Assembly (NCBI RefSeq): GCF_000478585.1
Contig: NZ_ARWI01000001.1
Coordinates: 1,054,001-1,118,000, forward strand
DNA: 64,000 bases
Direction of reading: 5' to 3'
From: Thiomicrorhabdus sp. Kp2
GTDB lineage: Bacteria; Pseudomonadota; Gammaproteobacteria; Thiomicrospirales; Thiomicrospiraceae
Numbering within the stretch: position 1 is the first letter of the stretch; the number at the start of each line of letters is the position of its first letter. The notes below the pieces were generated by a model. The model searched no databases and was not told where the DNA came from. It saw only the letters and a program-made list of their open reading frames with translations. Of this stretch, positions 1 through 64,000 are shown piece after piece. A program made the position numbers and the translations under genes.

Positions 1-2
1 TT

Positions 3-476
3 CGCACGATTCATTGGTCAAAAGAGACGGCCATTCCTAAATGTGAAGGCTGGGCAGAACCAAAAGCGCCTGAAGTGGTTAAACCTGCACCTGTGCTAGT
101 ACCAAAACCTGCTCCCGTTGTAACTAAAGTGAAAGATGACGCACCTGTTGCTTTCCGTGGATTCTTTGATACCAATAAAAGCCTATTAAAAGATGAAGCA
201 AAAACCAAATTAAATGACTACTCTGAGTATATGGAACGCAACACCAATACCTCGGTAAAAGTGAGCGGTCATACAGATTCAACAGGAACTGAAGCCTATA
301 ACCAAGGGTTATCAGAAAGACGTGCTAATGCGGTCAAAACCTACCTTGAATCTAAGGGTATTGATGGCCAACGCATTCAAACAGAAGGCTTTGGTGAAAC
401 ACAACCGATTGCGACTAACCGCACTAAAGAAGGTCGTGCTGAAAACCGTCGTGTTGAGTTAGAAATCATTAAATAA
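3..476 (+). CDS. OmpA-family C-terminal peptidoglycan-binding domain protein (5' truncated by window edge)
   Basis: The reading frame is open to the left edge of the window, so only the C-terminal part of the gene is present. The visible protein starts with a Pro/Ala/Lys-rich linker and then carries a complete OmpA-like domain of about 105 residues. Its hallmarks are an FDTNKS strand, the VSGHTDSTG peptidoglycan-binding loop, the LSERRANAVKTYL helix and the ENRRVELEI end. Family knowledge says this domain binds diaminopimelate in peptidoglycan from the periplasmic side of the outer membrane. Whether the missing N-terminus is a beta-barrel (OmpA type) or a lipoprotein cannot be seen. The gene is followed by a terminator-like hairpin. 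Confidence 0.85.
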   Translation, partial: RTIHWSKETAIPKCEGWAEPKAPEVVKPAPVLVPKPAPVVTKVKDDAPVAFRGFFDTNKSLLKDEAKTKLNDYSEYMERNTNTSVKVSGHTDSTGTEAYNQGLSERRANAVKTYLESKGIDGQRIQTEGFGETQPIATNRTKEGRAENRRVELEIIK

Positions 477-517
477 GCTAACTAGAGCTCACCACAAGTG
501 AGCTTAAAATGCGATTT

Positions 518-558
518 AAAACGGTCGTCTCCAATAGCATGGATTCGGCCGTTTTTTT
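518..558 (+). terminator. Rho-independent terminator after the OmpA-domain gene
   Basis: The left arm AAAACGGTCG (518-527) pairs with CGGCCGTTTT (from 546) through ten base pairs including one G-U, and a run of seven T follows. A smaller hairpin without a T-run (AGCTCAC/GTGAGCT, 486-504) lies just upstream. Confidence 0.75.
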
Positions 559-601
559 ATGATTAATATCACTTTATCTTCTTCACCAATATTCAGTTAT
601 G

Positions 602-631
602 TTGACAGAACCAAAGCAATACCGCTATCTT
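602..631 (+). promoter_or_regulatory. Candidate sigma70 promoter for the MscS-type gene
   Basis: A consensus -35 box TTGACA (602-607) is followed after 18 bases by TATCTT (626-631), a moderate -10 match. It lies about 60 bases upstream of the start codon in the gap behind the preceding terminator. Confidence 0.45.
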
Positions 632-690
632 TAACCTAATGTTTAAACTGTCTGCCTAGCTAACAAACTTATCACGGATTAGAGGTTCCA

Positions 691-1761
691 ATGCTCGATT
701 TTATTAAAGACTCTTTCAGCTACCCAAATCATCCATTGATTGACGCCCTTATTTTACTTACGATTGCAGCAGTCATTGCGCTATTCATTAGTTACTTTAT
801 TCAATGGACATTACTAAAATGGGCACAACTGAAACATCGCGTTAATTTGGCCTTTATCTTTCAGGCCATTCGTCTTCCTATTACTGTTTCTATTCTATTG
901 ATTGGTATTCATAATGCCTTTCATCTTTTTGAGTTAGGTGACAAGTTACAAACTCTCCTGCCAATGATTCTACAAAGTATTGATACGATTGTTTGGGGTC
1001 AGTTTATTTATCGTAGCTCGCAATTCAGCCTCAAAAATCTGAGCCAAACCCATAAACCTGGTTCCTTTATTCAACCCCAAACCCTGCCTTTATTTGAAAA
1101 TATTGCAGCGGTATTGGTTGTACTGATTATTTTCTACCTATTATTTATCACCTGGAATATCGACATGAGTGCTTGGTTAGCCTCGGCGGGTATTATTGGT
1201 ATTGCGGTTGGTTTTGCAGCTAAAGACACCATTGCCAACCTGCTTTCAGGTGTATTTATTTTGGCAGATTCGCCTTATAAGATTGGCGATTACATTGTGA
1301 TAGATAGCGGTGAACGTGGCATGGTAACCCATATTGGTTTGCGTTCTACCCGAATTTTAACCCGTGATGACCTAGAGATTAACGTACCCAATGCGATTAT
1401 CGCTAACGGTAAAATCGTTAATGAATCATCAGGTCGTCATATTAAATCCAGAACCCGAGTTGCCGTGAGCGTGGCTTACGATGTAGATATCGATCATGCC
1501 AAACAGACCCTTATGGATATCGCTAAACAAGAAATTCAGATTTGTACCGACCCAGAACCACGCGTACGTTTCAGACGTTTTGGTGCTTCTGGCTTAGATT
1601 TAGAACTATTGGTTTGGATTGACGACCCTGAAATTCGTGGACGAGTTGTAGATAGTTTAAACACCGCCATTTACAAACGTTTTGCCATTGAAGGCATTGA
1701 AATCCCATTCAGCAAACACGACCTTTATATTAAATCGATGCCTGAACACATTTCTGAATAA
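691..1761 (+). CDS. MscS-family small-conductance mechanosensitive ion channel
   Basis: The 356-residue protein is predicted to sit in the inner membrane and release solutes during hypo-osmotic shock. Hydrophobic segments lie near residues 17-38, 58-80, 91-108 and 136-156. The pore helix and adjoining region at about 160-200 carry the MscS signature: a Gly/Ala-rich run (GIIGIAVGFAAKDT), then NLLSGVFIL and the DSPYKIGDYI entry into the beta domain. The C-terminal 150 residues fit the soluble cage. The ATG is preceded by a weak AGAGG ribosome site. The protein is longer at its N-terminus than E. coli MscS (286 residues), with one or two extra membrane helices. A role together with the ectoine system in osmotic balance is plausible inference. 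Confidence 0.9.
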   Translation: MLDFIKDSFSYPNHPLIDALILLTIAAVIALFISYFIQWTLLKWAQLKHRVNLAFIFQAIRLPITVSILLIGIHNAFHLFELGDKLQTLLPMILQSIDTIVWGQFIYRSSQFSLKNLSQTHKPGSFIQPQTLPLFENIAAVLVVLIIFYLLFITWNIDMSAWLASAGIIGIAVGFAAKDTIANLLSGVFILADSPYKIGDYIVIDSGERGMVTHIGLRSTRILTRDDLEINVPNAIIANGKIVNESSGRHIKSRTRVAVSVAYDVDIDHAKQTLMDIAKQEIQICTDPEPRVRFRRFGASGLDLELLVWIDDPEIRGRVVDSLNTAIYKRFAIEGIEIPFSKHDLYIKSMPEHISE

Positions 1762-1783
1762 TGTTCAGTAATCATATTTTTAC

Positions 1784-2911
1784 TTAGGACTTTTGCGGCG
1801 AAATAACCAACAAAGCGCGCAATTTTTTTTGTCCAAATCGCGCCATGGCATTAAAGCTTTGGCGTTTTACTGGCACTTGCTCAAAATCTGTTTGTGTTAA
1901 ATAGTCTTCACCGCTCATATCGGGGTCATTTATATAAAAACACGCATCATCCGAAGCGGCTACATAAACCCAGTGTGGTGCTTTATTACGATTAAAACGC
2001 CAAGTACTAATCAGTGCCAAAACAGGGTATTCACTCTCTAATAACGAATCCATCTCAGCATCACTTAACTGCTGAACACTTAAATCAATGTCTGTTTGCG
2101 CCATCTGACTCAAAAACTCTTGGTGCACCAAACGAATAATGTGTTTTTTCTCTTCACTACGTAGCCCATCTTCAAATGGGGTTTCGTCGGTATTAATACA
2201 CAATTTAACTTTAAACCCTCTGCGCCAAGCGCTTAAAGCTAAACCGTGAGGTGAACAGCCGCCATGCCCAGAGGTCATAAAAATCGTGGTCGCTTCGCGC
2301 CAAATTTGCAACTCTTCATGGCGTGTCATCTCATAATTTTTATCTAGGGTTTTCATCGCCATCATCAATGAGGCTGGGCCACAGGTAAACTCGGTTGTTT
2401 GTTGGTAATAAGGTTTAGGGCGATGTTTACGTTTGGCACTTAACACAATGCGTTTTTCCATCTTAAACGCATCCCCACCGTCTTCGTAATAACCAGGCAG
2501 TTCACCAATCGTTTTATAGCCAAACGATTGATATAACTTAATCGCCGCTTGATTTTGTTGGTTAACTTCTAAACGCATATACACACACAAACGCTCTGCG
2601 GCTTGCTGTTCGGCGTGTTTTAAAATTTCACTGGCGTAACCTTTGCCACGTGCTTCAGGCACTAGAACGATTGAGTACAAACGTGCCAAACTTGTGCCTG
2701 TTCGGTAGAGAAGCAAAGAGTAACCAATGACTTGGCCATTTAGAGTAAACAGCCATAATTGATGAGCGCCATTTTTAATAAAGTGTTTAAAGCTTCTACG
2801 TGACAGTTTGTCAGTGGTAAAACAGCCATTTTCAATCTCTAATAAGGCGGTTAAATCTTCTTTATTCGCCAAACGAATTGCTGTTTGTTCCATTGGCTGT
2901 TTATCAACCAT
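1784..2911 (-). CDS. GNAT acetyltransferase fused to a C39-like cysteine peptidase
   Basis: This is a two-domain protein of 375 residues. Residues 8-155 form a GNAT (RimI-like) N-acetyltransferase domain with the acetyl-CoA loop at V84-PEARGKGYAS-E95 and the ENG/YQSFGY motifs. Residues 165-375 form a papain-fold C39-like peptidase domain: Q171 six residues before C177 in TTEFTCGPA, H313 in APHWVYV and D329 in NDPDMSG make a complete Gln-Cys-His-Asp set. Its start codon overlaps the end of the upstream M14-type gene by 8 bases, so the two are co-translated. The fused architecture is known from predicted amidoligase/peptide-modification loci together with RimK-like ATP-grasp proteins (Iyer and Aravind's comparative analyses). 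The substrate is unknown. Confidence 0.85.
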   Translation of the reverse strand: MVDKQPMEQTAIRLANKEDLTALLEIENGCFTTDKLSRRSFKHFIKNGAHQLWLFTLNGQVIGYSLLLYRTGTSLARLYSIVLVPEARGKGYASEILKHAEQQAAERLCVYMRLEVNQQNQAAIKLYQSFGYKTIGELPGYYEDGGDAFKMEKRIVLSAKRKHRPKPYYQQTTEFTCGPASLMMAMKTLDKNYEMTRHEELQIWREATTIFMTSGHGGCSPHGLALSAWRRGFKVKLCINTDETPFEDGLRSEEKKHIIRLVHQEFLSQMAQTDIDLSVQQLSDAEMDSLLESEYPVLALISTWRFNRNKAPHWVYVAASDDACFYINDPDMSGEDYLTQTDFEQVPVKRQSFNAMARFGQKKLRALLVISPQKS

Positions 2912-4016
2912 GTTCTGTTAATCCTGTTAAGGCTAGGTTCACCACCTGCCGAGAACGAAACAGCACCTGTTGTTGCCAGCTCGCTTCAAATGGATAAAAA
3001 AAGTTTCTCATCGCCACCACTCGGCTCTCATCCAATTTACGGGGCTCCCCCTCTTGCAAACTCAACTGGTATTGTTGCTCAAACCATAGGTTTGAAATCA
3101 ACTGTTCAACGGGATAAGTACCAAATTCTAATGTGATAAAACAACCTCGGTCTTGAATAATGTTATGCCAATAAAAGTCCAACAACCCCAGTTTTGGCGC
3201 AGAAGAAGACTCCCCTAACAGGGCAGAATAAGCGTTATCACCATACAACCGACTTGCCCACTCAAACCCTTTGCTATTAGGCTCATGGTCATTGATAACC
3301 TCACCATAGCCATAAGGCCCCAAACCCGTATGCACATCTATGACCGACAAACGTTCAGCCTGCTGAATAAAAGCATGTGAAGTTATTTGATTAAGCACTT
3401 CACGTGACCAAGAAGGGGCTTTACCACCATAAAAAAGCCCGTTCTGATCTTGATACTGCCCGCGAGTTAAGGATGCTATAAACTCATCAAACGCATCCGC
3501 AGAAAAAGCGGATTTTAACCCCTTATACCCTTGTTCATCTAACATTGAACAGGCCTGGTTAATTTCTTTATACCCTTCTTGCACAGGAAGTTCGTCCGAA
3601 AAATCAATAAAGTTGCGATTCAAATCAATACCTTGGTGATCACATCGTCTTGACCAGGCCACTCCCCAAGGATTTAAAGCGTGAATCATCAATACACCTA
3701 AGTCAGCATTTGCCTGTAACACCTCAACCAGCTCTGGAAGTAAATCGGCTTGCACCGCCGAACCTGTTAACCCTTCGACACCATGCGTGCCCGAAATGAG
3801 TACCAAAACCGCTTTTGGTGTAGTTGATTGCCCTAAAAAAAGCACATCACAAAATAAAGGTTCATTATTTGGCCCTTTTAAGGGGTGCTCAAATTCACGC
3901 TGCTCAACAAGCAAAGCAGCAGGAAATATTTGCTGTGTTTTTTGAAAAAATGTACGGCTTGAAAGATACTCTTTTTGAAAGCAAATAGGCACTAAATCGG
4001 CGTGTAAATTAAACAT
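2904..4016 (-). CDS. DUF2817 / M14-like zinc carboxypeptidase
   Basis: The 370-residue protein is a DUF2817 member of the M14 metallocarboxypeptidase/aspartoacylase superfamily. The zinc site is visible as H78 and E81 in GTHGVEG and H229 in VIDVHTG. An Asn-Arg substrate pair sits in DLNRNF (N133-R134), and the catalytic glutamate is E297 in TLEFGT. No signal peptide is seen, so it is probably cytoplasmic. It is the first gene of a two-gene unit with the GNAT-C39 fusion (8-base overlap) and is divergent from the RimK-like ATP-grasp gene across 131 bases. Context suggests it hydrolyses a peptide or amide made or modified by its neighbours; this is inference. Confidence 0.82.
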   Translation of the reverse strand: MFNLHADLVPICFQKEYLSSRTFFQKTQQIFPAALLVEQREFEHPLKGPNNEPLFCDVLFLGQSTTPKAVLVLISGTHGVEGLTGSAVQADLLPELVEVLQANADLGVLMIHALNPWGVAWSRRCDHQGIDLNRNFIDFSDELPVQEGYKEINQACSMLDEQGYKGLKSAFSADAFDEFIASLTRGQYQDQNGLFYGGKAPSWSREVLNQITSHAFIQQAERLSVIDVHTGLGPYGYGEVINDHEPNSKGFEWASRLYGDNAYSALLGESSSAPKLGLLDFYWHNIIQDRGCFITLEFGTYPVEQLISNLWFEQQYQLSLQEGEPRKLDESRVVAMRNFFYPFEASWQQQVLFRSRQVVNLALTGLTEHG

Positions 4017-4097
4017 TAGAATTCCTTATACTGGAAAACGAATCATACTGCTTAAAATATTGAAATGCCAAGTAAAATTTTGATTGTTATTTAACTA

Positions 4098-4112
4098 TTT
4101 TTACTGTAAAAA
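4098..4112. promoter_or_regulatory. 15-bp perfect palindrome in the divergent M14/ATP-grasp promoter region
   Basis: TTTTTAC-T-GTAAAAA is a perfect dyad lying 35 bases before the ATP-grasp start and about 80 bases before the divergent gene. It could be an operator controlling both units. In AT-rich DNA a chance origin is not excluded. Confidence 0.25.
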
Positions 4113-4147
4113 TCACTTTTATTTCAACCTCATTTACGGAGACCTTA

Positions 4148-5620
4148 ATGAGCCAATTTTATGTCGTTGTGGACAAGCTAAGCGACTGGCAACCTTACTA
4201 CCCTAGCCAAGATGTTATTACTTTTGATGACTATCTTGAACAGACATCAAACTCTAAGAAAAAACGTGTGCGCATTATTAATTTATGCCGTGATTATCGC
4301 TATTTAAAAACAGGCTATTACTGTTCATTATTGGCTGAGGCTAGAGACCATAACGCCTTTCCATCAGTCAAAACCATTAACGATATGGGAAGCCACTCAT
4401 TGGCTTCACTTCAATTTGAGAAAACCAACCAATTGATGAGCAACCTCGCTCATGGACAAAATGGTGATAGTCTAAAATTTCGTTGTTGGTTTGGACAAAC
4501 ACTGCAACCGCAATTTGAAAAATTGGCCAATACTTTATTTGAACGTTTTCCCACACCATTATTAGAAGTAACGCTCACCTACAAAGACGCTTGGCAAATT
4601 AAACGTGTTAAAGCCATTGCACTCTCATACCTAAAAGAAGCGGCTGAACAAGAAGCTTTTGCTAATGCATTTGAACGCTTTAGTTTAAAAATGTGGCGTA
4701 AACCAAAGCTGCAAAAACAGTTCCGCTACGATTTAGCGATTTTAATTGACCCCAAAGAAGAGCTACCGCCAAGCGATGAGAAAGCGTTAAAACTATTTGA
4801 AAAAGCCGCTCATCAACAAGGCATGGCGACCGAGCGAATTACTCGTAAAGACTACATGCGTTTAGCCGAATTTGATGCACTATTTATTCGTCAAACGACC
4901 TCAGTGAACCACTACACCTATCAGTTTGCCAAAAAAGCCGAAGCTGAAGGCCTCGTAGTCATTGATGACCCAACCTCCATTTTACGCTGTACCAACAAGG
5001 TCTATTTGGCGGATCTACTTAATACCCATAAAGTTGATACCCCAAAAACCCGTATTGTAAAAAACGCCTCTAGTGAAGTCTTCAAAACATTAGAAAGCGA
5101 AATCGGTTTTCCAATGGTGCTTAAAATTCCAGACGGTTCTTTCTCGCGAGGTATTGTTAAGGTTGAAAATCAGCAGGCGTTAGAAACTGAGGCAAAAACG
5201 TTATTTGAAGAGTCTGCATTATTGTTGGCGCAAGAGTTTATGTACACCGAGTACGATTGGCGTATTGGAGTGCTAAACCATAAACCCCTGTTTGCTTGCC
5301 GTTACTATATGGTGAATAACCACTGGCAAATCTATAAACATGAAACCAATAATACCGAGTCAGGCGGATTTGAGACCTTACCCTCTTTTGAAGCACCTAA
5401 AAAGGTTATTGAGACCGCTTTAAAAGCAACTAAACTAATTGGTAACGGTTTTTATGGGGTGGATATTAAGCAGTCGGGCGACCGCGTTGTGGTCATTGAA
5501 GTGAATGATAACCCCAGTATTGAGCACGGCGTGGAAGATGCCTATTTAGGTAAACAACTTTACAATGAAATCATTAAAGATTTTATTGAACGAATTGATT
5601 CACGTGGAAAAAAGCCTTAA
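4148..5620 (+). CDS. RimK-like ATP-grasp ligase with N-terminal RLAN-type domain
   Basis: The 490-residue protein has an N-terminal region (about 1-195) that matches the RimK-like ATP-grasp N-terminal (RLAN) type. A full ATP-grasp ligase domain follows (about 200-480). Visible ATP-grasp features are the MVLKIPDGSFSRGIVKV nucleotide-binding strand and glycine loop, the LLAQEFMYTEYDWRIGVL segment, and the metal-binding VIEVNDNPS motif at 449-457. The family joins an amino acid or peptide to a carboxylate using ATP. It is much longer than E. coli RimK (300 residues), so a role in ribosomal S6 glutamylation should not be assumed. A good ribosome site (GGAGA) precedes the ATG. It is divergent from the M14 and GNAT-C39 genes, and the three probably act together. 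Confidence 0.88.
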   Translation: MSQFYVVVDKLSDWQPYYPSQDVITFDDYLEQTSNSKKKRVRIINLCRDYRYLKTGYYCSLLAEARDHNAFPSVKTINDMGSHSLASLQFEKTNQLMSNLAHGQNGDSLKFRCWFGQTLQPQFEKLANTLFERFPTPLLEVTLTYKDAWQIKRVKAIALSYLKEAAEQEAFANAFERFSLKMWRKPKLQKQFRYDLAILIDPKEELPPSDEKALKLFEKAAHQQGMATERITRKDYMRLAEFDALFIRQTTSVNHYTYQFAKKAEAEGLVVIDDPTSILRCTNKVYLADLLNTHKVDTPKTRIVKNASSEVFKTLESEIGFPMVLKIPDGSFSRGIVKVENQQALETEAKTLFEESALLLAQEFMYTEYDWRIGVLNHKPLFACRYYMVNNHWQIYKHETNNTESGGFETLPSFEAPKKVIETALKATKLIGNGFYGVDIKQSGDRVVVIEVNDNPSIEHGVEDAYLGKQLYNEIIKDFIERIDSRGKKP

Positions 5621-5662
5621 ATAACTAAAACCCGCCCTTGTCTACGAGGGATCAGTTGGTTT

Positions 5663-6313
5663 TCATAAATCTGTTTTTTGAACGGATAACCCATTTAAAA
5701 AAATCTGTACGCCTTGCTTTAGTGCCAAGGCGACCTCTTCTTCAGAAATCACTTCACCAAACAGTTGTCGATTTACAAAAGCGCCTTTAATCATTTCCAT
5801 AAACTGTGAAGCCGCCAAATAAGTATCTTCTACCGCAATTTTTTCAGCTTGAACTTGTTTATCTAAATAATTAGCCAACATTCCAATAGCAACTTGTGGC
5901 CCATATTTATAGTAAATTCTTTGTATTTCTTGCTGGTCAGCATTGTTTTCCATTAACACCATTCGATAAATAGCAATACCATCTGGCCTTAATATCACGC
6001 TCTGCATGTGCTTACCAAAACGTTGCAAACTAAGCTCTATATCATCACTCCAAACCACTCCCTCTTCCAACTCATTGAAAAAAGTCAGGGTTATTTTCCT
6101 AAATACCGCCTCAAATAAACCGAGTTTATTACCAAACATTCTATACAAGGTCACTAAAGACCCGCCAGATAATCGCACGATTTCATTCACGCTCGTACTG
6201 GCATAACCTTGTGTTAAAAACATTTCCTCGGCGGTTTCTAAAAACTTTTGTTGGCGCGCTAACCCTCTTTTATTAGAGGGTTCAACGATTTTATGAGTAG
6301 GAAATTGAGACAT
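5663..6313 (-). CDS. TetR-family transcriptional regulator of the efflux operon
   Basis: The 216-residue protein begins with a basic leader and a TetR helix-turn-helix at about residues 21-68 (AEEMFLTQGYASTSVNEIV, then LVTLYRMFGNKLGLFEAV). It ends with a larger ligand-binding C-terminal domain resembling TetR_C AefR-like regulators. It is transcribed away from the RND operon that starts 131 bases to the right. A perfect inverted repeat stands in that shared region, the classical arrangement for a local repressor of a drug pump. The inducer cannot be inferred. Confidence 0.88.
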   Translation of the reverse strand: MSQFPTHKIVEPSNKRGLARQQKFLETAEEMFLTQGYASTSVNEIVRLSGGSLVTLYRMFGNKLGLFEAVFRKITLTFFNELEEGVVWSDDIELSLQRFGKHMQSVILRPDGIAIYRMVLMENNADQQEIQRIYYKYGPQVAIGMLANYLDKQVQAEKIAVEDTYLAASQFMEMIKGAFVNRQLFGEVISEEEVALALKQGVQIFLNGLSVQKTDL

Positions 6314-6387
6314 AGTGAGTACAAATAATTCAAGAGTAATAATAAGGATATTGTACCTTAAAATTTATTTTTTCTGATGATTGAAAT

Positions 6388-6413
6388 AAAAGTGTAGTAT
6401 GTGCTACACTTTT
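6388..6413. promoter_or_regulatory. Likely TetR operator between tetR-type gene and RND operon
   Basis: A perfect 10-bp inverted repeat, AAAAGTGTAG and CTACACTTTT, is separated by six bases. It lies in the divergent gap and overlaps the region where a -35 box would be expected relative to the -10 sequence at 6425, so binding would block efflux transcription. Size and position are typical of TetR-family operators. Confidence 0.7.
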
Positions 6414-6424
6414 GTATTCAACTT

Positions 6425-6430
6425 TATAAT
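6425..6430 (+). promoter_or_regulatory. -10 box of the RND efflux operon promoter
   Basis: A consensus TATAAT stands 15 bases before the adaptor start codon. The matching -35 position (about 6402-6407) is poor and lies inside the inverted repeat, which fits a repressor-controlled promoter with a very short leader. Confidence 0.45.
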
Positions 6431-6444
6431 ATGCATAGGAATTC

Positions 6445-7620
6445 ATGATGTTTTCAGCCATTTTTAGTCCAAAAACTCGCTTTGCTAAAAGTGTAATCAG
6501 CGCATTTTTATTTATCCCACTTTTTGTCATTGCGGCTGAACAACCGCAAAAACCACAAGCAATGCCCGTTGTGGCCAAAGCGGTTATCCAACAAGATGTA
6601 GCGACCTATGCAGAATATTCTGCTCGTTCTCAATCGGCTCAACAAGTAGATGTGTACGCTCGAGTCAGTGGCATTTTAGAGAAAAAGTTTTTTACCGAAG
6701 GCCAAACCGTCAAAACAGGGCAGTTGCTCTATAAAATTGATGATCGTAAGTACCGTGCCATGGTTCTTAAAGCTAAAGCGCAAGTAAGCGTTGCTCAAGC
6801 CAACCTTAACCAGGCTGAACGTGAATACAATCGTGTAAAAGGCTTATATAAAAACAAAGCAGTGAGTGCTCAAGAAGTAGACAGTGCTCTATCAACTTTG
6901 GAACTTGCAAAAGCGAATCTACTTGGCCAACAAGCTGCACTGAATGAAACTCAAATTGATCTAGACTACACAGAGGTTCGCGCTGAGGCTTCTGGTGTAA
7001 TCGGTATAAAACAGCAAGATATTGGTAGTTTAGTGGGAAGTAGCTCAGACAACAGCCTGCTGACTACAATTACCCAGCTCGACACTATTCATGTGATATT
7101 TGCTATTCCTGATGCTGACTTTACTAAACAGCAAAAAATGGTTGAAGCTGGCAAGCTTAAAGCCTTACCGCAAAAAGAGTGGACAGCAGAAATTATCAAC
7201 AACCAAAACAAAGTATTGGCCTCAGGTCATATTAATTTTATCGATAGTCAAATCAATCCTGCAACAGGAAGTATTCAGGCTCGTGCCGTATTTGACAACC
7301 CAAATACCAACTTATTGCCAGGTGAATTTGTACGTTTAAGAGTGGGCAGTGCAATTAGGAGAAATGTTTTTGTCATACCTCAAAAAGCCGTTTTGCAAAT
7401 GGGTCAACAAGCCTTTGTGTATAAAGTTGAAGATGGCATTGCTAACCTAGCTCCCGTGCAAATTGAGGCTCAACAGGGTAATAATTGGCTCATTGATTCA
7501 GGGCTAAAAGACGGCGATATGGTTGTGGTGAATAATCTCATTAAACTTAGACCAAAAACACCTGTAACCGTACTACCCGAAAAAACAGCGAACGCTGATA
7601 ACAACCAATCGTCTCAATAA
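6445..7620 (+). CDS. RND efflux periplasmic adaptor (membrane fusion protein, AcrA/MexA type)
   Basis: The 391-residue protein links the inner-membrane pump to the outer-membrane channel. An N-terminal hydrophobic stretch (about 17-31, ending VIAA) serves as signal peptide or anchor; no lipobox cysteine is present, unlike AcrA. The lipoyl half at 70-99 (VYARVSGILEKKFF...GQLLYKID) is followed by a coiled-coil hairpin (about 105-170), the second lipoyl half (YTEVRAEASGVIG) and beta-barrel domains. Two ATG codons lie side by side (6445 and 6448); the upstream AGGA suits either. The pump gene follows after 59 bases in the same operon. Confidence 0.92.
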   Translation: MMFSAIFSPKTRFAKSVISAFLFIPLFVIAAEQPQKPQAMPVVAKAVIQQDVATYAEYSARSQSAQQVDVYARVSGILEKKFFTEGQTVKTGQLLYKIDDRKYRAMVLKAKAQVSVAQANLNQAEREYNRVKGLYKNKAVSAQEVDSALSTLELAKANLLGQQAALNETQIDLDYTEVRAEASGVIGIKQQDIGSLVGSSSDNSLLTTITQLDTIHVIFAIPDADFTKQQKMVEAGKLKALPQKEWTAEIINNQNKVLASGHINFIDSQINPATGSIQARAVFDNPNTNLLPGEFVRLRVGSAIRRNVFVIPQKAVLQMGQQAFVYKVEDGIANLAPVQIEAQQGNNWLIDSGLKDGDMVVVNNLIKLRPKTPVTVLPEKTANADNNQSSQ

Positions 7621-7679
7621 TTTGACGTTTATCGCTTATACAGTCATTAACCTGCAAAACGTTAATTTAAGGATTCACC

Positions 7680-10600
7680 ATGTTTTCTAACTATTTTATT
7701 AACCGCCCTGTACTTGCAACGGTTCTGTCGCTTGTTGTCATAATTGCGGGTTATCTAGCGATGAAATCGCTACCTATTTCCGAATACCCAGAAATTGTTC
7801 CGCCACAAGTTGCCGTAACGGCAAGTTACCCTGGTGCCAGTGCTGAAACCATATCGGATACCGTGGCCGCCCCCCTGGAGCAAGCCATTAATGGCATAGA
7901 TGACATGCTTTACATTAACTCTGTAACCTCATCATCAGGCACTTTAACATTAACAGTCACCTTTAAAATCGGTACGGATATTGATAAAGCCAATATCAAT
8001 GTTAATAACAAGGTACAGGGCGCTTTAAGCAAATTACCCTCCGAGGTTCAGCGTATTGGTGTTCAAGTTAATAAAAAATCATCAAGTATTTTAAAAGTTA
8101 TCTCGCTCTATTCAGATGATTCAACACTCGATACCGTGTTTATTGCCAACTATGGCTTAATTAACGTTTTGGATGAGCTATCCAGAATTCCTGGCGTGGG
8201 CGAGGCTCGCCAGTTTGGCAGTAAAGATTACTCCATGCGTATTTGGTTAGACCCAAATAAATTAGCGCAATATAACCTAACACCAAATGATATTTACCAA
8301 ACAATACAATCGCAAAACTCACAGTTTGCTGCAGGTCGATTTGGACAGGAACCAATGGAAAATGCACAAGCATTTACCTACACGGTAACAACAGAAGGAC
8401 GTTTATCGCAACCTGAACAATTTGAAAACATTATTTTACGTGCGCAAAGTGATGGTAATTCTTTACGTTTAAAAGATGTTGCACGAGTTGAACTGGGCGC
8501 TCAAGACTACGCCTTTAATGCCACCTATGACGGCAAACCGACTGTGCCAATTGGGGTGTTTTTAAAACCTGGGGCTAACGCTTTAGAAACCTCTGAACAG
8601 ATTGATTCAAAACTTGCCGAGCTATCAAAAAGTTTTCCAAAAGGCTTAGATTATGCAGTGCCTTATGACACCACGGAGTTCGTCAATATCTCAATTGAAA
8701 AGGTAATTTATACCCTTTTTGAAGCACTTATTTTAGTGGTGTTAGTGGTTTACCTCTTCTTACAAAATGCCCGCGCTACTTTAATTCCAGTACTTGCCAT
8801 ACCCGTATCCATTATTGGTACTTTTATTGGTATGTATCTGTTAGGTTTTTCAATCAACCAATTAACGCTTTTTGGCATGATACTCGCCATAGGAATTGTG
8901 GTCGATGATGCCATTATTGTGGTCGAAAACGTAGAGCGCATTATGCACACAGAAAAACTCTCTGCGCGTGAGGCAACCATTAAGGCGATGAGTGAAATCA
9001 CAGGACCAATTATCGCTATTGTTTTGGTGCTTGGCGCCGTATTTATTCCTGTTGCATTTATTGAAGGCCTAACGGGTCAAATGTATAAACAATTTGCCAT
9101 TACTATTGTTATCTCCGTCACAATCTCTGGTTTAGTGGCTTTAACACTCACCCCCGCTTTATGCGCCAATATATTGCAACCAGTACAAACGAAATCAAGC
9201 GGATTTTTTCATGCTTTTAACCGTTTCTTTGAGACCACAACCAAAGGTTTTTCAGCGGGTGTTCGCACCATTATGCGTTATAGCTTAATCAGCGTATTGC
9301 TTTTTGCAGGCCTGGTATTTATTACTTATCAATCGTTAGGTGGCTTACCAAAAGGTTTATTACCCCAAGAAGATAAAGGAACACTGTTTGTTTTAAACTA
9401 CCTACCGCCAGCTTCGTCTCTAGCGCGCACTGAGGTGGCTAGAGATCAAGCATCTGAGATGTTACTGCAACACCCTAGTGTTGAACATGCAATCAGTTTT
9501 GCTGGTTTTGATTTACAGACGTTTACACAAAAAACCGACTCTGCTATCTCTTTTGTTACCCTAAAACATTGGGATGAACGTCAAGAACCTAATGAAAGCT
9601 CATCTGCAATTGTCGGGCAATTATTTGGTCAATTGATGGCGATTCCTGATGCTTTTAGTATTCCAATTGGAATGCCTACGATTATGGGCATGAGTATGAC
9701 AGGTGGTTTTGAAGCTTATTTACAAAACCGTAATGGCGATGGCTCTCAGGCATTAGCTAAAACAACCGAAGAATTAATTGCTAAAGCAACAGCCCGCCCA
9801 GAGTTGGCTTCGGTTCGTACTACCTTTTCAACCAAGGTTCCGCAATATGAGATAAAACTTGACCGCGAAAAAGCTCAGGCTATGCAAGTGCCAATCAATG
9901 ATGTCTTCGCAGCCATGCAAGCCACCTTTGGTTCTCTTTATGTGAATGACTTTAACCTCTATGGACGCACCTATAAAGTGAACCTGCAGTCAGAAGCCAA
10001 CTACCGCGAAAAGCCTGAGGACTTGGCGCAAGTATTTGTGCGTTCGCAAACTGGGCAAATGATTCCGCTTAGTTCACTTGTTAGTGTAGAACGTCAAACA
10101 GGAGCCGATGTTGTTGACCGTTTTAACCTATTCCCTGCGGCCAAATTAATGGGCGAACCCGCTCCTGGTTATAGTTCAGGGCAAGCGATTGCCGCTTTTG
10201 AAGAGGTCGCTAATGAAATAATGCCTCAGGGTTATAGTCTGGGTTGGGTCGGTGAAGCCTTCCAAGAAAAACAATCATCAAGCTCGGGTAACCAGGCCTT
10301 CTTATTTGGTTTATTGTTTGTCTTTTTAATTCTTGCCGCGCAGTATGAACGGTGGTCAATTCCTATTGCCGTTTTAACCGCTGTGCCTTTTGCGGTATTA
10401 GGAGCAACCATTGCGGTGAGTTTAGGCGGTTTACAGAATGATATCTACTTCCAGCTCGGCTTACTGACCTTAATTGGTTTATCCGCCAAAAATGCCATTT
10501 TGATTGTTGAGGTGGCTATGCAAAAACACAAACAAGGCATACCACTTGCAGAAGCTGCCGAAATAGCTGCCAGACTTAGGTTTAGACCGATTGTTATGAC

Positions 10601-10832
10601 CTCCTTGGCCTTTACGATTGCCGCAATACCATTAATGTTAAGCACGGGGGCAGGTGCAGCGGCACGTCATGCCGTGGGTACAGGCCTGGTAGGAGGTATG
10701 ATTGCCGCCACCCTGTTTGCGCCCTTATTTGTACCGATGTTTTTCCGTTTGGTGGCAGGTTTTTCAGAACGATTTGGCTCAAAAAAACCACAGCCTTCTG
10801 AACCGCTAACCACAGAAAATAAGGAGTCTTAA
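7680..10832 (+). CDS. RND multidrug efflux permease, HAE1 family (AcrB/MexB-like)
   Basis: At 1050 residues this matches the family length. It starts with the typical MFSNYFINRPVLATVLS membrane helix, followed by the ISEYPEIVPPQV and SYPGASAET motifs of the porter domain. The proton relay is complete: D409-D410 in GIVVDDAIIVVENVER and K937 in GLSAKNAILIVE. Twelve membrane helices and two large periplasmic loops are expected. The protein is the drug/proton antiporter of the tripartite pump with the adjacent adaptor and outer-membrane factor; the stop codon is 2 bases before the next start. Substrates cannot be deduced from sequence. Confidence 0.95.
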   Translation: MFSNYFINRPVLATVLSLVVIIAGYLAMKSLPISEYPEIVPPQVAVTASYPGASAETISDTVAAPLEQAINGIDDMLYINSVTSSSGTLTLTVTFKIGTDIDKANINVNNKVQGALSKLPSEVQRIGVQVNKKSSSILKVISLYSDDSTLDTVFIANYGLINVLDELSRIPGVGEARQFGSKDYSMRIWLDPNKLAQYNLTPNDIYQTIQSQNSQFAAGRFGQEPMENAQAFTYTVTTEGRLSQPEQFENIILRAQSDGNSLRLKDVARVELGAQDYAFNATYDGKPTVPIGVFLKPGANALETSEQIDSKLAELSKSFPKGLDYAVPYDTTEFVNISIEKVIYTLFEALILVVLVVYLFLQNARATLIPVLAIPVSIIGTFIGMYLLGFSINQLTLFGMILAIGIVVDDAIIVVENVERIMHTEKLSAREATIKAMSEITGPIIAIVLVLGAVFIPVAFIEGLTGQMYKQFAITIVISVTISGLVALTLTPALCANILQPVQTKSSGFFHAFNRFFETTTKGFSAGVRTIMRYSLISVLLFAGLVFITYQSLGGLPKGLLPQEDKGTLFVLNYLPPASSLARTEVARDQASEMLLQHPSVEHAISFAGFDLQTFTQKTDSAISFVTLKHWDERQEPNESSSAIVGQLFGQLMAIPDAFSIPIGMPTIMGMSMTGGFEAYLQNRNGDGSQALAKTTEELIAKATARPELASVRTTFSTKVPQYEIKLDREKAQAMQVPINDVFAAMQATFGSLYVNDFNLYGRTYKVNLQSEANYREKPEDLAQVFVRSQTGQMIPLSSLVSVERQTGADVVDRFNLFPAAKLMGEPAPGYSSGQAIAAFEEVANEIMPQGYSLGWVGEAFQEKQSSSSGNQAFLFGLLFVFLILAAQYERWSIPIAVLTAVPFAVLGATIAVSLGGLQNDIYFQLGLLTLIGLSAKNAILIVEVAMQKHKQGIPLAEAAEIAARLRFRPIVMTSLAFTIAAIPLMLSTGAGAAARHAVGTGLVGGMIAATLFAPLFVPMFFRLVAGFSERFGSKKPQPSEPLTTENKES

Positions 10833-10834
10833 TA

Positions 10835-12277
10835 ATGAAACAATTATTCACCATTTCGACTCTCATTCCCGTCATGTTATTGGCGGGTTGTAGTCAAATT
10901 CCAGCTTATCAAACACCTAAAACAGAACTACCGAGTTCTGAAAACTGGCAAAACCAACAAAACAGCGTGGTAATGAATTTAGATTTAAATGAACAGGCCT
11001 GGTTACAGCAACTCTCTGGAGATCAAAACCTATTTCATTTGATTAATGAAGCGCTAACCCATAACAGTGATATTCAACTGGCCAAACTCAATTTACAACA
11101 AGCCCGTTTACTGTTAACACAGAGTGCTTCAGCGCAATACCCGGAATTGAGTGTAAGCAGTGATTTAGCCCGAACTCAAGTCAGTGAAGAAGCTTACCCT
11201 GTTGGCTCACAGTATACCTTTGGGCAGTTTACACTAGGTGCACTTTTAAGTTATGAGCTTGATGTTTGGGGTAAAAATGACGCTTTAAAACAGCAAGCAC
11301 AAGCTAATGTAAATGCCACCGAAGCGGATCAAAAAACCATTAAATTAAGTGTGACCACGGCGGTAGCTAAAGCCTATTTAAATTTAATGGCCTTAAATCA
11401 AAACGTACGTTTGGCACAAAACACGGTTCAGTCTCGACAAGAGGCTCTGACACTCCGCCAAACTCAACTTGAATATGGTTCTGTAACACCACTCTATGTC
11501 CATCAAGCGGAATCAGAGTTAGCTTCAGTTCAAATCGCCTTACAACAACAGATTGAGCAACGTGATTTACAACTGCATGCTTTAGCGGTTTTAGTCGGTC
11601 GTTCACCTAAAGCGATGAGTACGTTAACCAGCAAAACGATAGAAACACAAACGCTTACGTTAAGTGATCGTTTACCTATTCCAGCAGGCCTGCCTTCTGA
11701 CTTACTGGAACGTAGACCCGACATTGTTGCAATGGAACAGCGTTTAATTGCGGCAAATGCTAATATTGGCGTAGCTAAAGCGGCTCTGTTTCCTTCTATC
11801 AGTTTAACAGGCCTGGTAGGTTTTCAGAGTGAAGCCCTAAATCAGTTATTCAGCGACCAATCTATTGGTTGGAATGCTTCGGCTGCGATTAATGCGCCTA
11901 TTTTTGATTACGGAAAACGTCAGTCACAAGTACAAACAACGGAAGCTCAGAAGCAAGCCTTAGCCATTCAATATCAGCAAACTGTGCGCACAGCCTTTAA
12001 AGAGGTTTTGGATGCGTTAACACAGCTAAAAGGCAGTAGCAAACAGCTTGAAGCAACGCAACGACAAGTCATTGCACTGAACCAAATATTGGATTTAGCG
12101 CAAAAACGCTTTGACGCAGGTTACTCAAGCTATTTAGAAGTGCTGGATGCACAGCGAAACCTCTTTACAGCTGAACTTGCACAAGTCAGCATGAAACTGA
12201 ATCACTCAAGTGCCCTAGTGAGTTTGTATAAAGCATTGGGTGGTAATTGGCAAGGCAGCCAGAATAACAATTCATAA
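10835..12277 (+). CDS. Outer-membrane efflux channel lipoprotein (OprM/NodT family)
   Basis: The 480-residue protein completes the tripartite pump. The N-terminus is a lipoprotein signal with lipobox LLAGC (C19). Two repeated outer-membrane-efflux domains follow, recognisable from the SGDQNLFHLINEALTHNSDI start, the SYELDVWGK motif, DLLERRPDI at mid-protein and the LDLAQKRFDAGYSSYLEVLDAQRNL helix near the end. It would form the trimeric duct through the outer membrane. The gene starts 2 bases after the pump gene, with an AAGGAG ribosome site inside the pump gene's end. Confidence 0.93.
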   Translation: MKQLFTISTLIPVMLLAGCSQIPAYQTPKTELPSSENWQNQQNSVVMNLDLNEQAWLQQLSGDQNLFHLINEALTHNSDIQLAKLNLQQARLLLTQSASAQYPELSVSSDLARTQVSEEAYPVGSQYTFGQFTLGALLSYELDVWGKNDALKQQAQANVNATEADQKTIKLSVTTAVAKAYLNLMALNQNVRLAQNTVQSRQEALTLRQTQLEYGSVTPLYVHQAESELASVQIALQQQIEQRDLQLHALAVLVGRSPKAMSTLTSKTIETQTLTLSDRLPIPAGLPSDLLERRPDIVAMEQRLIAANANIGVAKAALFPSISLTGLVGFQSEALNQLFSDQSIGWNASAAINAPIFDYGKRQSQVQTTEAQKQALAIQYQQTVRTAFKEVLDALTQLKGSSKQLEATQRQVIALNQILDLAQKRFDAGYSSYLEVLDAQRNLFTAELAQVSMKLNHSSALVSLYKALGGNWQGSQNNNS

Positions 12278-12289
12278 GGAAAATGAAGC

Positions 12290-13333
12290 ATGTTCAAACG
12301 TTATAACAAAGAAGTTATCGGCCTCTCAGCACTGATTGCGCTATGTTTTTCCAACCCTGTAACGGCCGCTGTTTACGCAGACTCTTTTAGTGAAGCGTAT
12401 CCAGAGTATGCAAAAGAAGTTAGCAGCTTAGAAAAACAGCTGGGCTATATCGGTAAAACCTTGCCTATCCCGCAGTTAAAAGAGGTGGCTCCAGGAGTTT
12501 ATACCTCGGTTGGTAGTATGATTTGGGGTAATCCTGGCAATTTTGGTTTTAATAACAATATGAGCGCCGTTATTTTTGAAGATGGCGTTTTTGTTTATAA
12601 CTCAGGGCCTAATGAAGCCGTTGCTTATAGCTTTCATCAGGCCTTGAAAAAGGTTACTAACAAACCCGTCAAGTGGGTGGCTATTGAGAACTACCAAGGC
12701 CACGCCAATATGGGCGCAAGTTATTGGGTAGATATTGGTGTTAAAAATATTTATTCACAAGAAGAGGCAACCAAATATTGGGACAAAAACTTCAACAAAG
12801 CTAAAGCAAGATACACACGCTCTGTAGGTACGGTGATTAATAGCCATTCTTACAATGCAACCAGTAAATACACCAGCTTTAAAGACCAAATAACCATTGA
12901 TGTGGGCAATGGCGAACAAGTTCAATTAATTAACTTTGGCGGTGGGCACACCCCAACCATGACAGGCGCTTATATTCCCTCAAAAAACATCGTTTTTAGT
13001 GGTGATTTAGGTTTTAATGAACGTTTACCAGGCCTGTTTGAAGATGGTAGTTACATTGAGTGGATGGCCTCGTTTGATAAGATGATGCGCTTGACGAATA
13101 ATGACACCATTATAATTCCTGGACACGGCAACCCAGCAAATGCACAAGTGATTAAAGTACAAACTTATGACTATTTTGTGGAGCTTGCAAATCAAGTAAA
13201 AGCGTTTATAAAAGATGGCGGCAGAGTGGATGACATTGGCACAATTGACCAATCTAAACATCAAGCAAGACCTGCCTATAAAGAGCTATACGAAAGAAAT
13301 GCCAGAAATATCTATAATGAGTTGAACAGATAG
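12290..13333 (+). CDS. Secreted metallo-beta-lactamase-fold protein with degenerate zinc site
   Basis: The 347-residue protein has a signal peptide (cleavage likely after PVTAA near residue 27) and a metallo-beta-lactamase fold. The usual HxHxDH loop is replaced by ENYQGH at 133-138, so only the last histidine (H138) remains. The later ligands H220 (GGGHT), D239 (FSGD) and H279 (PGHG) are kept. This predicts loss of the Zn1 site with possible retention of Zn2. The gene sits 12 bases behind the outer-membrane channel gene and is probably the last gene of the efflux operon, ending at a hairpin. A beta-lactamase, lactonase or quinoprotein-relay hydrolase role is possible, but the missing ligands argue against a standard activity. 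Confidence 0.8.
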   Translation: MFKRYNKEVIGLSALIALCFSNPVTAAVYADSFSEAYPEYAKEVSSLEKQLGYIGKTLPIPQLKEVAPGVYTSVGSMIWGNPGNFGFNNNMSAVIFEDGVFVYNSGPNEAVAYSFHQALKKVTNKPVKWVAIENYQGHANMGASYWVDIGVKNIYSQEEATKYWDKNFNKAKARYTRSVGTVINSHSYNATSKYTSFKDQITIDVGNGEQVQLINFGGGHTPTMTGAYIPSKNIVFSGDLGFNERLPGLFEDGSYIEWMASFDKMMRLTNNDTIIIPGHGNPANAQVIKVQTYDYFVELANQVKAFIKDGGRVDDIGTIDQSKHQARPAYKELYERNARNIYNELNR

Positions 13334-13347
13334 CTAAAAAGATAATT

Positions 13348-13369
13348 AAACCCGTTTAATAACGGGTTT
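13348..13369 (+). terminator. Hairpin ending the efflux operon
   Basis: A perfect 9-bp stem, AAACCCGTT and AACGGGTTT with a 4-base loop, lies 15 bases after the stop codon. No strong T-run follows, so termination efficiency is uncertain. Confidence 0.55.
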
Positions 13370-13440
13370 AACACGTTAATATTATTGCATTATTCTTCTT
13401 TAGAAAGCGAACCCCACAACGGCAAAACCTTGCTAAGAAC

Positions 13441-13468
13441 TTGAAATATAGATTTAATTTGTTATAAT
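13441..13468 (+). promoter_or_regulatory. Candidate sigma70 promoter of the ectABC-ask cluster
   Basis: TTGAAA (13441-13446), a 16-base spacer and a consensus TATAAT (13463-13468) stand about 290 bases before ectA. This implies a long untranslated leader. Confidence 0.55.
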
Positions 13469-13509
13469 AATTGTGATTTAATAAACTTAAAAAAATATTA
13501 TTTTATTTA

Positions 13510-13524
13510 TTGTATTTAATACAA
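13510..13524. promoter_or_regulatory. Dyad TTGTATT-T-AATACAA in the ect leader
   Basis: This perfect 15-base palindrome centres on ATTTAAT. It lies 45 bases after the -10 box and resembles the second dyad at 13719-13733. It could be an RNA hairpin or a protein-binding half of a pair. Confidence 0.3.
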
Positions 13525-13718
13525 TTTCTACTGCGTTTAGGCGCCCCCTTTCCTTAGACCTTAATAGGTCAAGTCTAATCCAGAGGATACGTCCCGAGGA
13601 ATCAATCGTTTGGTGCAAATCTTTCACGAGGCTTACTTGTGCCTATCAGAAAGTCATTTACACCCTGGTCAACGATGCATCTTTACCCATGCATATCACG
13701 CTATTTACATTGCGATTG

Positions 13719-13733
13719 GTTGATTTAATCAAC
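13719..13733. promoter_or_regulatory. Dyad GTTGATT-T-AATCAAC just before ectA
   Basis: A perfect 15-base palindrome also centred on ATTTAAT ends 25 bases before the ectA start. A GATTG/CAATC pair (13714-13718 and 13741-13745) could extend it as RNA. The ectA ribosome site is weak (AAAGAA), so folding here could affect translation. Confidence 0.35.
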
Positions 13734-13758
13734 TTAAAAACAATCAAAAGAACTTATT

Positions 13759-14289
13759 ATGGAGCCTGATACAAAAACTGCAATTTCATTTCGAACACCT
13801 AAAATCGAAGATGGACTTGCCATCTATTCGCTCATAAAGCGATCGCCCCCACTAGATTTAAACTCTAGCTACCTCTATTTTTTGCAAGCCACTCACTTTG
13901 CCGACACCTGCGTTGTGGCAGAAAAAGACAATCAAATTGTTGGCTTTGTCTCAGGCTACTTTCGGCCTGATAAAGAAGACAGTTTATTTGTTTGGCAAAT
14001 TGCTGTTTCAGATACCTGTCGAGGTCAAGGTTTAGGTCGACAATTAATCTATCACTTAATCAGAAACCAGGTTCACAGACCGATTGTGCGTGATGTGTGC
14101 TGCACCATCAGCCCCTCTAATACCGCGTCGCAAAATCTCTTTAAAAGTTTTGCAGAACAGCATGGGTTAATTGTCGAAATTACACCATTCTTAGAAAAAA
14201 CGCATTTTGGTTCAGAAGAACATGAAGAGGAAGAGCTCTACACACTTAGAGCGGCCTATAAACAAAACCTAATTAACACTTTATTTTAA
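13759..14289 (+). CDS. ectA: L-2,4-diaminobutyrate N-gamma-acetyltransferase
   Basis: The 176-residue GNAT enzyme acetylates 2,4-diaminobutyrate to N-gamma-acetyl-diaminobutyrate, the second step of ectoine synthesis, in the cytoplasm. The EctA pattern is clear: FRTPKIEDGLAIYSLIK at the start, the substrate segment DLNSSYLYFLQATHFADTC, FVSGYFRPDKEDSLFVWQIAV, and the acetyl-CoA loop R88-GQGLGR-94. Length and order (ectA, ectB, ectC) match the family. The start is an ATG with a weak ribosome site behind a structured leader, consistent with regulated expression. Confidence 0.95.
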   Translation: MEPDTKTAISFRTPKIEDGLAIYSLIKRSPPLDLNSSYLYFLQATHFADTCVVAEKDNQIVGFVSGYFRPDKEDSLFVWQIAVSDTCRGQGLGRQLIYHLIRNQVHRPIVRDVCCTISPSNTASQNLFKSFAEQHGLIVEITPFLEKTHFGSEEHEEEELYTLRAAYKQNLINTLF

Positions 14290-14311
14290 ATTTAGAAACT
14301 GGGAGACACTG

Positions 14312-15586
14312 ATGTCTTTATCAATTTTCAATCAATATGAATCAGAAGTGCGTGGCTATGTTCGCTCATTTCCGACTGTTTTCAAAACTTCAAAAATGTC
14401 CGAAATCTGGGATGAAGAAGGCAAACGCTATATCGACTTCTTTGCTGGAGCTGGTGCATTAAACTATGGTCATAACAACGATATTATCAATAGCGCCGTT
14501 ATTGATTATCTTCAAAACAATGGAATTGGTCACGCCTTGGATATGGCTACCGTCGCCAAACGTGATTTTATGGAAACGTTTGTCAACAACATTCTTAAGC
14601 CTCGTGACTTAGATTACAAGCTTCAATTTGTTGGACCAACAGGTACTAATGCCATTGAAACGGCCTTAAAAATTGCCCGTAAAGTTAAAGGCCGTAAACA
14701 GGTTATGTCTTTTACCAATGGTTTTCACGGTATGTCGATGGGTTCTTTAAGTATTACAGGTAACAGCTATTACCATGATGATAACTATGGTGTTCCAGGC
14801 TATACCTACCAGGTGCCATTCCATAATTACCTTGGTGATAAGGTCGATACCATGGCTTACCTACGTAAAATCATTGAAGATGAGTCTTCAGGAACGGAGC
14901 TTCCTGCCGCAATTGTGCTTGAAACCATTCAGGCTGAAGGTGGAATCAATGTCGCGGGTGAAGAGTGGCTACAAGCGTTAAGACAAATTTGTGATGACTT
15001 TGATATTTTAATGGTCGTTGATGATATTCAGGTAGGTAATGGCCGCTCTGGTGAGTTCTTTAGTTTTGAACGTGCAGGCGTAGTACCTGACATTGTTACC
15101 CTTTCAAAATCCATTGGCGCAGGTCACCCTATGTCATTAGTTTTAATGAAACCCGAACTTGATAAGTGGAGCCCAGGTGAACACTCTGGAACCTTCCGTG
15201 GTAACAACCTCGCCTTTGTAGCGCAAACTGCGGCTCTTAAAAAGTACTGGTCAGATGGCAGTTTTATCGAAACACTGCAAGCTAAATCAAACTTGGTACA
15301 AAAACGAATGGAACAACTGGCTTTAACCTACCCAAATTTGATTCGTGAGATTCGTGGCCACGGTATGATTTGGGGAGCTGAGTTTAAAAAACCAAAACTC
15401 ACATCACCTATCTGCGCTCAATCATTTGAAGACGGACTTATTATTGAAACGGCTGGAGCTGAAGGTGAAGTTATTAAATTCTTAGGGCCATTAGTCATTA
15501 CTGACGAACTGGTTAATGAAGGGTTTGATATTCTAGAAAACGCCATTAATAAAGTACTTAAAAAATCGCCAAACGAGGTAGCCTAA
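14312..15586 (+). CDS. ectB: Diaminobutyrate-2-oxoglutarate transaminase
   Basis: This 424-residue class III PLP aminotransferase converts aspartate semialdehyde and glutamate to 2,4-diaminobutyrate, the first committed ectoine step. The PLP site is visible as the DDIQVGNGRSGEFFSFE motif and the Schiff-base lysine K266 in TLSKSIGAGHPM. FVGPTGTNAIETALKIAR and FHGMSMGSLSITGNS are family blocks. It begins 22 bases after ectA with a GGGAG ribosome site and its TAA stop abuts the ectC ATG. Confidence 0.96.
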   Translation: MSLSIFNQYESEVRGYVRSFPTVFKTSKMSEIWDEEGKRYIDFFAGAGALNYGHNNDIINSAVIDYLQNNGIGHALDMATVAKRDFMETFVNNILKPRDLDYKLQFVGPTGTNAIETALKIARKVKGRKQVMSFTNGFHGMSMGSLSITGNSYYHDDNYGVPGYTYQVPFHNYLGDKVDTMAYLRKIIEDESSGTELPAAIVLETIQAEGGINVAGEEWLQALRQICDDFDILMVVDDIQVGNGRSGEFFSFERAGVVPDIVTLSKSIGAGHPMSLVLMKPELDKWSPGEHSGTFRGNNLAFVAQTAALKKYWSDGSFIETLQAKSNLVQKRMEQLALTYPNLIREIRGHGMIWGAEFKKPKLTSPICAQSFEDGLIIETAGAEGEVIKFLGPLVITDELVNEGFDILENAINKVLKKSPNEVA

Positions 15587-15979
15587 ATGATAGTTAGAAA
15601 CCTATATGACGACATTATTGGAACCGATGCCGATGTAGATAGTGCTCAATGGACTAGTCGCCGTTTATTGTTGGCCAAAGATGGTATGGGCTTCTCTCTG
15701 CATGACACGCTCATTAAACCGAATGAGGATTTACACCTCTGGTACAAGAACCACTTAGAAGCGGTTTATTGTATTGAAGGTGAAGGTGAGATTTACGACA
15801 AAGCCACTGGCATCACCCACCCCATTCGTGAAGGCACTGTATATGCTCTAAATGAAAATGACCAACACATTTTAAAGGCCAATAAAGGGGTACAGATGCG
15901 AATGGTTTGTGTATTCAACCCTCCAGTTACTGGGCGTGAAACCCATGACAAAGATGGTTCATATAACCTTCCAGAATAA
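15587..15979 (+). CDS. ectC: L-ectoine synthase
   Basis: This 130-residue cupin-fold dehydratase cyclises N-gamma-acetyl-diaminobutyrate to ectoine. The EctC signature is intact: MIVRNLYDDIIGTD at the start, the LHLWYKNHLEAVYCIEGEGE cupin motif, EGTVYALNENDQHIL and VFNPPVTGRE near the end. The ATG follows the ectB stop with no spacer, implying translational coupling. No ectoine hydroxylase (ectD) is found in the window, so the product is probably ectoine itself. Confidence 0.97.
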   Translation: MIVRNLYDDIIGTDADVDSAQWTSRRLLLAKDGMGFSLHDTLIKPNEDLHLWYKNHLEAVYCIEGEGEIYDKATGITHPIREGTVYALNENDQHILKANKGVQMRMVCVFNPPVTGRETHDKDGSYNLPE

Positions 15980-16004
15980 AAGTGTATCGACCATAGTTTG
16001 TGCC

Positions 16005-16026
16005 TAGGCGCTAGTAATGGCGCCTA
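16005..16026. other. 7-bp hairpin after ectC
   Basis: TAGGCGC and GCGCCTA pair around an 8-base loop, 25 bases behind the ectC stop. No T-run follows. It may stabilise the 3' end of the ectABC transcript. Confidence 0.4.
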
Positions 16027-16035
16027 CTAACCCAA

Positions 16036-16127
16036 AGAGACCTTTGCACGAGAAGATAAAACCAAAACAGTTGTAATTACATGGGTAATTGCATTTTTTT
16101 ATGTATGAATCTCGTGCAAAGCTCTCT
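16036..16127. repeat. 92-bp inverted-repeat element (MITE-like) between ectC and ask
   Basis: Terminal arms of 18 bases (AGAGACCTTTGCACGAGA and its complement ending GCTCTCT, one mismatch) enclose 56 bases that contain a second hairpin. The ends resemble terminal inverted repeats of a small non-autonomous transposon, possibly IS5-like, but no target duplication is visible. A purely structural RNA role is the alternative. Confidence 0.45.
16072..16100 (+). terminator. Terminator or attenuator between ectC and ask
   Basis: A 9-bp stem with one G-U (TGTAATTAC and GTAATTGCA around ATGG) is followed directly by seven T. It would stop most ectABC transcripts and lower expression of the downstream aspartokinase. 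It lies wholly inside the larger 92-bp inverted repeat. Confidence 0.6.
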
Positions 16128-16178
16128 CACCATATAAATACCCAAAACAATAAAATCACCAAAATGATTAAGGAAAAC

Positions 16179-17624
16179 ATGCCTACAAGCACCCCAAATA
16201 AATTAAGTGTTGAAAAAATCGGTGGCACTTCAATGTCTGACTACAACGCCGTAAAAGACAATATTGTGTTATATCCAGAATCACCGTACCAAAGAATCAT
16301 CGTTGTTTCTGCTTACGGTGGAGTGACAGATGACCTGCTTGAGCATAAAAAGTCAGGAAAACCTGGTGTCTATGGCTTATTTGCCAATGATGACACCGAT
16401 GCCAACTGGCAGGTGGCATTAAATGAACTTGCCGACAAACTAAATGAAATTAATGCCAGCCTGTTTGATGACCCTGCACTCTTAGTAAAAGCCAATAGCT
16501 TTATTAACCTGCGTATTAAAGAGACTGAGCAATTACTGACTTATCTTCAAGACTTATGTACTCATGGCCACTTTTCGCTCGATAACCACTTATTAACGGT
16601 TAGGGAACTCTTAGCCAGTTTAGGTGAAGCGCACAGTGCGTGGAATTTAACTCATCTACTGCAAGCCGAAGGTATTAACAGCCAATTTATAGACTTAACG
16701 GGCTGGAAAACCGATGCTCCTTTGTCTCTAGATGAGATGATTCAACAACAGCTGAGTGATATCAATTTTGAGAATGTTTTACCCATCGTAACAGGCTATA
16801 CCCATTGTACGGAAAATCTTATGAAAACCTACGACCGTGGTTACAGCGAAATGACCTTTAGTCGTATTGCTGTCTTATGCCAAGCAAGCGAAGCGGTGAT
16901 TCATAAAGAGTACCATTTAAGTAGCGCAGACCCTCGTCTGGTAGGTGAAGAAAACGTTGTACCTATTGGTAAAACCAACTATGACATTGCCGATCAACTG
17001 GCTAACCTTGGTATGGAAGCGATTCACCCAAAAGCCGCTAAAGGTTTACGTCAAGCGCAAATTCCATTAAGAATCAAAAATACCTTTGAGCCTGAACATC
17101 ACGGCACATTAATTAGTGAAGGTTATACCAGCACATCACCTCAAGTTGAAATCATTGCTGGACTACAACGCTTAATTGCGGTGGAAATTTTTGATCAAGA
17201 CATGATGGGTGAACAGTGTTTTTATGAACAGGCTATTCTAAATATTACTCAACGTTTAGGCTGCGATCTCATTAATAAAGACTTTAATGCCAATACCATC
17301 ACCTTATACCTTAATGATTCACTTAAAAAAGTAAACCGTTTAAAGCAACAGCTACAAAACAAATTACCTACGGCCTCAATTCAAACCAGTAAAGTCGCTC
17401 TGGCCTGTGCAATGGGAAGCGATATGCGTATTAAAGGTTTTTTATCGACCGCCGTACAGTCTCTTTACAAAAATGGCATTAATATCGAGGCGATTCACCA
17501 AAATACTCGCCAAGTTGAAATGCAGTTTTATGTAAGTGAAAACGACTATGAAAAAACCATTAATACGATGCACGAAAACCTAGTCGCAATTCATAATCAT
17601 GGGAGTGCTATATGCAAGCATTAA
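16179..17624 (+). CDS. ask: Ectoine-cluster aspartate kinase (Ask_Ect type)
   Basis: The enzyme phosphorylates aspartate to supply aspartate semialdehyde for EctB. The kinase core is seen in VEKIGGTSMSDYNAVKDNI near the N-terminus, VVSAYGGVTDDLLEHKKSG, GYSEMTFSRIAVL and KEYHLSSADPRLVGE. Two ACT-type regulatory segments lie in the C-terminal third. An open frame continues upstream to a TTG at 16089, but that would run through the inverted repeat. The ATG at 16179 has an AAGGA ribosome site and gives 481 residues, as expected for ectoine-linked aspartokinases, which family studies describe as weakly feedback-inhibited. Confidence 0.92.
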   Translation: MPTSTPNKLSVEKIGGTSMSDYNAVKDNIVLYPESPYQRIIVVSAYGGVTDDLLEHKKSGKPGVYGLFANDDTDANWQVALNELADKLNEINASLFDDPALLVKANSFINLRIKETEQLLTYLQDLCTHGHFSLDNHLLTVRELLASLGEAHSAWNLTHLLQAEGINSQFIDLTGWKTDAPLSLDEMIQQQLSDINFENVLPIVTGYTHCTENLMKTYDRGYSEMTFSRIAVLCQASEAVIHKEYHLSSADPRLVGEENVVPIGKTNYDIADQLANLGMEAIHPKAAKGLRQAQIPLRIKNTFEPEHHGTLISEGYTSTSPQVEIIAGLQRLIAVEIFDQDMMGEQCFYEQAILNITQRLGCDLINKDFNANTITLYLNDSLKKVNRLKQQLQNKLPTASIQTSKVALACAMGSDMRIKGFLSTAVQSLYKNGINIEAIHQNTRQVEMQFYVSENDYEKTINTMHENLVAIHNHGSAICKH

Positions 17625-18481
17625 TCTTAATTCTTTTTTTAGCGTTAACACCGCAATTAGGGTTTGCTGAAAGCCCTCACAACAAAGAAACTCAAGATGT
17701 TAATCAGCTTAAAGAGCCCATGTACAACCCGTTTATTGAACGCTATGTCATTGACGAACTCAAAGATTTACGTGCCGATATGATGCAAATGCACGTTGAC
17801 CTCACCAAAGAGGTGACTAATCGCGATATTAGCCTCACCACCCGTGCCGTAAGCTACGTTAGCGATACCGTAACCTATTTCTTTTACCTTATTGCGGGTA
17901 TCAGTTCCGTATTGGTTCTCTTAGGTTGGAACTCTATTCGAGATATTAAAGAAAAAGTACATGACCTAGCCGACTCAAAAGTAAATGCCGTTATCGATGT
18001 TTACGAACAACGTTTAGCCAAGCTTGAAGAAGAGCTGAATAATAAATCAAAAGGCATTAATAACGCTCATAAGCAGCTGATTCAACACCAAGACATTCAC
18101 AGTTTATGGTTAAAGGCAGGTCAAGAATCCCTGCTTAGTAATCGTATGAGTATTTACGATCAAATATTAGAAATTGACCCATACAATACTGAAGCACTCA
18201 CGTATAAAGCGGATTTAGCCTTAGAAATGGATGAACCTCAATGGGCCATCAATCTTTGTAATAAAGCATTGCAAATCGACCCACAAAACCGCCATGCTTT
18301 TTATCAACTTGCAGGTGCTTTCGCACTGCTTAATCAACCCAATGAAGCTTTAGAAAATTTAGAACGTTCACTGTTAGGTACCGATGTTTCTGCGGATGAA
18401 ATCATTAGCGACCCCGTCTTTAAAGATTTACTGGATAACGAAGAGTTTAAAAAACTGCTTAATATCGAAGATAAGGAATAA
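17612..18481 (+). CDS. Membrane-anchored TPR protein of unknown function in the ectoine cluster
   Basis: The 289-residue protein overlaps the end of ask by 13 bases and has a GGGAG ribosome site, so it is translated with the ectoine genes. It has a signal-like N-terminus (1-19, ending GFA), a charged helical region, a membrane helix at about 87-105 and a coiled coil at about 108-155. Two to three TPR units follow at 164-255 (SIYDQILEIDPYNTEAL, AINLCNKALQIDPQNRHAF, EALENLERSLL). A short DPVFKDLLDNEEFKKLL tail closes it. No catalytic motif is seen. It may scaffold or sense membrane state during osmotic stress; this is inference only. Confidence 0.75.
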   Translation: MQALILILFLALTPQLGFAESPHNKETQDVNQLKEPMYNPFIERYVIDELKDLRADMMQMHVDLTKEVTNRDISLTTRAVSYVSDTVTYFFYLIAGISSVLVLLGWNSIRDIKEKVHDLADSKVNAVIDVYEQRLAKLEEELNNKSKGINNAHKQLIQHQDIHSLWLKAGQESLLSNRMSIYDQILEIDPYNTEALTYKADLALEMDEPQWAINLCNKALQIDPQNRHAFYQLAGAFALLNQPNEALENLERSLLGTDVSADEIISDPVFKDLLDNEEFKKLLNIEDKE

Positions 18482-18567
18482 AACGAGGTATTAGCCTGTT
18501 TTTGCCATTGAAGCATCCATTTTATTGGCCTCCAAAGGCATCACGGTGCATGATCTTATAGCAAGTT

Positions 18568-18583
18568 TTACCAGGCCTGGTAA
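18568..18583. repeat. Exact copy of the TTACCAGGCCTGGTAA palindrome
   Basis: This non-coding perfect 16-bp palindrome is one of five exact copies in the window (also 21663, 24549, 40682 and 59797). It can form an 8-bp stem with no loop, or be read as a protein-binding or DNA-uptake-type site. Confidence 0.9.
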
Positions 18584-18656
18584 CCACCTAGATTTATCAC
18601 TTATTGAGCAGATAAAACAACACATAACCTCTAAATGCCATAAGACACACAACCAT

Positions 18657-18679
18657 AAAAAAGCCTGCTTAAAGCAGGC
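18657..18679 (-). terminator. Rho-independent terminator of the MFS-ssb unit
   Basis: On the minus strand GCCTGCTT pairs with AAGCAGGC around one base and is followed by six T. It lies about 50 bases behind the ssb stop codon. Confidence 0.85.
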
Positions 18680-18727
18680 CTCTGTATAGATATATATCTT
18701 ATTTAACAATAACGCAGCATGTAAACC

Positions 18728-19318
18728 CTAAAACGGAACATCATCGTCATCAAAGTCATTTGGTGCATAAGCTGGTGCACGTTGTGGTTGCGCTGGTTGC
18801 TGTCCTCCCATTGGTGGTACGTTTTGCTGCCCCATTGGGTTTTGCTGTCTAGGCTGCTGTGCTGGCTGTTGATTAAAACCACCTTGTGGCTGTCCACCCA
18901 TTTGACCACCTTGGTTCCCCATAGGCGCCTGGTTAAAACCTTGATCAAATGAAGCATCGCCACCTTGGCGATTTCCACCGCCTAGCATTTGCATGGTTCC
19001 GTCAAAACCGCTTAATACCACTTCAGTGGTGTAGCGATCTTGACCGTTTTGATCTTGCCACTTACGCGTTTGTAATTTACCTTCAAGATAAACTTGAGAA
19101 CCTTTTTTTAGATACTGACCAGCAATTTCAGCTAATTTTCCAAACATAGAGACTCGGTGCCATTCTGTTTTTTGCTGTTTCTGCCCAGTGTTCTTGTCAT
19201 TCCACTCTTCACTGGTTGCCACACTTAGGTTGGCAATGGCATTACCATTTGCCGCATATTTAACTTCTGGATCTGCACCTAAGGTTCCAACCAAAATGAC
19301 TTTATTCACACCACGCAT
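18728..19318 (-). CDS. ssb: Single-stranded DNA-binding protein
   Basis: The 196-residue protein coats single-stranded DNA in replication, recombination and repair. The OB-fold occupies about residues 1-112 ([20 protein letters not shown] at the start, [34 protein letters not shown]). A long Gly/Gln/Pro-rich linker follows. The conserved acidic tip DFDDDDVPF recruits partner proteins. The gene lies 42 bases behind the transporter gene in the same direction, the usual gammaproteobacterial uvrA-transporter-ssb neighbourhood. It ends before a strong terminator. Confidence 0.97.
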
Positions 19319-19360
19319 ATCTATTGCTCTCTCTGTTTAATTCTATTTAGTTTTTTAATT

Positions 19361-20752
19361 TTACGATTTTTGTGTTTGTTCAATATAATCAATCAAACCG
19401 ACTTCATTTACAAGCTTTCGATCTATTTTAAAATAGACTCTTTGCTCTTCAGGTAATACCACCACTTCATATATCCCTTCATAAGCCATTAACTTGTCTT
19501 GAATACTCTGGATTTCTTCTTCTTTCAAATCAAAAATAGGAACTGAAGCGATACTCAGTGGCAAGGGTTTTTCCATGCTTATTGCTGCTAAGACCCAAAG
19601 ACCGCCAATTGTTGCAGTAAAGATAAAAACCCCATTATACCCGTAATGCTGATAAAAATATCCGCCTAAAGCCCCACCAATTGCTGCACCTAAAAATTGG
19701 CTGGTTGAGTAGATACCACTGGCCGTTCCTTTTTTATCGGCTGGCGAAAGTTTGACCACTAAAGAGGGTAATGAGGCTTCAAGTAAATTAAATGCAGTAA
19801 AAAATATCAGCAGTAAAAAGAATAGAATCCAAAAACTCGGTTCAATAAAGGCAAAACTTAATTGCATTAACGTCAGTGTGGCGATGGCACCCACAAATAC
19901 CGATTTCATTTTGCCTTTGCTTTCAGCCTGAATAATAAACGGCACCATTAAAGCAAAGGATAAAAGCATCACAGGCAGATAAATCAACCAATGTTCTGTA
20001 CTTTCCAGGCCTGCTGAATCTCTTAACGTTAATGGCATAACCACAAACATGGCGGTTAGAATCGCATGTAGAACAAATACCCCAAAATCTAAACGCAGTA
20101 GTTGCGGGTGTTTAAGTATCTCTTTAAATTGACTAGGATCGGCTTCGGCTTCTCGCTGAAAACTCTGTTGTTTTATATCTGGCATGGCAAATTTAACCAA
20201 CAACATTCCAATAATGGCTAGCAAAGCTATAATCCAAAAAATACCACGCACACCAAACCAACTGGCTAATAATGGCCCTGCCACGAGTGACAAGGTAAAC
20301 GATAAACCAATCGTAATTCCTACAATCGACATTGCTCGTAATCTAAATTGTTCTGTCACTAAATCCGCTACTGAAGCCATTAACACAGCGGCAACAGCCC
20401 CCATACCTTGAATGGCTCGGCCAACAATCATCATCTCAATCGAGTCAGCCATCGCACAGATAATCGACCCAATCATAAAGACAAACATACCAGCAATAAT
20501 CAGTGGCTTACGTCCATACTTGTCTGACAACATACCGTAAGGAATCTGCAAAAAGGCCTGGGTTAAGCCATAAATCCCCATCGCGATTCCAATTTGTAAA
20601 CCTGTGATACCAGTAAACTCAGATTCTGCAAATAGAGCAAAAACGGGGAAAATCATAAACAGGCCTAACATACGGGTAGAAAAAATACCCGCAATTGAAA
20701 AAGCGGCGCGTCTTTCAGTAGGACTCATGGCATGGGGTTGTTCTGTAATCAT
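19361..20752 (-). CDS. MFS transporter, YajR type with C-terminal YAM domain
   Basis: The 463-residue major-facilitator protein has about twelve membrane helices. The MFS loop-2 motif is GMLSDKYGRKPLI, and a second-half counterpart is present. The last 65-70 residues (from SVPIFDLKEEEIQSIQDKL) form a soluble ferredoxin-like YAM domain as in E. coli YajR. It is probably a proton-driven exporter of unknown substrate. It is the first gene of a two-gene unit with ssb and is divergent from the SIMPL-domain gene. Confidence 0.88.
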   Translation of the reverse strand: MITEQPHAMSPTERRAAFSIAGIFSTRMLGLFMIFPVFALFAESEFTGITGLQIGIAMGIYGLTQAFLQIPYGMLSDKYGRKPLIIAGMFVFMIGSIICAMADSIEMMIVGRAIQGMGAVAAVLMASVADLVTEQFRLRAMSIVGITIGLSFTLSLVAGPLLASWFGVRGIFWIIALLAIIGMLLVKFAMPDIKQQSFQREAEADPSQFKEILKHPQLLRLDFGVFVLHAILTAMFVVMPLTLRDSAGLESTEHWLIYLPVMLLSFALMVPFIIQAESKGKMKSVFVGAIATLTLMQLSFAFIEPSFWILFFLLLIFFTAFNLLEASLPSLVVKLSPADKKGTASGIYSTSQFLGAAIGGALGGYFYQHYGYNGVFIFTATIGGLWVLAAISMEKPLPLSIASVPIFDLKEEEIQSIQDKLMAYEGIYEVVVLPEEQRVYFKIDRKLVNEVGLIDYIEQTQKS

Positions 20753-20897
20753 GGTTTACTCTGTGGCTCACATTAGTTTGATTTTGATAACCGAAAATTA
20801 TAACACTCTTGATAATAACTAGAGCTATAATCGAAGCCATAACGCCGTTATTTAAGAGCAAAAATAGACGACAATCCATTTAAAAAAGGAGCTAATC

Positions 20898-21620
20898 GTG
20901 AATGTATTAAGCCGCTTAAAACCGCTACTTTCATCCTCTGTCATTACGCTAGTGTTATTGGCTAACGTAAACACCCCTGCTTTTGCCGAAACCACCGAGT
21001 TACAAGGGAATAAAGTTCAGTATTCCATTACAGAATCTCAAGATGTACCGAATGACAAGATTACAATGACTTTCAACCACGTGGCTGAAGGGGTGACTCC
21101 ACAAGAGGTAGCTAATGAAATTAATTTACAAATGCAATCGGCAATTAAAGCCTTAAAAGCTTACCCTGAAGTGATTGTGCAAACCTCTCAATACAATATT
21201 AACCCTGTATATAAAAAACAGATTATCAGCCATTGGCGCGGCCAACAAAGCTTAGTTTTAACCTTAGAAAACAAACCAGGCCTGGTAAACGTATTCACTA
21301 AAATCCAACCTTATTTAGCCTATCAATCTATGCAATTTAGCGTTTCTGACGATTTACAGCGCCAAATCTTGGCAGAACTGACCGATAAAGCCATTGTTAG
21401 CTTTAGAAAACAGGCCAAACGAATTGCTCAAGGTTTTGAAGCCCCCTCTTTTAAGATTCTAGCAACCAATATCAATATGCCAAACTTTGCACCAACCCGC
21501 GCGATGTATGCACGTTCAGACATGGCGATGATGTCATCCGAGATGGCTGCACCTGCCGTGAGTGCTGGGCAAAGTAAATTAATAGTCACCATATCAGGCA
21601 CGGTTTTATTACCTTACTAA
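20898..21620 (+). CDS. Periplasmic SIMPL-domain (DUF541) protein
   Basis: The 240-residue protein has a signal peptide cleaved after NTPAFA (residue 30) and a SIMPL/DUF541 domain through the rest (ITMTFNHVAEGVTPQEVANEIN, then VQTSQYNINPVY). Members of this family are secreted or periplasmic with oligomeric assembly and no firm biochemical role. The start is GTG with a strong AAGGAG site at 20886-20891. A copy of the CCAGGCCTGG palindrome core lies inside the coding region (NKPGLVNVF). It is flanked by divergent yajR-type and convergent-free uvrA, an insertion relative to the common uvrA neighbourhood. Confidence 0.85.
   Translation: MNVLSRLKPLLSSSVITLVLLANVNTPAFAETTELQGNKVQYSITESQDVPNDKITMTFNHVAEGVTPQEVANEINLQMQSAIKALKAYPEVIVQTSQYNINPVYKKQIISHWRGQQSLVLTLENKPGLVNVFTKIQPYLAYQSMQFSVSDDLQRQILAELTDKAIVSFRKQAKRIAQGFEAPSFKILATNINMPNFAPTRAMYARSDMAMMSSEMAAPAVSAGQSKLIVTISGTVLLPY
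21273..21288. repeat. In-gene near-copy of the palindrome (AAACCAGGCCTGGTAA)
   Basis: This copy lies inside the SIMPL gene and differs from the 16-mer only in the outer two bases of the left arm. It shows that the motif is tolerated in coding sequence, where it encodes KPGLV. Confidence 0.75.
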
Positions 21621-21660
21621 TTAGTATCAGTTTTTAGATATCTGCGAGTAGATATTTTAG

Positions 21661-21680
21661 AGTTACCAGGCCTGGTAACT
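21661..21680. repeat. Exact palindrome copy extended to 20 bp before uvrA
   Basis: AGTTACCAGGCCTGGTAACT is a perfect 20-base palindrome in the 122-base gap between the SIMPL gene and uvrA. It lies just upstream of the probable uvrA promoter and may end the SIMPL transcript. Confidence 0.9.
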
Positions 21681-21700
21681 CGTGTTCAAGAGTTGATTAT

Positions 21701-21709
21701 TGGTATACT
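21701..21709 (+). promoter_or_regulatory. Extended -10 promoter element for uvrA
   Basis: TGGTATACT is an extended -10 (TGn plus TATACT) 34 bases before the uvrA start. No convincing -35 and no LexA box (CTG-N10-CAG palindrome) are visible, so SOS control is not evident. Confidence 0.4.
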
Positions 21710-21742
21710 ATTCGTTTGCTAATTTAAAACGGTCATTTCACC

Positions 21743-24547
21743 ATGCTTGAAGAAATTGTTATTCGCGGTGCCCGCACCCACAACCTAAAAAACATTGATG
21801 TTACTCTGCCTAGAGATAAGCTGATTGTCATTACAGGTCTCTCAGGTTCAGGTAAATCTTCTTTAGCATTTGATACCATTTATGCCGAAGGCCAACGCCG
21901 TTATGTTGAGTCTCTTTCGGCCTATGCTCGCCAGTTTTTATCGGTTATGGAAAAACCTGATGTTGACCATATTGAAGGGCTTTCTCCTGCCATTTCTATT
22001 GAGCAAAAATCCACCTCGCACAACCCTCGCTCCACCGTAGGTACGGTTACCGAAATCTATGATTATCTACGTTTGCTATTTGCTCGTGCAGGTACACCAC
22101 GCTGCCCAACGCATGGCTGTGATTTGGAAGCACAAACCGTCAGTCAAATGGTTGACCACACTTTAACTTTAGCAGAAGGTACTAAATGTTTACTGATTGC
22201 CCCAATTGTACGTGGCAAAAAAGGCGAACATCACAACCTATTGGATGAGCTAAAAGCTCAAGGCTTTATTCGCGCCCGTATTGATGGCAAGGTGGTGGAT
22301 TTAGATGGCACGATTGAGTTAGATAAAAACAAAAAACATGACATTGAAGTGATTGTTGACCGCTTTAAAGTCCGTGATGACATCAAACAGCGTTTGGCGG
22401 AATCGTTTGAAACCGCACTGCGTTTAGCAGATGGTATCGCTCAAGTATTACCAATGGATGAAGAGGATGACTTTGCCTTACTATTCTCAGAAAAATTTGC
22501 CTGCCCGCACTGCGGTTATTCTGTACCTGAGTTAGAACCTCGTATTTTCTCATTTAACAATCCTCACGGTGCTTGCCCAACCTGTGATGGCTTGGGCATT
22601 AAAGAGAGCTTTGACCCAGAGCGTGTCATTACCCACCCAGAACTTAGCTTAGCGGGTGGCGCCATTCGTGGTTGGGATCGTCGCCATAAATATTATTACG
22701 ATTTGCTTAAAGCTTTGGCAGACCATTACGGTTTTGATATTGAAGAATCGTGGGAAAACCTCGACGAAAAACATCAAAAAATCATTCTATTTGGTTCGGG
22801 GCGCGAGAAGATTCCACTGCCTCACGGCAAGTATAGCGATACCCGTCGTTTTGAAGGCGTGTTACCCAATATGGAACGCCGTTTTGCTGAAACCGAAAGC
22901 AAAGCGGTTCGTGATGAATTAGAAAAATTCCGTGTCACGACACCATGTAAGAGCTGTCACGGCACTCGCTTAAATGAAGCAGCACGCAATGTCTTTATTA
23001 CCGATTACAGTCTACCCTCTTTAACTGAACTTCCTGTTGGCGAACTGCATGAGATTTTTAGTACCTTAGGCTTAACGGGCGCCAAAGGTGAAATCGCCAG
23101 CAAAATCATTAAAGAAGTACATGACCGTTTAACTTTTTTGGTAAATGTGGGTCTTAATTACCTAACCTTAAACCGCAGTGCCGACACCCTTTCAGGTGGT
23201 GAAGCACAACGTATTCGTCTTGCTAGCCAAATTGGAGCAGGCCTGGTAGGTGTTATGTATGTTTTAGATGAACCCTCAATTGGATTGCATCAACGTGATA
23301 ATGACCGCTTACTGGCAACTTTAACGCACCTACGTGACTTGGGTAATACAGTGATTGTGGTAGAACACGATGAAGATGCCATTAGAGCTGCTGACTATGT
23401 GCTTGATATTGGCCCTGGTGCGGGTATTCACGGTGGCCGTATTATGGCTGAAGGCACACCAGAAGAAGTGATGAATAATCCTAACTCTTTAACCGGTCAG
23501 TTTTTAAAGGGTACACGCAAAATTGAAGTACCTGGCGAACGACTACAAGCTACCGATAAATGGCTTACCATTGAAGGGGCTAGCGGTAACAATCTAAAAG
23601 ACGTTACCCTGAACATTCCAGCAGGCCTGTTAACTTGTGTAACTGGCGTTTCAGGTTCAGGTAAATCTACACTCATAAACGGTACTTTATCTAAGCTTGC
23701 GGCTAACGAACTTAATAAAGCCCAACACACGCCTGCCCCTTATACAAAACTATCTGGTATGGAGCATTTTGATAAGTCGGTTAATATTGACCAATCTGCC
23801 ATTGGTCGTACACCTCGCTCAAACCCTGCGACTTATACCGGGTTATTCACACCGATTCGTGAGCTACTTTCTGCTACGCCTGAATCGCGTGCTCGCGGTT
23901 ATAATCCTGGTCGTTTTAGTTTTAACGTAAAAGGCGGACGCTGTGAAGCTTGCCAAGGCGATGGTGTACTTAAAGTTGAAATGCACTTTTTACCCGATGT
24001 TTATGTACCTTGCGATGTTTGTGAAGGGGCTCGTTATAATCGCGAGACCTTGCAGGTTCAGTACAAAGGCAAAAACATTCATGAAATTTTAGAGATGACC
24101 GTAGAAGATGCCAGAGCATTTTTTGACGTGATTCCTGTGATTGCCCGTAAACTACAAATGCTGATGGAAGTGGGGCTGGGTTATATCAAACTCGGCCAAA
24201 GTGCTACGACCCTCTCTGGTGGTGAAGCACAGCGTGTTAAGTTGGCCAAAGAGCTCTCTAAACGCGATACAGGCAATACGCTATATATTTTGGATGAACC
24301 AACTACAGGCCTGCATTTTCATGATATTGAATTGTTGCTAAAAGTCATTAGACACCTGCGTGACCAAGGCAACACCATTGTGATTATTGAGCACAATCTT
24401 GATGTCATTAAAACCGCTGACTGGATTGTTGACTTAGGTCCAGAAGGTGGTTCAGGCGGTGGAACCATTGTTGCAACGGGCACACCAGAAACCATCGCCG
24501 CTTGTAAAGAGTCGCATACTGGTTTCTATTTAAAGAATCTGCTTTAA
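21743..24547 (+). CDS. uvrA: Excinuclease ABC subunit A
   Basis: The 934-residue protein is the damage-recognition ATPase of nucleotide excision repair. Two ABC modules are seen: Walker [10 protein letters not shown] near residue 31 and GVSGSGKST near residue 640. Signature sequences [12 protein letters not shown] and [12 protein letters not shown] and Walker [11 protein letters not shown] and [10 protein letters not shown] match. Zinc modules are present ([13 protein letters not shown] with [24 protein letters not shown] with CDVCEG). Length is normal (E. coli 940). AGGCCT cores occur three times in its reading frame. It is probably followed in the same transcript by the DUF2927 gene. Confidence 0.98.
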
Positions 24548-24548
24548 C

Positions 24549-24564
24549 TTACCAGGCCTGGTAA
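24549..24564. repeat. Exact palindrome copy covering the ribosome-binding region of the DUF2927 gene
   Basis: The palindrome starts 2 bases after the uvrA stop and ends 2 bases before the next ATG. It therefore replaces the place where a Shine-Dalgarno sequence would be expected. Confidence 0.9.
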
Positions 24565-24566
24565 TC

Positions 24567-25400
24567 ATGGAGTGGCTAATAGATAAAACAAGCAACTTGC
24601 CAAAGTTAAGCCTTGTATTTATTGGCGCTCTTTTCTTTTGCCAATTTGGCAACCTCAATGCTGCTGAGCCTGTTAGTGCAAATAAGAGTTTGCAGGCCTG
24701 GCAAAACCCTCACTATATTCTCAAGGCCTTTAATGAAATCGCCTTAAAAAACGAGTATCGTCCAAGCAGTAACCGAGTGGTTAAATGGCATCAGCCCATT
24801 CGCTATCAATTTCATCATCTCAAACTAAAACCCAATGCCTTGGTAGAACAACTCTTTACCACACATCTACAACACCTAGCATCAATAACGGGTTTAGAGA
24901 TTCAACCAACAAATAACTCAAACGCTAACCTTAATATTTATCTAACCCAAGATAAAAACTACGCCAATGTTATTGAGAAATATACGGGCTCAAAAGTTAA
25001 AAGTATAGAACGTGATAGCCACTGCATGGGGAGTTATACCACCAATAAACAACATGAAATCACCCGCGCAAATATTGTCATACCCGTTGATCATGTTTTT
25101 AGCAGAGGTTTATTGGTAGCCTGCGTGGTTGAGGAAACCACCCAAGTGTTAGGGCTACCAAATGATGCGAGCTGGGTTAACCCAAGCATCGCTAATGATG
25201 ACAGTAAAATTGAGCTTTTAACTGGCCTGGATTACATTATGTTAAAAATTCTCTATAACACAGAATTAAAAGCGGGTATGACAACCCAAGAGAGTAGGCC
25301 AATCATTCAAGAAGAGATAACAAAACTGATTAACCTGGGTGAAGTGGAAAATGCCGCCACTAAAGTCAATTCACAAGGTTTATATCAACTCGTTAACTAA
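24567..25400 (+). CDS. Exported DUF2927-family protein
   Basis: The 277-residue protein has a hydrophobic N-terminal segment (about 14-30, ending NLNAA) and a DUF2927 domain. The best-conserved family block is the CVVEETTQVLGLPND motif followed by SKIELLTGLDYIMLKILYN. The Glu pair there recalls a metallopeptidase-like core, but no activity is established. The start is uncertain: the ATG has no visible ribosome site because the palindrome abuts it, and a TTG at 24597 would give a more typical signal peptide. Coupling to uvrA translation is possible. Confidence 0.7.
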   Translation: MEWLIDKTSNLPKLSLVFIGALFFCQFGNLNAAEPVSANKSLQAWQNPHYILKAFNEIALKNEYRPSSNRVVKWHQPIRYQFHHLKLKPNALVEQLFTTHLQHLASITGLEIQPTNNSNANLNIYLTQDKNYANVIEKYTGSKVKSIERDSHCMGSYTTNKQHEITRANIVIPVDHVFSRGLLVACVVEETTQVLGLPNDASWVNPSIANDDSKIELLTGLDYIMLKILYNTELKAGMTTQESRPIIQEEITKLINLGEVENAATKVNSQGLYQLVN

Positions 25401-25402
25401 AC

Positions 25403-25418
25403 CAACCAGGCCTGGTAA
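25403..25418. repeat. Near-exact palindrome copy after the DUF2927 gene
   Basis: CAACCAGGCCTGGTAA keeps the 12-bp core and right arm. It lies in the 36-base gap between the convergent DUF2927 and tcdA genes, as a shared terminator would, though without a T-run. Confidence 0.8.
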
Positions 25419-25436
25419 GTCTTGATAAAACACTCT

Positions 25437-26168
25437 TTACGGCTTATTTTGAGCAATTGAGGTAATCACATACCCTGCAAGCATTAAACCAAAGATTCCA
25501 GGCATATAACTCGCTGTGCCATTTACAACACGGCCACGTGCCCCTTCAATCTCTTCCATTGGGCCAGGCGCCTTTGGAAGTTCTGTAGAGAAAACGGTCA
25601 TCACACCCTTTTTAATACCTTGTTTTTTCAAACGTTGGCGGATATTACGCGCTAGAGCACAGCCATGTGTTTTAGAGATATCAGCTAATTCAATTTTAGA
25701 GGGATCAATACGACGCCCTGCGCCCATACTGGAAACCACGGGTATACCTTTTTGATAAGCTGTAATAACCAAATTGGCTTTACAATTAAGGCTATCGATG
25801 GCATCAACTACATAATCAAAACCAGGTTCTAATAACGCTGGCATATCTTCAGGCGCCAAGAATTTTTGTAAAACATTAACTTTACAATCTGGATTAATAT
25901 CAGCAATACGATTGGCCATAACAATCGCTTTGTTCTGCCCTTGAGTAGAATTGAGCGCTATGATTTGGCGATTTTTATTGGATGCGGAAACATCATCGTG
26001 ATCAACTATGGTTAACTCGCCAACACCCGCACGAGCTAAAGCTTCAATCACAAAACCACCCACTCCACCAACTCCAGCTACTAATACGTGTGCATTGACC
26101 AAGTTATTTAGGCCATGTTCTTCAAAAACCAATAGACTTCTTTCATAGAGGGCATCATTCATATTCAT
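25437..26168 (-). CDS. tcdA: tRNA threonylcarbamoyladenosine dehydratase
   Basis: The 243-residue E1-like enzyme uses ATP to cyclise t6A37 of tRNA to ct6A. The Rossmann ATP-binding motif AGVGGVGGFVIEALARAG is at 31-48. The metal/ATP segment TIVDHDDVSASNKNRQI and the DAIDSLNCKANLV block with its cysteine are present, together with a hydrophobic C-terminal tail (GIFGLMLAGYVITSIA) that anchors the family to the membrane. ATG codons at residues 1 and 3 are both possible starts. It follows the TatD-family gene by 14 bases in the same direction. Confidence 0.93.
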   Translation of the reverse strand: MNMNDALYERSLLVFEEHGLNNLVNAHVLVAGVGGVGGFVIEALARAGVGELTIVDHDDVSASNKNRQIIALNSTQGQNKAIVMANRIADINPDCKVNVLQKFLAPEDMPALLEPGFDYVVDAIDSLNCKANLVITAYQKGIPVVSSMGAGRRIDPSKIELADISKTHGCALARNIRQRLKKQGIKKGVMTVFSTELPKAPGPMEEIEGARGRVVNGTASYMPGIFGLMLAGYVITSIAQNKP

Positions 26169-26182
26169 TTTGTATATTCTGT

Positions 26183-26920
26183 CTAACCATTAAATAATTG
26201 CTTGGCATTATAGTCTGTTTGATTAATGACGTCTTTAACAGAAACACTAAGAAGCTTGGCAACATGTTTAGCAACCGAGTAAATATCATCAAGACTTGAA
26301 TCTACCAGGCCTGGTAACTTAATATTTGGATAGTCTGTTTCTAATACAATATGCGCTAAACCAAAATGCCTTACAAGCTCATGGTAACGTCTAGCATTAT
26401 CTCTTAACGATACACCATTAACGCCAAACTTAAGCCCTAAATCGATATATTGTTGAGCGATTTGTACACTAGAACCTAAACCATGCACCACACCTTGAAC
26501 AGAATATTGTTTCAGTAAGGCAATCATTTCATTATGTGACTTAATGGCATGTAATGAGACTGGGAGTTGGTGTTTTAACGCTATGGCCAGCTGTTGTTCA
26601 AAACAACTTAGTTGTAGAGATTTATTCTGTCTGAATTGTTCACCGAAATCCAAACCAATCTCACCGATTGCATGAATCTTATTTTGGGTTAATAAACTTT
26701 TAAGAATGATTAAATCCACATCAAAACTCTTTTCGACAAACCAAGGATGGATACCCAGTGCAGCATATACGTTATCATGACTATCTGAAAAATCTAAAGT
26801 AGGTTGCCACTCTAAGAGTTTGGTTGAAACAGCGAGATACCGGTTAGCAGAATGAGAGTGAAAATAGGAATGATCACTAGAAGAGTAAAAAGCGTTGAGA
26901 TGACAGTGAGTGTCAAACAT
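26183..26920 (-). CDS. TatD-family metal-dependent hydrolase (YjjV-like)
   Basis: The 245-residue TIM-barrel protein has the TatD pattern: FDTHCHL at the start (first metal ligands), GEIGLDFG, LHAIKSH, GVVHGLG and LETDYPN. Family members are DNases or hydrolases that act on nucleic-acid ends. A near-copy of the palindrome (26302-26317) lies in its coding sequence (KLPGLVDS). It is transcribed with tcdA, starting 24 bases beyond the rplQ terminator. Confidence 0.87.
   Translation of the reverse strand: MFDTHCHLNAFYSSSDHSYFHSHSANRYLAVSTKLLEWQPTLDFSDSHDNVYAALGIHPWFVEKSFDVDLIILKSLLTQNKIHAIGEIGLDFGEQFRQNKSLQLSCFEQQLAIALKHQLPVSLHAIKSHNEMIALLKQYSVQGVVHGLGSSVQIAQQYIDLGLKFGVNGVSLRDNARRYHELVRHFGLAHIVLETDYPNIKLPGLVDSSLDDIYSVAKHVAKLLSVSVKDVINQTDYNAKQLFNG
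26302..26317. repeat. In-gene near-copy of the palindrome (CTACCAGGCCTGGTAA)
   Basis: One base from the 16-mer, this copy lies inside the TatD-family gene. The codons fall as Pro-Gly-Leu-Val on the coding strand, like the copy in the SIMPL gene. Confidence 0.75.
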
Positions 26921-26943
26921 GAGGATACTGAAAGGATAGAAAT

Positions 26944-26970
26944 AAAAAAGCCCGCGTAAAGCGGGCTTTT
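26944..26970 (-). terminator. Terminator of the alpha operon
   Basis: GCCCGC and GCGGGC pair around GTAAA with an A-run on one side and T-run on the other. It works on the minus strand 9 bases after rplQ and could act in both directions. Confidence 0.88.
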
Positions 26971-26978
26971 AAATCTGA

Positions 26979-27359
26979 TTACTCAGCAGCTGAATCAGCA
27001 ACCGGACGGTCAACTAATTCAACAATCGCCATTGGGGCATTATCACCAGGACGGAAACCACATTTTAAAATGCGGATGTATCCACCTGGACGAGCTTGGT
27101 AACGTGGACCAAGTTCACTGAATAACTTACCAACAGCTGCTTTATCGCCTAAACGTGCAAACGCAGTACGACGGTTATGTACGCTGTCATTTTTTGCCAA
27201 CGTGATTAAAGGCTCAGCAACTCCGCGAAGTTCTTTAGCCTTAGCAACCGTAGTACGAATCACTTCGTGTTCGATAAGTGAAGCAGACATGTTTTTAAAC
27301 ATTGCCTTACGGTGCGAGCTGTTACGATTTAACTTACGACCTGTCTTACCATGACGCAT
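26979..27359 (-). CDS. rplQ: Large-subunit ribosomal protein bL17
   Basis: The 126-residue protein begins [20 protein letters not shown], the bL17 hallmark, and ends with an acidic Ala/Glu tail. It sits at the exit-tunnel side of the 50S subunit. It is the last gene of the alpha operon, 16 bases behind rpoA, and is followed by a strong terminator. Length matches E. coli L17 (127). Confidence 0.98.
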
Positions 27360-27375
27360 GATAGCTTCCTTATAA

Positions 27376-28356
27376 TTAAGCTGACTCTTTACTTACCAAA
27401 CTTGCTGGTGGCCAGTTTTCTAACTTAGTACCTAGGCTTAGACCTCTCTGAGCAAGAACATCTTTAATTTCTTGTAGAGATTTTTTACCTAGGTTTGGTG
27501 TTTTAAGCAAGTGAGGCTCAGCTCTCTGTACTAGGTCACCAATGTAATAAATTTGTTCCGCTTTCAAACAGTTAGCTGAACGAACTGTTAACTCAAGATC
27601 ATCAACAGGCTGTAAGAAGATAGGATCGAATTCGTTCTCTTCTTCTTCAGGCGCAACAACTTCTTTATGCTTCAGATCAACAAAAGCATTTAGCTGATAA
27701 TGTAGAACTGTTGCTGCTTGTTTGATTGCATCTTCAGGGTCTAAAGTACCATCAGTTACAACGTCAAGAATTAACTTGTCTAAGTCAGTACGCTGTTCAA
27801 CACGAGCGTTCTGTACTTCGTAACTTACTGTATGAACAGGACTGAAACTCGCATCTAAACGTAAAACGCCGATTTGTGAATCTGTCGCAGTTGGAGCAGC
27901 TTGGTAACCCATACCAGTCGCAACTTTGATTGTCATGTTCAATTCTGCACCTTCTGAAACATGCGCAATCACATGATCAGGATTTGCGATTTCAGTATCG
28001 TGGTTTAAAACGATATCAGAAGCGCGTACAACAGCAGGACCTTTTTTGTTCAGTGTCAACTCAGCGCTATCAGTAGCATTAAGTTTCACTGCAACTTCTT
28101 TAAGGTTTAAAAGAATTTCTAAAACGTCTTCTCTTACACCTTCAATTGAAGAGTATTCGTGTAAAACACCATCAATTTGGGCTTCTACAATAGCAGCACC
28201 AGGCATAGATGATAATAGAATACGACGTAGCGCATTACCTAGTGTGTGACCAAAACCACGTTCAAGTGGTTCTAGAGTCACACGACTATGAAATGGAGTC
28301 TTTCTATCAATATCAACTAAACGCGGTGTTAACAACTGTTCTAACATCTCTTGCAT
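27376..28356 (-). CDS. rpoA: RNA polymerase alpha subunit
   Basis: The 326-residue protein has the dimerisation domain (about 1-230, with [20 protein letters not shown]) and the C-terminal UP-element and activator-binding domain (about 245-326, with [14 protein letters not shown] and [13 protein letters not shown]), joined by a Glu-rich linker. It assembles with the beta and beta' subunits encoded by rpoB and rpoC further right. It lies 30 bases behind rpsD and 16 before rplQ. Confidence 0.98.
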
Positions 28357-28386
28357 TAGAAGTTATCTCCGTATTCAAATCAAAGT

Positions 28387-29007
28387 TTACTTAGAGTAAA
28401 GCTCAACAATTAAGTTTTCTGAAATATCAGCAGAAAGATCTGAACGATCAGGAACATTTTTAAATGTACCTTCAAATGCAGACTTGTTAACTTCAACCCA
28501 GCTAACTGCACCAGCTTGTGCATTAAGTTCTAATGCCGTCGCGATACGAGTTTGGTTACGAGACTTCTCTCTAATAGCAACGATGTCACCAGCATTAACT
28601 TCAAATGAAGGAATGTTTACTGATTGACCGTTAACCATAATCGCCTTATGAGAAACCAATTGGCGTGCTTCAGAACGAGTAGAAGCAAAGCCCATGCGAT
28701 AAACTACGTTATCAAGACGGCTCTCAAGGATTTGTAACAAGTTAACACCTGTTGAACCCTTACGACGATCCGCTTCTTTATAATAAAGGCGGAATTTTTT
28801 CTCTAGCACACCGTACATACGACGTACTTTTTGTTTTTCACGTAACTGTAAGCCGTATTCTGTTACGCGCTTACGACCTGCTCCGTGCTGACCTGGTAGT
28901 TGATCAATCTTACACTTAGATTCGATGCTACGAACACCGCTTTTAAGAAAAAGATCAGTACCTTCACGACGGGCAAGTTTACACTTTGGACCAATATATC
29001 TAGCCAT
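28387..29007 (-). CDS. rpsD: Small-subunit ribosomal protein uS4
   Basis: The 206-residue primary 16S-binding protein begins [16 protein letters not shown] and carries the S4 RNA-binding domain around residues 95-155 ([25 protein letters not shown]). Length equals that of E. coli S4. In E. coli S4 represses translation of the alpha operon by binding its leader. The spacing to rpsK is 14 bases. Confidence 0.98.
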
Positions 29008-29021
29008 GTTAACCTCAAATA

Positions 29022-29417
29022 TTAAACGCGACGTTTCTTAGGTGGACGGCAACCGTTGTGAGGAATCGGAGTTACATCTGCAATAGATGTAATCTTGAAA
29101 CCAGCACTATGTAAACCACGAACAGCTGAATCACGGCCAGGTCCAGGACCTTTAACCATAACTTCCATGTTCTTAACACCGTAGTCGTGAGCCATTTGAC
29201 CAGCTCGCTCAGCAGCAACCTGTGCAGCGAAAGGAGTACTCTTACGAGAACCACGGAATCCACTACCACCAGAAGTTGCCCAGCAAAGTGCATTACCTTG
29301 ACGATCTGTGATTGTCACAATTGTGTTGTTGAAACTAGCGTGAACATGTGCAACGGCATCCGTTACGACCTGTTTTACTTTCTTTTTAACACGCGAATTT
29401 GCTTTAGCTTTTGCCAT
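29022..29417 (-). CDS. rpsK: Small-subunit ribosomal protein uS11
   Basis: This 131-residue platform protein of the 30S subunit contains the family blocks [38 protein letters not shown] and [20 protein letters not shown]. Its N-terminal Lys-rich extension is typical. It lies between rpsM (21-base gap) and rpsD (14-base gap) in the alpha operon. Confidence 0.98.
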
Positions 29418-29438
29418 ATCTAATCTCGCAATTATGCG

Positions 29439-29795
29439 TTATCTCTTAATAGGTCTTACAGGACCTTTACGAGTACGTGCATTAGTTTTTGTACGTTGTC
29501 CACGTAGTGGTAGACTACGACGGTGACGAATTCCACGGTAGCAACCCATGTCCATTAATCGCTTAATGTTCATAGATACTTCACGACGAAGATCACCTTC
29601 AATTTTATAATTTGTAACTTCTGAACGAAGTGCTTCTAACTGCTCTTCAGTTAGTTCTCGAACCTTCGTGGTCGGATCTAAATTTACAGCTGAACAAATA
29701 GTTTTCGCTGAAGTAGAACCAATCCCGTAGATCGAAGTCAATCCAATAACAATATGCTTGTTAACTGGAATGTTTACGCCGGCAATACGAGCCAT
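29439..29795 (-). CDS. rpsM: Small-subunit ribosomal protein uS13
   Basis: The 118-residue head protein begins [14 protein letters not shown] and carries the helix-two-turn-helix [13 protein letters not shown], ending in a basic tail ([18 protein letters not shown]) that reaches the tRNA sites. It is the first gene of the alpha operon. It directly follows secY after an 86-base gap with no rpmJ gene. Confidence 0.98.
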
Positions 29796-29881
29796 TTTGC
29801 GCTCCCTTTAATTCCATCTACTGAAAAACGGGCAATTATACACGTCTTTCAACCTAAATACCAGATATATAACAAGTTTTG
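29796..29881 (-). promoter_or_regulatory. secY-rpsM gap: possible alpha-operon promoter, no rpmJ
   Basis: On the minus strand a TATAAT (plus 29835-29840) stands 40 bases before rpsM, with a GGGAG ribosome site nearer the gene; the -35 is poor. The gap is too short for the 37-38 codon rpmJ that usually lies here. Confidence 0.4.
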
Positions 29882-31189
29882 TTATTTACCTTTTAAATTT
29901 GCTTTTTTCATCATTCCTTCGTATTGGCTAGATTGCATCTGAGCCTGAACGGCTGTCATGAAATCCATGACAACAATAACAATGATGAGCAGTGAAGTTC
30001 CACCAAAATAGAATGGAACGTTCCAATATAAAATTAGGAACTCTGGCAACAAACATACCGCAGTGATATATACAGCGCCAGCTAAAGTTAGACGGCCCAT
30101 AATACTATCAATGTGACGTGCAGTTTGCGCACCTGGTCTGATACCTGGTAAATAGGCACCTGATTTTCTTAAATTATCTGCTGTTTCTTTTGGATTGAAA
30201 ACAATCGCTGTATAGAAGAAACAGAAGAAGATAATAGCTATTGCATACAAAAGTACATAAAGCGGTTGACCTGGTGACATCGTCGTGGCGATGTCCTTCA
30301 ACCATCCTAGACCTTCAGCACTTCCAAACCAACCACCCAGGGTGGCTGGAAATAGGATAATACTCGAAGCAAAGATGGGAGGAATCACTCCAGCCATATT
30401 AAGTTTAAGTGGTAGATGTGACTCTTGACCACCATATAACTTACGCCCACGCATCTTTTGCGCATAGTGAACAGGTATACGACGCTGGCCTCTTTCAACG
30501 AAAACGACAAACGCGATAACCGCAAATACTAATGCTAACAATACAAAGATTGTAATAGCATGCATTGCACCCGTATTAACCTGTTCAAATGTCCCACCTA
30601 GAGCTGACGGTAAACCAGCCACAATACCAGCAAAGATAATCAAAGATATACCATTACCAATACCACGTTCAGTAATCTGTTCTCCTAACCACATTAGGAA
30701 AATAGTACCACCAACCAGTGTAATAACTGCCGTTAGTCTAAACATCAGACCAGGGTCAATTACAACAGACATACCATTCACATTTTGTGATTCCAATGCG
30801 ATTGCAACACCCAGCGCTTGGAAAGTCGCCAATACAACAGTACCGTAACGCGTGTACTGTGTGATCTTACGACGACCTTGCTCACCTTCTTTCTTAAGTT
30901 GCTCCAAAGTAGGAGACACTACAGTAAGAAGCTGCATGATAATCGATGCCGAGATATACGGCATGATTCCAAGAGCAAAGATAGATAAACGCTCAAGGGC
31001 ACCACCTGAGAACATGTTAAACATGTCTAGGATAGTGCCCTTTTGCTGTTCAAACATTGCAGCTAATGCAATTGGATCAATTGACGGTACAGGGATATGG
31101 GTACCTAATCGATAAACAATTAAAGCGCCCAAAACAAAAAAGATTTTGCTTTTTAAATCACCCATACCTGATGCAATAGAACTATTCAT
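29882..31189 (-). CDS. secY: Preprotein translocase subunit SecY
   Basis: The 435-residue protein is the central channel of the Sec translocon, with ten membrane helices. Recognisable blocks are [20 protein letters not shown] (first helix), [20 protein letters not shown] (plug), [31 protein letters not shown] and the [20 protein letters not shown] loop, which contacts SecA and the ribosome. It works with SecE encoded at 56.6-57.0 kb. It is the last gene of the spc block, 2 bases behind rplO. Confidence 0.98.
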
Positions 31190-31191
31190 AA

Positions 31192-31626
31192 TTAAGCTTC
31201 TACTGATCCGCCAGCAGCCTCAATAGCCGCTTTGGCACCAGCAGTAGCTTTAATGCCTGACAATTTAATTGCTTTAGTTACTTCACCAGAGTTAATAACT
31301 TTAACAACTTTAATTTTTTCACCAATAACGTCAGCCGCTTTAAGCGCTGCTACGTCAATGATGTCAGCATCAATTTTTGCTAATGTATCAAGACGAATCT
31401 CAGTTGCGTATGCTGATTTACGAGAAGAGAAACCAACTTTTGGTAATCTTCTCTGAAGTGGCATCTGACCACCTTCAAAACCAATTTTAGGCATACCACC
31501 AGAGCGAGACTTCTGACCTTTATGACCACGGCCACCCATCTTACCCCAGCCAGAACCTTGACCACGTCCTACACGCTTTTTAGAAGGTTTAGAACCTTCA
31601 GCAGGTTTAAGAGTATTTAACTGCAT
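31192..31626 (-). CDS. rplO: Large-subunit ribosomal protein uL15
   Basis: This 144-residue protein begins [20 protein letters not shown] and has the glycine-rich RNA-binding region [20 protein letters not shown], with a globular C-terminal half. Length matches E. coli L15 (144). It lies 1 base from rpmD and 2 from secY, so translation is tightly coupled. Confidence 0.98.
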
Positions 31627-31627
31627 T

Positions 31628-31816
31628 TTATGCTTCCTCTACCTTAAGCAAATAGGAAACCTTATTGATCATCCCACGATTTTCAGGAGTATCAATAACG
31701 CTTACTGTTTGGTGCATCTTTCTCAGACCAAGACCAGATACACATGCTTTATGCGAAGGTAAACGACCAATAGTGCTCTTTACCAACGTCAATGTGACAT
31801 ATTTCTTATCTGACAT
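31628..31816 (-). CDS. rpmD: Large-subunit ribosomal protein uL30
   Basis: The 62-residue protein contains [20 protein letters not shown] and the [10 protein letters not shown] motif. A GTG nine bases upstream is in frame, but the ATG at 31816 is preferred. It follows the rpsE stop by one base, has AGGTGAG at proper spacing inside the rpsE end, and gives the usual family length. Confidence 0.95.
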
Positions 31817-31817
31817 C

Positions 31818-32327
31818 TTACTCACCTACGATTTCATTAACTGTTTTACCACGTTTAGCTGCAATATATTCAGGGCTTGAAATACCTGTTAATGCATTAA
31901 CCGTAGAACGAACAACGTTAACTGGACGTGTAGTACCTACACATTTTGAAAGTACGTTCTTAACACCTGCAGCTTCTAATACTGCACGCATAGCACCACC
32001 AGCAATAACACCAGTACCTTCAGAAGCAGGAAGCATAACAATGTTAGCAGCACCTTGCTTGAAGTTAATCGGGTATTGGATAGTACCATTATTTAAATGA
32101 ACATCTTTCATGTTACGACGAGCTTTTTCCATCGCTTTCTTGATAGCCACAGGAACTTCGTTAGCTTTACCGCTACCGTATCCTACTTTGCCCTCTCCAT
32201 CACCTACCACTGCAAGTGCTGAGAAACCAAATACACGACCACCTTTAACAACTTTAGCAACTCGACGTACGTTTACTAATTTTTCAATTAGACCATCTTG
32301 TCCGTCTTGTAATTCACGTGAAGACAT
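31818..32327 (-). CDS. rpsE: Small-subunit ribosomal protein uS5
   Basis: The 169-residue protein has the N-terminal S5 double-stranded-RNA fold ([24 protein letters not shown]) and the C-terminal domain ([21 protein letters not shown], then [20 protein letters not shown]). It affects decoding fidelity at the mRNA entry side. It lies 14 bases behind rplR and 1 base before rpmD. Confidence 0.98.
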
Positions 32328-32341
32328 AATTAATCCTTCTA

Positions 32342-32695
32342 TTAAAATTCAAGACCGTTTTCACGGGCTGATTCTGCTAATTGTTGGATGCGTCCGTGAT
32401 ATTTAAAACCAGAACGGTCAAAAGCAACAGCTGTAATTCCGGCCGCTTTTGCTTTTTCAGCAATCGCTTTACCTACTGCAGCAGCAGCATCTTTATTACT
32501 AGTGTTACTAATTTCTTTTTTAACGTCCGCTTGTACAGTAGAGCTAGAAGCAATCACTTCTGAACCACTTGCAGAGATTAACTGAGCATAAATGTGTTGA
32601 GCTGTGCGGTGTACGCAAAGTCTTGGCATTTTAAGCTCGTTAATTTTTCCACGAGTTTTTTTAGCTCTACGAAGACGGGCTGTTTTCTTATCCAT
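32342..32695 (-). CDS. rplR: Large-subunit ribosomal protein uL18
   Basis: This 117-residue 5S-rRNA-binding protein begins with a basic leader ([16 protein letters not shown]) and contains [20 protein letters not shown] and [26 protein letters not shown] at the end. Length equals that of E. coli L18. It lies in the spc block between rplF and rpsE with 12- and 14-base gaps. Confidence 0.98.
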
Positions 32696-32707
32696 ATCGA
32701 CTCAGCC

Positions 32708-33241
32708 TTATTTCTTCTTAGCTTCTTTACGTAAAATGCGCTCACCTGCATACTTAACACCTTTACCTTTATAAGGCTCTGGTGGACGGTATCCACGGAT
32801 CTCTGCAGCAACTTGACCAACAACTTGCTTATCTGCACCTTTTACAACAATTTCAGTTTGGGTTGGAGTTTCAACAGTAATACCTTCTGGTAATGCATGT
32901 TTAACTGGGTGAGAAAAACCAAGAGTAAGATCTAATACTTTCCCTTCAGCTTTAGCACGGTAACCAACACCAACTAATTCTAATTTCTTTTCAAAACCGT
33001 CAGTTACACCAACAACCATGTTGTTGATGATCGAACGAGCAGTACCTGCTTGAGCCCAACCGTTTGGTGCACCTTCAACAGGAACACAAGTTACAACGCC
33101 AGCATCGTTCTTAACAACAACGGCAGAGTTAAACTCTTTCGTTAAAGATGCTTTTGAACCTTTTACAGTGACTGTAGAACCGTCAATAGACACTTCTACA
33201 CCTGCAGGTAAGTTCACTGGAGCTTTTGCAATTCTAGACAT
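32708..33241 (-). CDS. rplF: Large-subunit ribosomal protein uL6
   Basis: The 177-residue protein begins [20 protein letters not shown], has two similar alpha/beta domains and ends with the conserved [19 protein letters not shown] block followed by a basic tail. It binds near the factor-binding site. Length equals that of E. coli L6. It sits 11 bases after rpsH. Confidence 0.98.
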
Positions 33242-33252
33242 AATTTAATTCC

Positions 33253-33648
33253 TTATGCTACGTAGCAAACAACTTCGCCACCGATACCAGCTTGTCTAGC
33301 ATCGCGGTCAGTCATAATACCTTTTGACGTTGAAATTACAGCGATACCAAGACCGCCAATTACTTTAGGTAACTCATCTTTGTTTTTATAAACACGTAGG
33401 CCTGGACGACTTACACGTTTAATCATATCAATAACAGGTTTACCATCAAAATACTTTAGATCCACTGATAATTCAGCTTTTCCATCTTTGTCATTTATGC
33501 TGTATGCAGAAATAAAACCTTCATCAGTTAAAACTTTAGCAACTGCTACTTTTACTTTAGAAGAAGGCATTACTACATTCGAGTGACCAGACATTTGTCC
33601 GTTACGAATGCGAGTTAACATATCAGCAATTGGATCAGACATACTCAT
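33253..33648 (-). CDS. rpsH: Small-subunit ribosomal protein uS8
   Basis: The 131-residue protein contains [20 protein letters not shown] and the C-terminal [20 protein letters not shown] block. S8 binds the central 16S domain and, in E. coli, represses the spc mRNA near rplE. The first ATG has a GGA site 9 bases upstream; a second ATG 6 bases in is also possible. Confidence 0.97.
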
Positions 33649-33660
33649 AGATATTTATCC

Positions 33661-33966
33661 TTACCAACTGGCTTTTCTTAATCCTGGAACATCACCTTGC
33701 ATAGCTAATTCACGTAGCATATTGCGCGATAATCCAAATTTTCTATAAACACCGTGTGGGCGTCCTGTTAGACGACAACGATTTTGTTGACGAACAGGCG
33801 ATGCGTTACGTGGAAGTTTTGCCAACTTCTCCATTGCATCCATACGCTCTTCGAAACTCAAAGACATATCAACAGATGCTGTTTTTAATGCAGCACGTTT
33901 CTCTGCATATTTAGCAACTGTTTTTGCACGTTTTTCTTCGCGCATAATCATTGATTGCTTAGCCAT
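33661..33966 (-). CDS. rpsN: Small-subunit ribosomal protein uS14 (long, zinc-free type)
   Basis: The 101-residue protein begins [20 protein letters not shown] and ends with the [21 protein letters not shown] signature and a Lys-Ala-Ser-Trp tail. Only one cysteine occurs in the C-terminal region, so this is the long form lacking the zinc ribbon. It lies between rplE and rpsH in the spc block. Confidence 0.98.
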
Positions 33967-33977
33967 TAGAAAAACCT

Positions 33978-34517
33978 CTATTTCTTAAACGGAAAGTTAA
34001 AGGCTTCTAAAAGAGCTTTCGCTTCATCGTTAGTTTGTGCTGTTGTAGCAAAGTTGATATCCATACCACGGATTTTATCAACCTTTTCAAACTCGATTTC
34101 AGGGAAAATAATTTGCTCTTTAAGGCCTAAGTTATAGTTTCCACGACCATCAAATGCTTTCGGGTTAACACCACGGAAGTCACGTACACGAGGTAACGCG
34201 ATATTGATTAGACGATCTAGGAACTCATACATCTTTTCGCCACGTAAAGTCACTTTACAACCTAAAGGGTATCCATCACGGACCTTAAAGCTTGCTACTG
34301 ATTTACGAGCTAAAGTCTTAATAGCTTTCTGACCTGCAATTGCTTCCATGTCTGAAACTGCGCTATCTAATACTTTTTTATCAGCAATCGCATCACCTAC
34401 ACCCATGTTGATTGTAATTTTAGTCAACTTTGGTGCCTGCATTGGCGACTGATAACCAAATTGCTCTACTAATTTAGAAACAACTTGCTCTTTATACATT
34501 TTTTGTAATCTTGCCAT
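33978..34517 (-). CDS. rplE: Large-subunit ribosomal protein uL5
   Basis: This 179-residue 5S-rRNA-binding protein of the central protuberance contains [40 protein letters not shown] and [19 protein letters not shown]. Length equals that of E. coli L5. It begins 14 bases after rplX. In E. coli the start of this gene is the S8 repressor target; no clear S8-site mimic was identified by eye. Confidence 0.98.
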
Positions 34518-34531
34518 CTTTATATCCTTAA

Positions 34532-34846
34532 TTAAGCGTCAACAGCTTTACCATTAGATTTAAAGAAACGGATTTTTGCATCACCTTCAACTTTAAAACC
34601 AACTTTGTCAGCTTTATTAGTTTCAGGATTTACTAAAGCCACATTTGAGGCATCGATTGGCATCTCTTTAGAAACGATTCCACCTTGCGCACCTGTCATA
34701 GGGTTTGCCTTAGTGTGTTTCTTAACAAGGTTGATACCATCTACCAGAACCTTACCGTTAGATAAGATAGAAGAAACAGAACCACGTTTCCCCTTATCTT
34801 TACCAGTAATAACGATAACTTCATCACCTTTTCTTAAACGATTCAT
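34532..34846 (-). CDS. rplX: Large-subunit ribosomal protein uL24
   Basis: The 104-residue assembly-initiator protein has the KOW motif near the N-terminus ([20 protein letters not shown]) and the family block [20 protein letters not shown]. Length equals that of E. coli L24. It begins 10 bases after rplN. Confidence 0.98.
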
Positions 34847-34856
34847 TACGTCTTCC

Positions 34857-35225
34857 TTATAGAACTTCAGGAGCTAGAGAAACGATTTTCATAAACTTGT
34901 CGTTTCGTAACTCACGAGTTACTGGACCGAAGATACGTGTTCCGATTGGCTCATGTTTTGCATTAAGGATAACAGCAGCATTGCCATCAAACTTAATCAA
35001 AGAACCATCCTGACGTCTAACACCCTTAGCTGTACGAACAACTACTGCGTTATAAACATCACCTTTCTTCACTTTTCCACGTGGTGCAGCTTCTTTTACA
35101 CTCACTTTAATTACGTCACCAACACCAGCGTAACGACGTTTTGACCCGCCTAACACTTTAATGCATTGGACGCGCTTTGCGCCGCTATTATCAGCAACAT
35201 CAAGCACAGTTTGCATTTGAATCAT
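34857..35225 (-). CDS. rplN: Large-subunit ribosomal protein uL14
   Basis: The 122-residue protein begins [20 protein letters not shown], the conserved uL14 start, and contains [20 protein letters not shown] and FGPVTRELR near the end. It is the first gene of the spc block and is separated from rpsQ by 150 bases carrying a promoter and hairpins. Confidence 0.98.
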
Positions 35226-35289
35226 GGTGGTACTCCATCCATAAACTTAAAAATTACTTACAGCACAAAAACCACTAAAAAGAGCAGTT

Positions 35290-35306
35290 CCTAATCTAAA
35301 ATTAGG
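35290..35306 (-). promoter_or_regulatory. Hairpin in the rplN leader
   Basis: A perfect 6-bp stem CCTAAT/ATTAGG around a 5-base loop lies inside a larger CCACT/AGTGG pairing. The larger pairing is followed on the minus strand by five T. The nested structure looks like an attenuator or a repressor-protein target in the spc leader. Confidence 0.45.
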
Positions 35307-35340
35307 CTTATTCTTTAAAGTGGCTAAGTAGATTCCGAGA

Positions 35341-35349
35341 ATTATAACA
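35341..35349 (-). promoter_or_regulatory. Extended -10 promoter of the spc block
   Basis: On the minus strand TGTTATAAT is a perfect extended -10 about 115 bases before rplN. The -35 region is weak, as allowed for extended -10 promoters. The position matches the E. coli spc promoter. Confidence 0.6.
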
Positions 35350-35375
35350 GATAATTTTCGGAAAAGCTATAAAAC

Positions 35376-35639
35376 TTAAATTTTTGCTTTATCGTCAATT
35401 GAAACTAAAGTCCATGACTTGTTTTTAGAGATAGGTGCAGTTTCTTGAATAGTTACTGTATCCCCAACTCCACAAGCATTTTCAGCATCATGTGCCATTA
35501 CTTTAGTTGATTTTTTAACGAATTTTTTGTATTTCGCATGTTTGATGAAACGTGCAATTGAAACAACGATAGAATCTTGCATACCGTTACTTACAACAAC
35601 ACCCTGCATTGTACGTGCTTTCTTTTCTTGACCAGCCAT
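35376..35639 (-). CDS. rpsQ: Small-subunit ribosomal protein uS17
   Basis: The 87-residue protein contains [20 protein letters not shown], the OB-fold start, then [20 protein letters not shown] and the [18 protein letters not shown] block. It is the last gene of the S10 block, 2 bases after rpmC, and precedes the spc promoter. Confidence 0.98.
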
Positions 35640-35641
35640 CT

Positions 35642-35833
35642 TTACTTACTCACTTTTTGACGAATGATGGTTTTAACACGCGCAATAGAACGACGAGTCG
35701 TTTTTAATTGTGCAGAGTTAGATAACTGACCAGTTGCATTTTGCATTCTTAAGTTGAATTGCTCTTTCAAAAGATCAAGCAATTCAGCATTAAGCTCTTC
35801 AACTGTTTTTTCATTTAATTCTTTAGCAGTCAT
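35642..35833 (-). CDS. rpmC: Large-subunit ribosomal protein uL29
   Basis: The 63-residue helical protein begins [20 protein letters not shown] and ends with the [17 protein letters not shown] block. Length equals that of E. coli L29. It sits near the exit tunnel, where SRP and trigger factor dock. Its start directly abuts the rplP stop codon. Confidence 0.98.
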
Positions 35834-36247
35834 TTACATCACCGTTCTTGTTACAACTTGTGTTTTAAAAGGTAATTTAGCCGCAGCAAGATCAAATGCC
35901 TCGCGCGCTAATTGCTCATTTACACCCTGGATTTCGTATAAAACGCGTCCTGGCTGAATTTGAGCTACCCAATATTCAACACTCCCCTTACCTTTACCCA
36001 TACGAACCTCAAGAGGTTTGTTTGTGATTGGCTTATCAGGGAATACGCGGATCCAAATTTTGGCTCCACGTTTAACGTGACGAGTCATAACACGACGACC
36101 AGCTTCGATTTGACGTGAAGTCATACGGCCTCTTTCTAAGGCTTTAAGACCAAAATCACCAAAGCTAACTTTGTTACCGACTTGTGCTAGACCACGGTTA
36201 CGTCCTTTGTGTACTTTTCTAAATTTTGTACGTTTAGGCATTAACAT
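35834..36247 (-). CDS. rplP: Large-subunit ribosomal protein uL16
   Basis: The 137-residue protein begins [20 protein letters not shown] and contains [20 protein letters not shown] and the [20 protein letters not shown] block. It contacts tRNA near the peptidyl-transferase centre. An alternative in-frame ATG lies two codons in. It is 14 bases after rpsC. Confidence 0.98.
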
Positions 36248-36261
36248 AGTTGGAAATCCTT

Positions 36262-36942
36262 TTATTTACGGCCTTTTTTGCCCTTAGATTGATTATTGTC
36301 ATCTAATGCAAGCTTACCTAGCTTCTCACCTTTGAAGATCCATACTTTTACGCCAATTTTGCCGTAAGTTGTGTCAGCTTCAAAAGTTGCATAGTCGATA
36401 TCCGCACGGAAAGTATGAAGAGGAACACGCCCTTCTCTATACCATTCAGCACGTGCAATATCAGCACCGTTTAAACGACCTGAAACCGTAACCTTGATAC
36501 CTTCAGCACCAATACGCATTGCATTACCTACAGCACGTTTCATGGCACGACGGAACTGGATACGCTTCTCTAATTGCTGAGCAATAGACTCAGCAACCAA
36601 TTTAGCGTCTAGCTCAGGCTTTTTGATTTCTTCGATATTGATACTAACTGGTAAACCAGTTTTTGCTGAAAGCGCTGCTTTTAGCTTTTCAATATCTTCA
36701 CCCTTCTTACCAATAACAACACCCGGACGTGCAGTATGGATCGTTACACGAACGCCATTTGCAACACGTTCAATGTTGATTTTGCTGATAGAAGCATGCT
36801 TTAATTTTTTATTTAACTCGTTACGAATCTCAACATCACTGATTAAGTTATCAGAATAGTTTTTGCTATCCGCGTACCAACGAGAATTCCAATCTTTTGT
36901 GATCCCAAGACGAATCCCAATAGGATGAACTTTTTGACCCAT
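36262..36942 (-). CDS. rpsC: Small-subunit ribosomal protein uS3
   Basis: The 226-residue protein begins [20 protein letters not shown]. It has a type II KH domain with the [16 protein letters not shown] loop and the C-terminal domain from [21 protein letters not shown] basic tail ends it. It forms part of the mRNA entry helicase. Spacing to rplV is 11 bases. Confidence 0.98.
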
Positions 36943-36953
36943 TCTGATTCTCC

Positions 36954-37286
36954 TTATTTATCGCCAACAGTGACAGTGATGTGACTGATACGTTTTAAAA
37001 TACGGTTACCACGACCTTTTGCACGAGCGCGCATACGCTTCATGATAGGTCCAGCATTAACATATGCTGCAGTAACTTTTAATTCATCGATATCAGCACC
37101 TTCATTATTTTCCGCATTTGCGATTGCAGAGTTAAGAACCTTTTTAATCAGGTCCGCTGCTTTTTTGTCGCTAAACGCTAAAATATTAACTGCTGTTTCC
37201 ACATCTTTACCACGGATTAAGTCTGCTACAAGGCGAGCTTTCTGTGGAGAGATACGAGCAAATTTATGTGTTGCACTTACTTGCAT
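36954..37286 (-). CDS. rplV: Large-subunit ribosomal protein uL22
   Basis: The 110-residue protein contains [20 protein letters not shown] and ends with the exit-tunnel hairpin [20 protein letters not shown]. Length equals that of E. coli L22. The hairpin residues implicated in macrolide response show no obvious deletion. It lies 12 bases after rpsS. Confidence 0.98.
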
Positions 37287-37298
37287 AATAATCCCCTA

Positions 37299-37574
37299 CT
37301 AGCGCTTAGCTTTCTTATCCGCAGCATGGCCGCGATAATAACGAGTCATTGAAAATTCACCCAATTTATGGCCAACCATGTTTTCTGATACGAAAACAGG
37401 AATATGCTCTTTACCGTTATGAACAGCAATTGTTAAGCCGATCATATCAGGTAAGATCATAGATCTACGTGACCATGTCTTAATTGGACGTTTATTACCA
37501 GATTCTTGTGCCTCTACCACTTTTTTATATAAGTGATGATCAACAAAAGGTCCTTTTTTAACTGAACGTGGCAT
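37299..37574 (-). CDS. rpsS: Small-subunit ribosomal protein uS19
   Basis: The 91-residue head protein begins [19 protein letters not shown] and contains [20 protein letters not shown] and the [16 protein letters not shown] block. It partners uS13 from the alpha operon in the 30S head. It lies 12 bases after rplB. Confidence 0.98.
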
Positions 37575-37586
37575 CAGTGTCCTTCC

Positions 37587-38417
37587 TTATTTTTTGTTTC
37601 TACGACGTACGATCATTCCATCAGTACGTTTATTGCTACGAGTCTTCTTACCTTTAGTCGGAACACCCCATGGAGTAACAGGGTTACGACCACCAGAAGT
37701 ACGACCTTCACCACCACCATGTGGGTGGTCAACAGGGTTCATCGCAACACCTCGAACAGTAGGACGAACACCGCGCCAGCGCTTAGCACCTGCCTTACCT
37801 AGCTTACGTAAGCTATGCTCAGAGTTACCAACTTCACCAATGGTTGCCTTACACTCAGCAAGAATCTTACGCATTTCACCAGAACGTAAACGAACTAGCA
37901 CGTAAAGACCATCTTTACCAACGATTGAAGCAGAAGCTCCAGCAGAACGTGCAATTTGTGCACCTTTTCCTGGACGCATCTCTAAGTTATGTACGATAGT
38001 ACCCACTGGGATATTACGCAGCGGTAAACAGTTACCTGTCTTAATCGCTACATGATCACCAGTTTCAATCACATCACCAGCGACTAAATTCTTAGGAGCG
38101 ATGATATAAGCACGTTCACCATCCGCATACTTTAATAATGCGATGTGAGCTGAACGGTTAGGATCATATTCAAGACGTTCAACAGTGGCTGGAACTCCAG
38201 CTTTAGAACGTTTGAAATCAACCATACGGTAATGCTGTTTGTGACCACCACCGTGATGACGAACAGTAATACGACCGTTGTTGTTACGACCACCTGATTT
38301 TGATTTCTTTTCAAGTAGAGCTGAATGAGGTTTACCTTTATGTAAATCTGGCTCAACAACACTTACAACAAATCGACGACCTGGAGAAGTCGGTTTTGAT
38401 TTTTTAATAATTGCCAT
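37587..38417 (-). CDS. rplB: Large-subunit ribosomal protein uL2
   Basis: The 276-residue protein is required for subunit joining and peptidyl transfer. It contains the N-terminal OB-fold ([20 protein letters not shown]) and the C-terminal SH3-like domain. The universally conserved loop [20 protein letters not shown] includes the key histidine. Length is close to E. coli L2 (273). It lies 11 bases after rplW. Confidence 0.98.
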
Positions 38418-38428
38418 GCGTGAACTCC

Positions 38429-38725
38429 TTATTCAGCTGAAGCGAAGTCAATGTCTTGACCAGGCGCTAAACGTACGATTGCTTTACGCACACCATTACG
38501 CTGTCCTTGACGGCCTTTGAACACTTTACGCTTACCTTTAAGGTTAATCATATTTACAGACTGAACCTTAACATCAAATAAAGATTCAACTGCTTGCTTT
38601 ACCTCAGTCTTAGTTGCTGTAGGTTCAACTTTAAATACGTATTGACCAGTAGCATCAGCCATGATTGCTGATTTTTCAGAAACATGCGGTGCTAGCAATA
38701 CTTTTAGAATTCTTTCTTGATTCAT
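38429..38725 (-). CDS. rplW: Large-subunit ribosomal protein uL23
   Basis: The 98-residue exit-site protein contains [20 protein letters not shown] and [20 protein letters not shown], ending in [20 protein letters not shown]. It is the docking site for trigger factor and SRP. Its ATG overlaps the rplD stop codon as ATGA, implying translational coupling. Confidence 0.98.
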
Positions 38726-39342
38726 GCTAATTGCTCCTCTAGCTGCTTAACTGCACCTTGAGTCATTACAACATTCTGAAAACCGATAAGGCTAACAGGG
38801 TCAATTGACGCAACATCACAAACATCCGCACCATAAAGGTTACGTGCTGACAAGTATAAATACTCATCAAAACCTTCAGTGATAACCAACGCATCAGTAA
38901 TATTTAACTGTGCAAGCTTAGCATTAAATTCTTTAGTCTTTGGTGCTTCAACCTTGAACTCATCAACCACAATTAAACGACCAGTACGTGCCAATTCAGC
39001 CACGATAGAGCGCATAGCACCACGGTACATTTTCTTGTTTACTTTTTGAGAGAAATCACGGTTATGACCAGGGAACGCGCGTCCACCACCAACCCAGATA
39101 GGGCTACGGATAGTACCAGCACGTGCACGACCAGTTCCTTTTTGGTTCCAAGGCTTAGCACCACCACCACTTACTGCGGCACGGTTCTTCTGACCCTTAG
39201 TTCCTTGACGTCCTGCATTCATGTATGCAGTCACTACTTGGTGTACTAGCGCTTCATTGAAGTCCACACCAAATAAGGCATCAGAAACAGCAACTGTACC
39301 GTTTTCCTTACCTGAAGCTAATTCGATTAGTTTTAAATCCAT
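38722..39342 (-). CDS. rplD: Large-subunit ribosomal protein uL4
   Basis: The 206-residue protein begins [20 protein letters not shown]. It contains the tunnel-loop region [20 protein letters not shown] and ends with [17 protein letters not shown]. The frame is open further upstream into rplC, but the ATG at 39342 has an AAGGTGG site at good spacing and gives the family length; an ATG directly before it is also possible. In E. coli L4 represses its own operon through a long leader, which is not obvious here. Confidence 0.95.
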
Positions 39343-39352
39343 CATGCCCACC

Positions 39353-39988
39353 TTACTTAACAGCTTTACGAACAATGACAGTACTATTTTTAGCACCAGG
39401 GACTGCACCCTTAATCAATAACAGACCATTTTCTGCATCAACTTTCACTAAATCTAAGTTCTGTGTTGTTTGACGAACATCACCCATGTGACCAGACATT
39501 TTCTTACCTTTGAAAACGCGACCTGGAGTTTGGTTTTGCCCGATTGAACCGTTTGAACGGTGAGAGATCGAGTTACCGTGAGTTGCATCCTGCATACCGA
39601 AGTTATGACGCTTAATACCACCTTGGAAACCTTTACCCTTAGTCGTACCAGTTACATCAACAACTGCGATTTCATTGAAACGCTCAACTGTTAACTCAGA
39701 ACCTACTTCAAGACCTTCCATTTCTGCATCATCTGCACGGAATTCCCAAAGACCTCTACCAGCTTCAACACCTGCCTTAGCAAAATGTCCAGCAGCAGGC
39801 TTGCTTACGCGGCCTGCATGCACTGATCCAGCGGTAACCTGAATCGCAGAATAACCATCAGACTCAAGAGTCTTAATTTGTGTAATACGGTTAGGTGAAA
39901 CTTCAACTACTGTTACAGGAGTTGAAATACCTTCGTCGTTAAATACACGAGTCATTCCGATTTTTTTACCAATGATACCAATACTCAT
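39353..39988 (-). CDS. rplC: Large-subunit ribosomal protein uL3
   Basis: The 211-residue assembly-initiator protein begins [20 protein letters not shown]. It contains [20 protein letters not shown] and the [20 protein letters not shown] block with the glutamine that PrmB methylates in E. coli. It follows rpsJ by 61 bases. Confidence 0.98.
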
Positions 39989-40049
39989 ATCATTACCTCA
40001 TTATTATAAAGTTGCGAGTCATTACGATTGATGACACGCTTTCTACGAA

Positions 40050-40361
40050 TTAACGTAGTTCCAATTGAACGTCTACACCAGCAGCTAAGTCTAACTTCAT
40101 CAATGCATCAACAGTTTTTTCTGTTGGATCAACAATGTCTAACAAACGCTTGTGAGTACGAATTTCATACTGATCACGAGCATCTTTATTCACGTGCGGT
40201 GAGATCAAAATTGTGAAACGCTCTTTACGAGTTGGCATTGGAATTGGACCGCGTACTTGCGCACCAGTTCTTTTTGCAGTTTCCGTAATTTCTCGAGCTG
40301 ATTGATCGATTAAACGGTGATCAAACGCTTTCAAGCGAATACGAATATTTTGAGTCGCCAT
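40050..40361 (-). CDS. rpsJ: Small-subunit ribosomal protein uS10 (transcription factor NusE)
   Basis: The 103-residue protein contains [20 protein letters not shown] and [20 protein letters not shown]. Besides its place in the 30S head, S10 is NusE in NusB/NusG antitermination. It is the first gene of the S10 block and has its own promoter about 70 bases upstream. Confidence 0.98.
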
Positions 40362-40429
40362 AATTATTCTCTTTTATTTAGAATATAGAAAAGCATGCCT
40401 TTTTAGTGGCATACAAACTAAGGGAGCGG

Positions 40430-40458
40430 ATTATAGCAACTAAATTAAATAAAAACAA
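40430..40458 (-). promoter_or_regulatory. Promoter of the S10 block
   Basis: On the minus strand TTGTTT (plus 40453-40458), a 17-base spacer and a consensus TATAAT (plus 40430-40435) precede rpsJ by about 70 bases. The short leader holds a GCATGCC/GGCATAC hairpin rather than a long L4-type regulatory leader. Confidence 0.65.
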
Positions 40459-40805
40459 GCCCTTAACTCAATCATTAATAGAGTAAATAATTCAACTAAT
40501 TTGCCCTAGCGAAACCAACATTAACAATAGACACAGCATCACAAATACCCAATTGATGCCACTTTACAAACAAAAACGTTATGCAGACTGAATATACCAT
40601 TTATCCATTCCGCTTCATTCTTATGGTAAAACCATATTATTTATTTATATTAATCATGGTTAATTAAAATTTAATTTAGTTTTACCAGGCCTGGTAATTT
40701 TGGATTTGCAGTTCAGAGAAAACCTTCTGAACTGTTTGTTTTTATTCTACGAATAAAATCAAATTAATACACCGTAGCTCGGAAATTTCTACACGAATTT
40801 TTGAC
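40459..40805. other. Gap between tuf copy 1 and the S10 promoter
   Basis: These 347 AT-rich bases have no gene. They contain an exact palindrome copy (40682-40697). A 9-bp hairpin CAGTTCAGA/TCTGAACTG (40709-40734) follows, with a T-rich tail on the plus strand. A small plus-strand RNA ending there is conceivable but no promoter was convincing. Confidence 0.6.
40682..40697. repeat. Exact copy of the TTACCAGGCCTGGTAA palindrome
   Basis: It stands alone in the tuf-rpsJ gap, 160 bases from the nearest gene end, so here it is neither a ribosome-site blocker nor an adjacent terminator. Confidence 0.9.
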
Positions 40806-40835
40806 ACAAAAAAAGGAGCCGAAGCTCCCTTTTTA
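40806..40835 (-). terminator. Terminator of the str block after tuf copy 1
   Basis: GGAGC/GCTCC pair around a tetraloop that reads TTCG on the minus strand, with seven A on one side and five T on the other. It follows the tuf stop by 24 bases and could work in both directions. Confidence 0.88.
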
Positions 40836-40858
40836 TAACAAATGAATGTTATCTAAAA

Positions 40859-42049
40859 TCAGTCAATAATTTTAGCAACAACACCTGCACCAACTGTACG
40901 TCCACCTTCACGGATGGCAAAACGTAAACCTTCTGACATCGCGATTGGGTTGATTAAAGTAACAGTCATTTGTACGTTATCACCTGGCATAACCATTTCT
41001 GTTCCTGCTGGTAATTCACATGCACCTGTTACGTCCGTTGTACGGAAGTAAAACTGTGGACGGTATCCGTTGAAGAATGGAGTGTGACGTCCACCTTCGT
41101 CTTTACCTAAAACATAGACTTCAGCTTCGAACTTAGTATGTGGTTTTACAGTCCCTTTGTGTGCTAGAACTTGTCCACGTTCGATATCTTCACGTTTAGT
41201 ACCACGTAAAAGAATACCTACGTTGTCACCCGCTTCACCTTGGTCAAGCAGTTTACGGAACATTTCTACACCTGTAACTGTCGTTGTTTGAGTATCGCGA
41301 ATACCAACGATTTCGATCTCTTCACCTACTTTTACAACACCTGTTTCTACACGACCAGTGGCTACTGTTCCACGACCTTGGATTGAGAAGATGTCTTCTA
41401 CAGGCATTAGGAATGGCTTGTCTGTTTCACGTACTGGATCTGGGATGTAAGCATCTAGAGCGTCTACTAGACGTCCGATAGCTGGTGCTCCGATTTCTGA
41501 CTGGTCATCAGCAATGGCTAGTGTTGCTGAACCAACGATAACTGGAGTGTCATCACCTGGGAATTCGTACATGTCTAGAAGTTCACGAACTTCCATCTCT
41601 ACGAGTTCCATTAGCTCTTCGTCATCAACCATATCGGCTTTGTTTAGGAATACTACGATGTATGGTACACCTACCTGACGTGATAGAAGGATGTGCTCAC
41701 GTGTTTGTGGCATTGGTCCGTCTGCTGCTGAACATACTAGGATTGCGCCATCCATCTGTGCCGCACCTGTGATCATGTTTTTAACATAGTCGGCGTGACC
41801 TGGGCAGTCTACGTGTGCGTAGTGACGTGTATCTGATTCATATTCAACGTGTGACGTTGAAATCGTGATACCACGATCTCTTTCTTCTGGTGCGTTGTCA
41901 ATCGATGCGAAATCTTTGATGTCTCCACCGAATTTTTTACCTTGTACGATTGTTAATGCCGCCGTTAGAGTTGTTTTACCATGGTCAACGTGACCGATAG
42001 TCCCAACGTTTACGTGTAGCTTCGCGCGTTCAAATTTTTCTTTTGCCAT
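40859..42049 (-). CDS. tuf: Elongation factor Tu, copy 1
   Basis: The 396-residue GTPase delivers aminoacyl-tRNA to the ribosome. The P-loop [10 protein letters not shown], switch [15 protein letters not shown] and base-recognition [11 protein letters not shown] motifs are intact, followed by two beta-barrel domains. It lies 64 bases after fusA, the standard str arrangement. The coding sequence appears identical to copy 2 at 57211-58401 at every line compared. The stop codon here is TGA, in copy 2 TAA, so identity ends exactly at the last sense codon. Confidence 0.98.
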
Positions 42050-42071
42050 TTTAAAATACCTATATTAAGCA

Positions 42072-42094
42072 AAGACCCACCTATTGAGCGGGTC
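42072..42094 (-). other. Hairpin between fusA and tuf copy 1
   Basis: AGACCC and GGGTCT form a 6-bp stem around an 11-base loop in the 64-base intercistronic gap. No strong T-run follows on the minus strand (CTTTGC), so RNA processing or stability is more likely than termination. Confidence 0.4.
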
Positions 42095-42113
42095 TAGATT
42101 TAACTAAAATTAA

Positions 42114-44216
42114 TTAAGCGCCTTTTTTAGCACTTGCAATGATTTCTTCTTGGATATTACGAGGTGCATCATTATATTTCTCAAATACCATGCTGTAGTT
42201 TGCACGACCCTGAGTTAATGAACGCATTGAGTTTGAATATCCAAACATCTCTGAAAGCGGTACTTCAGCTTTGATTGATTTACCAGTAGGAATATCATCC
42301 ATACTTGAAACCATACCACGACGACGGTTCAGGTCACCGATGATATCACCCATGTACTCTTCAGGAGTCGTAACTTCTACCGCCATAATAGGCTCAAGAA
42401 TTACTGGGTTTGCTTGCTGTGTACCATTTTTGATACCCATACCAGCTGCAACAGAGAACGCCATTTCGTTCGAGTCAACATCATGGTAAGAACCATCAAT
42501 AAGCTCAACACCAACATCAACCATTGGGAAGCCTGCAATTACACCGCTTTCTAGCTGTGCTTTAGCACCTTTCTCAACAGCACCAATGTATTCACGAGGA
42601 ACGGCACCACCAACGATAGAGTTAACAAATTCAAAACCAGAACCTGCTTCACGTGGGTAGATTTTGAATACAACGTGACCATACTGACCACGACCACCAG
42701 ACTGACGTACAAATTTACCGTCTGCTTCAACTGCTGTTTTGATCGTTTCACGGTAAGAAACTTGAGGTGCACCAACGTTCGCTTCAACACTGAATTCACG
42801 CTTCATACGGTCAACAATGATATCTAAGTGAAGCTCACCCATACCAGAGATGATTGTTTGATTTGTTTCTTCATCAGAGTGAACACGGAATGATGGATCT
42901 TCAGCAGCAAGCTTCTGTAGTGCAATACCCATTTTCTCTTGGTCAGCCTTAGTTTTTGGCTCGATAGCAATCGAGATAACTGGCTCTGGGAATTCCATAC
43001 GCTCAAGAATAATCTTATTGTCTGGATCACACAATGTATCACCAGTAGTAGTATCTTTAAGACCTACCGCACAAGCAATATCACCTGCACGCACTTCTTT
43101 GATCTCTTCACGAGAGTTAGAGTGCATCTGAAGGATACGACCAACACGTTCACGCTTAGCTTTTACTGAGTTATATACAGGGCTACCCGCCGCTAATACA
43201 CCAGAGTAAACACGGAAGAATGTTAGAGTACCAACATAAGGGTCAGTCATGATTTTAAATGCTAATGAAGCAAATGGCTCATCGTCTGTTGAGTGACGCT
43301 CTGCTGGAGTACCATCTTCAAGTTCACCTTGAATAGCAGGAACATCCATTGGTGCAGGCATGTAATCAATTACACCATCAAGTAATGTTTGAACACCTTT
43401 GTTTTTAAAGGCAGAACCACAAAACATTGGTACGATTTCAACATCGATACAACGCTGGCGAATACCGGCTTTAATATCTTCTTCAGATAGATCACCTTCT
43501 TCAAGATACTTATCCATAAGCTCTTCAGAAGCTTCAGCAGCCGTTTCTACCATTTTTTCACGCCATTCTTGCGCTAGCTCAACCATGTCTTCTGGAATGT
43601 CTTCATAAGTATATTCCATACCCATGTTTTCTTCAGCCCAATAGATTGCCTTCATCTTAACAAGGTCAACAACACCACGGAACGTCTCTTCAGCACCAAT
43701 AGGTAACTGCATAGGAACAGGGTTAGCACCTAAACGGTCAATAACCATTTGGTTTACGTTTAGGAAGTTTGCCCCCGCACGGTCCATCTTATTGACGAAG
43801 CCCATACGTGGAACACCATATTTATCAGCCTGACGCCATACAGTCTCAGACTGAGGCTCAACACCAGATACAGAACAGAAACAAGTTACAGCACCATCTA
43901 ATACACGTAAAGAACGTTCTACTTCGATTGTGAAGTCAACGTGACCTGGAGTATCAATGATATTAATACGGTGCTCTGGGTATTGCTTAGCCATACCGCT
44001 CCAGTGACAAGTTGTCGCTGCAGAAGTGATAGTAATACCACGTTCCTGCTCCTGCTCCATCCAGTCCATAGTCGCACCACCGTCATGAACCTCACCAATC
44101 TTATGAGATACACCGGTATAGTAAAGGATACGTTCAGTTGTAGTTGTTTTACCCGCATCAATGTGGGCCATGATACCGATATTACGATATCTGTCTAAAG
44201 GGTGTTTACGTGCCAC
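42114..44216 (-). CDS. fusA: Elongation factor G
   Basis: The 700-residue translocase GTPase shows G1 [19 protein letters not shown], switch [22 protein letters not shown] and G4 [10 protein letters not shown]. Domain II ([20 protein letters not shown]) and domains IV-V ([33 protein letters not shown]) follow. Length is close to E. coli EF-G (704). It lies 60 bases after rpsG and precedes tuf. Confidence 0.98.
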
Positions 44217-44251
44217 TTTATTAACCTTTTATTAAAAACATAAATAACAAA

Positions 44252-44267
44252 GGCCCTATTTAGGGCC
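44252..44267 (-). other. Hairpin between rpsG and fusA
   Basis: GGCCCT-ATTT-AGGGCC is a perfect 6-bp stem-loop in the 60-base gap. E. coli uses this gap for S7 autoregulation of the str operon, so this structure is a candidate S7 or processing target. Confidence 0.4.
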
Positions 44268-44276
44268 CTCTTCAGA

Positions 44277-44750
44277 TTACCAACGGAAATGCGAGAAGGC
44301 TTTGTTAGCCTCTGCCATTCTATGGGTATCTTCTTTTTTCTTGATAGCCGAACCACGATTCTCTAGTGCGTCACCTAACTCACCAGCTAATCTTAGCATC
44401 ATGCCTTTTTCACTACGCTTACGTGAAGCTTCTACAAGCCAACGCATCGCTAAAGCTACTTTACGATCTGGGCGAACTTCAACAGGAACCTGATAAGTTG
44501 CACCACCTACGCGGCGAGACTTAACCTCAACCATAGGACCGATGTTATCTAATGCTTCTCTTAGTAGTGACGCATGTTCACCACCTTTTTTACGCTCAAC
44601 TAAAACATCTAGCGCATCATAAACGATCTTTTCAGCAACTGCTTTCTTACCGCTTACCATAATCATGTTAACGAATTTTGTTAACGTTGTATCACCAAAC
44701 TTAGGATCAGGTAGAACCTGACGTTTTGGTATTTCTCTTCTTCTTGCCAT
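44277..44750 (-). CDS. rpsG: Small-subunit ribosomal protein uS7
   Basis: The 157-residue 16S primary-binding protein begins [20 protein letters not shown] and contains the [40 protein letters not shown] and [20 protein letters not shown] blocks. The C-terminus ends at the tryptophan, like the shorter S7 forms. S7 is the str-operon repressor in E. coli. It lies 64 bases after rpsL. Confidence 0.98.
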
Positions 44751-44814
44751 TCTTAACTCTTCCGGTATAAATTGAACACAAATTGTTGCAAAACGTATGT
44801 TTAAAAGTTAGCTA

Positions 44815-45189
44815 CTAACCTTTAGGACGTTTTGCACCGTACTTAGAACGACCTTGTTTACGATCAGAAACGCCAGCGCAATCTAATGCACCACGTACTG
44901 TGTGATATCGCACACCAGGTAAATCTTTTACACGACCACCACGGATAAGGATCACCGAGTGCTCTTGAAGGTTATGACCTTCACCACCAATATAGGAAGC
45001 TACTTCATAACCGTTCGTTAAACGTACACGCGCAACTTTACGCAGAGCAGAGTTAGGCTTCTTAGGGGTTGTTGTATAAACACGCGTACAAACACCACGA
45101 CGCTGAGGACATGCCTGCAACGCTGCAACGTTAGAAACTTTACGCTTATCTTTACGCGGCTTACGCACCAACTGGTTAATAGTCGCCAT
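44815..45189 (-). CDS. rpsL: Small-subunit ribosomal protein uS12
   Basis: The 124-residue decoding-centre protein begins [20 protein letters not shown]. It has both streptomycin-relevant loops in wild-type form: [20 protein letters not shown] and [17 protein letters not shown]. It is the first gene of the str block and has its own promoter in the gap behind rpoC. Confidence 0.98.
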
Positions 45190-45231
45190 TAAATTTTCTC
45201 CAAATTTGAGATTAACTCTTACATATACGAA

Positions 45232-45247
45232 AGTGCAGGCCTGGTAA
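45232..45247. repeat. Half-preserved palindrome copy in the rpsL leader
   Basis: AGTGCAGGCCTGGTAA keeps the core and right arm but not the left arm. It is followed by TTTACC, making a second small GGTAA-T-TTACC dyad. It lies in the transcribed leader between the promoter and rpsL. Confidence 0.7.
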
Positions 45248-45275
45248 TTTACCTGACCTACAAATTAGGATGAGG

Positions 45276-45304
45276 ATTTTAGAGACCTAAAGTCAATAAG
45301 TCAA
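45276..45304 (-). promoter_or_regulatory. Promoter of the str block
   Basis: On the minus strand TTGACT (plus 45299-45304), a 17-base spacer and TAAAAT (plus 45276-45281) stand between rpoC and rpsL. About 85 bases of leader follow. Confidence 0.65.
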
Positions 45305-45330
45305 GCATTAACTACTTGAATTTATTTAAC

Positions 45331-48300
45331 TTAGGCTTCAACACCTTCATTCTCAATTACATTTTCAACAACTGCATCTTCAACTTCTTCAATAACTTCA
45401 GAACTATCTGTAGTCATGAATGCTTGAAGTTCATTCATTGATTTTTCTGCCGCTTCTTTTCTAGCTTGGTGATAGGCAAAACCTGTACCCGCTGGAATTA
45501 AACGACCTACAATAACATTTTCTTTCAAACCAACTAAAGTATCACGTTTACCGCTTACTGCGGCTTCGGTTAATACACGAGTTGTTTCTTGGAAAGATGC
45601 TGCCGAGATAAATGATTCAGTTGCAAGTGAAGCTTTAGTAATACCAAGAAGAACACGTTCATAACTTGCTTCTACTTTACCTTCTTCACGGGCTTTTTCA
45701 TTTAACTCTAATACATTTGAATACTCAGCTTGCTCACCTTTAATTAGGCCAGTATCACCAGAGTTTTTTACTTCTACTTTTCTTAACATCTGACGAACAA
45801 TCGTTTCGATGTGTTTGTCATTGATTTTTACACCCTGCAGACGATATACATCTTGCACTTCGTCAACAATGTATTCTGCTAATTTTTCAATACCTAGTAG
45901 ACGAAGGATATCATGCGGATTTGGGTTACCGTCAACTACGATATCACCACGTTCTACACGCTCACCTTCAAATACAGAAACTGTACGCCATTTAGGAATA
46001 AGTGCTTCGTATTGCTCACCACTATCTTGAGTGATAACTAAACGTTGTTTACCTTTAGTTTCTTTACCGAAACCAACCACACCAGATACTTCTGCCATAA
46101 TTGAAGGTTCTTTAGGTTGACGTGCTTCAAACAAGTCAGCAACACGAGGTAGACCCCCTGTAATATCCTTGTTTTTAGAAGACGCTTGTGGAATACGCGC
46201 TAGTACGTCACCCGCCCCAACTTTACCACCTTCTTGAACAACAACAATTCCGTTCTCAGGAAGGTAGTAAGTTGCAGGCGTCTGAGTACCAGTAAAGCAA
46301 ACAGACTCTCCAGCCGCATCAACAATAGCGATATATGGACGTGTTTCTTTAACAGATGACATACGTTCTTTGGCATCTTTAACAACGTGAGTTGTTAAAC
46401 CTGTCAATTCATCGATACGCTCTTCAACAGTCCCTTCAAAGTTACCAAAGGCAATATTACCTTCAACTTCAGTAATTACTGGGTGAGTATGTGGATCCCA
46501 TTGAGCAAGAATTTCACCCGATGCGATCTTACCGCCATCAGCCACATTTAGCGTTGTACCATAAGCAATTTTATAACGCTCTTGTTCACGGCCAGACTCA
46601 TCACTTACCGAAACCTCACCTGAACGAGAGGTAACGATTAACTGTTTATCAGAGTTTTTAATGGCTTTTAAGTTATCCCACTTAACTGTACCTGAGTGCT
46701 TAACTTCAATTTGGCTTTGTGCAGCAGAACCTGAAGCGGTACCACCAATGTGGAAGGTACGCATAGTTAACTGTGTACCTGGCTCACCGATTGACTGTGC
46801 CGCCATAACACCTACTGCTTCACCCATATTAACAAGGTGACCACGTGCAAGATCACGACCATAACAGTGCTTACAGATACCAAACTTGGTTTCACACGTC
46901 ATTGGTGAACGAACATTAACATGATCCACACCACTTTCATCAATTAAAGACGCTAGCTTCTCATCAATTAATTGACCTTTAGCGACAATAACATCACCAG
47001 ATTTCGTTACAACCTCTTGACTAGTAATACGACCTAAAACTCTATCTTTTAGAGATTCGATAATATCACCACCTTCAACGTGAGCCGTCATGCGAATACC
47101 AGCTTCAGTACCACAATCTTCTTCTGTAACAACCACATCTTGTGCAACATCAACTAGACGACGTGTTAGGTAACCAGAGTTTGCCGTCTTAAGTGCCGTA
47201 TCAGCCAAACCTTTACGTGCACCGTGAGTTGAGATGAAGTACTGAAGTACGTTTAGACCTTCACGGAAGTTAGCCGTAATCGGCGTCTCGATGATAGAAC
47301 CATCAGGTTTTGCCATAAGACCACGCATACCACCTAACTGACGCATCTGAGCAACCGATCCACGAGCTCCAGAATCTGCCATCATATAAACTGAGTTAAA
47401 TGATGTTTGCTGTACTTCGTTACCCTCTTTATCAACTACTGTTTCAAACTGTAGTTCATCCATCATAGACTTAGTGACAAGTTCGTTAGTGTGCGACCAG
47501 ATATCAACCACTTTGTTGTAACGCTCACCTTCCGTCACAAGACCTTGCGCAAACTGTCCTTGAATCTCTTCAACCTGAGCTTCTGCACGATCAATAATAC
47601 CTGCTTTTGAATCAGGGATTAACATATCATCTGAACAGAAAGAAAGACCTGCTAAAGTTGACCATTTAAAACCTGCGTACATTAATTGGTCAGCAAAAAT
47701 AACAGTTTCTTTAGGCCCTAATACACGGTAACAAGAGTTTAATACTGTACTGATATTCTTCTTAGTTAGGTTTAAGTTAAGCAAATCGTAACTTAGTCCT
47801 TTTGGAAGGATTCTAGACAATAATGCACGACCAGCTGTTGTATCAACGATACGACTTGAAACGGTTTCAACACCTTCATCGTCAATAACCGTCTCGACAA
47901 TACGTAATTTAATCTTAGTATGTAAATGAACCGTTTTAGCGTCGATTGCGCGCTGAACTTCTTGCCAATTAGAGAAAGCCTTACCTTCACCAATCGAGTT
48001 AATACGCTCACGAGTGATGTAATACAAACCTAATACAACATCCTGCGAAGGAACAATGATTGGATCACCGTTAGCAGGAGATAGTAAGTTGTTTGTAGAC
48101 ATCATTAAAGTACGAGCTTCTAGCTGCGCTTCTAGTGACAATGGCACGTGTACCGCCATTTGGTCACCATCGAAGTCGGCGTTAAATGCAGAACATACTA
48201 ATGGGTGTAGGTTAATTGCTTTACCTTCGATTAACACTGGTTCAAACGCTTGAATACCAAGACGGTGAAGTGTCGGAGCACGGTTAAGAAGAACTGGATG

Positions 48301-49554
48301 CTCGCGGATTACTTCATCCAACACATCCCATACTTCTGGCAACCCTTGCTCAACCATTTTCTTAGCCGCTTTAATAGTTGGAGCTAAACCACGTTTTTGT
48401 AACTTACTAAAGATAAATGGCTTGAATAACTCCAGCGCCATTTTCTTAGGAAGACCACATTGATGTAGACGCAGTGAAGGACCAACAACAATTACTGAAC
48501 GGCCAGAATAGTCAACACGCTTACCAAGTAAGTTTTGACGGAAACGACCTTGCTTACCTTTAATCATATCAGCTAAAGATTTAAGCTGACGTTTGTTAGT
48601 ACCAGTTACTGCACGACCACGACGACCGTTATCTAATAGAGAGTCAACAGATTCCTGTAACATACGTTTTTCGTTACGTACGATAATATCTGGTGCCATC
48701 AAATCTAATAGACGCTTTAGACGGTTGTTACGGTTAATAACACGACGATATAAATCGTTTAAGTCAGATGTCGCAAAACGGCCACCATCAAGAGGAACTA
48801 ATGGACGTAACTCAGGTGGCAGTACTGGAAGTACATCTAAAATCATCCACTCTGGCTTGTTACCAGACTGTAGGAAAGATTCAATTAACTTCAAACGTTT
48901 AGAAATTTTCTTCTGCTTCGTTTCAGAGTTAGTACTGTCGATTTCGACACGTAGACGCTCGGCTTCACCATCTAAATCGATAGCTTGTAGCATTTTCTTG
49001 ATCGCTTCAGCACCCATTTGAGCTTCAAACTCATCACCATGCTCATCCATTGCATCTAGGTATTCTTCTTCAGTTAATAACTGCCAAGGCTCTAATGGAG
49101 TAAGACCTGGGTCAACAACCATAAACGCTTCAAAATAAAGAACCGCTTCAATTTCCTTTAATGTCATATCCAACATTAAACCGATACGTGAAGGCAGCGA
49201 CTTAAGGAACCAAATATGTGCTACCGAAGTGGCTAGGTCAATATGACCCATACGCTCACGACGAACTTTAGATTGAGTTACCTCAACACCACATTTTTCA
49301 CAGATAACACCACGGTGCTTTAAACGCTTGTATTTACCACACAAACATTCGAAGTCACGAATAGGGCCAAAGATTTTTGCACAGAACAAGCCATCACGTT
49401 CAGGCTTGAACGTGCGGTAGTTGATAGTTTCTGGCTTCTTAACTTCGCCGTAAGACCAAGAGCGAATTTTCTCTGGTGAAGCAAGTGTTACTCTAATCGC
49501 ATCAAAATCACTTGATACATTTTGTTTTTTTAGAAATCCTAATAAATCTTTCAT
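45331..49554 (-). CDS. rpoC: RNA polymerase beta' subunit
   Basis: The 1407-residue protein equals E. coli beta' in length. The N-terminal zinc ribbon reads [20 protein letters not shown], and the lid/rudder region [20 protein letters not shown] is present. The catalytic [12 protein letters not shown] motif with three Mg-binding aspartates lies near residue 460. The trigger-loop region and second zinc site ([16 protein letters not shown]) are present. It starts directly after the rpoB stop codon with no spacer. Confidence 0.98.
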
Positions 49555-52500
49555 TTAGTCTTGCTCCAACTCAATATCAATACCTAAAGCACGAATCTCT
49601 TTACGTAATACGCTAAACGATTCTGGCATACCAGGTTCCATGTATTCATTACCATCCACAATGTTTTTATACATTCTGGTACGACCGTTCAAGTCATCAG
49701 ACTTAACTGTTAGCATTTCTTGAAGTGTAAATGCAGCACCGTAAGCTTCTAATGCCCACACCTCCATCTCACCGAAACGCTGTCCACCGAACTGTGCTTT
49801 ACCACCTAATGGCTGCTGAGTTACAAGGCTATATGGACCCGTTGAACGAGCGTGCATCTTATCGTCAACCAAGTGGTTAAGTTTTAGATAGTACATGTAA
49901 CCAACTGTTACAGGACGATCAAACTCTTCACCAGTTAAACCATCAAACAGTTTCATCTGACCAGATTCAGGTAAATCAGCCAATCTTAATAGAGCTTTAA
50001 TCTGATCTTCAGAAGCACCATCAAATACAGCAGATGCTAGCGGCACACCCTTCTTCAAGTTATGTGCTAATTCGATGATCTCATCATCGCTAAACTCTGT
50101 AAAATCAACAGACTGCCCTTCAGTTTCGTTATAGATCTTATTTAGGAATCCACGAATTTCTACAATATCAGCCTGCTGTGCAAGCATCGCATTAATCTTA
50201 GTACCCAGGCCTTCAGCCGCTAAACCAAGGTGAACTTCTAATATCTGACCAACGTTCATACGTGATGGTACACCTAGCGGGTTAAGACAAATATCTACAG
50301 GGCGACCTGTTTCATCGTAAGGCATATCTTCAACAGGACAAATACGTGAGATAACACCTTTGTTCCCGTGACGACCCGCCATCTTATCACCAGGCTGAAT
50401 ACGACGCTTAATCGCAACATACACCTTAACCATTTTAGAAACACCAGGTGCTAAATCATCACCTTGAGTCAGCTTCTTGCGCTTCTCTTCAAACATTTCA
50501 TTAAATGTTTTACGACTCTCTTTTAGCTGTGCTTCAAGCATTTCTAACTGGTGCATTACATCAGCATCGTCTACATTAAGTGAGAACCATCTTGAAGACT
50601 CAACACCCTCTAGATAAGCCGCATCTACCTTAGTACCATCTACAAGCTTCTTACCTTCAAGCATTGTTTTAATACGACCTAAAGTATCCGCTTCAAGAAT
50701 AATGTATTGCTCATCAATATCTTTGCGAACCTTAGCTAACTCTTCTTCCTGAATTGCTAAAGCACGTGAATCTTTTTGAATTCCTTCACGAGTAAAGACC
50801 TGAACATCAATTACAGTACCTTCAATACCTTTAGTTACACGTAAAGAAGTGTCTTTAACATCTGATGCTTTTTCACCAAAGATAGCACGTAATAATTTCT
50901 CCTCTGGTGTTAACTGAGTTTCACCCTTAGGAGTAACTTTACCAACAAGAATATCACCCTGTTTTACTTCAGCACCGACATGCACAATACCGCAATCGTC
51001 TAAACGAGCTAGAGCCGATTCACCTACGTTTGGAATATCCGCTGTTATCTCTTCAGGCCCAAGCTTAGTATCTCGCGCTAAACACGTTAATTCTTCAATA
51101 TGAATTGTTGTATAACGGTCTTCCTGAACAACACGCTCAGAAACCAGGATTGAATCCTCAAAGTTATAACCATTCCAAGGCATGAATGCGATACGCATGT
51201 TCTGACCAAGTGCTAGTTCACCTAAATCGGTAGAAGGACCATCAGCCATAACGTCACCACGAACAACTGTATCACCCGCTTTTACAATCGGTTTTTGGTT
51301 AATACAGGTGTTTTGGTTTGAACGCTGATATTTAACTAGGTTATAGATATCAACACCAGATTCACCCTCTTTGATCTCGTCAGCATTTACACGGACAACA
51401 ATACGAGCTGCGTCTGAAGAAAGAACCTCACCACCACGGTCTGCAACAACCGTTACACCAGAGTCAATGGCAACAGTCTTTTCAATCCCTGTTCCAACTA
51501 ACGGCTTGTCAGCACGAAGCGTTGGAACAGCCTGACGTTGCATGTTGGCACCCATAAGTGCACGGTTAGCATCATCGTGTTCTAGGAATGGAATAAGTGA
51601 AGCTGCAACAGATACGATCTGCTTAGGCGATACATCCATATAATTGATATCAGCCGAAGAAGCTAATGTAAATTCATTTTGATGACGAGCTGAAACTAAG
51701 TTATCTAAAAACTTACCTGATTCGTCAACGTTTGCACTTGCCTGGGCAATAACAAACTGGGCTTCATCAATTGCAGATACATATTCCACTTCATCAGTCA
51801 CCTGACCATCAACGACTTTACGGTAAGGTGTTTCTAAAAAACCATACTCATTCGTCTTAGCATAGATAGCTAAGGTGTTGATAAGACCGATATTTGGCCC
51901 CTCAGGGGTTTCAATTGGGCATACTCGACCGTAGTGAGTAGGGTGAACATCACGCACCTCAAAACCTGCACGCTCACGAGTAAGACCGCCTGGCCCAAGC
52001 GCTGAGACACGACGTTTGTGAGTTACTTCAGATAATGGGTTAACCTGATCCATAAACTGTGATAACTGAGACGAACCAAAGAACTCTTTAATTGCAGCGG
52101 AAACAGGTTTAGCATTGATTAAATCTTGTGGCAATAAACCATCCGTTTCAGCTTGGTTTAGACGCTCCTTAACAGCACGTTCTACACGCACAAGACCAAC
52201 ACGGAAAGCGTTTTCAGCCATTTCACCAACGGCACGAATACGACGATTTCCTAGAGTATCAATATCATCAACCGTGCTCAGACCGTTACGAATATTGACT
52301 AGCTCACGTAATACATCAATAACATCTTCTTTTTCAAGAACCACATTACCTTCATTAGACTTTCGGCCTAAACGACGGTTTAGCTTCATACGACCAACTG
52401 ACGATAAGTCATAACGTGCATCATCAAAGAACAAACTGTTAAACAATGCTTCTGAAGATTCTTTTGTCGGTGGCTCACCAGGACGCATCATACGATAAAT

Positions 52501-53613
52501 TTCAATCTGAGCTTCTAACTGAGAAGTGGTAGTATCCAAATTTAATGTATCTGAAATGTATGGACCATTTTCTAATTCATCAATATATAGAATTTTGATT
52601 TCACACTTATTAATGTGAGAAATTTTTTCAATAAGTTCAGCTGTTAGCACTTCGTTTGTACGCGCAACTAATTCGCCTGATTCTTTGTCAACCACACCTG
52701 ACGCTAAGACCTTACCTAATAGGTAATCAGCTGAAACATTGACTGATTTAATACCTGCATCATTGATCTGCTTAACAGTACGTGCTGTGATTTTCTTACC
52801 AGTTTCTACAATAAGTTTGCCATCATGTTCAACATCAAAAACTGCTGTTTGACCTTTAAGCTGTTCAGCAATCAGCTGAAGCTCAAAACCTTTTTTAGTA
52901 ATCTTTACTGTATTTGAATCTAAGAAACTCGCTAGGATATCTTCGTTTGAGTACCCCATTGCTCTCAATAATACAGAAACAGGTAGTTTACGACGACGGT
53001 CAATACGAGTGAATAAGCAATCATTGTGATCAAACTCAAAATCTAACCATGAACCACGGTAAGGGATAATACGAGCATTAAATAACAACTTACCTGAAGA
53101 GTGCGATTTACCTTTATCATTGTCGAAGATAACGCCAGGTGAACGGTGAAGCTGAGTAACAATTACACGCTCAGTTCCGTTAATAACGAAAGTACCGTTA
53201 TCCGTCATTAAAGGAATATCACCTAGGTAAACCTCTTGCTCTTTAACATCCTTAACAGGACGCTTACCTGCAGGAGCATCTTTATCAAACAAAACGAGAC
53301 GCATCTTAACGCGTAACGGTGCCGCATAAGTCACACCACGTTGCTTACACTCTTTTACATCAAACTCAGGCTGCCCCATGTGATAACTAACATATTCAAG
53401 ATCAGCAGTACCAGCAACACCGTGAATTGGGAAAACAGAAGCGAATGCAGAATGCAGCCCAACAGAAGCACGTTCAGCAGGCTTTTTTTCCATTTGTAAA
53501 AAATCGTGAAAAGATCCTTTTTGCAAAGAAAGCAAATAAGGGACTTCAAGAATAGATGGGCGAGTTGCAAAATCCTTACGAACTCGTTTCTTCTCAGTTA
53601 AAGAATAGGTCAT
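49555..53613 (-). CDS. rpoB: RNA polymerase beta subunit
   Basis: This 1352-residue protein (E. coli 1342) forms the active-site cleft with beta'. The rifampicin region reads [20 protein letters not shown] followed by [20 protein letters not shown]. Compared with E. coli the position equal to N518 is Val, while D516, H526 and S531 equivalents are kept. The [15 protein letters not shown] and [20 protein letters not shown]-type C-terminal blocks are present. It lies 175 bases after rplL with a terminator-like hairpin between. Confidence 0.98.
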
Positions 53614-53644
53614 CGTTTACCTCGACGATAAGATTGTCAGTAGA

Positions 53645-53660
53645 GTGAAATTCATTTCAC
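53645..53660 (-). other. Hairpin near the rpoB start
   Basis: GTGAAAT/ATTTCAC pair around two bases in the rplL-rpoB gap, 32 bases before rpoB. In E. coli this gap holds an RNase III site, so a processing role is plausible. Confidence 0.35.
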
Positions 53661-53720
53661 CCAGTAATGCATAAAACTGTGGTAGCTCGATAAAATATCT
53701 AGCACACTTTTACACACTTT

Positions 53721-53755
53721 AAAAACACGAAAAGGCCGACGCAAAAACGCCAGCC
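53721..53755 (-). terminator. Attenuator between rplL and rpoB
   Basis: On the minus strand GGCTGGCG pairs with CGTCGGCC (8 bp with two G-U) around a TTTTTG loop, followed by a T-rich tail. It fits the partial terminator known to lower rpoBC relative to L7/L12 expression. Confidence 0.65.
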
Positions 53756-53788
53756 AATTCATGCTGTGGATCAGCTATAAAAGTTAAA

Positions 53789-54160
53789 TTACTTAACTTC
53801 TACTTCGATACCAGCTTCTTTAAGTTCAGCAGCTAAAGCATCAGCTTCTTCTTTAGAAACACCTTCTTTCAAAGTGAAAGGAGCGCTTTCTACAGCTTCT
53901 TTAGCTTCTTTAAGACCTAGACCAGTTGCTCCACGAACCGCTTTGATTGCTGCAACTTTGTTAGCGCCAGCGCCAGTAAGTACAACATCAAATTCAGTTT
54001 GCGCTTCAGCACCAGCACCAGCGTCACCAGCAGGACCTGAAGCAACCATAGCTGCTGCAGATACACCAAACTTCTCTTCCATTGCAGAAACTAATTCTAC
54101 AACTTCCATTACAGACATAGCTGCAACTGCTTCTAAAATATCATTTTGTGATACAGACAT
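53789..54160 (-). CDS. rplL: Large-subunit ribosomal protein bL12 (L7/L12)
   Basis: This 123-residue acidic stalk protein has an N-terminal dimerisation helix pair, an Ala/Gly-rich hinge around residues 36-52 and the C-terminal domain with the factor-binding helix [20 protein letters not shown]. Several copies bind L10 and recruit EF-Tu and EF-G. It lies 53 bases after rplJ, whose leader regulates both. Confidence 0.98.
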
Positions 54161-54213
54161 TTGAAATCTCCAAATATTTAATAGGGTTAAACGATTTAAC
54201 GCTTAGTAAAAAT

Positions 54214-54714
54214 TTAAGCTGCTTCCGCTTCTTTTTGTTCTTTAACTGCTGCAAGGGCACGAGCCAACTTAGCAACAGGTTCTTTCATAACAAATAGAAG
54301 TTTCGCAACAGCTTCATCGTAAGTAGGTAGAGCAGCAACGGTTGCTAATTGACTAGCATCCATTACACCTTCACCAATAGATAATGAATTAACAACTAGT
54401 GCATTATTATCTTTGGCGAAATCCTTAAAAACACGTGCGGCATTACCTAGCTCTTCACCAGACCATGCAAACACTAACGGACCTGTAAAAGTATCCGCCA
54501 TGTCTTCAAATTTAGTGCCAGCTACCGCACGACGTGCAAGCGTGTTTTTAACAACACGAACTTGTACATTTGCCGCACGTGCTTTAGCACGTAACTGGGT
54601 CATTTGCTCTACAGTCAAACCACGATATTCAGCTGTAACCATTGAACCTGCTTCTGCAACAACGGCAGATACTTCTTCAACGACTAGCTTTTTATCTTCG
54701 ATATTGAGTGCCAT
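54214..54714 (-). CDS. rplJ: Large-subunit ribosomal protein uL10
   Basis: The 166-residue stalk-base protein begins MALNIEDKKLVVEEVSAVVA and contains EYRGLTVEQMTQLRAKARAA and VKNTLARRAVAGTKFEDMAD. The C-terminal helix that holds L12 dimers is Lys/Glu/Ala-rich. The frame is open 11 codons further upstream, but the ATG at 54714 has a GGAGG site at good spacing and matches the family start. Confidence 0.97.
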   Translation of the reverse strand: MALNIEDKKLVVEEVSAVVAEAGSMVTAEYRGLTVEQMTQLRAKARAANVQVRVVKNTLARRAVAGTKFEDMADTFTGPLVFAWSGEELGNAARVFKDFAKDNNALVVNSLSIGEGVMDASQLATVAALPTYDEAVAKLLFVMKEPVAKLARALAAVKEQKEAEAA

Positions 54715-54900
54715 ATAACCTCCAAAACAGTTCAATGCATCGAACATTGAACTCTTCCATCTACGCAGGCTTAAATCTATTAAGAGTGTATGTTCTACAC
54801 CCGCCTACGGTCTGCGATGAGCGCTCACTTTTAACCCATTAGGAATAAAGGAGACCCGATTCGCAAATAATGCCTGCACCAAATCAATTGGCGCAAACAT
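54715..54900 (-). promoter_or_regulatory. L10 autoregulatory leader
   Basis: The 186-base rplA-rplJ gap has the layout of the gammaproteobacterial L10 leader. The segment TAAGCCTGCGTAGATGGAAG resembles the E. coli leader around its kink-turn region. The repeated pairing GTTCAAT/ATTGAAC lies close to the start codon. The complex L10(L12) would bind here to repress rplJL translation. A TATAAT overlapping the rplA stop could give a separate start site. Confidence 0.65.
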
Positions 54901-54902
54901 CA

Positions 54903-55592
54903 TTATAGTGTTGACTGATCAACTACCAGGCCTGGACCCATTGTAGAAGAGATAGTCACTTTCTTAACATATACACCTTTAGCAGAAGCTGGCTTAGCTT
55001 TTACTAGGTCTTCCATTAAGGCATTTAAATTTTCTTTAAGCTTGTCAGCTTCAAAAGATACAGTACCGATAGAAGCATGGATAATACCTGCTTTATCTGC
55101 ACGGAAACGAACTTGACCTGCTTTAGCATTGTTGATTGCACCAACCACATCAGGTGTTACCGTACCCGTTTTAGGGTTAGGCATAAGACCACGTGGACCT
55201 AAAACCTGACCTAGCATACCAACCACACGCATAGCATCTGGAGAGGCAATTACAACGTCAAAATCCATCATGCCTTTTTTGATTTCATCCGCAAGCTCTT
55301 CCATACCTACGAAATCAGCACCTGCCTCTTTTGCAGCAGCCTGGTTAGCTTCACCAGTGAAAACAGCAACACGTACCGATTTACCAGTACCGTTAGGCAT
55401 AACAGTTGCACCACGAACTACCTGGTCAGATTTACGAGGATCAATCCCTAAACGAATAGAAACATCTACAGACTCAACAAACTTAGAAGTTGCTAAATCT
55501 TTAACTAGGTTAATACCTTCGATTAGGTCATAAGATGCATTACGATCAACGCGCTCTGCAAAAACTTTTTGTTTTTTAGTCAGTTTAGCCAT
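54903..55592 (-). CDS. rplA: Large-subunit ribosomal protein uL1
   Basis: The 229-residue L1-stalk protein contains [20 protein letters not shown], the [17 protein letters not shown] block and [19 protein letters not shown] at the end. It controls tRNA exit and represses the rplKA mRNA in E. coli. An ACCAGGCCTGG core lies in its last codons (GPGLVVD). It lies 4 bases after rplK. Confidence 0.98.
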
Positions 55593-55596
55593 CTTA

Positions 55597-56025
55597 TTAA
55601 CCCTCTACCACTAGACCCATACTACGAGCAGAACCCGCAATAATGTTAACTGCAGCGTCTAAATCATTAGCATTTAGATCAGCCATTTTTGTGTTAGCAA
55701 TTTCTTCTAACTGTGCACGTGTAACCGTACCTACTTTATTTACGTTAGGAACTGCAGAACCTGACTTAATACCAGCTGCTTTTTTCAATAAAATTGACGC
55801 AGGAGGAGTCTTAGTAATGAACGTGAAACTTTTATCACTGTAAACAGTAATAACAACAGGAATAGGCATCTTAGCTTCTAGACTTTGAGTCTGAGCATTG
55901 AACGCTTTACAGAATTCCATAATGTTAACACCATGCTGACCTAGAGCAGGACCAACTGGAGGACTAGGGTTTGCAGCACCAGCAGGTACTTGCAACTTAA
56001 TATAGGCTTGAATCTTCTTAGCCAT
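55597..56025 (-). CDS. rplK: Large-subunit ribosomal protein uL11
   Basis: The 142-residue protein of the GTPase-associated centre contains [20 protein letters not shown] (thiostrepton/RelA region) and [19 protein letters not shown]. It ends with the RNA-binding domain [16 protein letters not shown]. Length equals that of E. coli L11. It is 54 bases after nusG. Confidence 0.98.
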
Positions 56026-56079
56026 GATTTTCTCCTATTTGGGTAGTAACGCCTTTCAGCTCCCCATTTTTAAAAAATA

Positions 56080-56613
56080 TTAAATTTTTTCTACTTGAGT
56101 AAACTCAAGCTCAACTGGAGTTGAACGTCCAAATATTAATACTGAAACTTGTAATTTATTTTTGTCATAATCGACGCCTTCGATAACCGCTTCAAAATCT
56201 TTGAACGGACCATCAACAACACGAACCATTTCACCTGGCTCATAAATAACCTTAGGACGTGGCTTATCGATACTGGTTTCAACTCGCTGAAGAATTCTAT
56301 CTACTTCTTTTTGAGAGATTGGCGCTGGACGATCACTTGTTCCACCAATGAACCCCATAACCTGAGGAACACTTTTTACCAAGTGCCATGACTCTTCTGT
56401 CATTTCCATTTGCACTAAAACATAGCCTGGAAAGAACTTACGCTCACTTGTACGTTTTTTTCCATCACGAATCTCAACCACTTCTTCCGAAGGAACTAAG
56501 ATTTCACCAAATAAATCTTCTAAACCAGCACGCTCAACATACTCTGTTAGCGCTTTTTTTACTTTATTCTCATAACCTGAATACGCATGAACGACATACC
56601 ATCTTTGAGCCAT
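56080..56613 (-). CDS. nusG: Transcription elongation/antitermination factor NusG
   Basis: The 177-residue protein begins [20 protein letters not shown], has the NGN domain that binds the beta' clamp ([20 protein letters not shown]), and a C-terminal KOW domain ([20 protein letters not shown]) that binds S10 or Rho. A GTG nine bases upstream is in frame, but the ATG at 56613 follows the secE stop by one base and has AGGTGG at proper spacing. Confidence 0.97.
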
Positions 56614-56614
56614 C

Positions 56615-56998
56615 TTAACCACCTTGTCCTGTTAATAGTTTAACTGCCCATAAAAAGAACATATCAACCAACCACAAAAAGATACCCATTAAAATAACAA
56701 CCACAAAGACAATCAATGTCATCTGTACTGTTTCAGGACGCGTAGGCCAAACCACCTGACGCACTTCTCTCTTAGCAAGAGATAGGTATTGAAACCAGTT
56801 TTTTCCAACAGACGTTTGATACAGAATAAAAATCGATACAGCCGCTCCAGCAACCACACCTAATACACGAACTACTGGGTGCATTTCTTGAAACATGTAA
56901 TAACCAACTAAAGAACCCACCAACACCAGTAAAGATAAAACCATCTTTGCGGTATCGAGCGAACTTGAGTTACTTTGACTTTCTAATTCTTTACTCAT
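56615..56998 (-). CDS. secE: Preprotein translocase subunit SecE
   Basis: The 127-residue protein has three membrane segments (about 18-37, 40-60 and 92-118), as in the long gammaproteobacterial SecE. The conserved amphipathic block [20 protein letters not shown] precedes the last helix. It clamps SecY. It lies just behind tRNA-Trp and a terminator-like hairpin and one base before nusG. Confidence 0.97.
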
Positions 56999-57016
56999 AT
57001 ATATCTATCAGCTAAA

Positions 57017-57054
57017 TTAAAAACGACCCGCATTTAAATTAAATGCAGGTCGTT
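57017..57054 (-). terminator. Terminator-like hairpin between tRNA-Trp and secE
   Basis: AACGACC and GGTCGTT plus GCATTT and AAATGC form a long stem (13 bp with one internal mismatch) around AAATT or its complement, followed by five T on the minus strand. It ends only about 19 bases before secE, so it may be an attenuator. Confidence 0.7.
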
Positions 57055-57061
57055 AGGAATA

Positions 57062-57138
57062 TGGCAGGGGTAGAGAGATTCGAACTCCCAACACCCGGAT
57101 TTGGAATCCGGTGCTCTACCAATTGGAGCTATACCCCT
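57062..57138 (-). tRNA. tRNA-Trp(CCA)
   Basis: This 77-base cloverleaf has a 7-bp acceptor AGGGGTA/TACCCCT, the TTCGAAT T-loop, anticodon CCA in loop TTCCAAA and an encoded 3' CCA. It lies between tuf copy 2 and secE. Confidence 0.97.
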
Positions 57139-57153
57139 GGAGTGTTTTCACAA

Positions 57154-57179
57154 AAAAAGGGGATTATATACCCCTTTTT
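57154..57179 (-). terminator. Terminator after tuf copy 2
   Basis: AAAAAGGGG and CCCCTTTTT pair perfectly around an 8-base loop, 31 bases behind the tuf stop and before tRNA-Trp. It is symmetrical and could act on both strands. Confidence 0.8.
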
Positions 57180-57210
57180 CTGCTATAGCAAGCGCTATTT
57201 GAAACTAAAA

Positions 57211-58401
57211 TTAGTCAATAATTTTAGCAACAACACCTGCACCAACTGTACGTCCACCTTCACGGATGGCAAAACGTAAACCTTCTGACATCGCGATTGG
57301 GTTGATTAAAGTAACAGTCATTTGTACGTTATCACCTGGCATAACCATTTCTGTTCCTGCTGGTAATTCACATGCACCTGTTACGTCCGTTGTACGGAAG
57401 TAAAACTGTGGACGGTATCCGTTGAAGAATGGAGTGTGACGTCCACCTTCGTCTTTACCTAAAACATAGACTTCAGCTTCGAACTTAGTATGTGGTTTTA
57501 CAGTCCCTTTGTGTGCTAGAACTTGTCCACGTTCGATATCTTCACGTTTAGTACCACGTAAAAGAATACCTACGTTGTCACCCGCTTCACCTTGGTCAAG
57601 CAGTTTACGGAACATTTCTACACCTGTAACTGTCGTTGTTTGAGTATCGCGAATACCAACGATTTCGATCTCTTCACCTACTTTTACAACACCTGTTTCT
57701 ACACGACCAGTGGCTACTGTTCCACGACCTTGGATTGAGAAGATGTCTTCTACAGGCATTAGGAATGGCTTGTCTGTTTCACGTACTGGATCTGGGATGT
57801 AAGCATCTAGAGCGTCTACTAGACGTCCGATAGCTGGTGCTCCGATTTCTGACTGGTCATCAGCAATGGCTAGTGTTGCTGAACCAACGATAACTGGAGT
57901 GTCATCACCTGGGAATTCGTACATGTCTAGAAGTTCACGAACTTCCATCTCTACGAGTTCCATTAGCTCTTCGTCATCAACCATATCGGCTTTGTTTAGG
58001 AATACTACGATGTATGGTACACCTACCTGACGTGATAGAAGGATGTGCTCACGTGTTTGTGGCATTGGTCCGTCTGCTGCTGAACATACTAGGATTGCGC
58101 CATCCATCTGTGCCGCACCTGTGATCATGTTTTTAACATAGTCGGCGTGACCTGGGCAGTCTACGTGTGCGTAGTGACGTGTATCTGATTCATATTCAAC
58201 GTGTGACGTTGAAATCGTGATACCACGATCTCTTTCTTCTGGTGCGTTGTCAATCGATGCGAAATCTTTGATGTCTCCACCGAATTTTTTACCTTGTACG
58301 ATTGTTAATGCCGCCGTTAGAGTTGTTTTACCATGGTCAACGTGACCGATAGTCCCAACGTTTACGTGTAGCTTCGCGCGTTCAAATTTTTCTTTTGCCA
58401 T
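57211..58401 (-). CDS. tuf: Elongation factor Tu, copy 2
   Basis: This 396-residue EF-Tu has the same protein as copy 1 at 40859-42049 and apparently the same DNA sequence, base for base, over all sense codons. The surrounding DNA is unrelated on both sides and the stop codon differs (TAA here). The frame extends 11 codons upstream, but the ATG at 58401 is the family start. This is the tufB position, behind a tRNA cluster. Confidence 0.98.
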
Positions 58402-58462
58402 GATGCAAACTCCGTTATAGCGACTTATGTACAAGACATAACGACACCAAAAATAAAAAAAC

Positions 58463-58538
58463 TGGAGCTCTCATCCAGGATCGAACTGGAGACCTCATCC
58501 TTACCATGGATGCGCTCTACCTACTGAGCTATGAGAGC
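58463..58538 (-). tRNA. tRNA-Thr(GGT)
   Basis: This 76-base cloverleaf has acceptor GCTCTCA/TGAGAGC, T-loop TTCGATC, anticodon GGT in loop ATGGTAA and an encoded CCA. It lies directly before tuf copy 2. Confidence 0.97.
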
Positions 58539-58543
58539 AAATT

Positions 58544-58595
58544 AAAAAGGCCCTCTCCATCAACTTGATTTAACAAATTAACAAAGAGAGCCTTT
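58544..58595 (-). terminator. Hairpin with T-run between tRNA-Gly and tRNA-Thr
   Basis: On the minus strand AAAGGC-TCTC pairs with GAGA-GG-GCCTTT (10 bp with a 2-base bulge) around a 28-base loop, followed by TTTTT. It may attenuate transcription into tRNA-Thr and tuf, or guide tRNA processing. Confidence 0.5.
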
Positions 58596-58601
58596 GAAAT
58601 A

Positions 58602-58676
58602 TGGAGCGGGTAAGGAGAATCGAACTCCTCTCATCGGCTTGGAAGGCCGAGGTAATAGCCAATATACGATACCCGC
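58602..58676 (-). tRNA. tRNA-Gly(TCC)
   Basis: This 75-base cloverleaf has acceptor GCGGGTA/TACCCGC, T-loop TTCGATT, anticodon TCC in loop CTTCCAA and an encoded CCA. It lies 5 bases behind tRNA-Tyr. Confidence 0.97.
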
Positions 58677-58681
58677 AAAAC

Positions 58682-58766
58682 TGGTGGAGGGTGGTGGATT
58701 CGAACCACCGAAGGCTGAGCCAGCAGATTTACAGTCTGCCCCCTTTGGCCGCTCGGGAAACCCTCC
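58682..58766 (-). tRNA. tRNA-Tyr(GTA)
   Basis: This 85-base class II tRNA has the long variable arm, acceptor GGAGGGT/ACCCTCC, T-loop TTCGAAT, anticodon GTA in loop CTGTAAA and an encoded CCA. It is the first gene of the tRNA-tuf unit. Confidence 0.97.
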
Positions 58767-58781
58767 AAATTGTGAGTGCGT

Positions 58782-58809
58782 ATTCTATAGAAATATTAGA
58801 ACCTGTCAA
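58782..58809 (-). promoter_or_regulatory. Promoter of the tRNA-tuf unit
   Basis: On the minus strand a consensus TTGACA (plus 58804-58809), a 16-base spacer and TAGAAT (plus 58782-58787) lie 16 bases before tRNA-Tyr. The stretch after the -10 (ACGCACTCAC) is more GC-rich than its surroundings, as in stringently controlled promoters. Confidence 0.75.
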
Positions 58810-59042
58810 CACTAAATTTAAATAATTTTAAATTTAAATATTGAGTGAGTCGCACTGCACTGCCAATAACCATAAATCAAATTGGAAATAAATATTATCA
58901 ATCAATAAGTTAATTGTAAACAGCGGATTCTTGCTGGTTTAAAACTTTCTTTATTTATGACAAAAAATTATTGCTAAAAACACCTCTTGCAGCCTAAGTT
59001 CTATAAAATAACATTCCATTTAATTTCAATTTTTGGCTACAA
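58810..59042. other. AT-rich gap between the tRNA promoter and truC
   Basis: These 233 bases contain no convincing gene, RNA or repeat. They presumably hold the truC promoter, which could not be pinpointed. Confidence 0.6.
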
Positions 59043-59795
59043 ATGACTCCACCCAATGTAATGCAAACGAATTGCCAACTCAAAAACCTTACTATCCTCT
59101 ATCAAGATGAGTACATGGTGGCCATTCATAAACCAGCAGGCCTGTTAGTTCACCGTTCTCCCATTGATAAACATGAAACTCAATTTGCGGTTCAAATTAC
59201 CCGTGATTTAATAGACAGGAAAGTGTTTCCCATACATAGATTGGATAAAGCCACCTCTGGCCTATTAATTTTTGCACTCGACTCAATTACAGCTCGCAGT
59301 CTTAGCGACCAGTTCATGAACCACACAATCAGTAAAACCTATCAGGCTATTTGTAGAGGCTGGGTGGATGAAAGTGGTTATATTGACCACGCTCTTAAAT
59401 ATAAAGTTGATAAAGTGGCTGAAAAGCTCAAACGTGAACAACTTGAACCTAAATCTGCACAAACGGCTTACCAATGCTTATCCAAAACAACCATTGACCA
59501 TCCTATCGGTCGTTACAAGCAACAGCGTTACTCATTAGTCGAACTCAAACCCAAAACTGGGCGTAAACACCAATTACGTCGTCATATGAACCATATTATC
59601 CATCCTATTATTGGTGATGTAAGATACGGTGATAGACACCACAATCATTTTTTTAATGAATGGCTTTGCCAACATCGCCTTTACTTAGCGGCCACAAAAC
59701 TCGAATTTATACACCCCCACACCTCGGAACCGATTACGATTGAAGCGCCACTTGAAGATAGCTTTAGCTATGCAATAGAAAAGTTAAATTTCTAA
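59043..59795 (+). CDS. truC: tRNA pseudouridine(65) synthase
   Basis: The 250-residue RluA-family enzyme isomerises U65 of tRNA. The catalytic aspartate is D68 in HRLDKATSG. Resemblance to E. coli TruC runs across the protein: LYQDEYMVAIHKPAGLLVHR at the start, RYSLVELKPKTGRKHQLRRH and HPIIGDVRYGD. Length is near that of TruC (260). An ATG at 59061 is an alternative start. An exact palindrome copy begins 2 bases after the stop codon. Confidence 0.9.
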   Translation: MTPPNVMQTNCQLKNLTILYQDEYMVAIHKPAGLLVHRSPIDKHETQFAVQITRDLIDRKVFPIHRLDKATSGLLIFALDSITARSLSDQFMNHTISKTYQAICRGWVDESGYIDHALKYKVDKVAEKLKREQLEPKSAQTAYQCLSKTTIDHPIGRYKQQRYSLVELKPKTGRKHQLRRHMNHIIHPIIGDVRYGDRHHNHFFNEWLCQHRLYLAATKLEFIHPHTSEPITIEAPLEDSFSYAIEKLNF

Positions 59796-59813
59796 CTTAC
59801 CAGGCCTGGTAAG
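59796..59813. repeat. Exact palindrome copy (18 bp) between truC and bioA
   Basis: CTTACCAGGCCTGGTAAG starts right after the truC stop codon and lies 47 bases before bioA. As RNA it could cap the truC transcript. Confidence 0.9.
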
Positions 59814-59860
59814 ATAAATAACCTAAGAATCAAACAACAAACTAAACCAAAGACAATTTT

Positions 59861-61168
59861 ATGAACAGCCTTAGCGATTGGAATGCACTATTAAAATATG
59901 ACCAACAACATATCTGGCACCCTTATGCCAAATTACCTAACCCTATCGCAGCCATTGGCGTTAAAAAAACCCAAGGTTCTATCATTACCCTAGCCGATGA
60001 TCGTGAAGTGGTAGATGGCATGTCATCTTGGTGGGCCGCTTTGCATGGCTATAACCACCCAAAAATTCAACAAGCGATGCATCAACAAATCGACACCATG
60101 CCACATATTATGTTTGGTGGTCTCACTCATAAACCCGCTATCGAACTCGCTAAACGTCTCGTTGAGCTATCCCCAACTGGCCTAGATAAAGTATTTTTTG
60201 TCGATTCAGGCTCTGTGGCGATGGAAGTAGCGATTAAAATGGCAATGCAATATTGGATTAGTTTAGCCAGGCCTGGTAAAAACAGACTACTCACCGTTAA
60301 AAATGGTTATCACGGCGACACCTTTGCCACCATGGCGATTTGCGACCCCGTTAATGGTATGCACAGCTTATTTAGTGAACTGCTGCCTAAACACTTCTTT
60401 GCCCCTGCTCCGCAAATGGGTTTTGACCTCGACTCAAACAACCAAGACATTGCCGAGCTTAGAGACATACTCACTGAACACCACAATGAAATCGCTGCCG
60501 TAACCATCGAACCAATTGTACAAGGCGCTGGAGGCATGCGATTTTATCGTCCCGACTATCTAAAACAAGTCCGAGAGCTTTGCAATGAGTTTGATGTTTT
60601 ACTCATCGCTGATGAAATCGCCACAGGTTTTGGACGTACAGGAAAACTGTTCGCTTGTGAATGGGCGGACATTTCACCCGACATCATGACATTGGGCAAA
60701 ACTTTAACGGGTGGCCACATTACTCTTGCCGCTACCCTAGCTACTAGCAAAATCAGTGAAACCATTAGCCAAGGAAAACCTGGCATCTTGGCTCACGGCC
60801 CAACTTACATGGCTAATCCACTCGCCTGTAGAGCAGCCATTGCCAATATTGATGTGTTACTCGCCTCACCCTGGGAGGACAATATTCAACGTATTGAAAC
60901 CCACTTTAATGAAACACTTTTACCACTACAAAACAGCGAAGGGGTAAATGATGTGCGTGTTCTGGGTGCGATAGGCGTGATTGAACTAGAAAGTGCTGAC
61001 TTAGGCGCAGAAATTCAAGCCGCTGCTTTAGAAAATAAGATTTGGATAAGACCCTTTGGCCAACTTATTTACACCATGCCAGCCTACAATATTCCACAAA
61101 ATCAATTACAGACTTTAACTGATGGGATAATCAACGCCATTCATAAGGTTTTAGAGGAAAATAAGTGA
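59861..61168 (+). CDS. bioA: Adenosylmethionine-8-amino-7-oxononanoate aminotransferase
   Basis: This 435-residue class III PLP enzyme makes 7,8-diaminopelargonate in biotin synthesis, using SAM as amino donor. BioA blocks are HIWHPYAKLPNPIAAIGV, DGMSSWWAALHGYNHP (with the double Trp of the substrate pocket), FVDSGSVAMEVAIKMAMQYW, IADEIATGFGRTGKLFACE and the Schiff-base lysine K280 in TLGKTLTGGHI. No other bio gene is nearby, so it is an orphan copy. A CAGGCCTGGTAA core lies inside the gene (ARPGKNR). Confidence 0.96.
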   Translation: MNSLSDWNALLKYDQQHIWHPYAKLPNPIAAIGVKKTQGSIITLADDREVVDGMSSWWAALHGYNHPKIQQAMHQQIDTMPHIMFGGLTHKPAIELAKRLVELSPTGLDKVFFVDSGSVAMEVAIKMAMQYWISLARPGKNRLLTVKNGYHGDTFATMAICDPVNGMHSLFSELLPKHFFAPAPQMGFDLDSNNQDIAELRDILTEHHNEIAAVTIEPIVQGAGGMRFYRPDYLKQVRELCNEFDVLLIADEIATGFGRTGKLFACEWADISPDIMTLGKTLTGGHITLAATLATSKISETISQGKPGILAHGPTYMANPLACRAAIANIDVLLASPWEDNIQRIETHFNETLLPLQNSEGVNDVRVLGAIGVIELESADLGAEIQAAALENKIWIRPFGQLIYTMPAYNIPQNQLQTLTDGIINAIHKVLEENK

Positions 61169-61170
61169 AT

Positions 61171-61194
61171 CGAGCTAAAAAGCTCGCATTTTCC
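61171..61194 (+). terminator. Terminator after bioA
   Basis: CGAGCT-AAAA-AGCTCG forms a perfect 6-bp stem immediately after the stop codon, followed by CATTTTCC. The T-run is short. Confidence 0.6.
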
Positions 61195-61295
61195 TAAATA
61201 CAGATTAAAATCAAAATTTTGATGCAGTGCAAACATCTATTTGGACGAGCGAAGCTTAACTATTTTGACACAACAGAAATCCTATTATTTCTGCT

Positions 61296-62405
61296 ATGTC
61301 TACTCTAATCTGGAGAGACCACTTGGAACACTTTAATGAGTTTATTGACCTGCTTAAATCTTTAATTCGCCAGCCGAGTGTAGTAGGCGCAGAGCACGCT
61401 TTTTTTAGGGTGTTACAGCGTGAGTTAGAAGAACGTGGTGCTAAAGTCACCTGGTATGAAGGTGTGTTAGTGGCACAAGGTAATGACCCAGAAAGTTCTA
61501 TGTTTTCTAGCCACATTGACCGCCACGGTTTAATTTGTACTGGCCCTAATGAATTTCAGTTTGCCGCGTTTATTACTGGAAAGGTCGGCACTCTGTTTGA
61601 TAACTCAATCAGTGATGAGCTCAAACTCACATTAATGAACCGTTTTGACCAAACGCCCGTTTTAGCCTATGAACCCTGGTCAGGGGCCTATCGTGGTAAA
61701 GGCATTATTGATAACGCCTATATTTGTGAATTTCGTAATAACTTAATTTTTGAAGTTGAAGGCTTAGAGCATGTGGTCGCGGGTACACCCGTTGGTTTCT
61801 TAGATAAACTAAAGTTTGAAGATGGCCTGCTTTCTGGTCAGCTCGATAATGTATTGACCGCGGCCGTGTTAGTACACTTATTTAGCCTTGGCTACCAAGG
61901 TACGGCTTTCTTTACCGCTGAAGAGGAGTGCGGTGGTAGCTGGCGTTATCTTTTAGAATGGTTTCGTCGTTTTGGTAACTCAACCAACGAGTTGTATGTT
62001 TTAGATACTAGCCCGTACAAAAACCGTGAAGAAGCTGATAAACAACATATTGTTCTACGTAATCGAGATGAGCATGCTGAATTTAATATTGAAACCACGC
62101 AAACGATTGTACAACACTGCACTCAGCTAGGCATTCCATTTAGCTTTAAAGACCAGTATATTGAAAAACTGAACCAAGACTCTGGCTTAACAGGACAAAA
62201 ACCGCAAGGGTTAGGACGAACAGAATTGGGCAGAATTACCGCAAACTCTCAAGGCTTAGTGCACGGAACCACCATTCAGATTCCAACCACGGGTTATCAC
62301 ACCATGAACGAAACCGCCTCATTAGATTCCGTACAATCTTTTATGCGCTTAATCATGCAAATTGCGAACATTCAAACCGATGATAATACAAATATCTCTG
62401 CCTAA
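61296..62405 (+). CDS. M42/M20-like zinc aminopeptidase
   Basis: The protein of up to 369 residues belongs to the MH clan of di-zinc peptidases. Likely metal ligands and catalytic residues are H73 in SSHIDRHG, D184 in GQLDN, E209-E210 in TAEEECGG, D237 in VLDTSPY and a His near residue 340 in TGYHTMNE. The upstream ATG lacks a ribosome site. A TTG at 61323 (MEHFNEFIDLLKSLIRQPSV) has GGAGAG at ideal spacing and may be the true start. Substrate is unknown. It stands alone between terminators. Confidence 0.8.
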   Translation: MSTLIWRDHLEHFNEFIDLLKSLIRQPSVVGAEHAFFRVLQRELEERGAKVTWYEGVLVAQGNDPESSMFSSHIDRHGLICTGPNEFQFAAFITGKVGTLFDNSISDELKLTLMNRFDQTPVLAYEPWSGAYRGKGIIDNAYICEFRNNLIFEVEGLEHVVAGTPVGFLDKLKFEDGLLSGQLDNVLTAAVLVHLFSLGYQGTAFFTAEEECGGSWRYLLEWFRRFGNSTNELYVLDTSPYKNREEADKQHIVLRNRDEHAEFNIETTQTIVQHCTQLGIPFSFKDQYIEKLNQDSGLTGQKPQGLGRTELGRITANSQGLVHGTTIQIPTTGYHTMNETASLDSVQSFMRLIMQIANIQTDDNTNISA

Positions 62406-62409
62406 AGAC

Positions 62410-62439
62410 TTACCAGGCCTGCCCTCGCGGGAGTGGTAA
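62410..62439. repeat. Composite palindrome variant after the M42-like gene
   Basis: The outer arms TTACCA and TGGTAA are kept, but the centre is replaced by 18 bases that include AGGCCTG and a CCC/GGG mini-stem with GCGGGA. A related composite lies at 63517-63552 on the other side of the zntB-like gene. Confidence 0.7.
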
Positions 62440-62480
62440 CGGCCTTTAAAAACAGAATCAAAATCCGTAATCTACCAATA

Positions 62481-63449
62481 TTAAAACCATTTTCGCCATT
62501 TAAATATCACTAATTGCGTAACAATTAATACCACAAGACCAATCACAAAATAACGAAAAGCTTCAGGGTTTTCAGAGCCAGGAATCCCGCCCACATTAAT
62601 ACCTAACAGGCCTGTTAAAAAACCTAATGGCAAAAAGATAGCGGTAATCACTGAAAGCACATACATACGATTGTTCAGCTCTTCAGAAATACGGTTTTGT
62701 AGCTCCTCTTGAGCCACCGCCGCGCGCTCCCGTAACATCTCTAGCTCTTCTAAAGTACGCGTAATGCGGTCAACAACCTCTCTTAAAAGAATTCGATCGT
62801 TTTGAGTTAACCATTCAATCTTTTCAATGGAAAAACGCATTAAGGCTTCTTTTTGTGGTCCGATATATCGGCGTAAATAGATTACCTGTCGACGAATAGA
62901 ACTCAGCTCTAGCCTTAAAGCCATACGCCCTTCATCAATAACTTTGCCCTCAAGCTCAGACATACTTTCATCAAAGTCATTAACCACGTCACCAATTTTC
63001 CACACCATTCGGTCAGCAATTTCTATCAATAACTCACCCACTGTTTTTGGCCCACGGCCTTTTTCAAGCAGATGCACAACCTCATTAACAGCCATTAAAT
63101 CGCGTTTTAAGGTTGAAATCACACGACCATTTTCTTGCCATAAGCGAATAGCAACCATGTCTTCTGGGTCAGCGGTTGGGTTGAGATTCACCCCTCGCCA
63201 AGCCATTAAGACTCCAGCATCAAGCAAACTAAACCTAGGACGTGATTCATTACTCAATAAGGTTTCAGCAACGGCAATATCCAAATTGCTATCGTGAAAC
63301 AACCACTCTTTTACCTCATAAACAGAGTAATCAAGATGAACCCAAAGCTCTCCTTTACTTTGATTCCATGCCTTAACTTCAGTCCAATTTAAGCGTTTAG
63401 CGCCCCCTTGACCATCTAAAAGTAATCCATGAATTAATCCAGCCGACAT
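62481..63449 (-). CDS. CorA-superfamily divalent cation channel, ZntB-like
   Basis: The 322-residue protein has a large acidic and helical N-terminal domain and two C-terminal membrane helices. The pore motif reads GIN (LTGLLGINVGGIPG) instead of the GMN of CorA, a pattern found in ZntB-type zinc transporters. The long helix before it (RRYIGPQKEALMRFSIEKIE and the coiled LEELEMLRERAAVAQEELQN) matches the stalk of the funnel. It probably moves Zn2+ or another divalent ion across the inner membrane. A perfect TAACAGGCCTGTTA palindrome lies over the pore-motif codons. Confidence 0.88.
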   Translation of the reverse strand: MSAGLIHGLLLDGQGGAKRLNWTEVKAWNQSKGELWVHLDYSVYEVKEWLFHDSNLDIAVAETLLSNESRPRFSLLDAGVLMAWRGVNLNPTADPEDMVAIRLWQENGRVISTLKRDLMAVNEVVHLLEKGRGPKTVGELLIEIADRMVWKIGDVVNDFDESMSELEGKVIDEGRMALRLELSSIRRQVIYLRRYIGPQKEALMRFSIEKIEWLTQNDRILLREVVDRITRTLEELEMLRERAAVAQEELQNRISEELNNRMYVLSVITAIFLPLGFLTGLLGINVGGIPGSENPEAFRYFVIGLVVLIVTQLVIFKWRKWF

Positions 63450-63471
63450 AAAATTTCCTTACATTAGATAC

Positions 63472-63500
63472 AAAAAAGCCCATACTGAAATATGGGCTTT
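63472..63500 (-). terminator. Terminator after the OsmC-family gene
   Basis: GCCCATA and TATGGGC pair around six bases, with six T following on the minus strand. It separates the OsmC-family gene from the zntB-like gene. Confidence 0.82.
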
Positions 63501-63516
63501 CACTCACTAAACCAAA

Positions 63517-63552
63517 GTTACCAGGCCTTTAACCCCCCTAGCGGGATGTAAC
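63517..63552. repeat. Composite palindrome variant before the zntB-like gene
   Basis: GTTAC and GTAAC arms enclose CAGGCCTTT and a CCC...GCGGGA segment like that at 62410-62439. It lies between the OsmC-family stop codon and its terminator. Confidence 0.65.
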
Positions 63553-63561
63553 AATATTAAA

Positions 63562-63978
63562 TTAAGCTTCAATAATCTCATATGAATGCGTCATTTCAGC
63601 CGTTTTTTCTAACATTTTAGAGACTGAACAGTATTTATCTGCTGACAACTCAACCGCACGAGCTACTTTCTTCTCATTTAAGTCCGTACCCATCACTTTA
63701 AAATGTAGATTAATTTTAGTGTAAACCGCAGGAATGCCATCCGCACGTTCATAAGTAATTTCCATCTGGCAATCTTTAACAGCTTGCTTACCTTTTTCTA
63801 GCATCATAATAACATCAATACCAGAACAGCCACCCAAACCCATTAATAAAAGCTCCATAGGACGCGAACCACGATCTTCGCCACCCACCTCTTTAGAGGC
63901 ATCCATCATGACTTTGTGCCCTGTGGATGATGTTGCTTCAAAGGCCTTTCCGCCTTGCCAATTAACCAGAATAGACAT
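63562..63978 (-). CDS. OsmC-family protein (YhfA-like)
   Basis: The 138-residue protein has the OsmC fold with two conserved cysteines, C51 in GLGGCSGIDV and C117 in DKYCSVSKML, which form the peroxide-reducing pair in active OsmC/Ohr proteins. The EVGGEDRGSRPMELLL segment matches the YhfA-type subgroup. A thiol-peroxidase function is possible but not established for this subgroup. The ATG is preceded by AGGAGT and its promoter is at or beyond the window edge. Confidence 0.85.
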   Translation of the reverse strand: MSILVNWQGGKAFEATSSTGHKVMMDASKEVGGEDRGSRPMELLLMGLGGCSGIDVIMMLEKGKQAVKDCQMEITYERADGIPAVYTKINLHFKVMGTDLNEKKVARAVELSADKYCSVSKMLEKTAEMTHSYEIIEA

Positions 63979-64000
63979 TCTTAACTCCTATGTGACTAAA

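Follow-up and report, generated by a model that had tools for sequence, protein, structure and literature searches.

Comparison of the regions upstream of ectA in Thiomicrorhabdus sp. Kp2 and its relatives indicates that the leader of the ectoine operon is a real, conserved RNA, which matches no catalogued family and is linked to ectA in two genera, and that it probably controls ectoine production. We consider it likely that this leader folds into a conserved multi-helix RNA (helices P0, P1, P2, P3, P4 enclosing P5, and P7), which influences ectoine synthesis in cis. Control of ectoine by its own leader RNA, in a lineage with no detected EctR-like gene, would represent a different route, from which an RNA part responsive to salt or osmolytes might be derived. 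It should be added that the element is small and present in named isolates.

The window, i.e. the whole stretch of 64,000 nucleotides that was analysed, serves as the reference for all coordinates. The following features make up the ectoine locus and its surroundings:

12290-13333, upstream gene, which ends before the gap preceding ectA
13441-13468, plus strand, sigma-70-like putative promoter of the ect operon, TTGAAA-16-TATAAT with TG before the -10
13475-13758, plus strand, structured leader of the ectABC-ask mRNA, with start placed from the promoter and a core that 29 of 62 family genomes conserve 5' of this operon's ectA
13759-14289, plus strand, ectA, diaminobutyrate acetyltransferase (TIGR02406)
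14312-15586, plus strand, ectB, diaminobutyrate transaminase (TIGR02407)
15587-15979, plus strand, ectC, ectoine synthase (PRK13290)
16089-17624, plus strand, aspartate kinase gene 3' of ectC (PRK09181 match from residue 38)

The promoter-like site at 13441-13468 showed 11 of 12 consensus matches, and from its position the leader would be expected to start near 13475, 284 nt before ectA, in good agreement with the initial annotation, which had put the transcript start about 285 bases before this gene. A scan of positions 12400-17400 returned 10 promoter-like sites vs 14.1 in shuffles, so that a single match is no proof of a promoter; among the relatives, 20 of 29 leaders have their best promoter-like match at a distance of 64-77 nt from helix P1, on its 5' side, a count made without shuffled control. 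A transcript from this promoter would run through the leader into ectABC-ask. Judged by its position, the aspartate kinase 3' of ectC is of the ectoine-operon type, and its true start probably lies inside the ORF. The gene just 5' of the promoter (12290-13333) resembles a SoxH-related metallo-beta-lactamase-fold hydrolase, with the match being below the curated cut-off.

DNA search against 62 genomes of the family matched 24 of them, in two of the seven genera, and 23 of the 24 matched loci carry EctA according to tblastn, with L023 being a short match not beside EctA. Covariance model R1, built from the leaders of 20 relatives, detected one copy each in 29 of the 62 genomes, representing Thiomicrorhabdus and Hydrogenovibrio (genus names were inferred), and all 29 matches were situated directly upstream of ectA. 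EctA itself was found in 43 of the 62 genomes (E<=1e-8), and R1 matched 29 of these 43; among the 19 in which EctA was not found, several being incomplete genomes, it matched none. Fourteen EctA-bearing genomes are without R1 match, namely nine of one genus with more distant EctA (identity 43-49%), one of another and four of the two carrier genera, which indicates that some lineages can do without the RNA. Inspection by eye of five of these 14 ectA upstream stretches revealed P0-, P1- and P2-like hairpins in L083 and L085, P3 in L095, almost nothing in L096 and nothing in L093; on the same five, R1 scored 19.1 bits in L095 and gave no match in L083, L085, L093 and L096. L083 and L085 (Hydrogenovibrio group) and L095 (the genus of the window) appear to be decayed relatives and look like stages of loss.

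At the class level, with strict filtering and 10 candidates per genome passed to scoring, R1 matched two of 369 genomes, both from the Thiomicrorhabdus/Hydrogenovibrio family. EctA was present in 43 of these 369 genomes, 40 of them outside the family of the window, and no R1 match was obtained at the 27 other-family ectA loci searched, which represent 27 of those 40 genomes. Pattern scan of an 84,980-species collection returned 13 stretches, 12 of which were confirmed by R1 and bore the titles Thiomicrorhabdus (8), Thiotrichales (2), Hydrogenovibrio (1) and Piscirickettsiaceae (1). The remaining stretch, L061, was not confirmed by R1 and was rejected as a chance match. A second, weak R1 match was recorded for L066 (13.8 bits, E 0.84).

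In some other bacteria, ectoine synthesis is controlled by special promoters. Its control has been attributed to repressors of the MarR type and, for Vibrio, to quorum-sensing regulators (PMC7876524, available excerpt). The MarR-type EctR/CosR repressors are similar to the ect leader in their target operon, ectABC, and in their presumed purpose, salt control (PMC7876524, same excerpt), but they are proteins acting on DNA. MarR-type EctR had also been named by the initial annotation as the known control elsewhere, and in the genomes of other families a MarR-type gene adjoins ectA in six of the nine loci with the likeliest neighbouring ORF scanned (nine of the 27), the other three ORFs being CheW once and of no family twice. 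Within the family of the window, an EctR-like gene was detected in none of the 29 carriers and in one of 62 genomes, using a single one of these neighbouring ORFs (L110) as a query at E<=1e-8, with which a divergent EctR could be missed. Since the single match belongs to a non-carrier, the RNA and EctR were not seen together in this dataset. The match in question (L126; genome G057, contig C50, positions 3-413) is a partial EctR-like MarR sequence at a contig edge in a genome of a non-carrier genus with 83% completeness, and represents either a real gene or contamination.

The secondary structure of the leader was described by the following elements:

13509-13525, plus strand, helix P0, UUGUAU/AUACAA hairpin (strand-swap test p=0.0002)
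13533-13544, plus strand, helix P1, GCGU-UUAG-GCGC, near-invariant with few compensatory outliers
13557-13570, plus strand, helix P2, GACC/GGUC hairpin (swap test p=0.0002)
13570-13581, plus strand, near-invariant linker CAAGUCUAAUCC
13579-13600, plus strand, helix P3, UCC-N3-GGA-loop-UCC-N3-GGA, near-invariant (swap test p=0.06)
13600-13609, plus strand, helix P4, 5' strand AAUCAAUCGU (swap test p=0.0002)
13612-13664, plus strand, helix P5, long nested stem, from folding (borderline swap test)
13712-13721, plus strand, helix P4, 3' strand GCGAUUGGUU (swap test p=0.0002)
13719-13733, plus strand, helix P7, GUUGAU..AUCAAC hairpin (swap test p=0.0002 / 0.001)

Alignment A1 comprised 20 leaders, with L001 (duplicate of L002), L023, L011, L013 and L014 left out. 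For pairing tests the 29 rows were reduced to 28 by dropping L047 (score same as L046), and to 27 for the swap tests by dropping divergent L054. An all-pairs covariation test (R-scape-like, on a structure-blind alignment) revealed no pair at E<=0.5 among 28 sequences, and with 24 sequences the best pair (E=1.7) was not significant. Because alignment is poor in the variable middle and the power of the all-pairs test is low, strand-swap tests were used, in which the duplex energy of the own two strands of a leader is compared with that of strands exchanged between leaders, with little dependence on the alignment. With 22 representatives (similarity ratio <0.85), own strands gave lower energies than swapped ones in P0 (-5.12 vs -3.37), P2 (-7.79 vs -6.26) and P4 (-9.95 vs -8.55), at p=0.0002 in each case, and 27 sequences with more permutations resulted in p=0.00005 for each helix. 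P7 was tested on 24 leaders, with exclusion of L035, L036, L041 and L054, which were without a sound P4 anchor, and showed -5.07 vs -3.89 (p=0.001 for 19 representatives, p=0.0002 for 24 sequences). P3 was borderline (p=0.062 for 22 representatives, 0.046 for 27 sequences), and so was P5 (p=0.015 for 27 sequences; 0.066, on repeat 0.060, for 22 representatives). The 16 valid mismatched-arm controls had p of 0.11-0.97; the other four of the 20 (the 'up' segment) were invalid due to dummy energies. As the permutations ignore phylogeny, the p-values are optimistic. Covariation among homologous leaders, the check proposed by the initial annotation, was thus not borne out by the all-pairs test, whereas the swap tests were clear for P0, P2, P4 and P7.

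Individual variants in relatives were in line with these results. By eye, P0 occurs as GCAAU/AUUGC and UGUAG/CUACA, the P2 stem is longer with both sides matching in L011, L018 and L019, and P4 reads AAUCG/CGAUU in L029 and AACCG/CGGUU in L033, while its outer end changes from A-U to G-C, giving GAUC/GGUC, in L042, L043, L045, L046, L048 and L049. P7 appears as GGU-u-GAA/UUC-ACC in L028, as GGU-c-AAAGA/UCUUU-a-ACC in L042 and as GUUGCU/AGCAAC in L051, and its hairpin folds in 19 of the 24 anchored leaders under a simple rule. Comparative data show that P0, P2, P4 and P7 keep their pairing through sequence change, as judged by permutations that ignore phylogeny. P1 and P3 rest on near-invariant sequence and a few compensatory outliers, and P5 is borderline: all 20 leaders of A1 have the four P1 pairs, of which three are invariant, and the outliers are GCGU/ACGC in L015 and L025 and GGCGU/ACGCC in L083, together with P3 as UUC/GAA in L054 (by eye). 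The long nested stem at 13612-13664 reported by the initial annotation is present and corresponds to P5.

An operator, acting at the level of the DNA, or conservation that arose by chance close to a promoter could account for an invariance that lies mostly in sequence, with formal covariation being weak. We regard this explanation as very improbable: the element is located downstream of the promoter-like site, the strands of P0, P2, P4 and P7 stay complementary while both of them change, and P2 is extended on both sides in some relatives.

The near-invariant core of the conserved RNA consists of UUUAGRCGC, CRAGUCUAAUCC and P3 (stretches UUUAGGCGC and CAAGUCUAAUCC). The lineage of L051, L052 and L053 (core near 1501-1622) retains UCUAGGCGC and a large part of what follows from P2 onward, but has another sequence in place of the 5' half with P0 and the P1 stem. 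Several segments of the core have more than one possible partner. The UUAG loop of P1 is complementary to CUAA at 13575-13578; the linker CAAGUCUAAUCC could pair with either UUUAGGC (13536-13542) or UUAGAC (13554-13559); and the hairpin at 13554-13578 has two readings, GACC/GGUC inside or UUAGAC/GUCUAA outside, both being present in the sequence, just as the initial annotation had described it with two mutually exclusive pairings.

The structure favoured by RNAalifold had a long helix (A1 columns 24-40 with 92-107) instead of P1 and P3. In A1, paired cells amounted to 96.9% for the long helix together with P2, whose covariation score was equalled in only 4 of 500 shuffles, and to 93.3% for the local helix set (0 of 500 shuffles as high), whose covariation score was not above shuffles (493 of 500 as high); slid controls were far lower, at <=49.7% and <=54.2% paired cells for the local set and the long helix, correspondingly. 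The long-helix duplex beat most shuffles in two of the three leaders tested (13, 24 and 175 of 1000 as good). Forced into either the P1 state or the UUAGGC/GUCUAA state (five pairs, part of the long helix), 18 of 24 leaders showed a difference of <=2 kcal/mol, and six a larger one. P1 and P3 were retained in the model because the divergent L083, L085 and L095 keep one without the other, and because, by eye, the long helix is disrupted in parts in L044 and L050. The long helix may represent an alternative conformer of the core.

The leader is heterogeneous in composition, with AT content of 0.897 at 13475-13532, 0.548 at 13533-13718 and 0.80 at 13719-13758. The middle, noted early on as being less AT-rich than its surroundings, is so in comparison with both flanks and lies approximately 1 sd below the mean for 186-nt stretches of the window (0.591, sd 0.041). 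The folding energy of the leader is only modestly unusual vs shuffles (z -2.25 with 4 of 200 equally good for 13475-13758; z -1.91 with 7 of 200 for 13530-13735), and it is its conservation, not folding energy, that places the leader above chance. Near the 5' end of the leader, relatives commonly carry a small AACC..GGUU hairpin with UUAUCUUUUUUUCAG or a similar sequence after it, and this hairpin is absent from the window.

Two forms of attenuation were considered and rejected. No conserved short ORF was seen in the window scan or, by eye, in the relatives, which speaks against leader-peptide attenuation. Rho-dependent attenuation was dismissed on account of the ordinary C/G in the leader middle, where no Rho-type C>G bubble was found (mean 1.24, equal to the window median of 1.24; >1.5 in 4 of 28). 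No terminator-like site was predicted on the plus strand at 12400-17400, leader included. With neither a terminator-like site nor a Rho C>G bubble, translation or mRNA stability are left as the level of control. P7 is located approximately 25-40 nt before the ectA start, which would make translation initiation the likeliest controlled step; in the window it has no overlap with the start region or ribosome-binding site, and by eye the ribosome-binding sites look weak.

GGUU at 13718-13721 is needed both by P7 and by the outer part of P4, so that the two are mutually exclusive there; in the predicted minimum-energy fold, inner P4 and P7 form together. The P4/P7 overlap is a candidate expression platform. 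The near-invariant core would be where an input is received, be it temperature, a protein, a metabolite, an osmolyte or an ion, and the output would be determined by whether GGUU completes the outer P4 end or opens the hairpin P7. A role as RNA thermometer, or as a passively stabilising leader whose fold matters with no specific sensor involved, would be compatible with the AU-rich leader start and the P7 hairpin near the start codon, but a near-invariant core would be superfluous for either, and we find this reading improbable.

The leader might alternatively be bound by a protein or a small RNA that regulates ectA translation or mRNA stability, and not be a ligand-binding RNA: CRAGUCUAAUCC is invariant with no need to pair, both it and the repeated GGA triplets would suit contact sites, and a large part of the remaining fold drifts in sequence. 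Both GGA triplets of P3 are, however, predicted to be paired, unlike those of CsrA sites, and we treat this interpretation as a tentative one.

Classes for sodium, lithium and c-di-AMP are included in Rfam 15, the c-di-AMP riboswitch family being named ydaO/yuaA. Screening of the whole window with Rfam 15 (4227 models) at the gathering threshold found nothing in the leader, and relaxing E up to 5 gave a single minus-strand match there (10.5 bits vs gathering score 60); in the loci of 20 relatives, one match (E 0.097) lay downstream of the motif, with 24 bits vs gathering 229. The sensor class sought by the initial annotation was consequently not found among Rfam 15 families. Its broader suggestion of a structured leader sensing osmotic or ionic conditions held as regards structure, conservation, linkage to ectA and retained pairing, in carriers with no EctR-like gene detected, and sensing was left without a matching class.

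Among known systems, the c-di-AMP (ydaO/yuaA) riboswitch is likewise an osmotic-stress leader RNA in other bacteria, but the ect leader does not match Rfam at the gathering or relaxed threshold. An osmotic-stress role of c-di-AMP in other bacteria is mentioned in the available part of PMC9337991. Similarly, the Na+-I riboswitch (DUF1646 motif) is a cis-acting leader RNA located partly 5' of osmoprotectant genes, from which the ect leader differs in having no Rfam match, and the main text of that paper has no occurrence of ectoine or ectA (PMC9337991, available part). The proX motif is an orphan structured leader and riboswitch candidate with an osmolyte gene downstream and translational control proposed, but it precedes a betaine transporter gene and was set apart from the ect leader by its description, not by consensus (PMC8632094, available part). 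An ectoine-gene leader RNA was not reported among the matches listed for open-licence PMC titles and abstract starts. Ectoine, ectA and Thiomicro- had no occurrences in the main text of RNA-discovery papers PMC11109978, PMC8632094 and PMC6429828, nor riboswitch and UTR in the available text of the paper on the ectoine promoter of Halomonas elongata (PMC5924526). The ect leader would accordingly be placed as an uncatalogued family among structured cis-regulatory leaders.

A riboswitch proper, the core of which would directly bind an ion (Na+, K+) or a small molecule (ectoine, diaminobutyrate or c-di-AMP), is quite possible, if short of probable. It is favoured by the complex fold, by the near-invariant core with alternative pairings whose computed energies are close, and by a biosynthetic operon downstream in every carrier examined, and Na+-I riboswitches have been reported with the osmoprotectant genes dapB, ablA and eam (PMC9337991, available part). 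It is countered by the failure of any Rfam 15 family to match and by the lack of an obvious expression platform, and one gene context in only two genera does not name a ligand. A more specific version, a riboswitch class not previously described and so far confined to Thiomicrorhabdus and Hydrogenovibrio, which would sense an ion or osmolyte directly, replace EctR and switch ectA translation via P4/P7, seems to us rather doubtful as a whole. Elsewhere in the window, Rfam identified on the minus strand an Alpha operon ribosome binding site (RF00140, 29763-29855, 47.4 bits), which represents ordinary ribosomal-protein autoregulation, and a cluster of four tRNA genes at 57065-58766.
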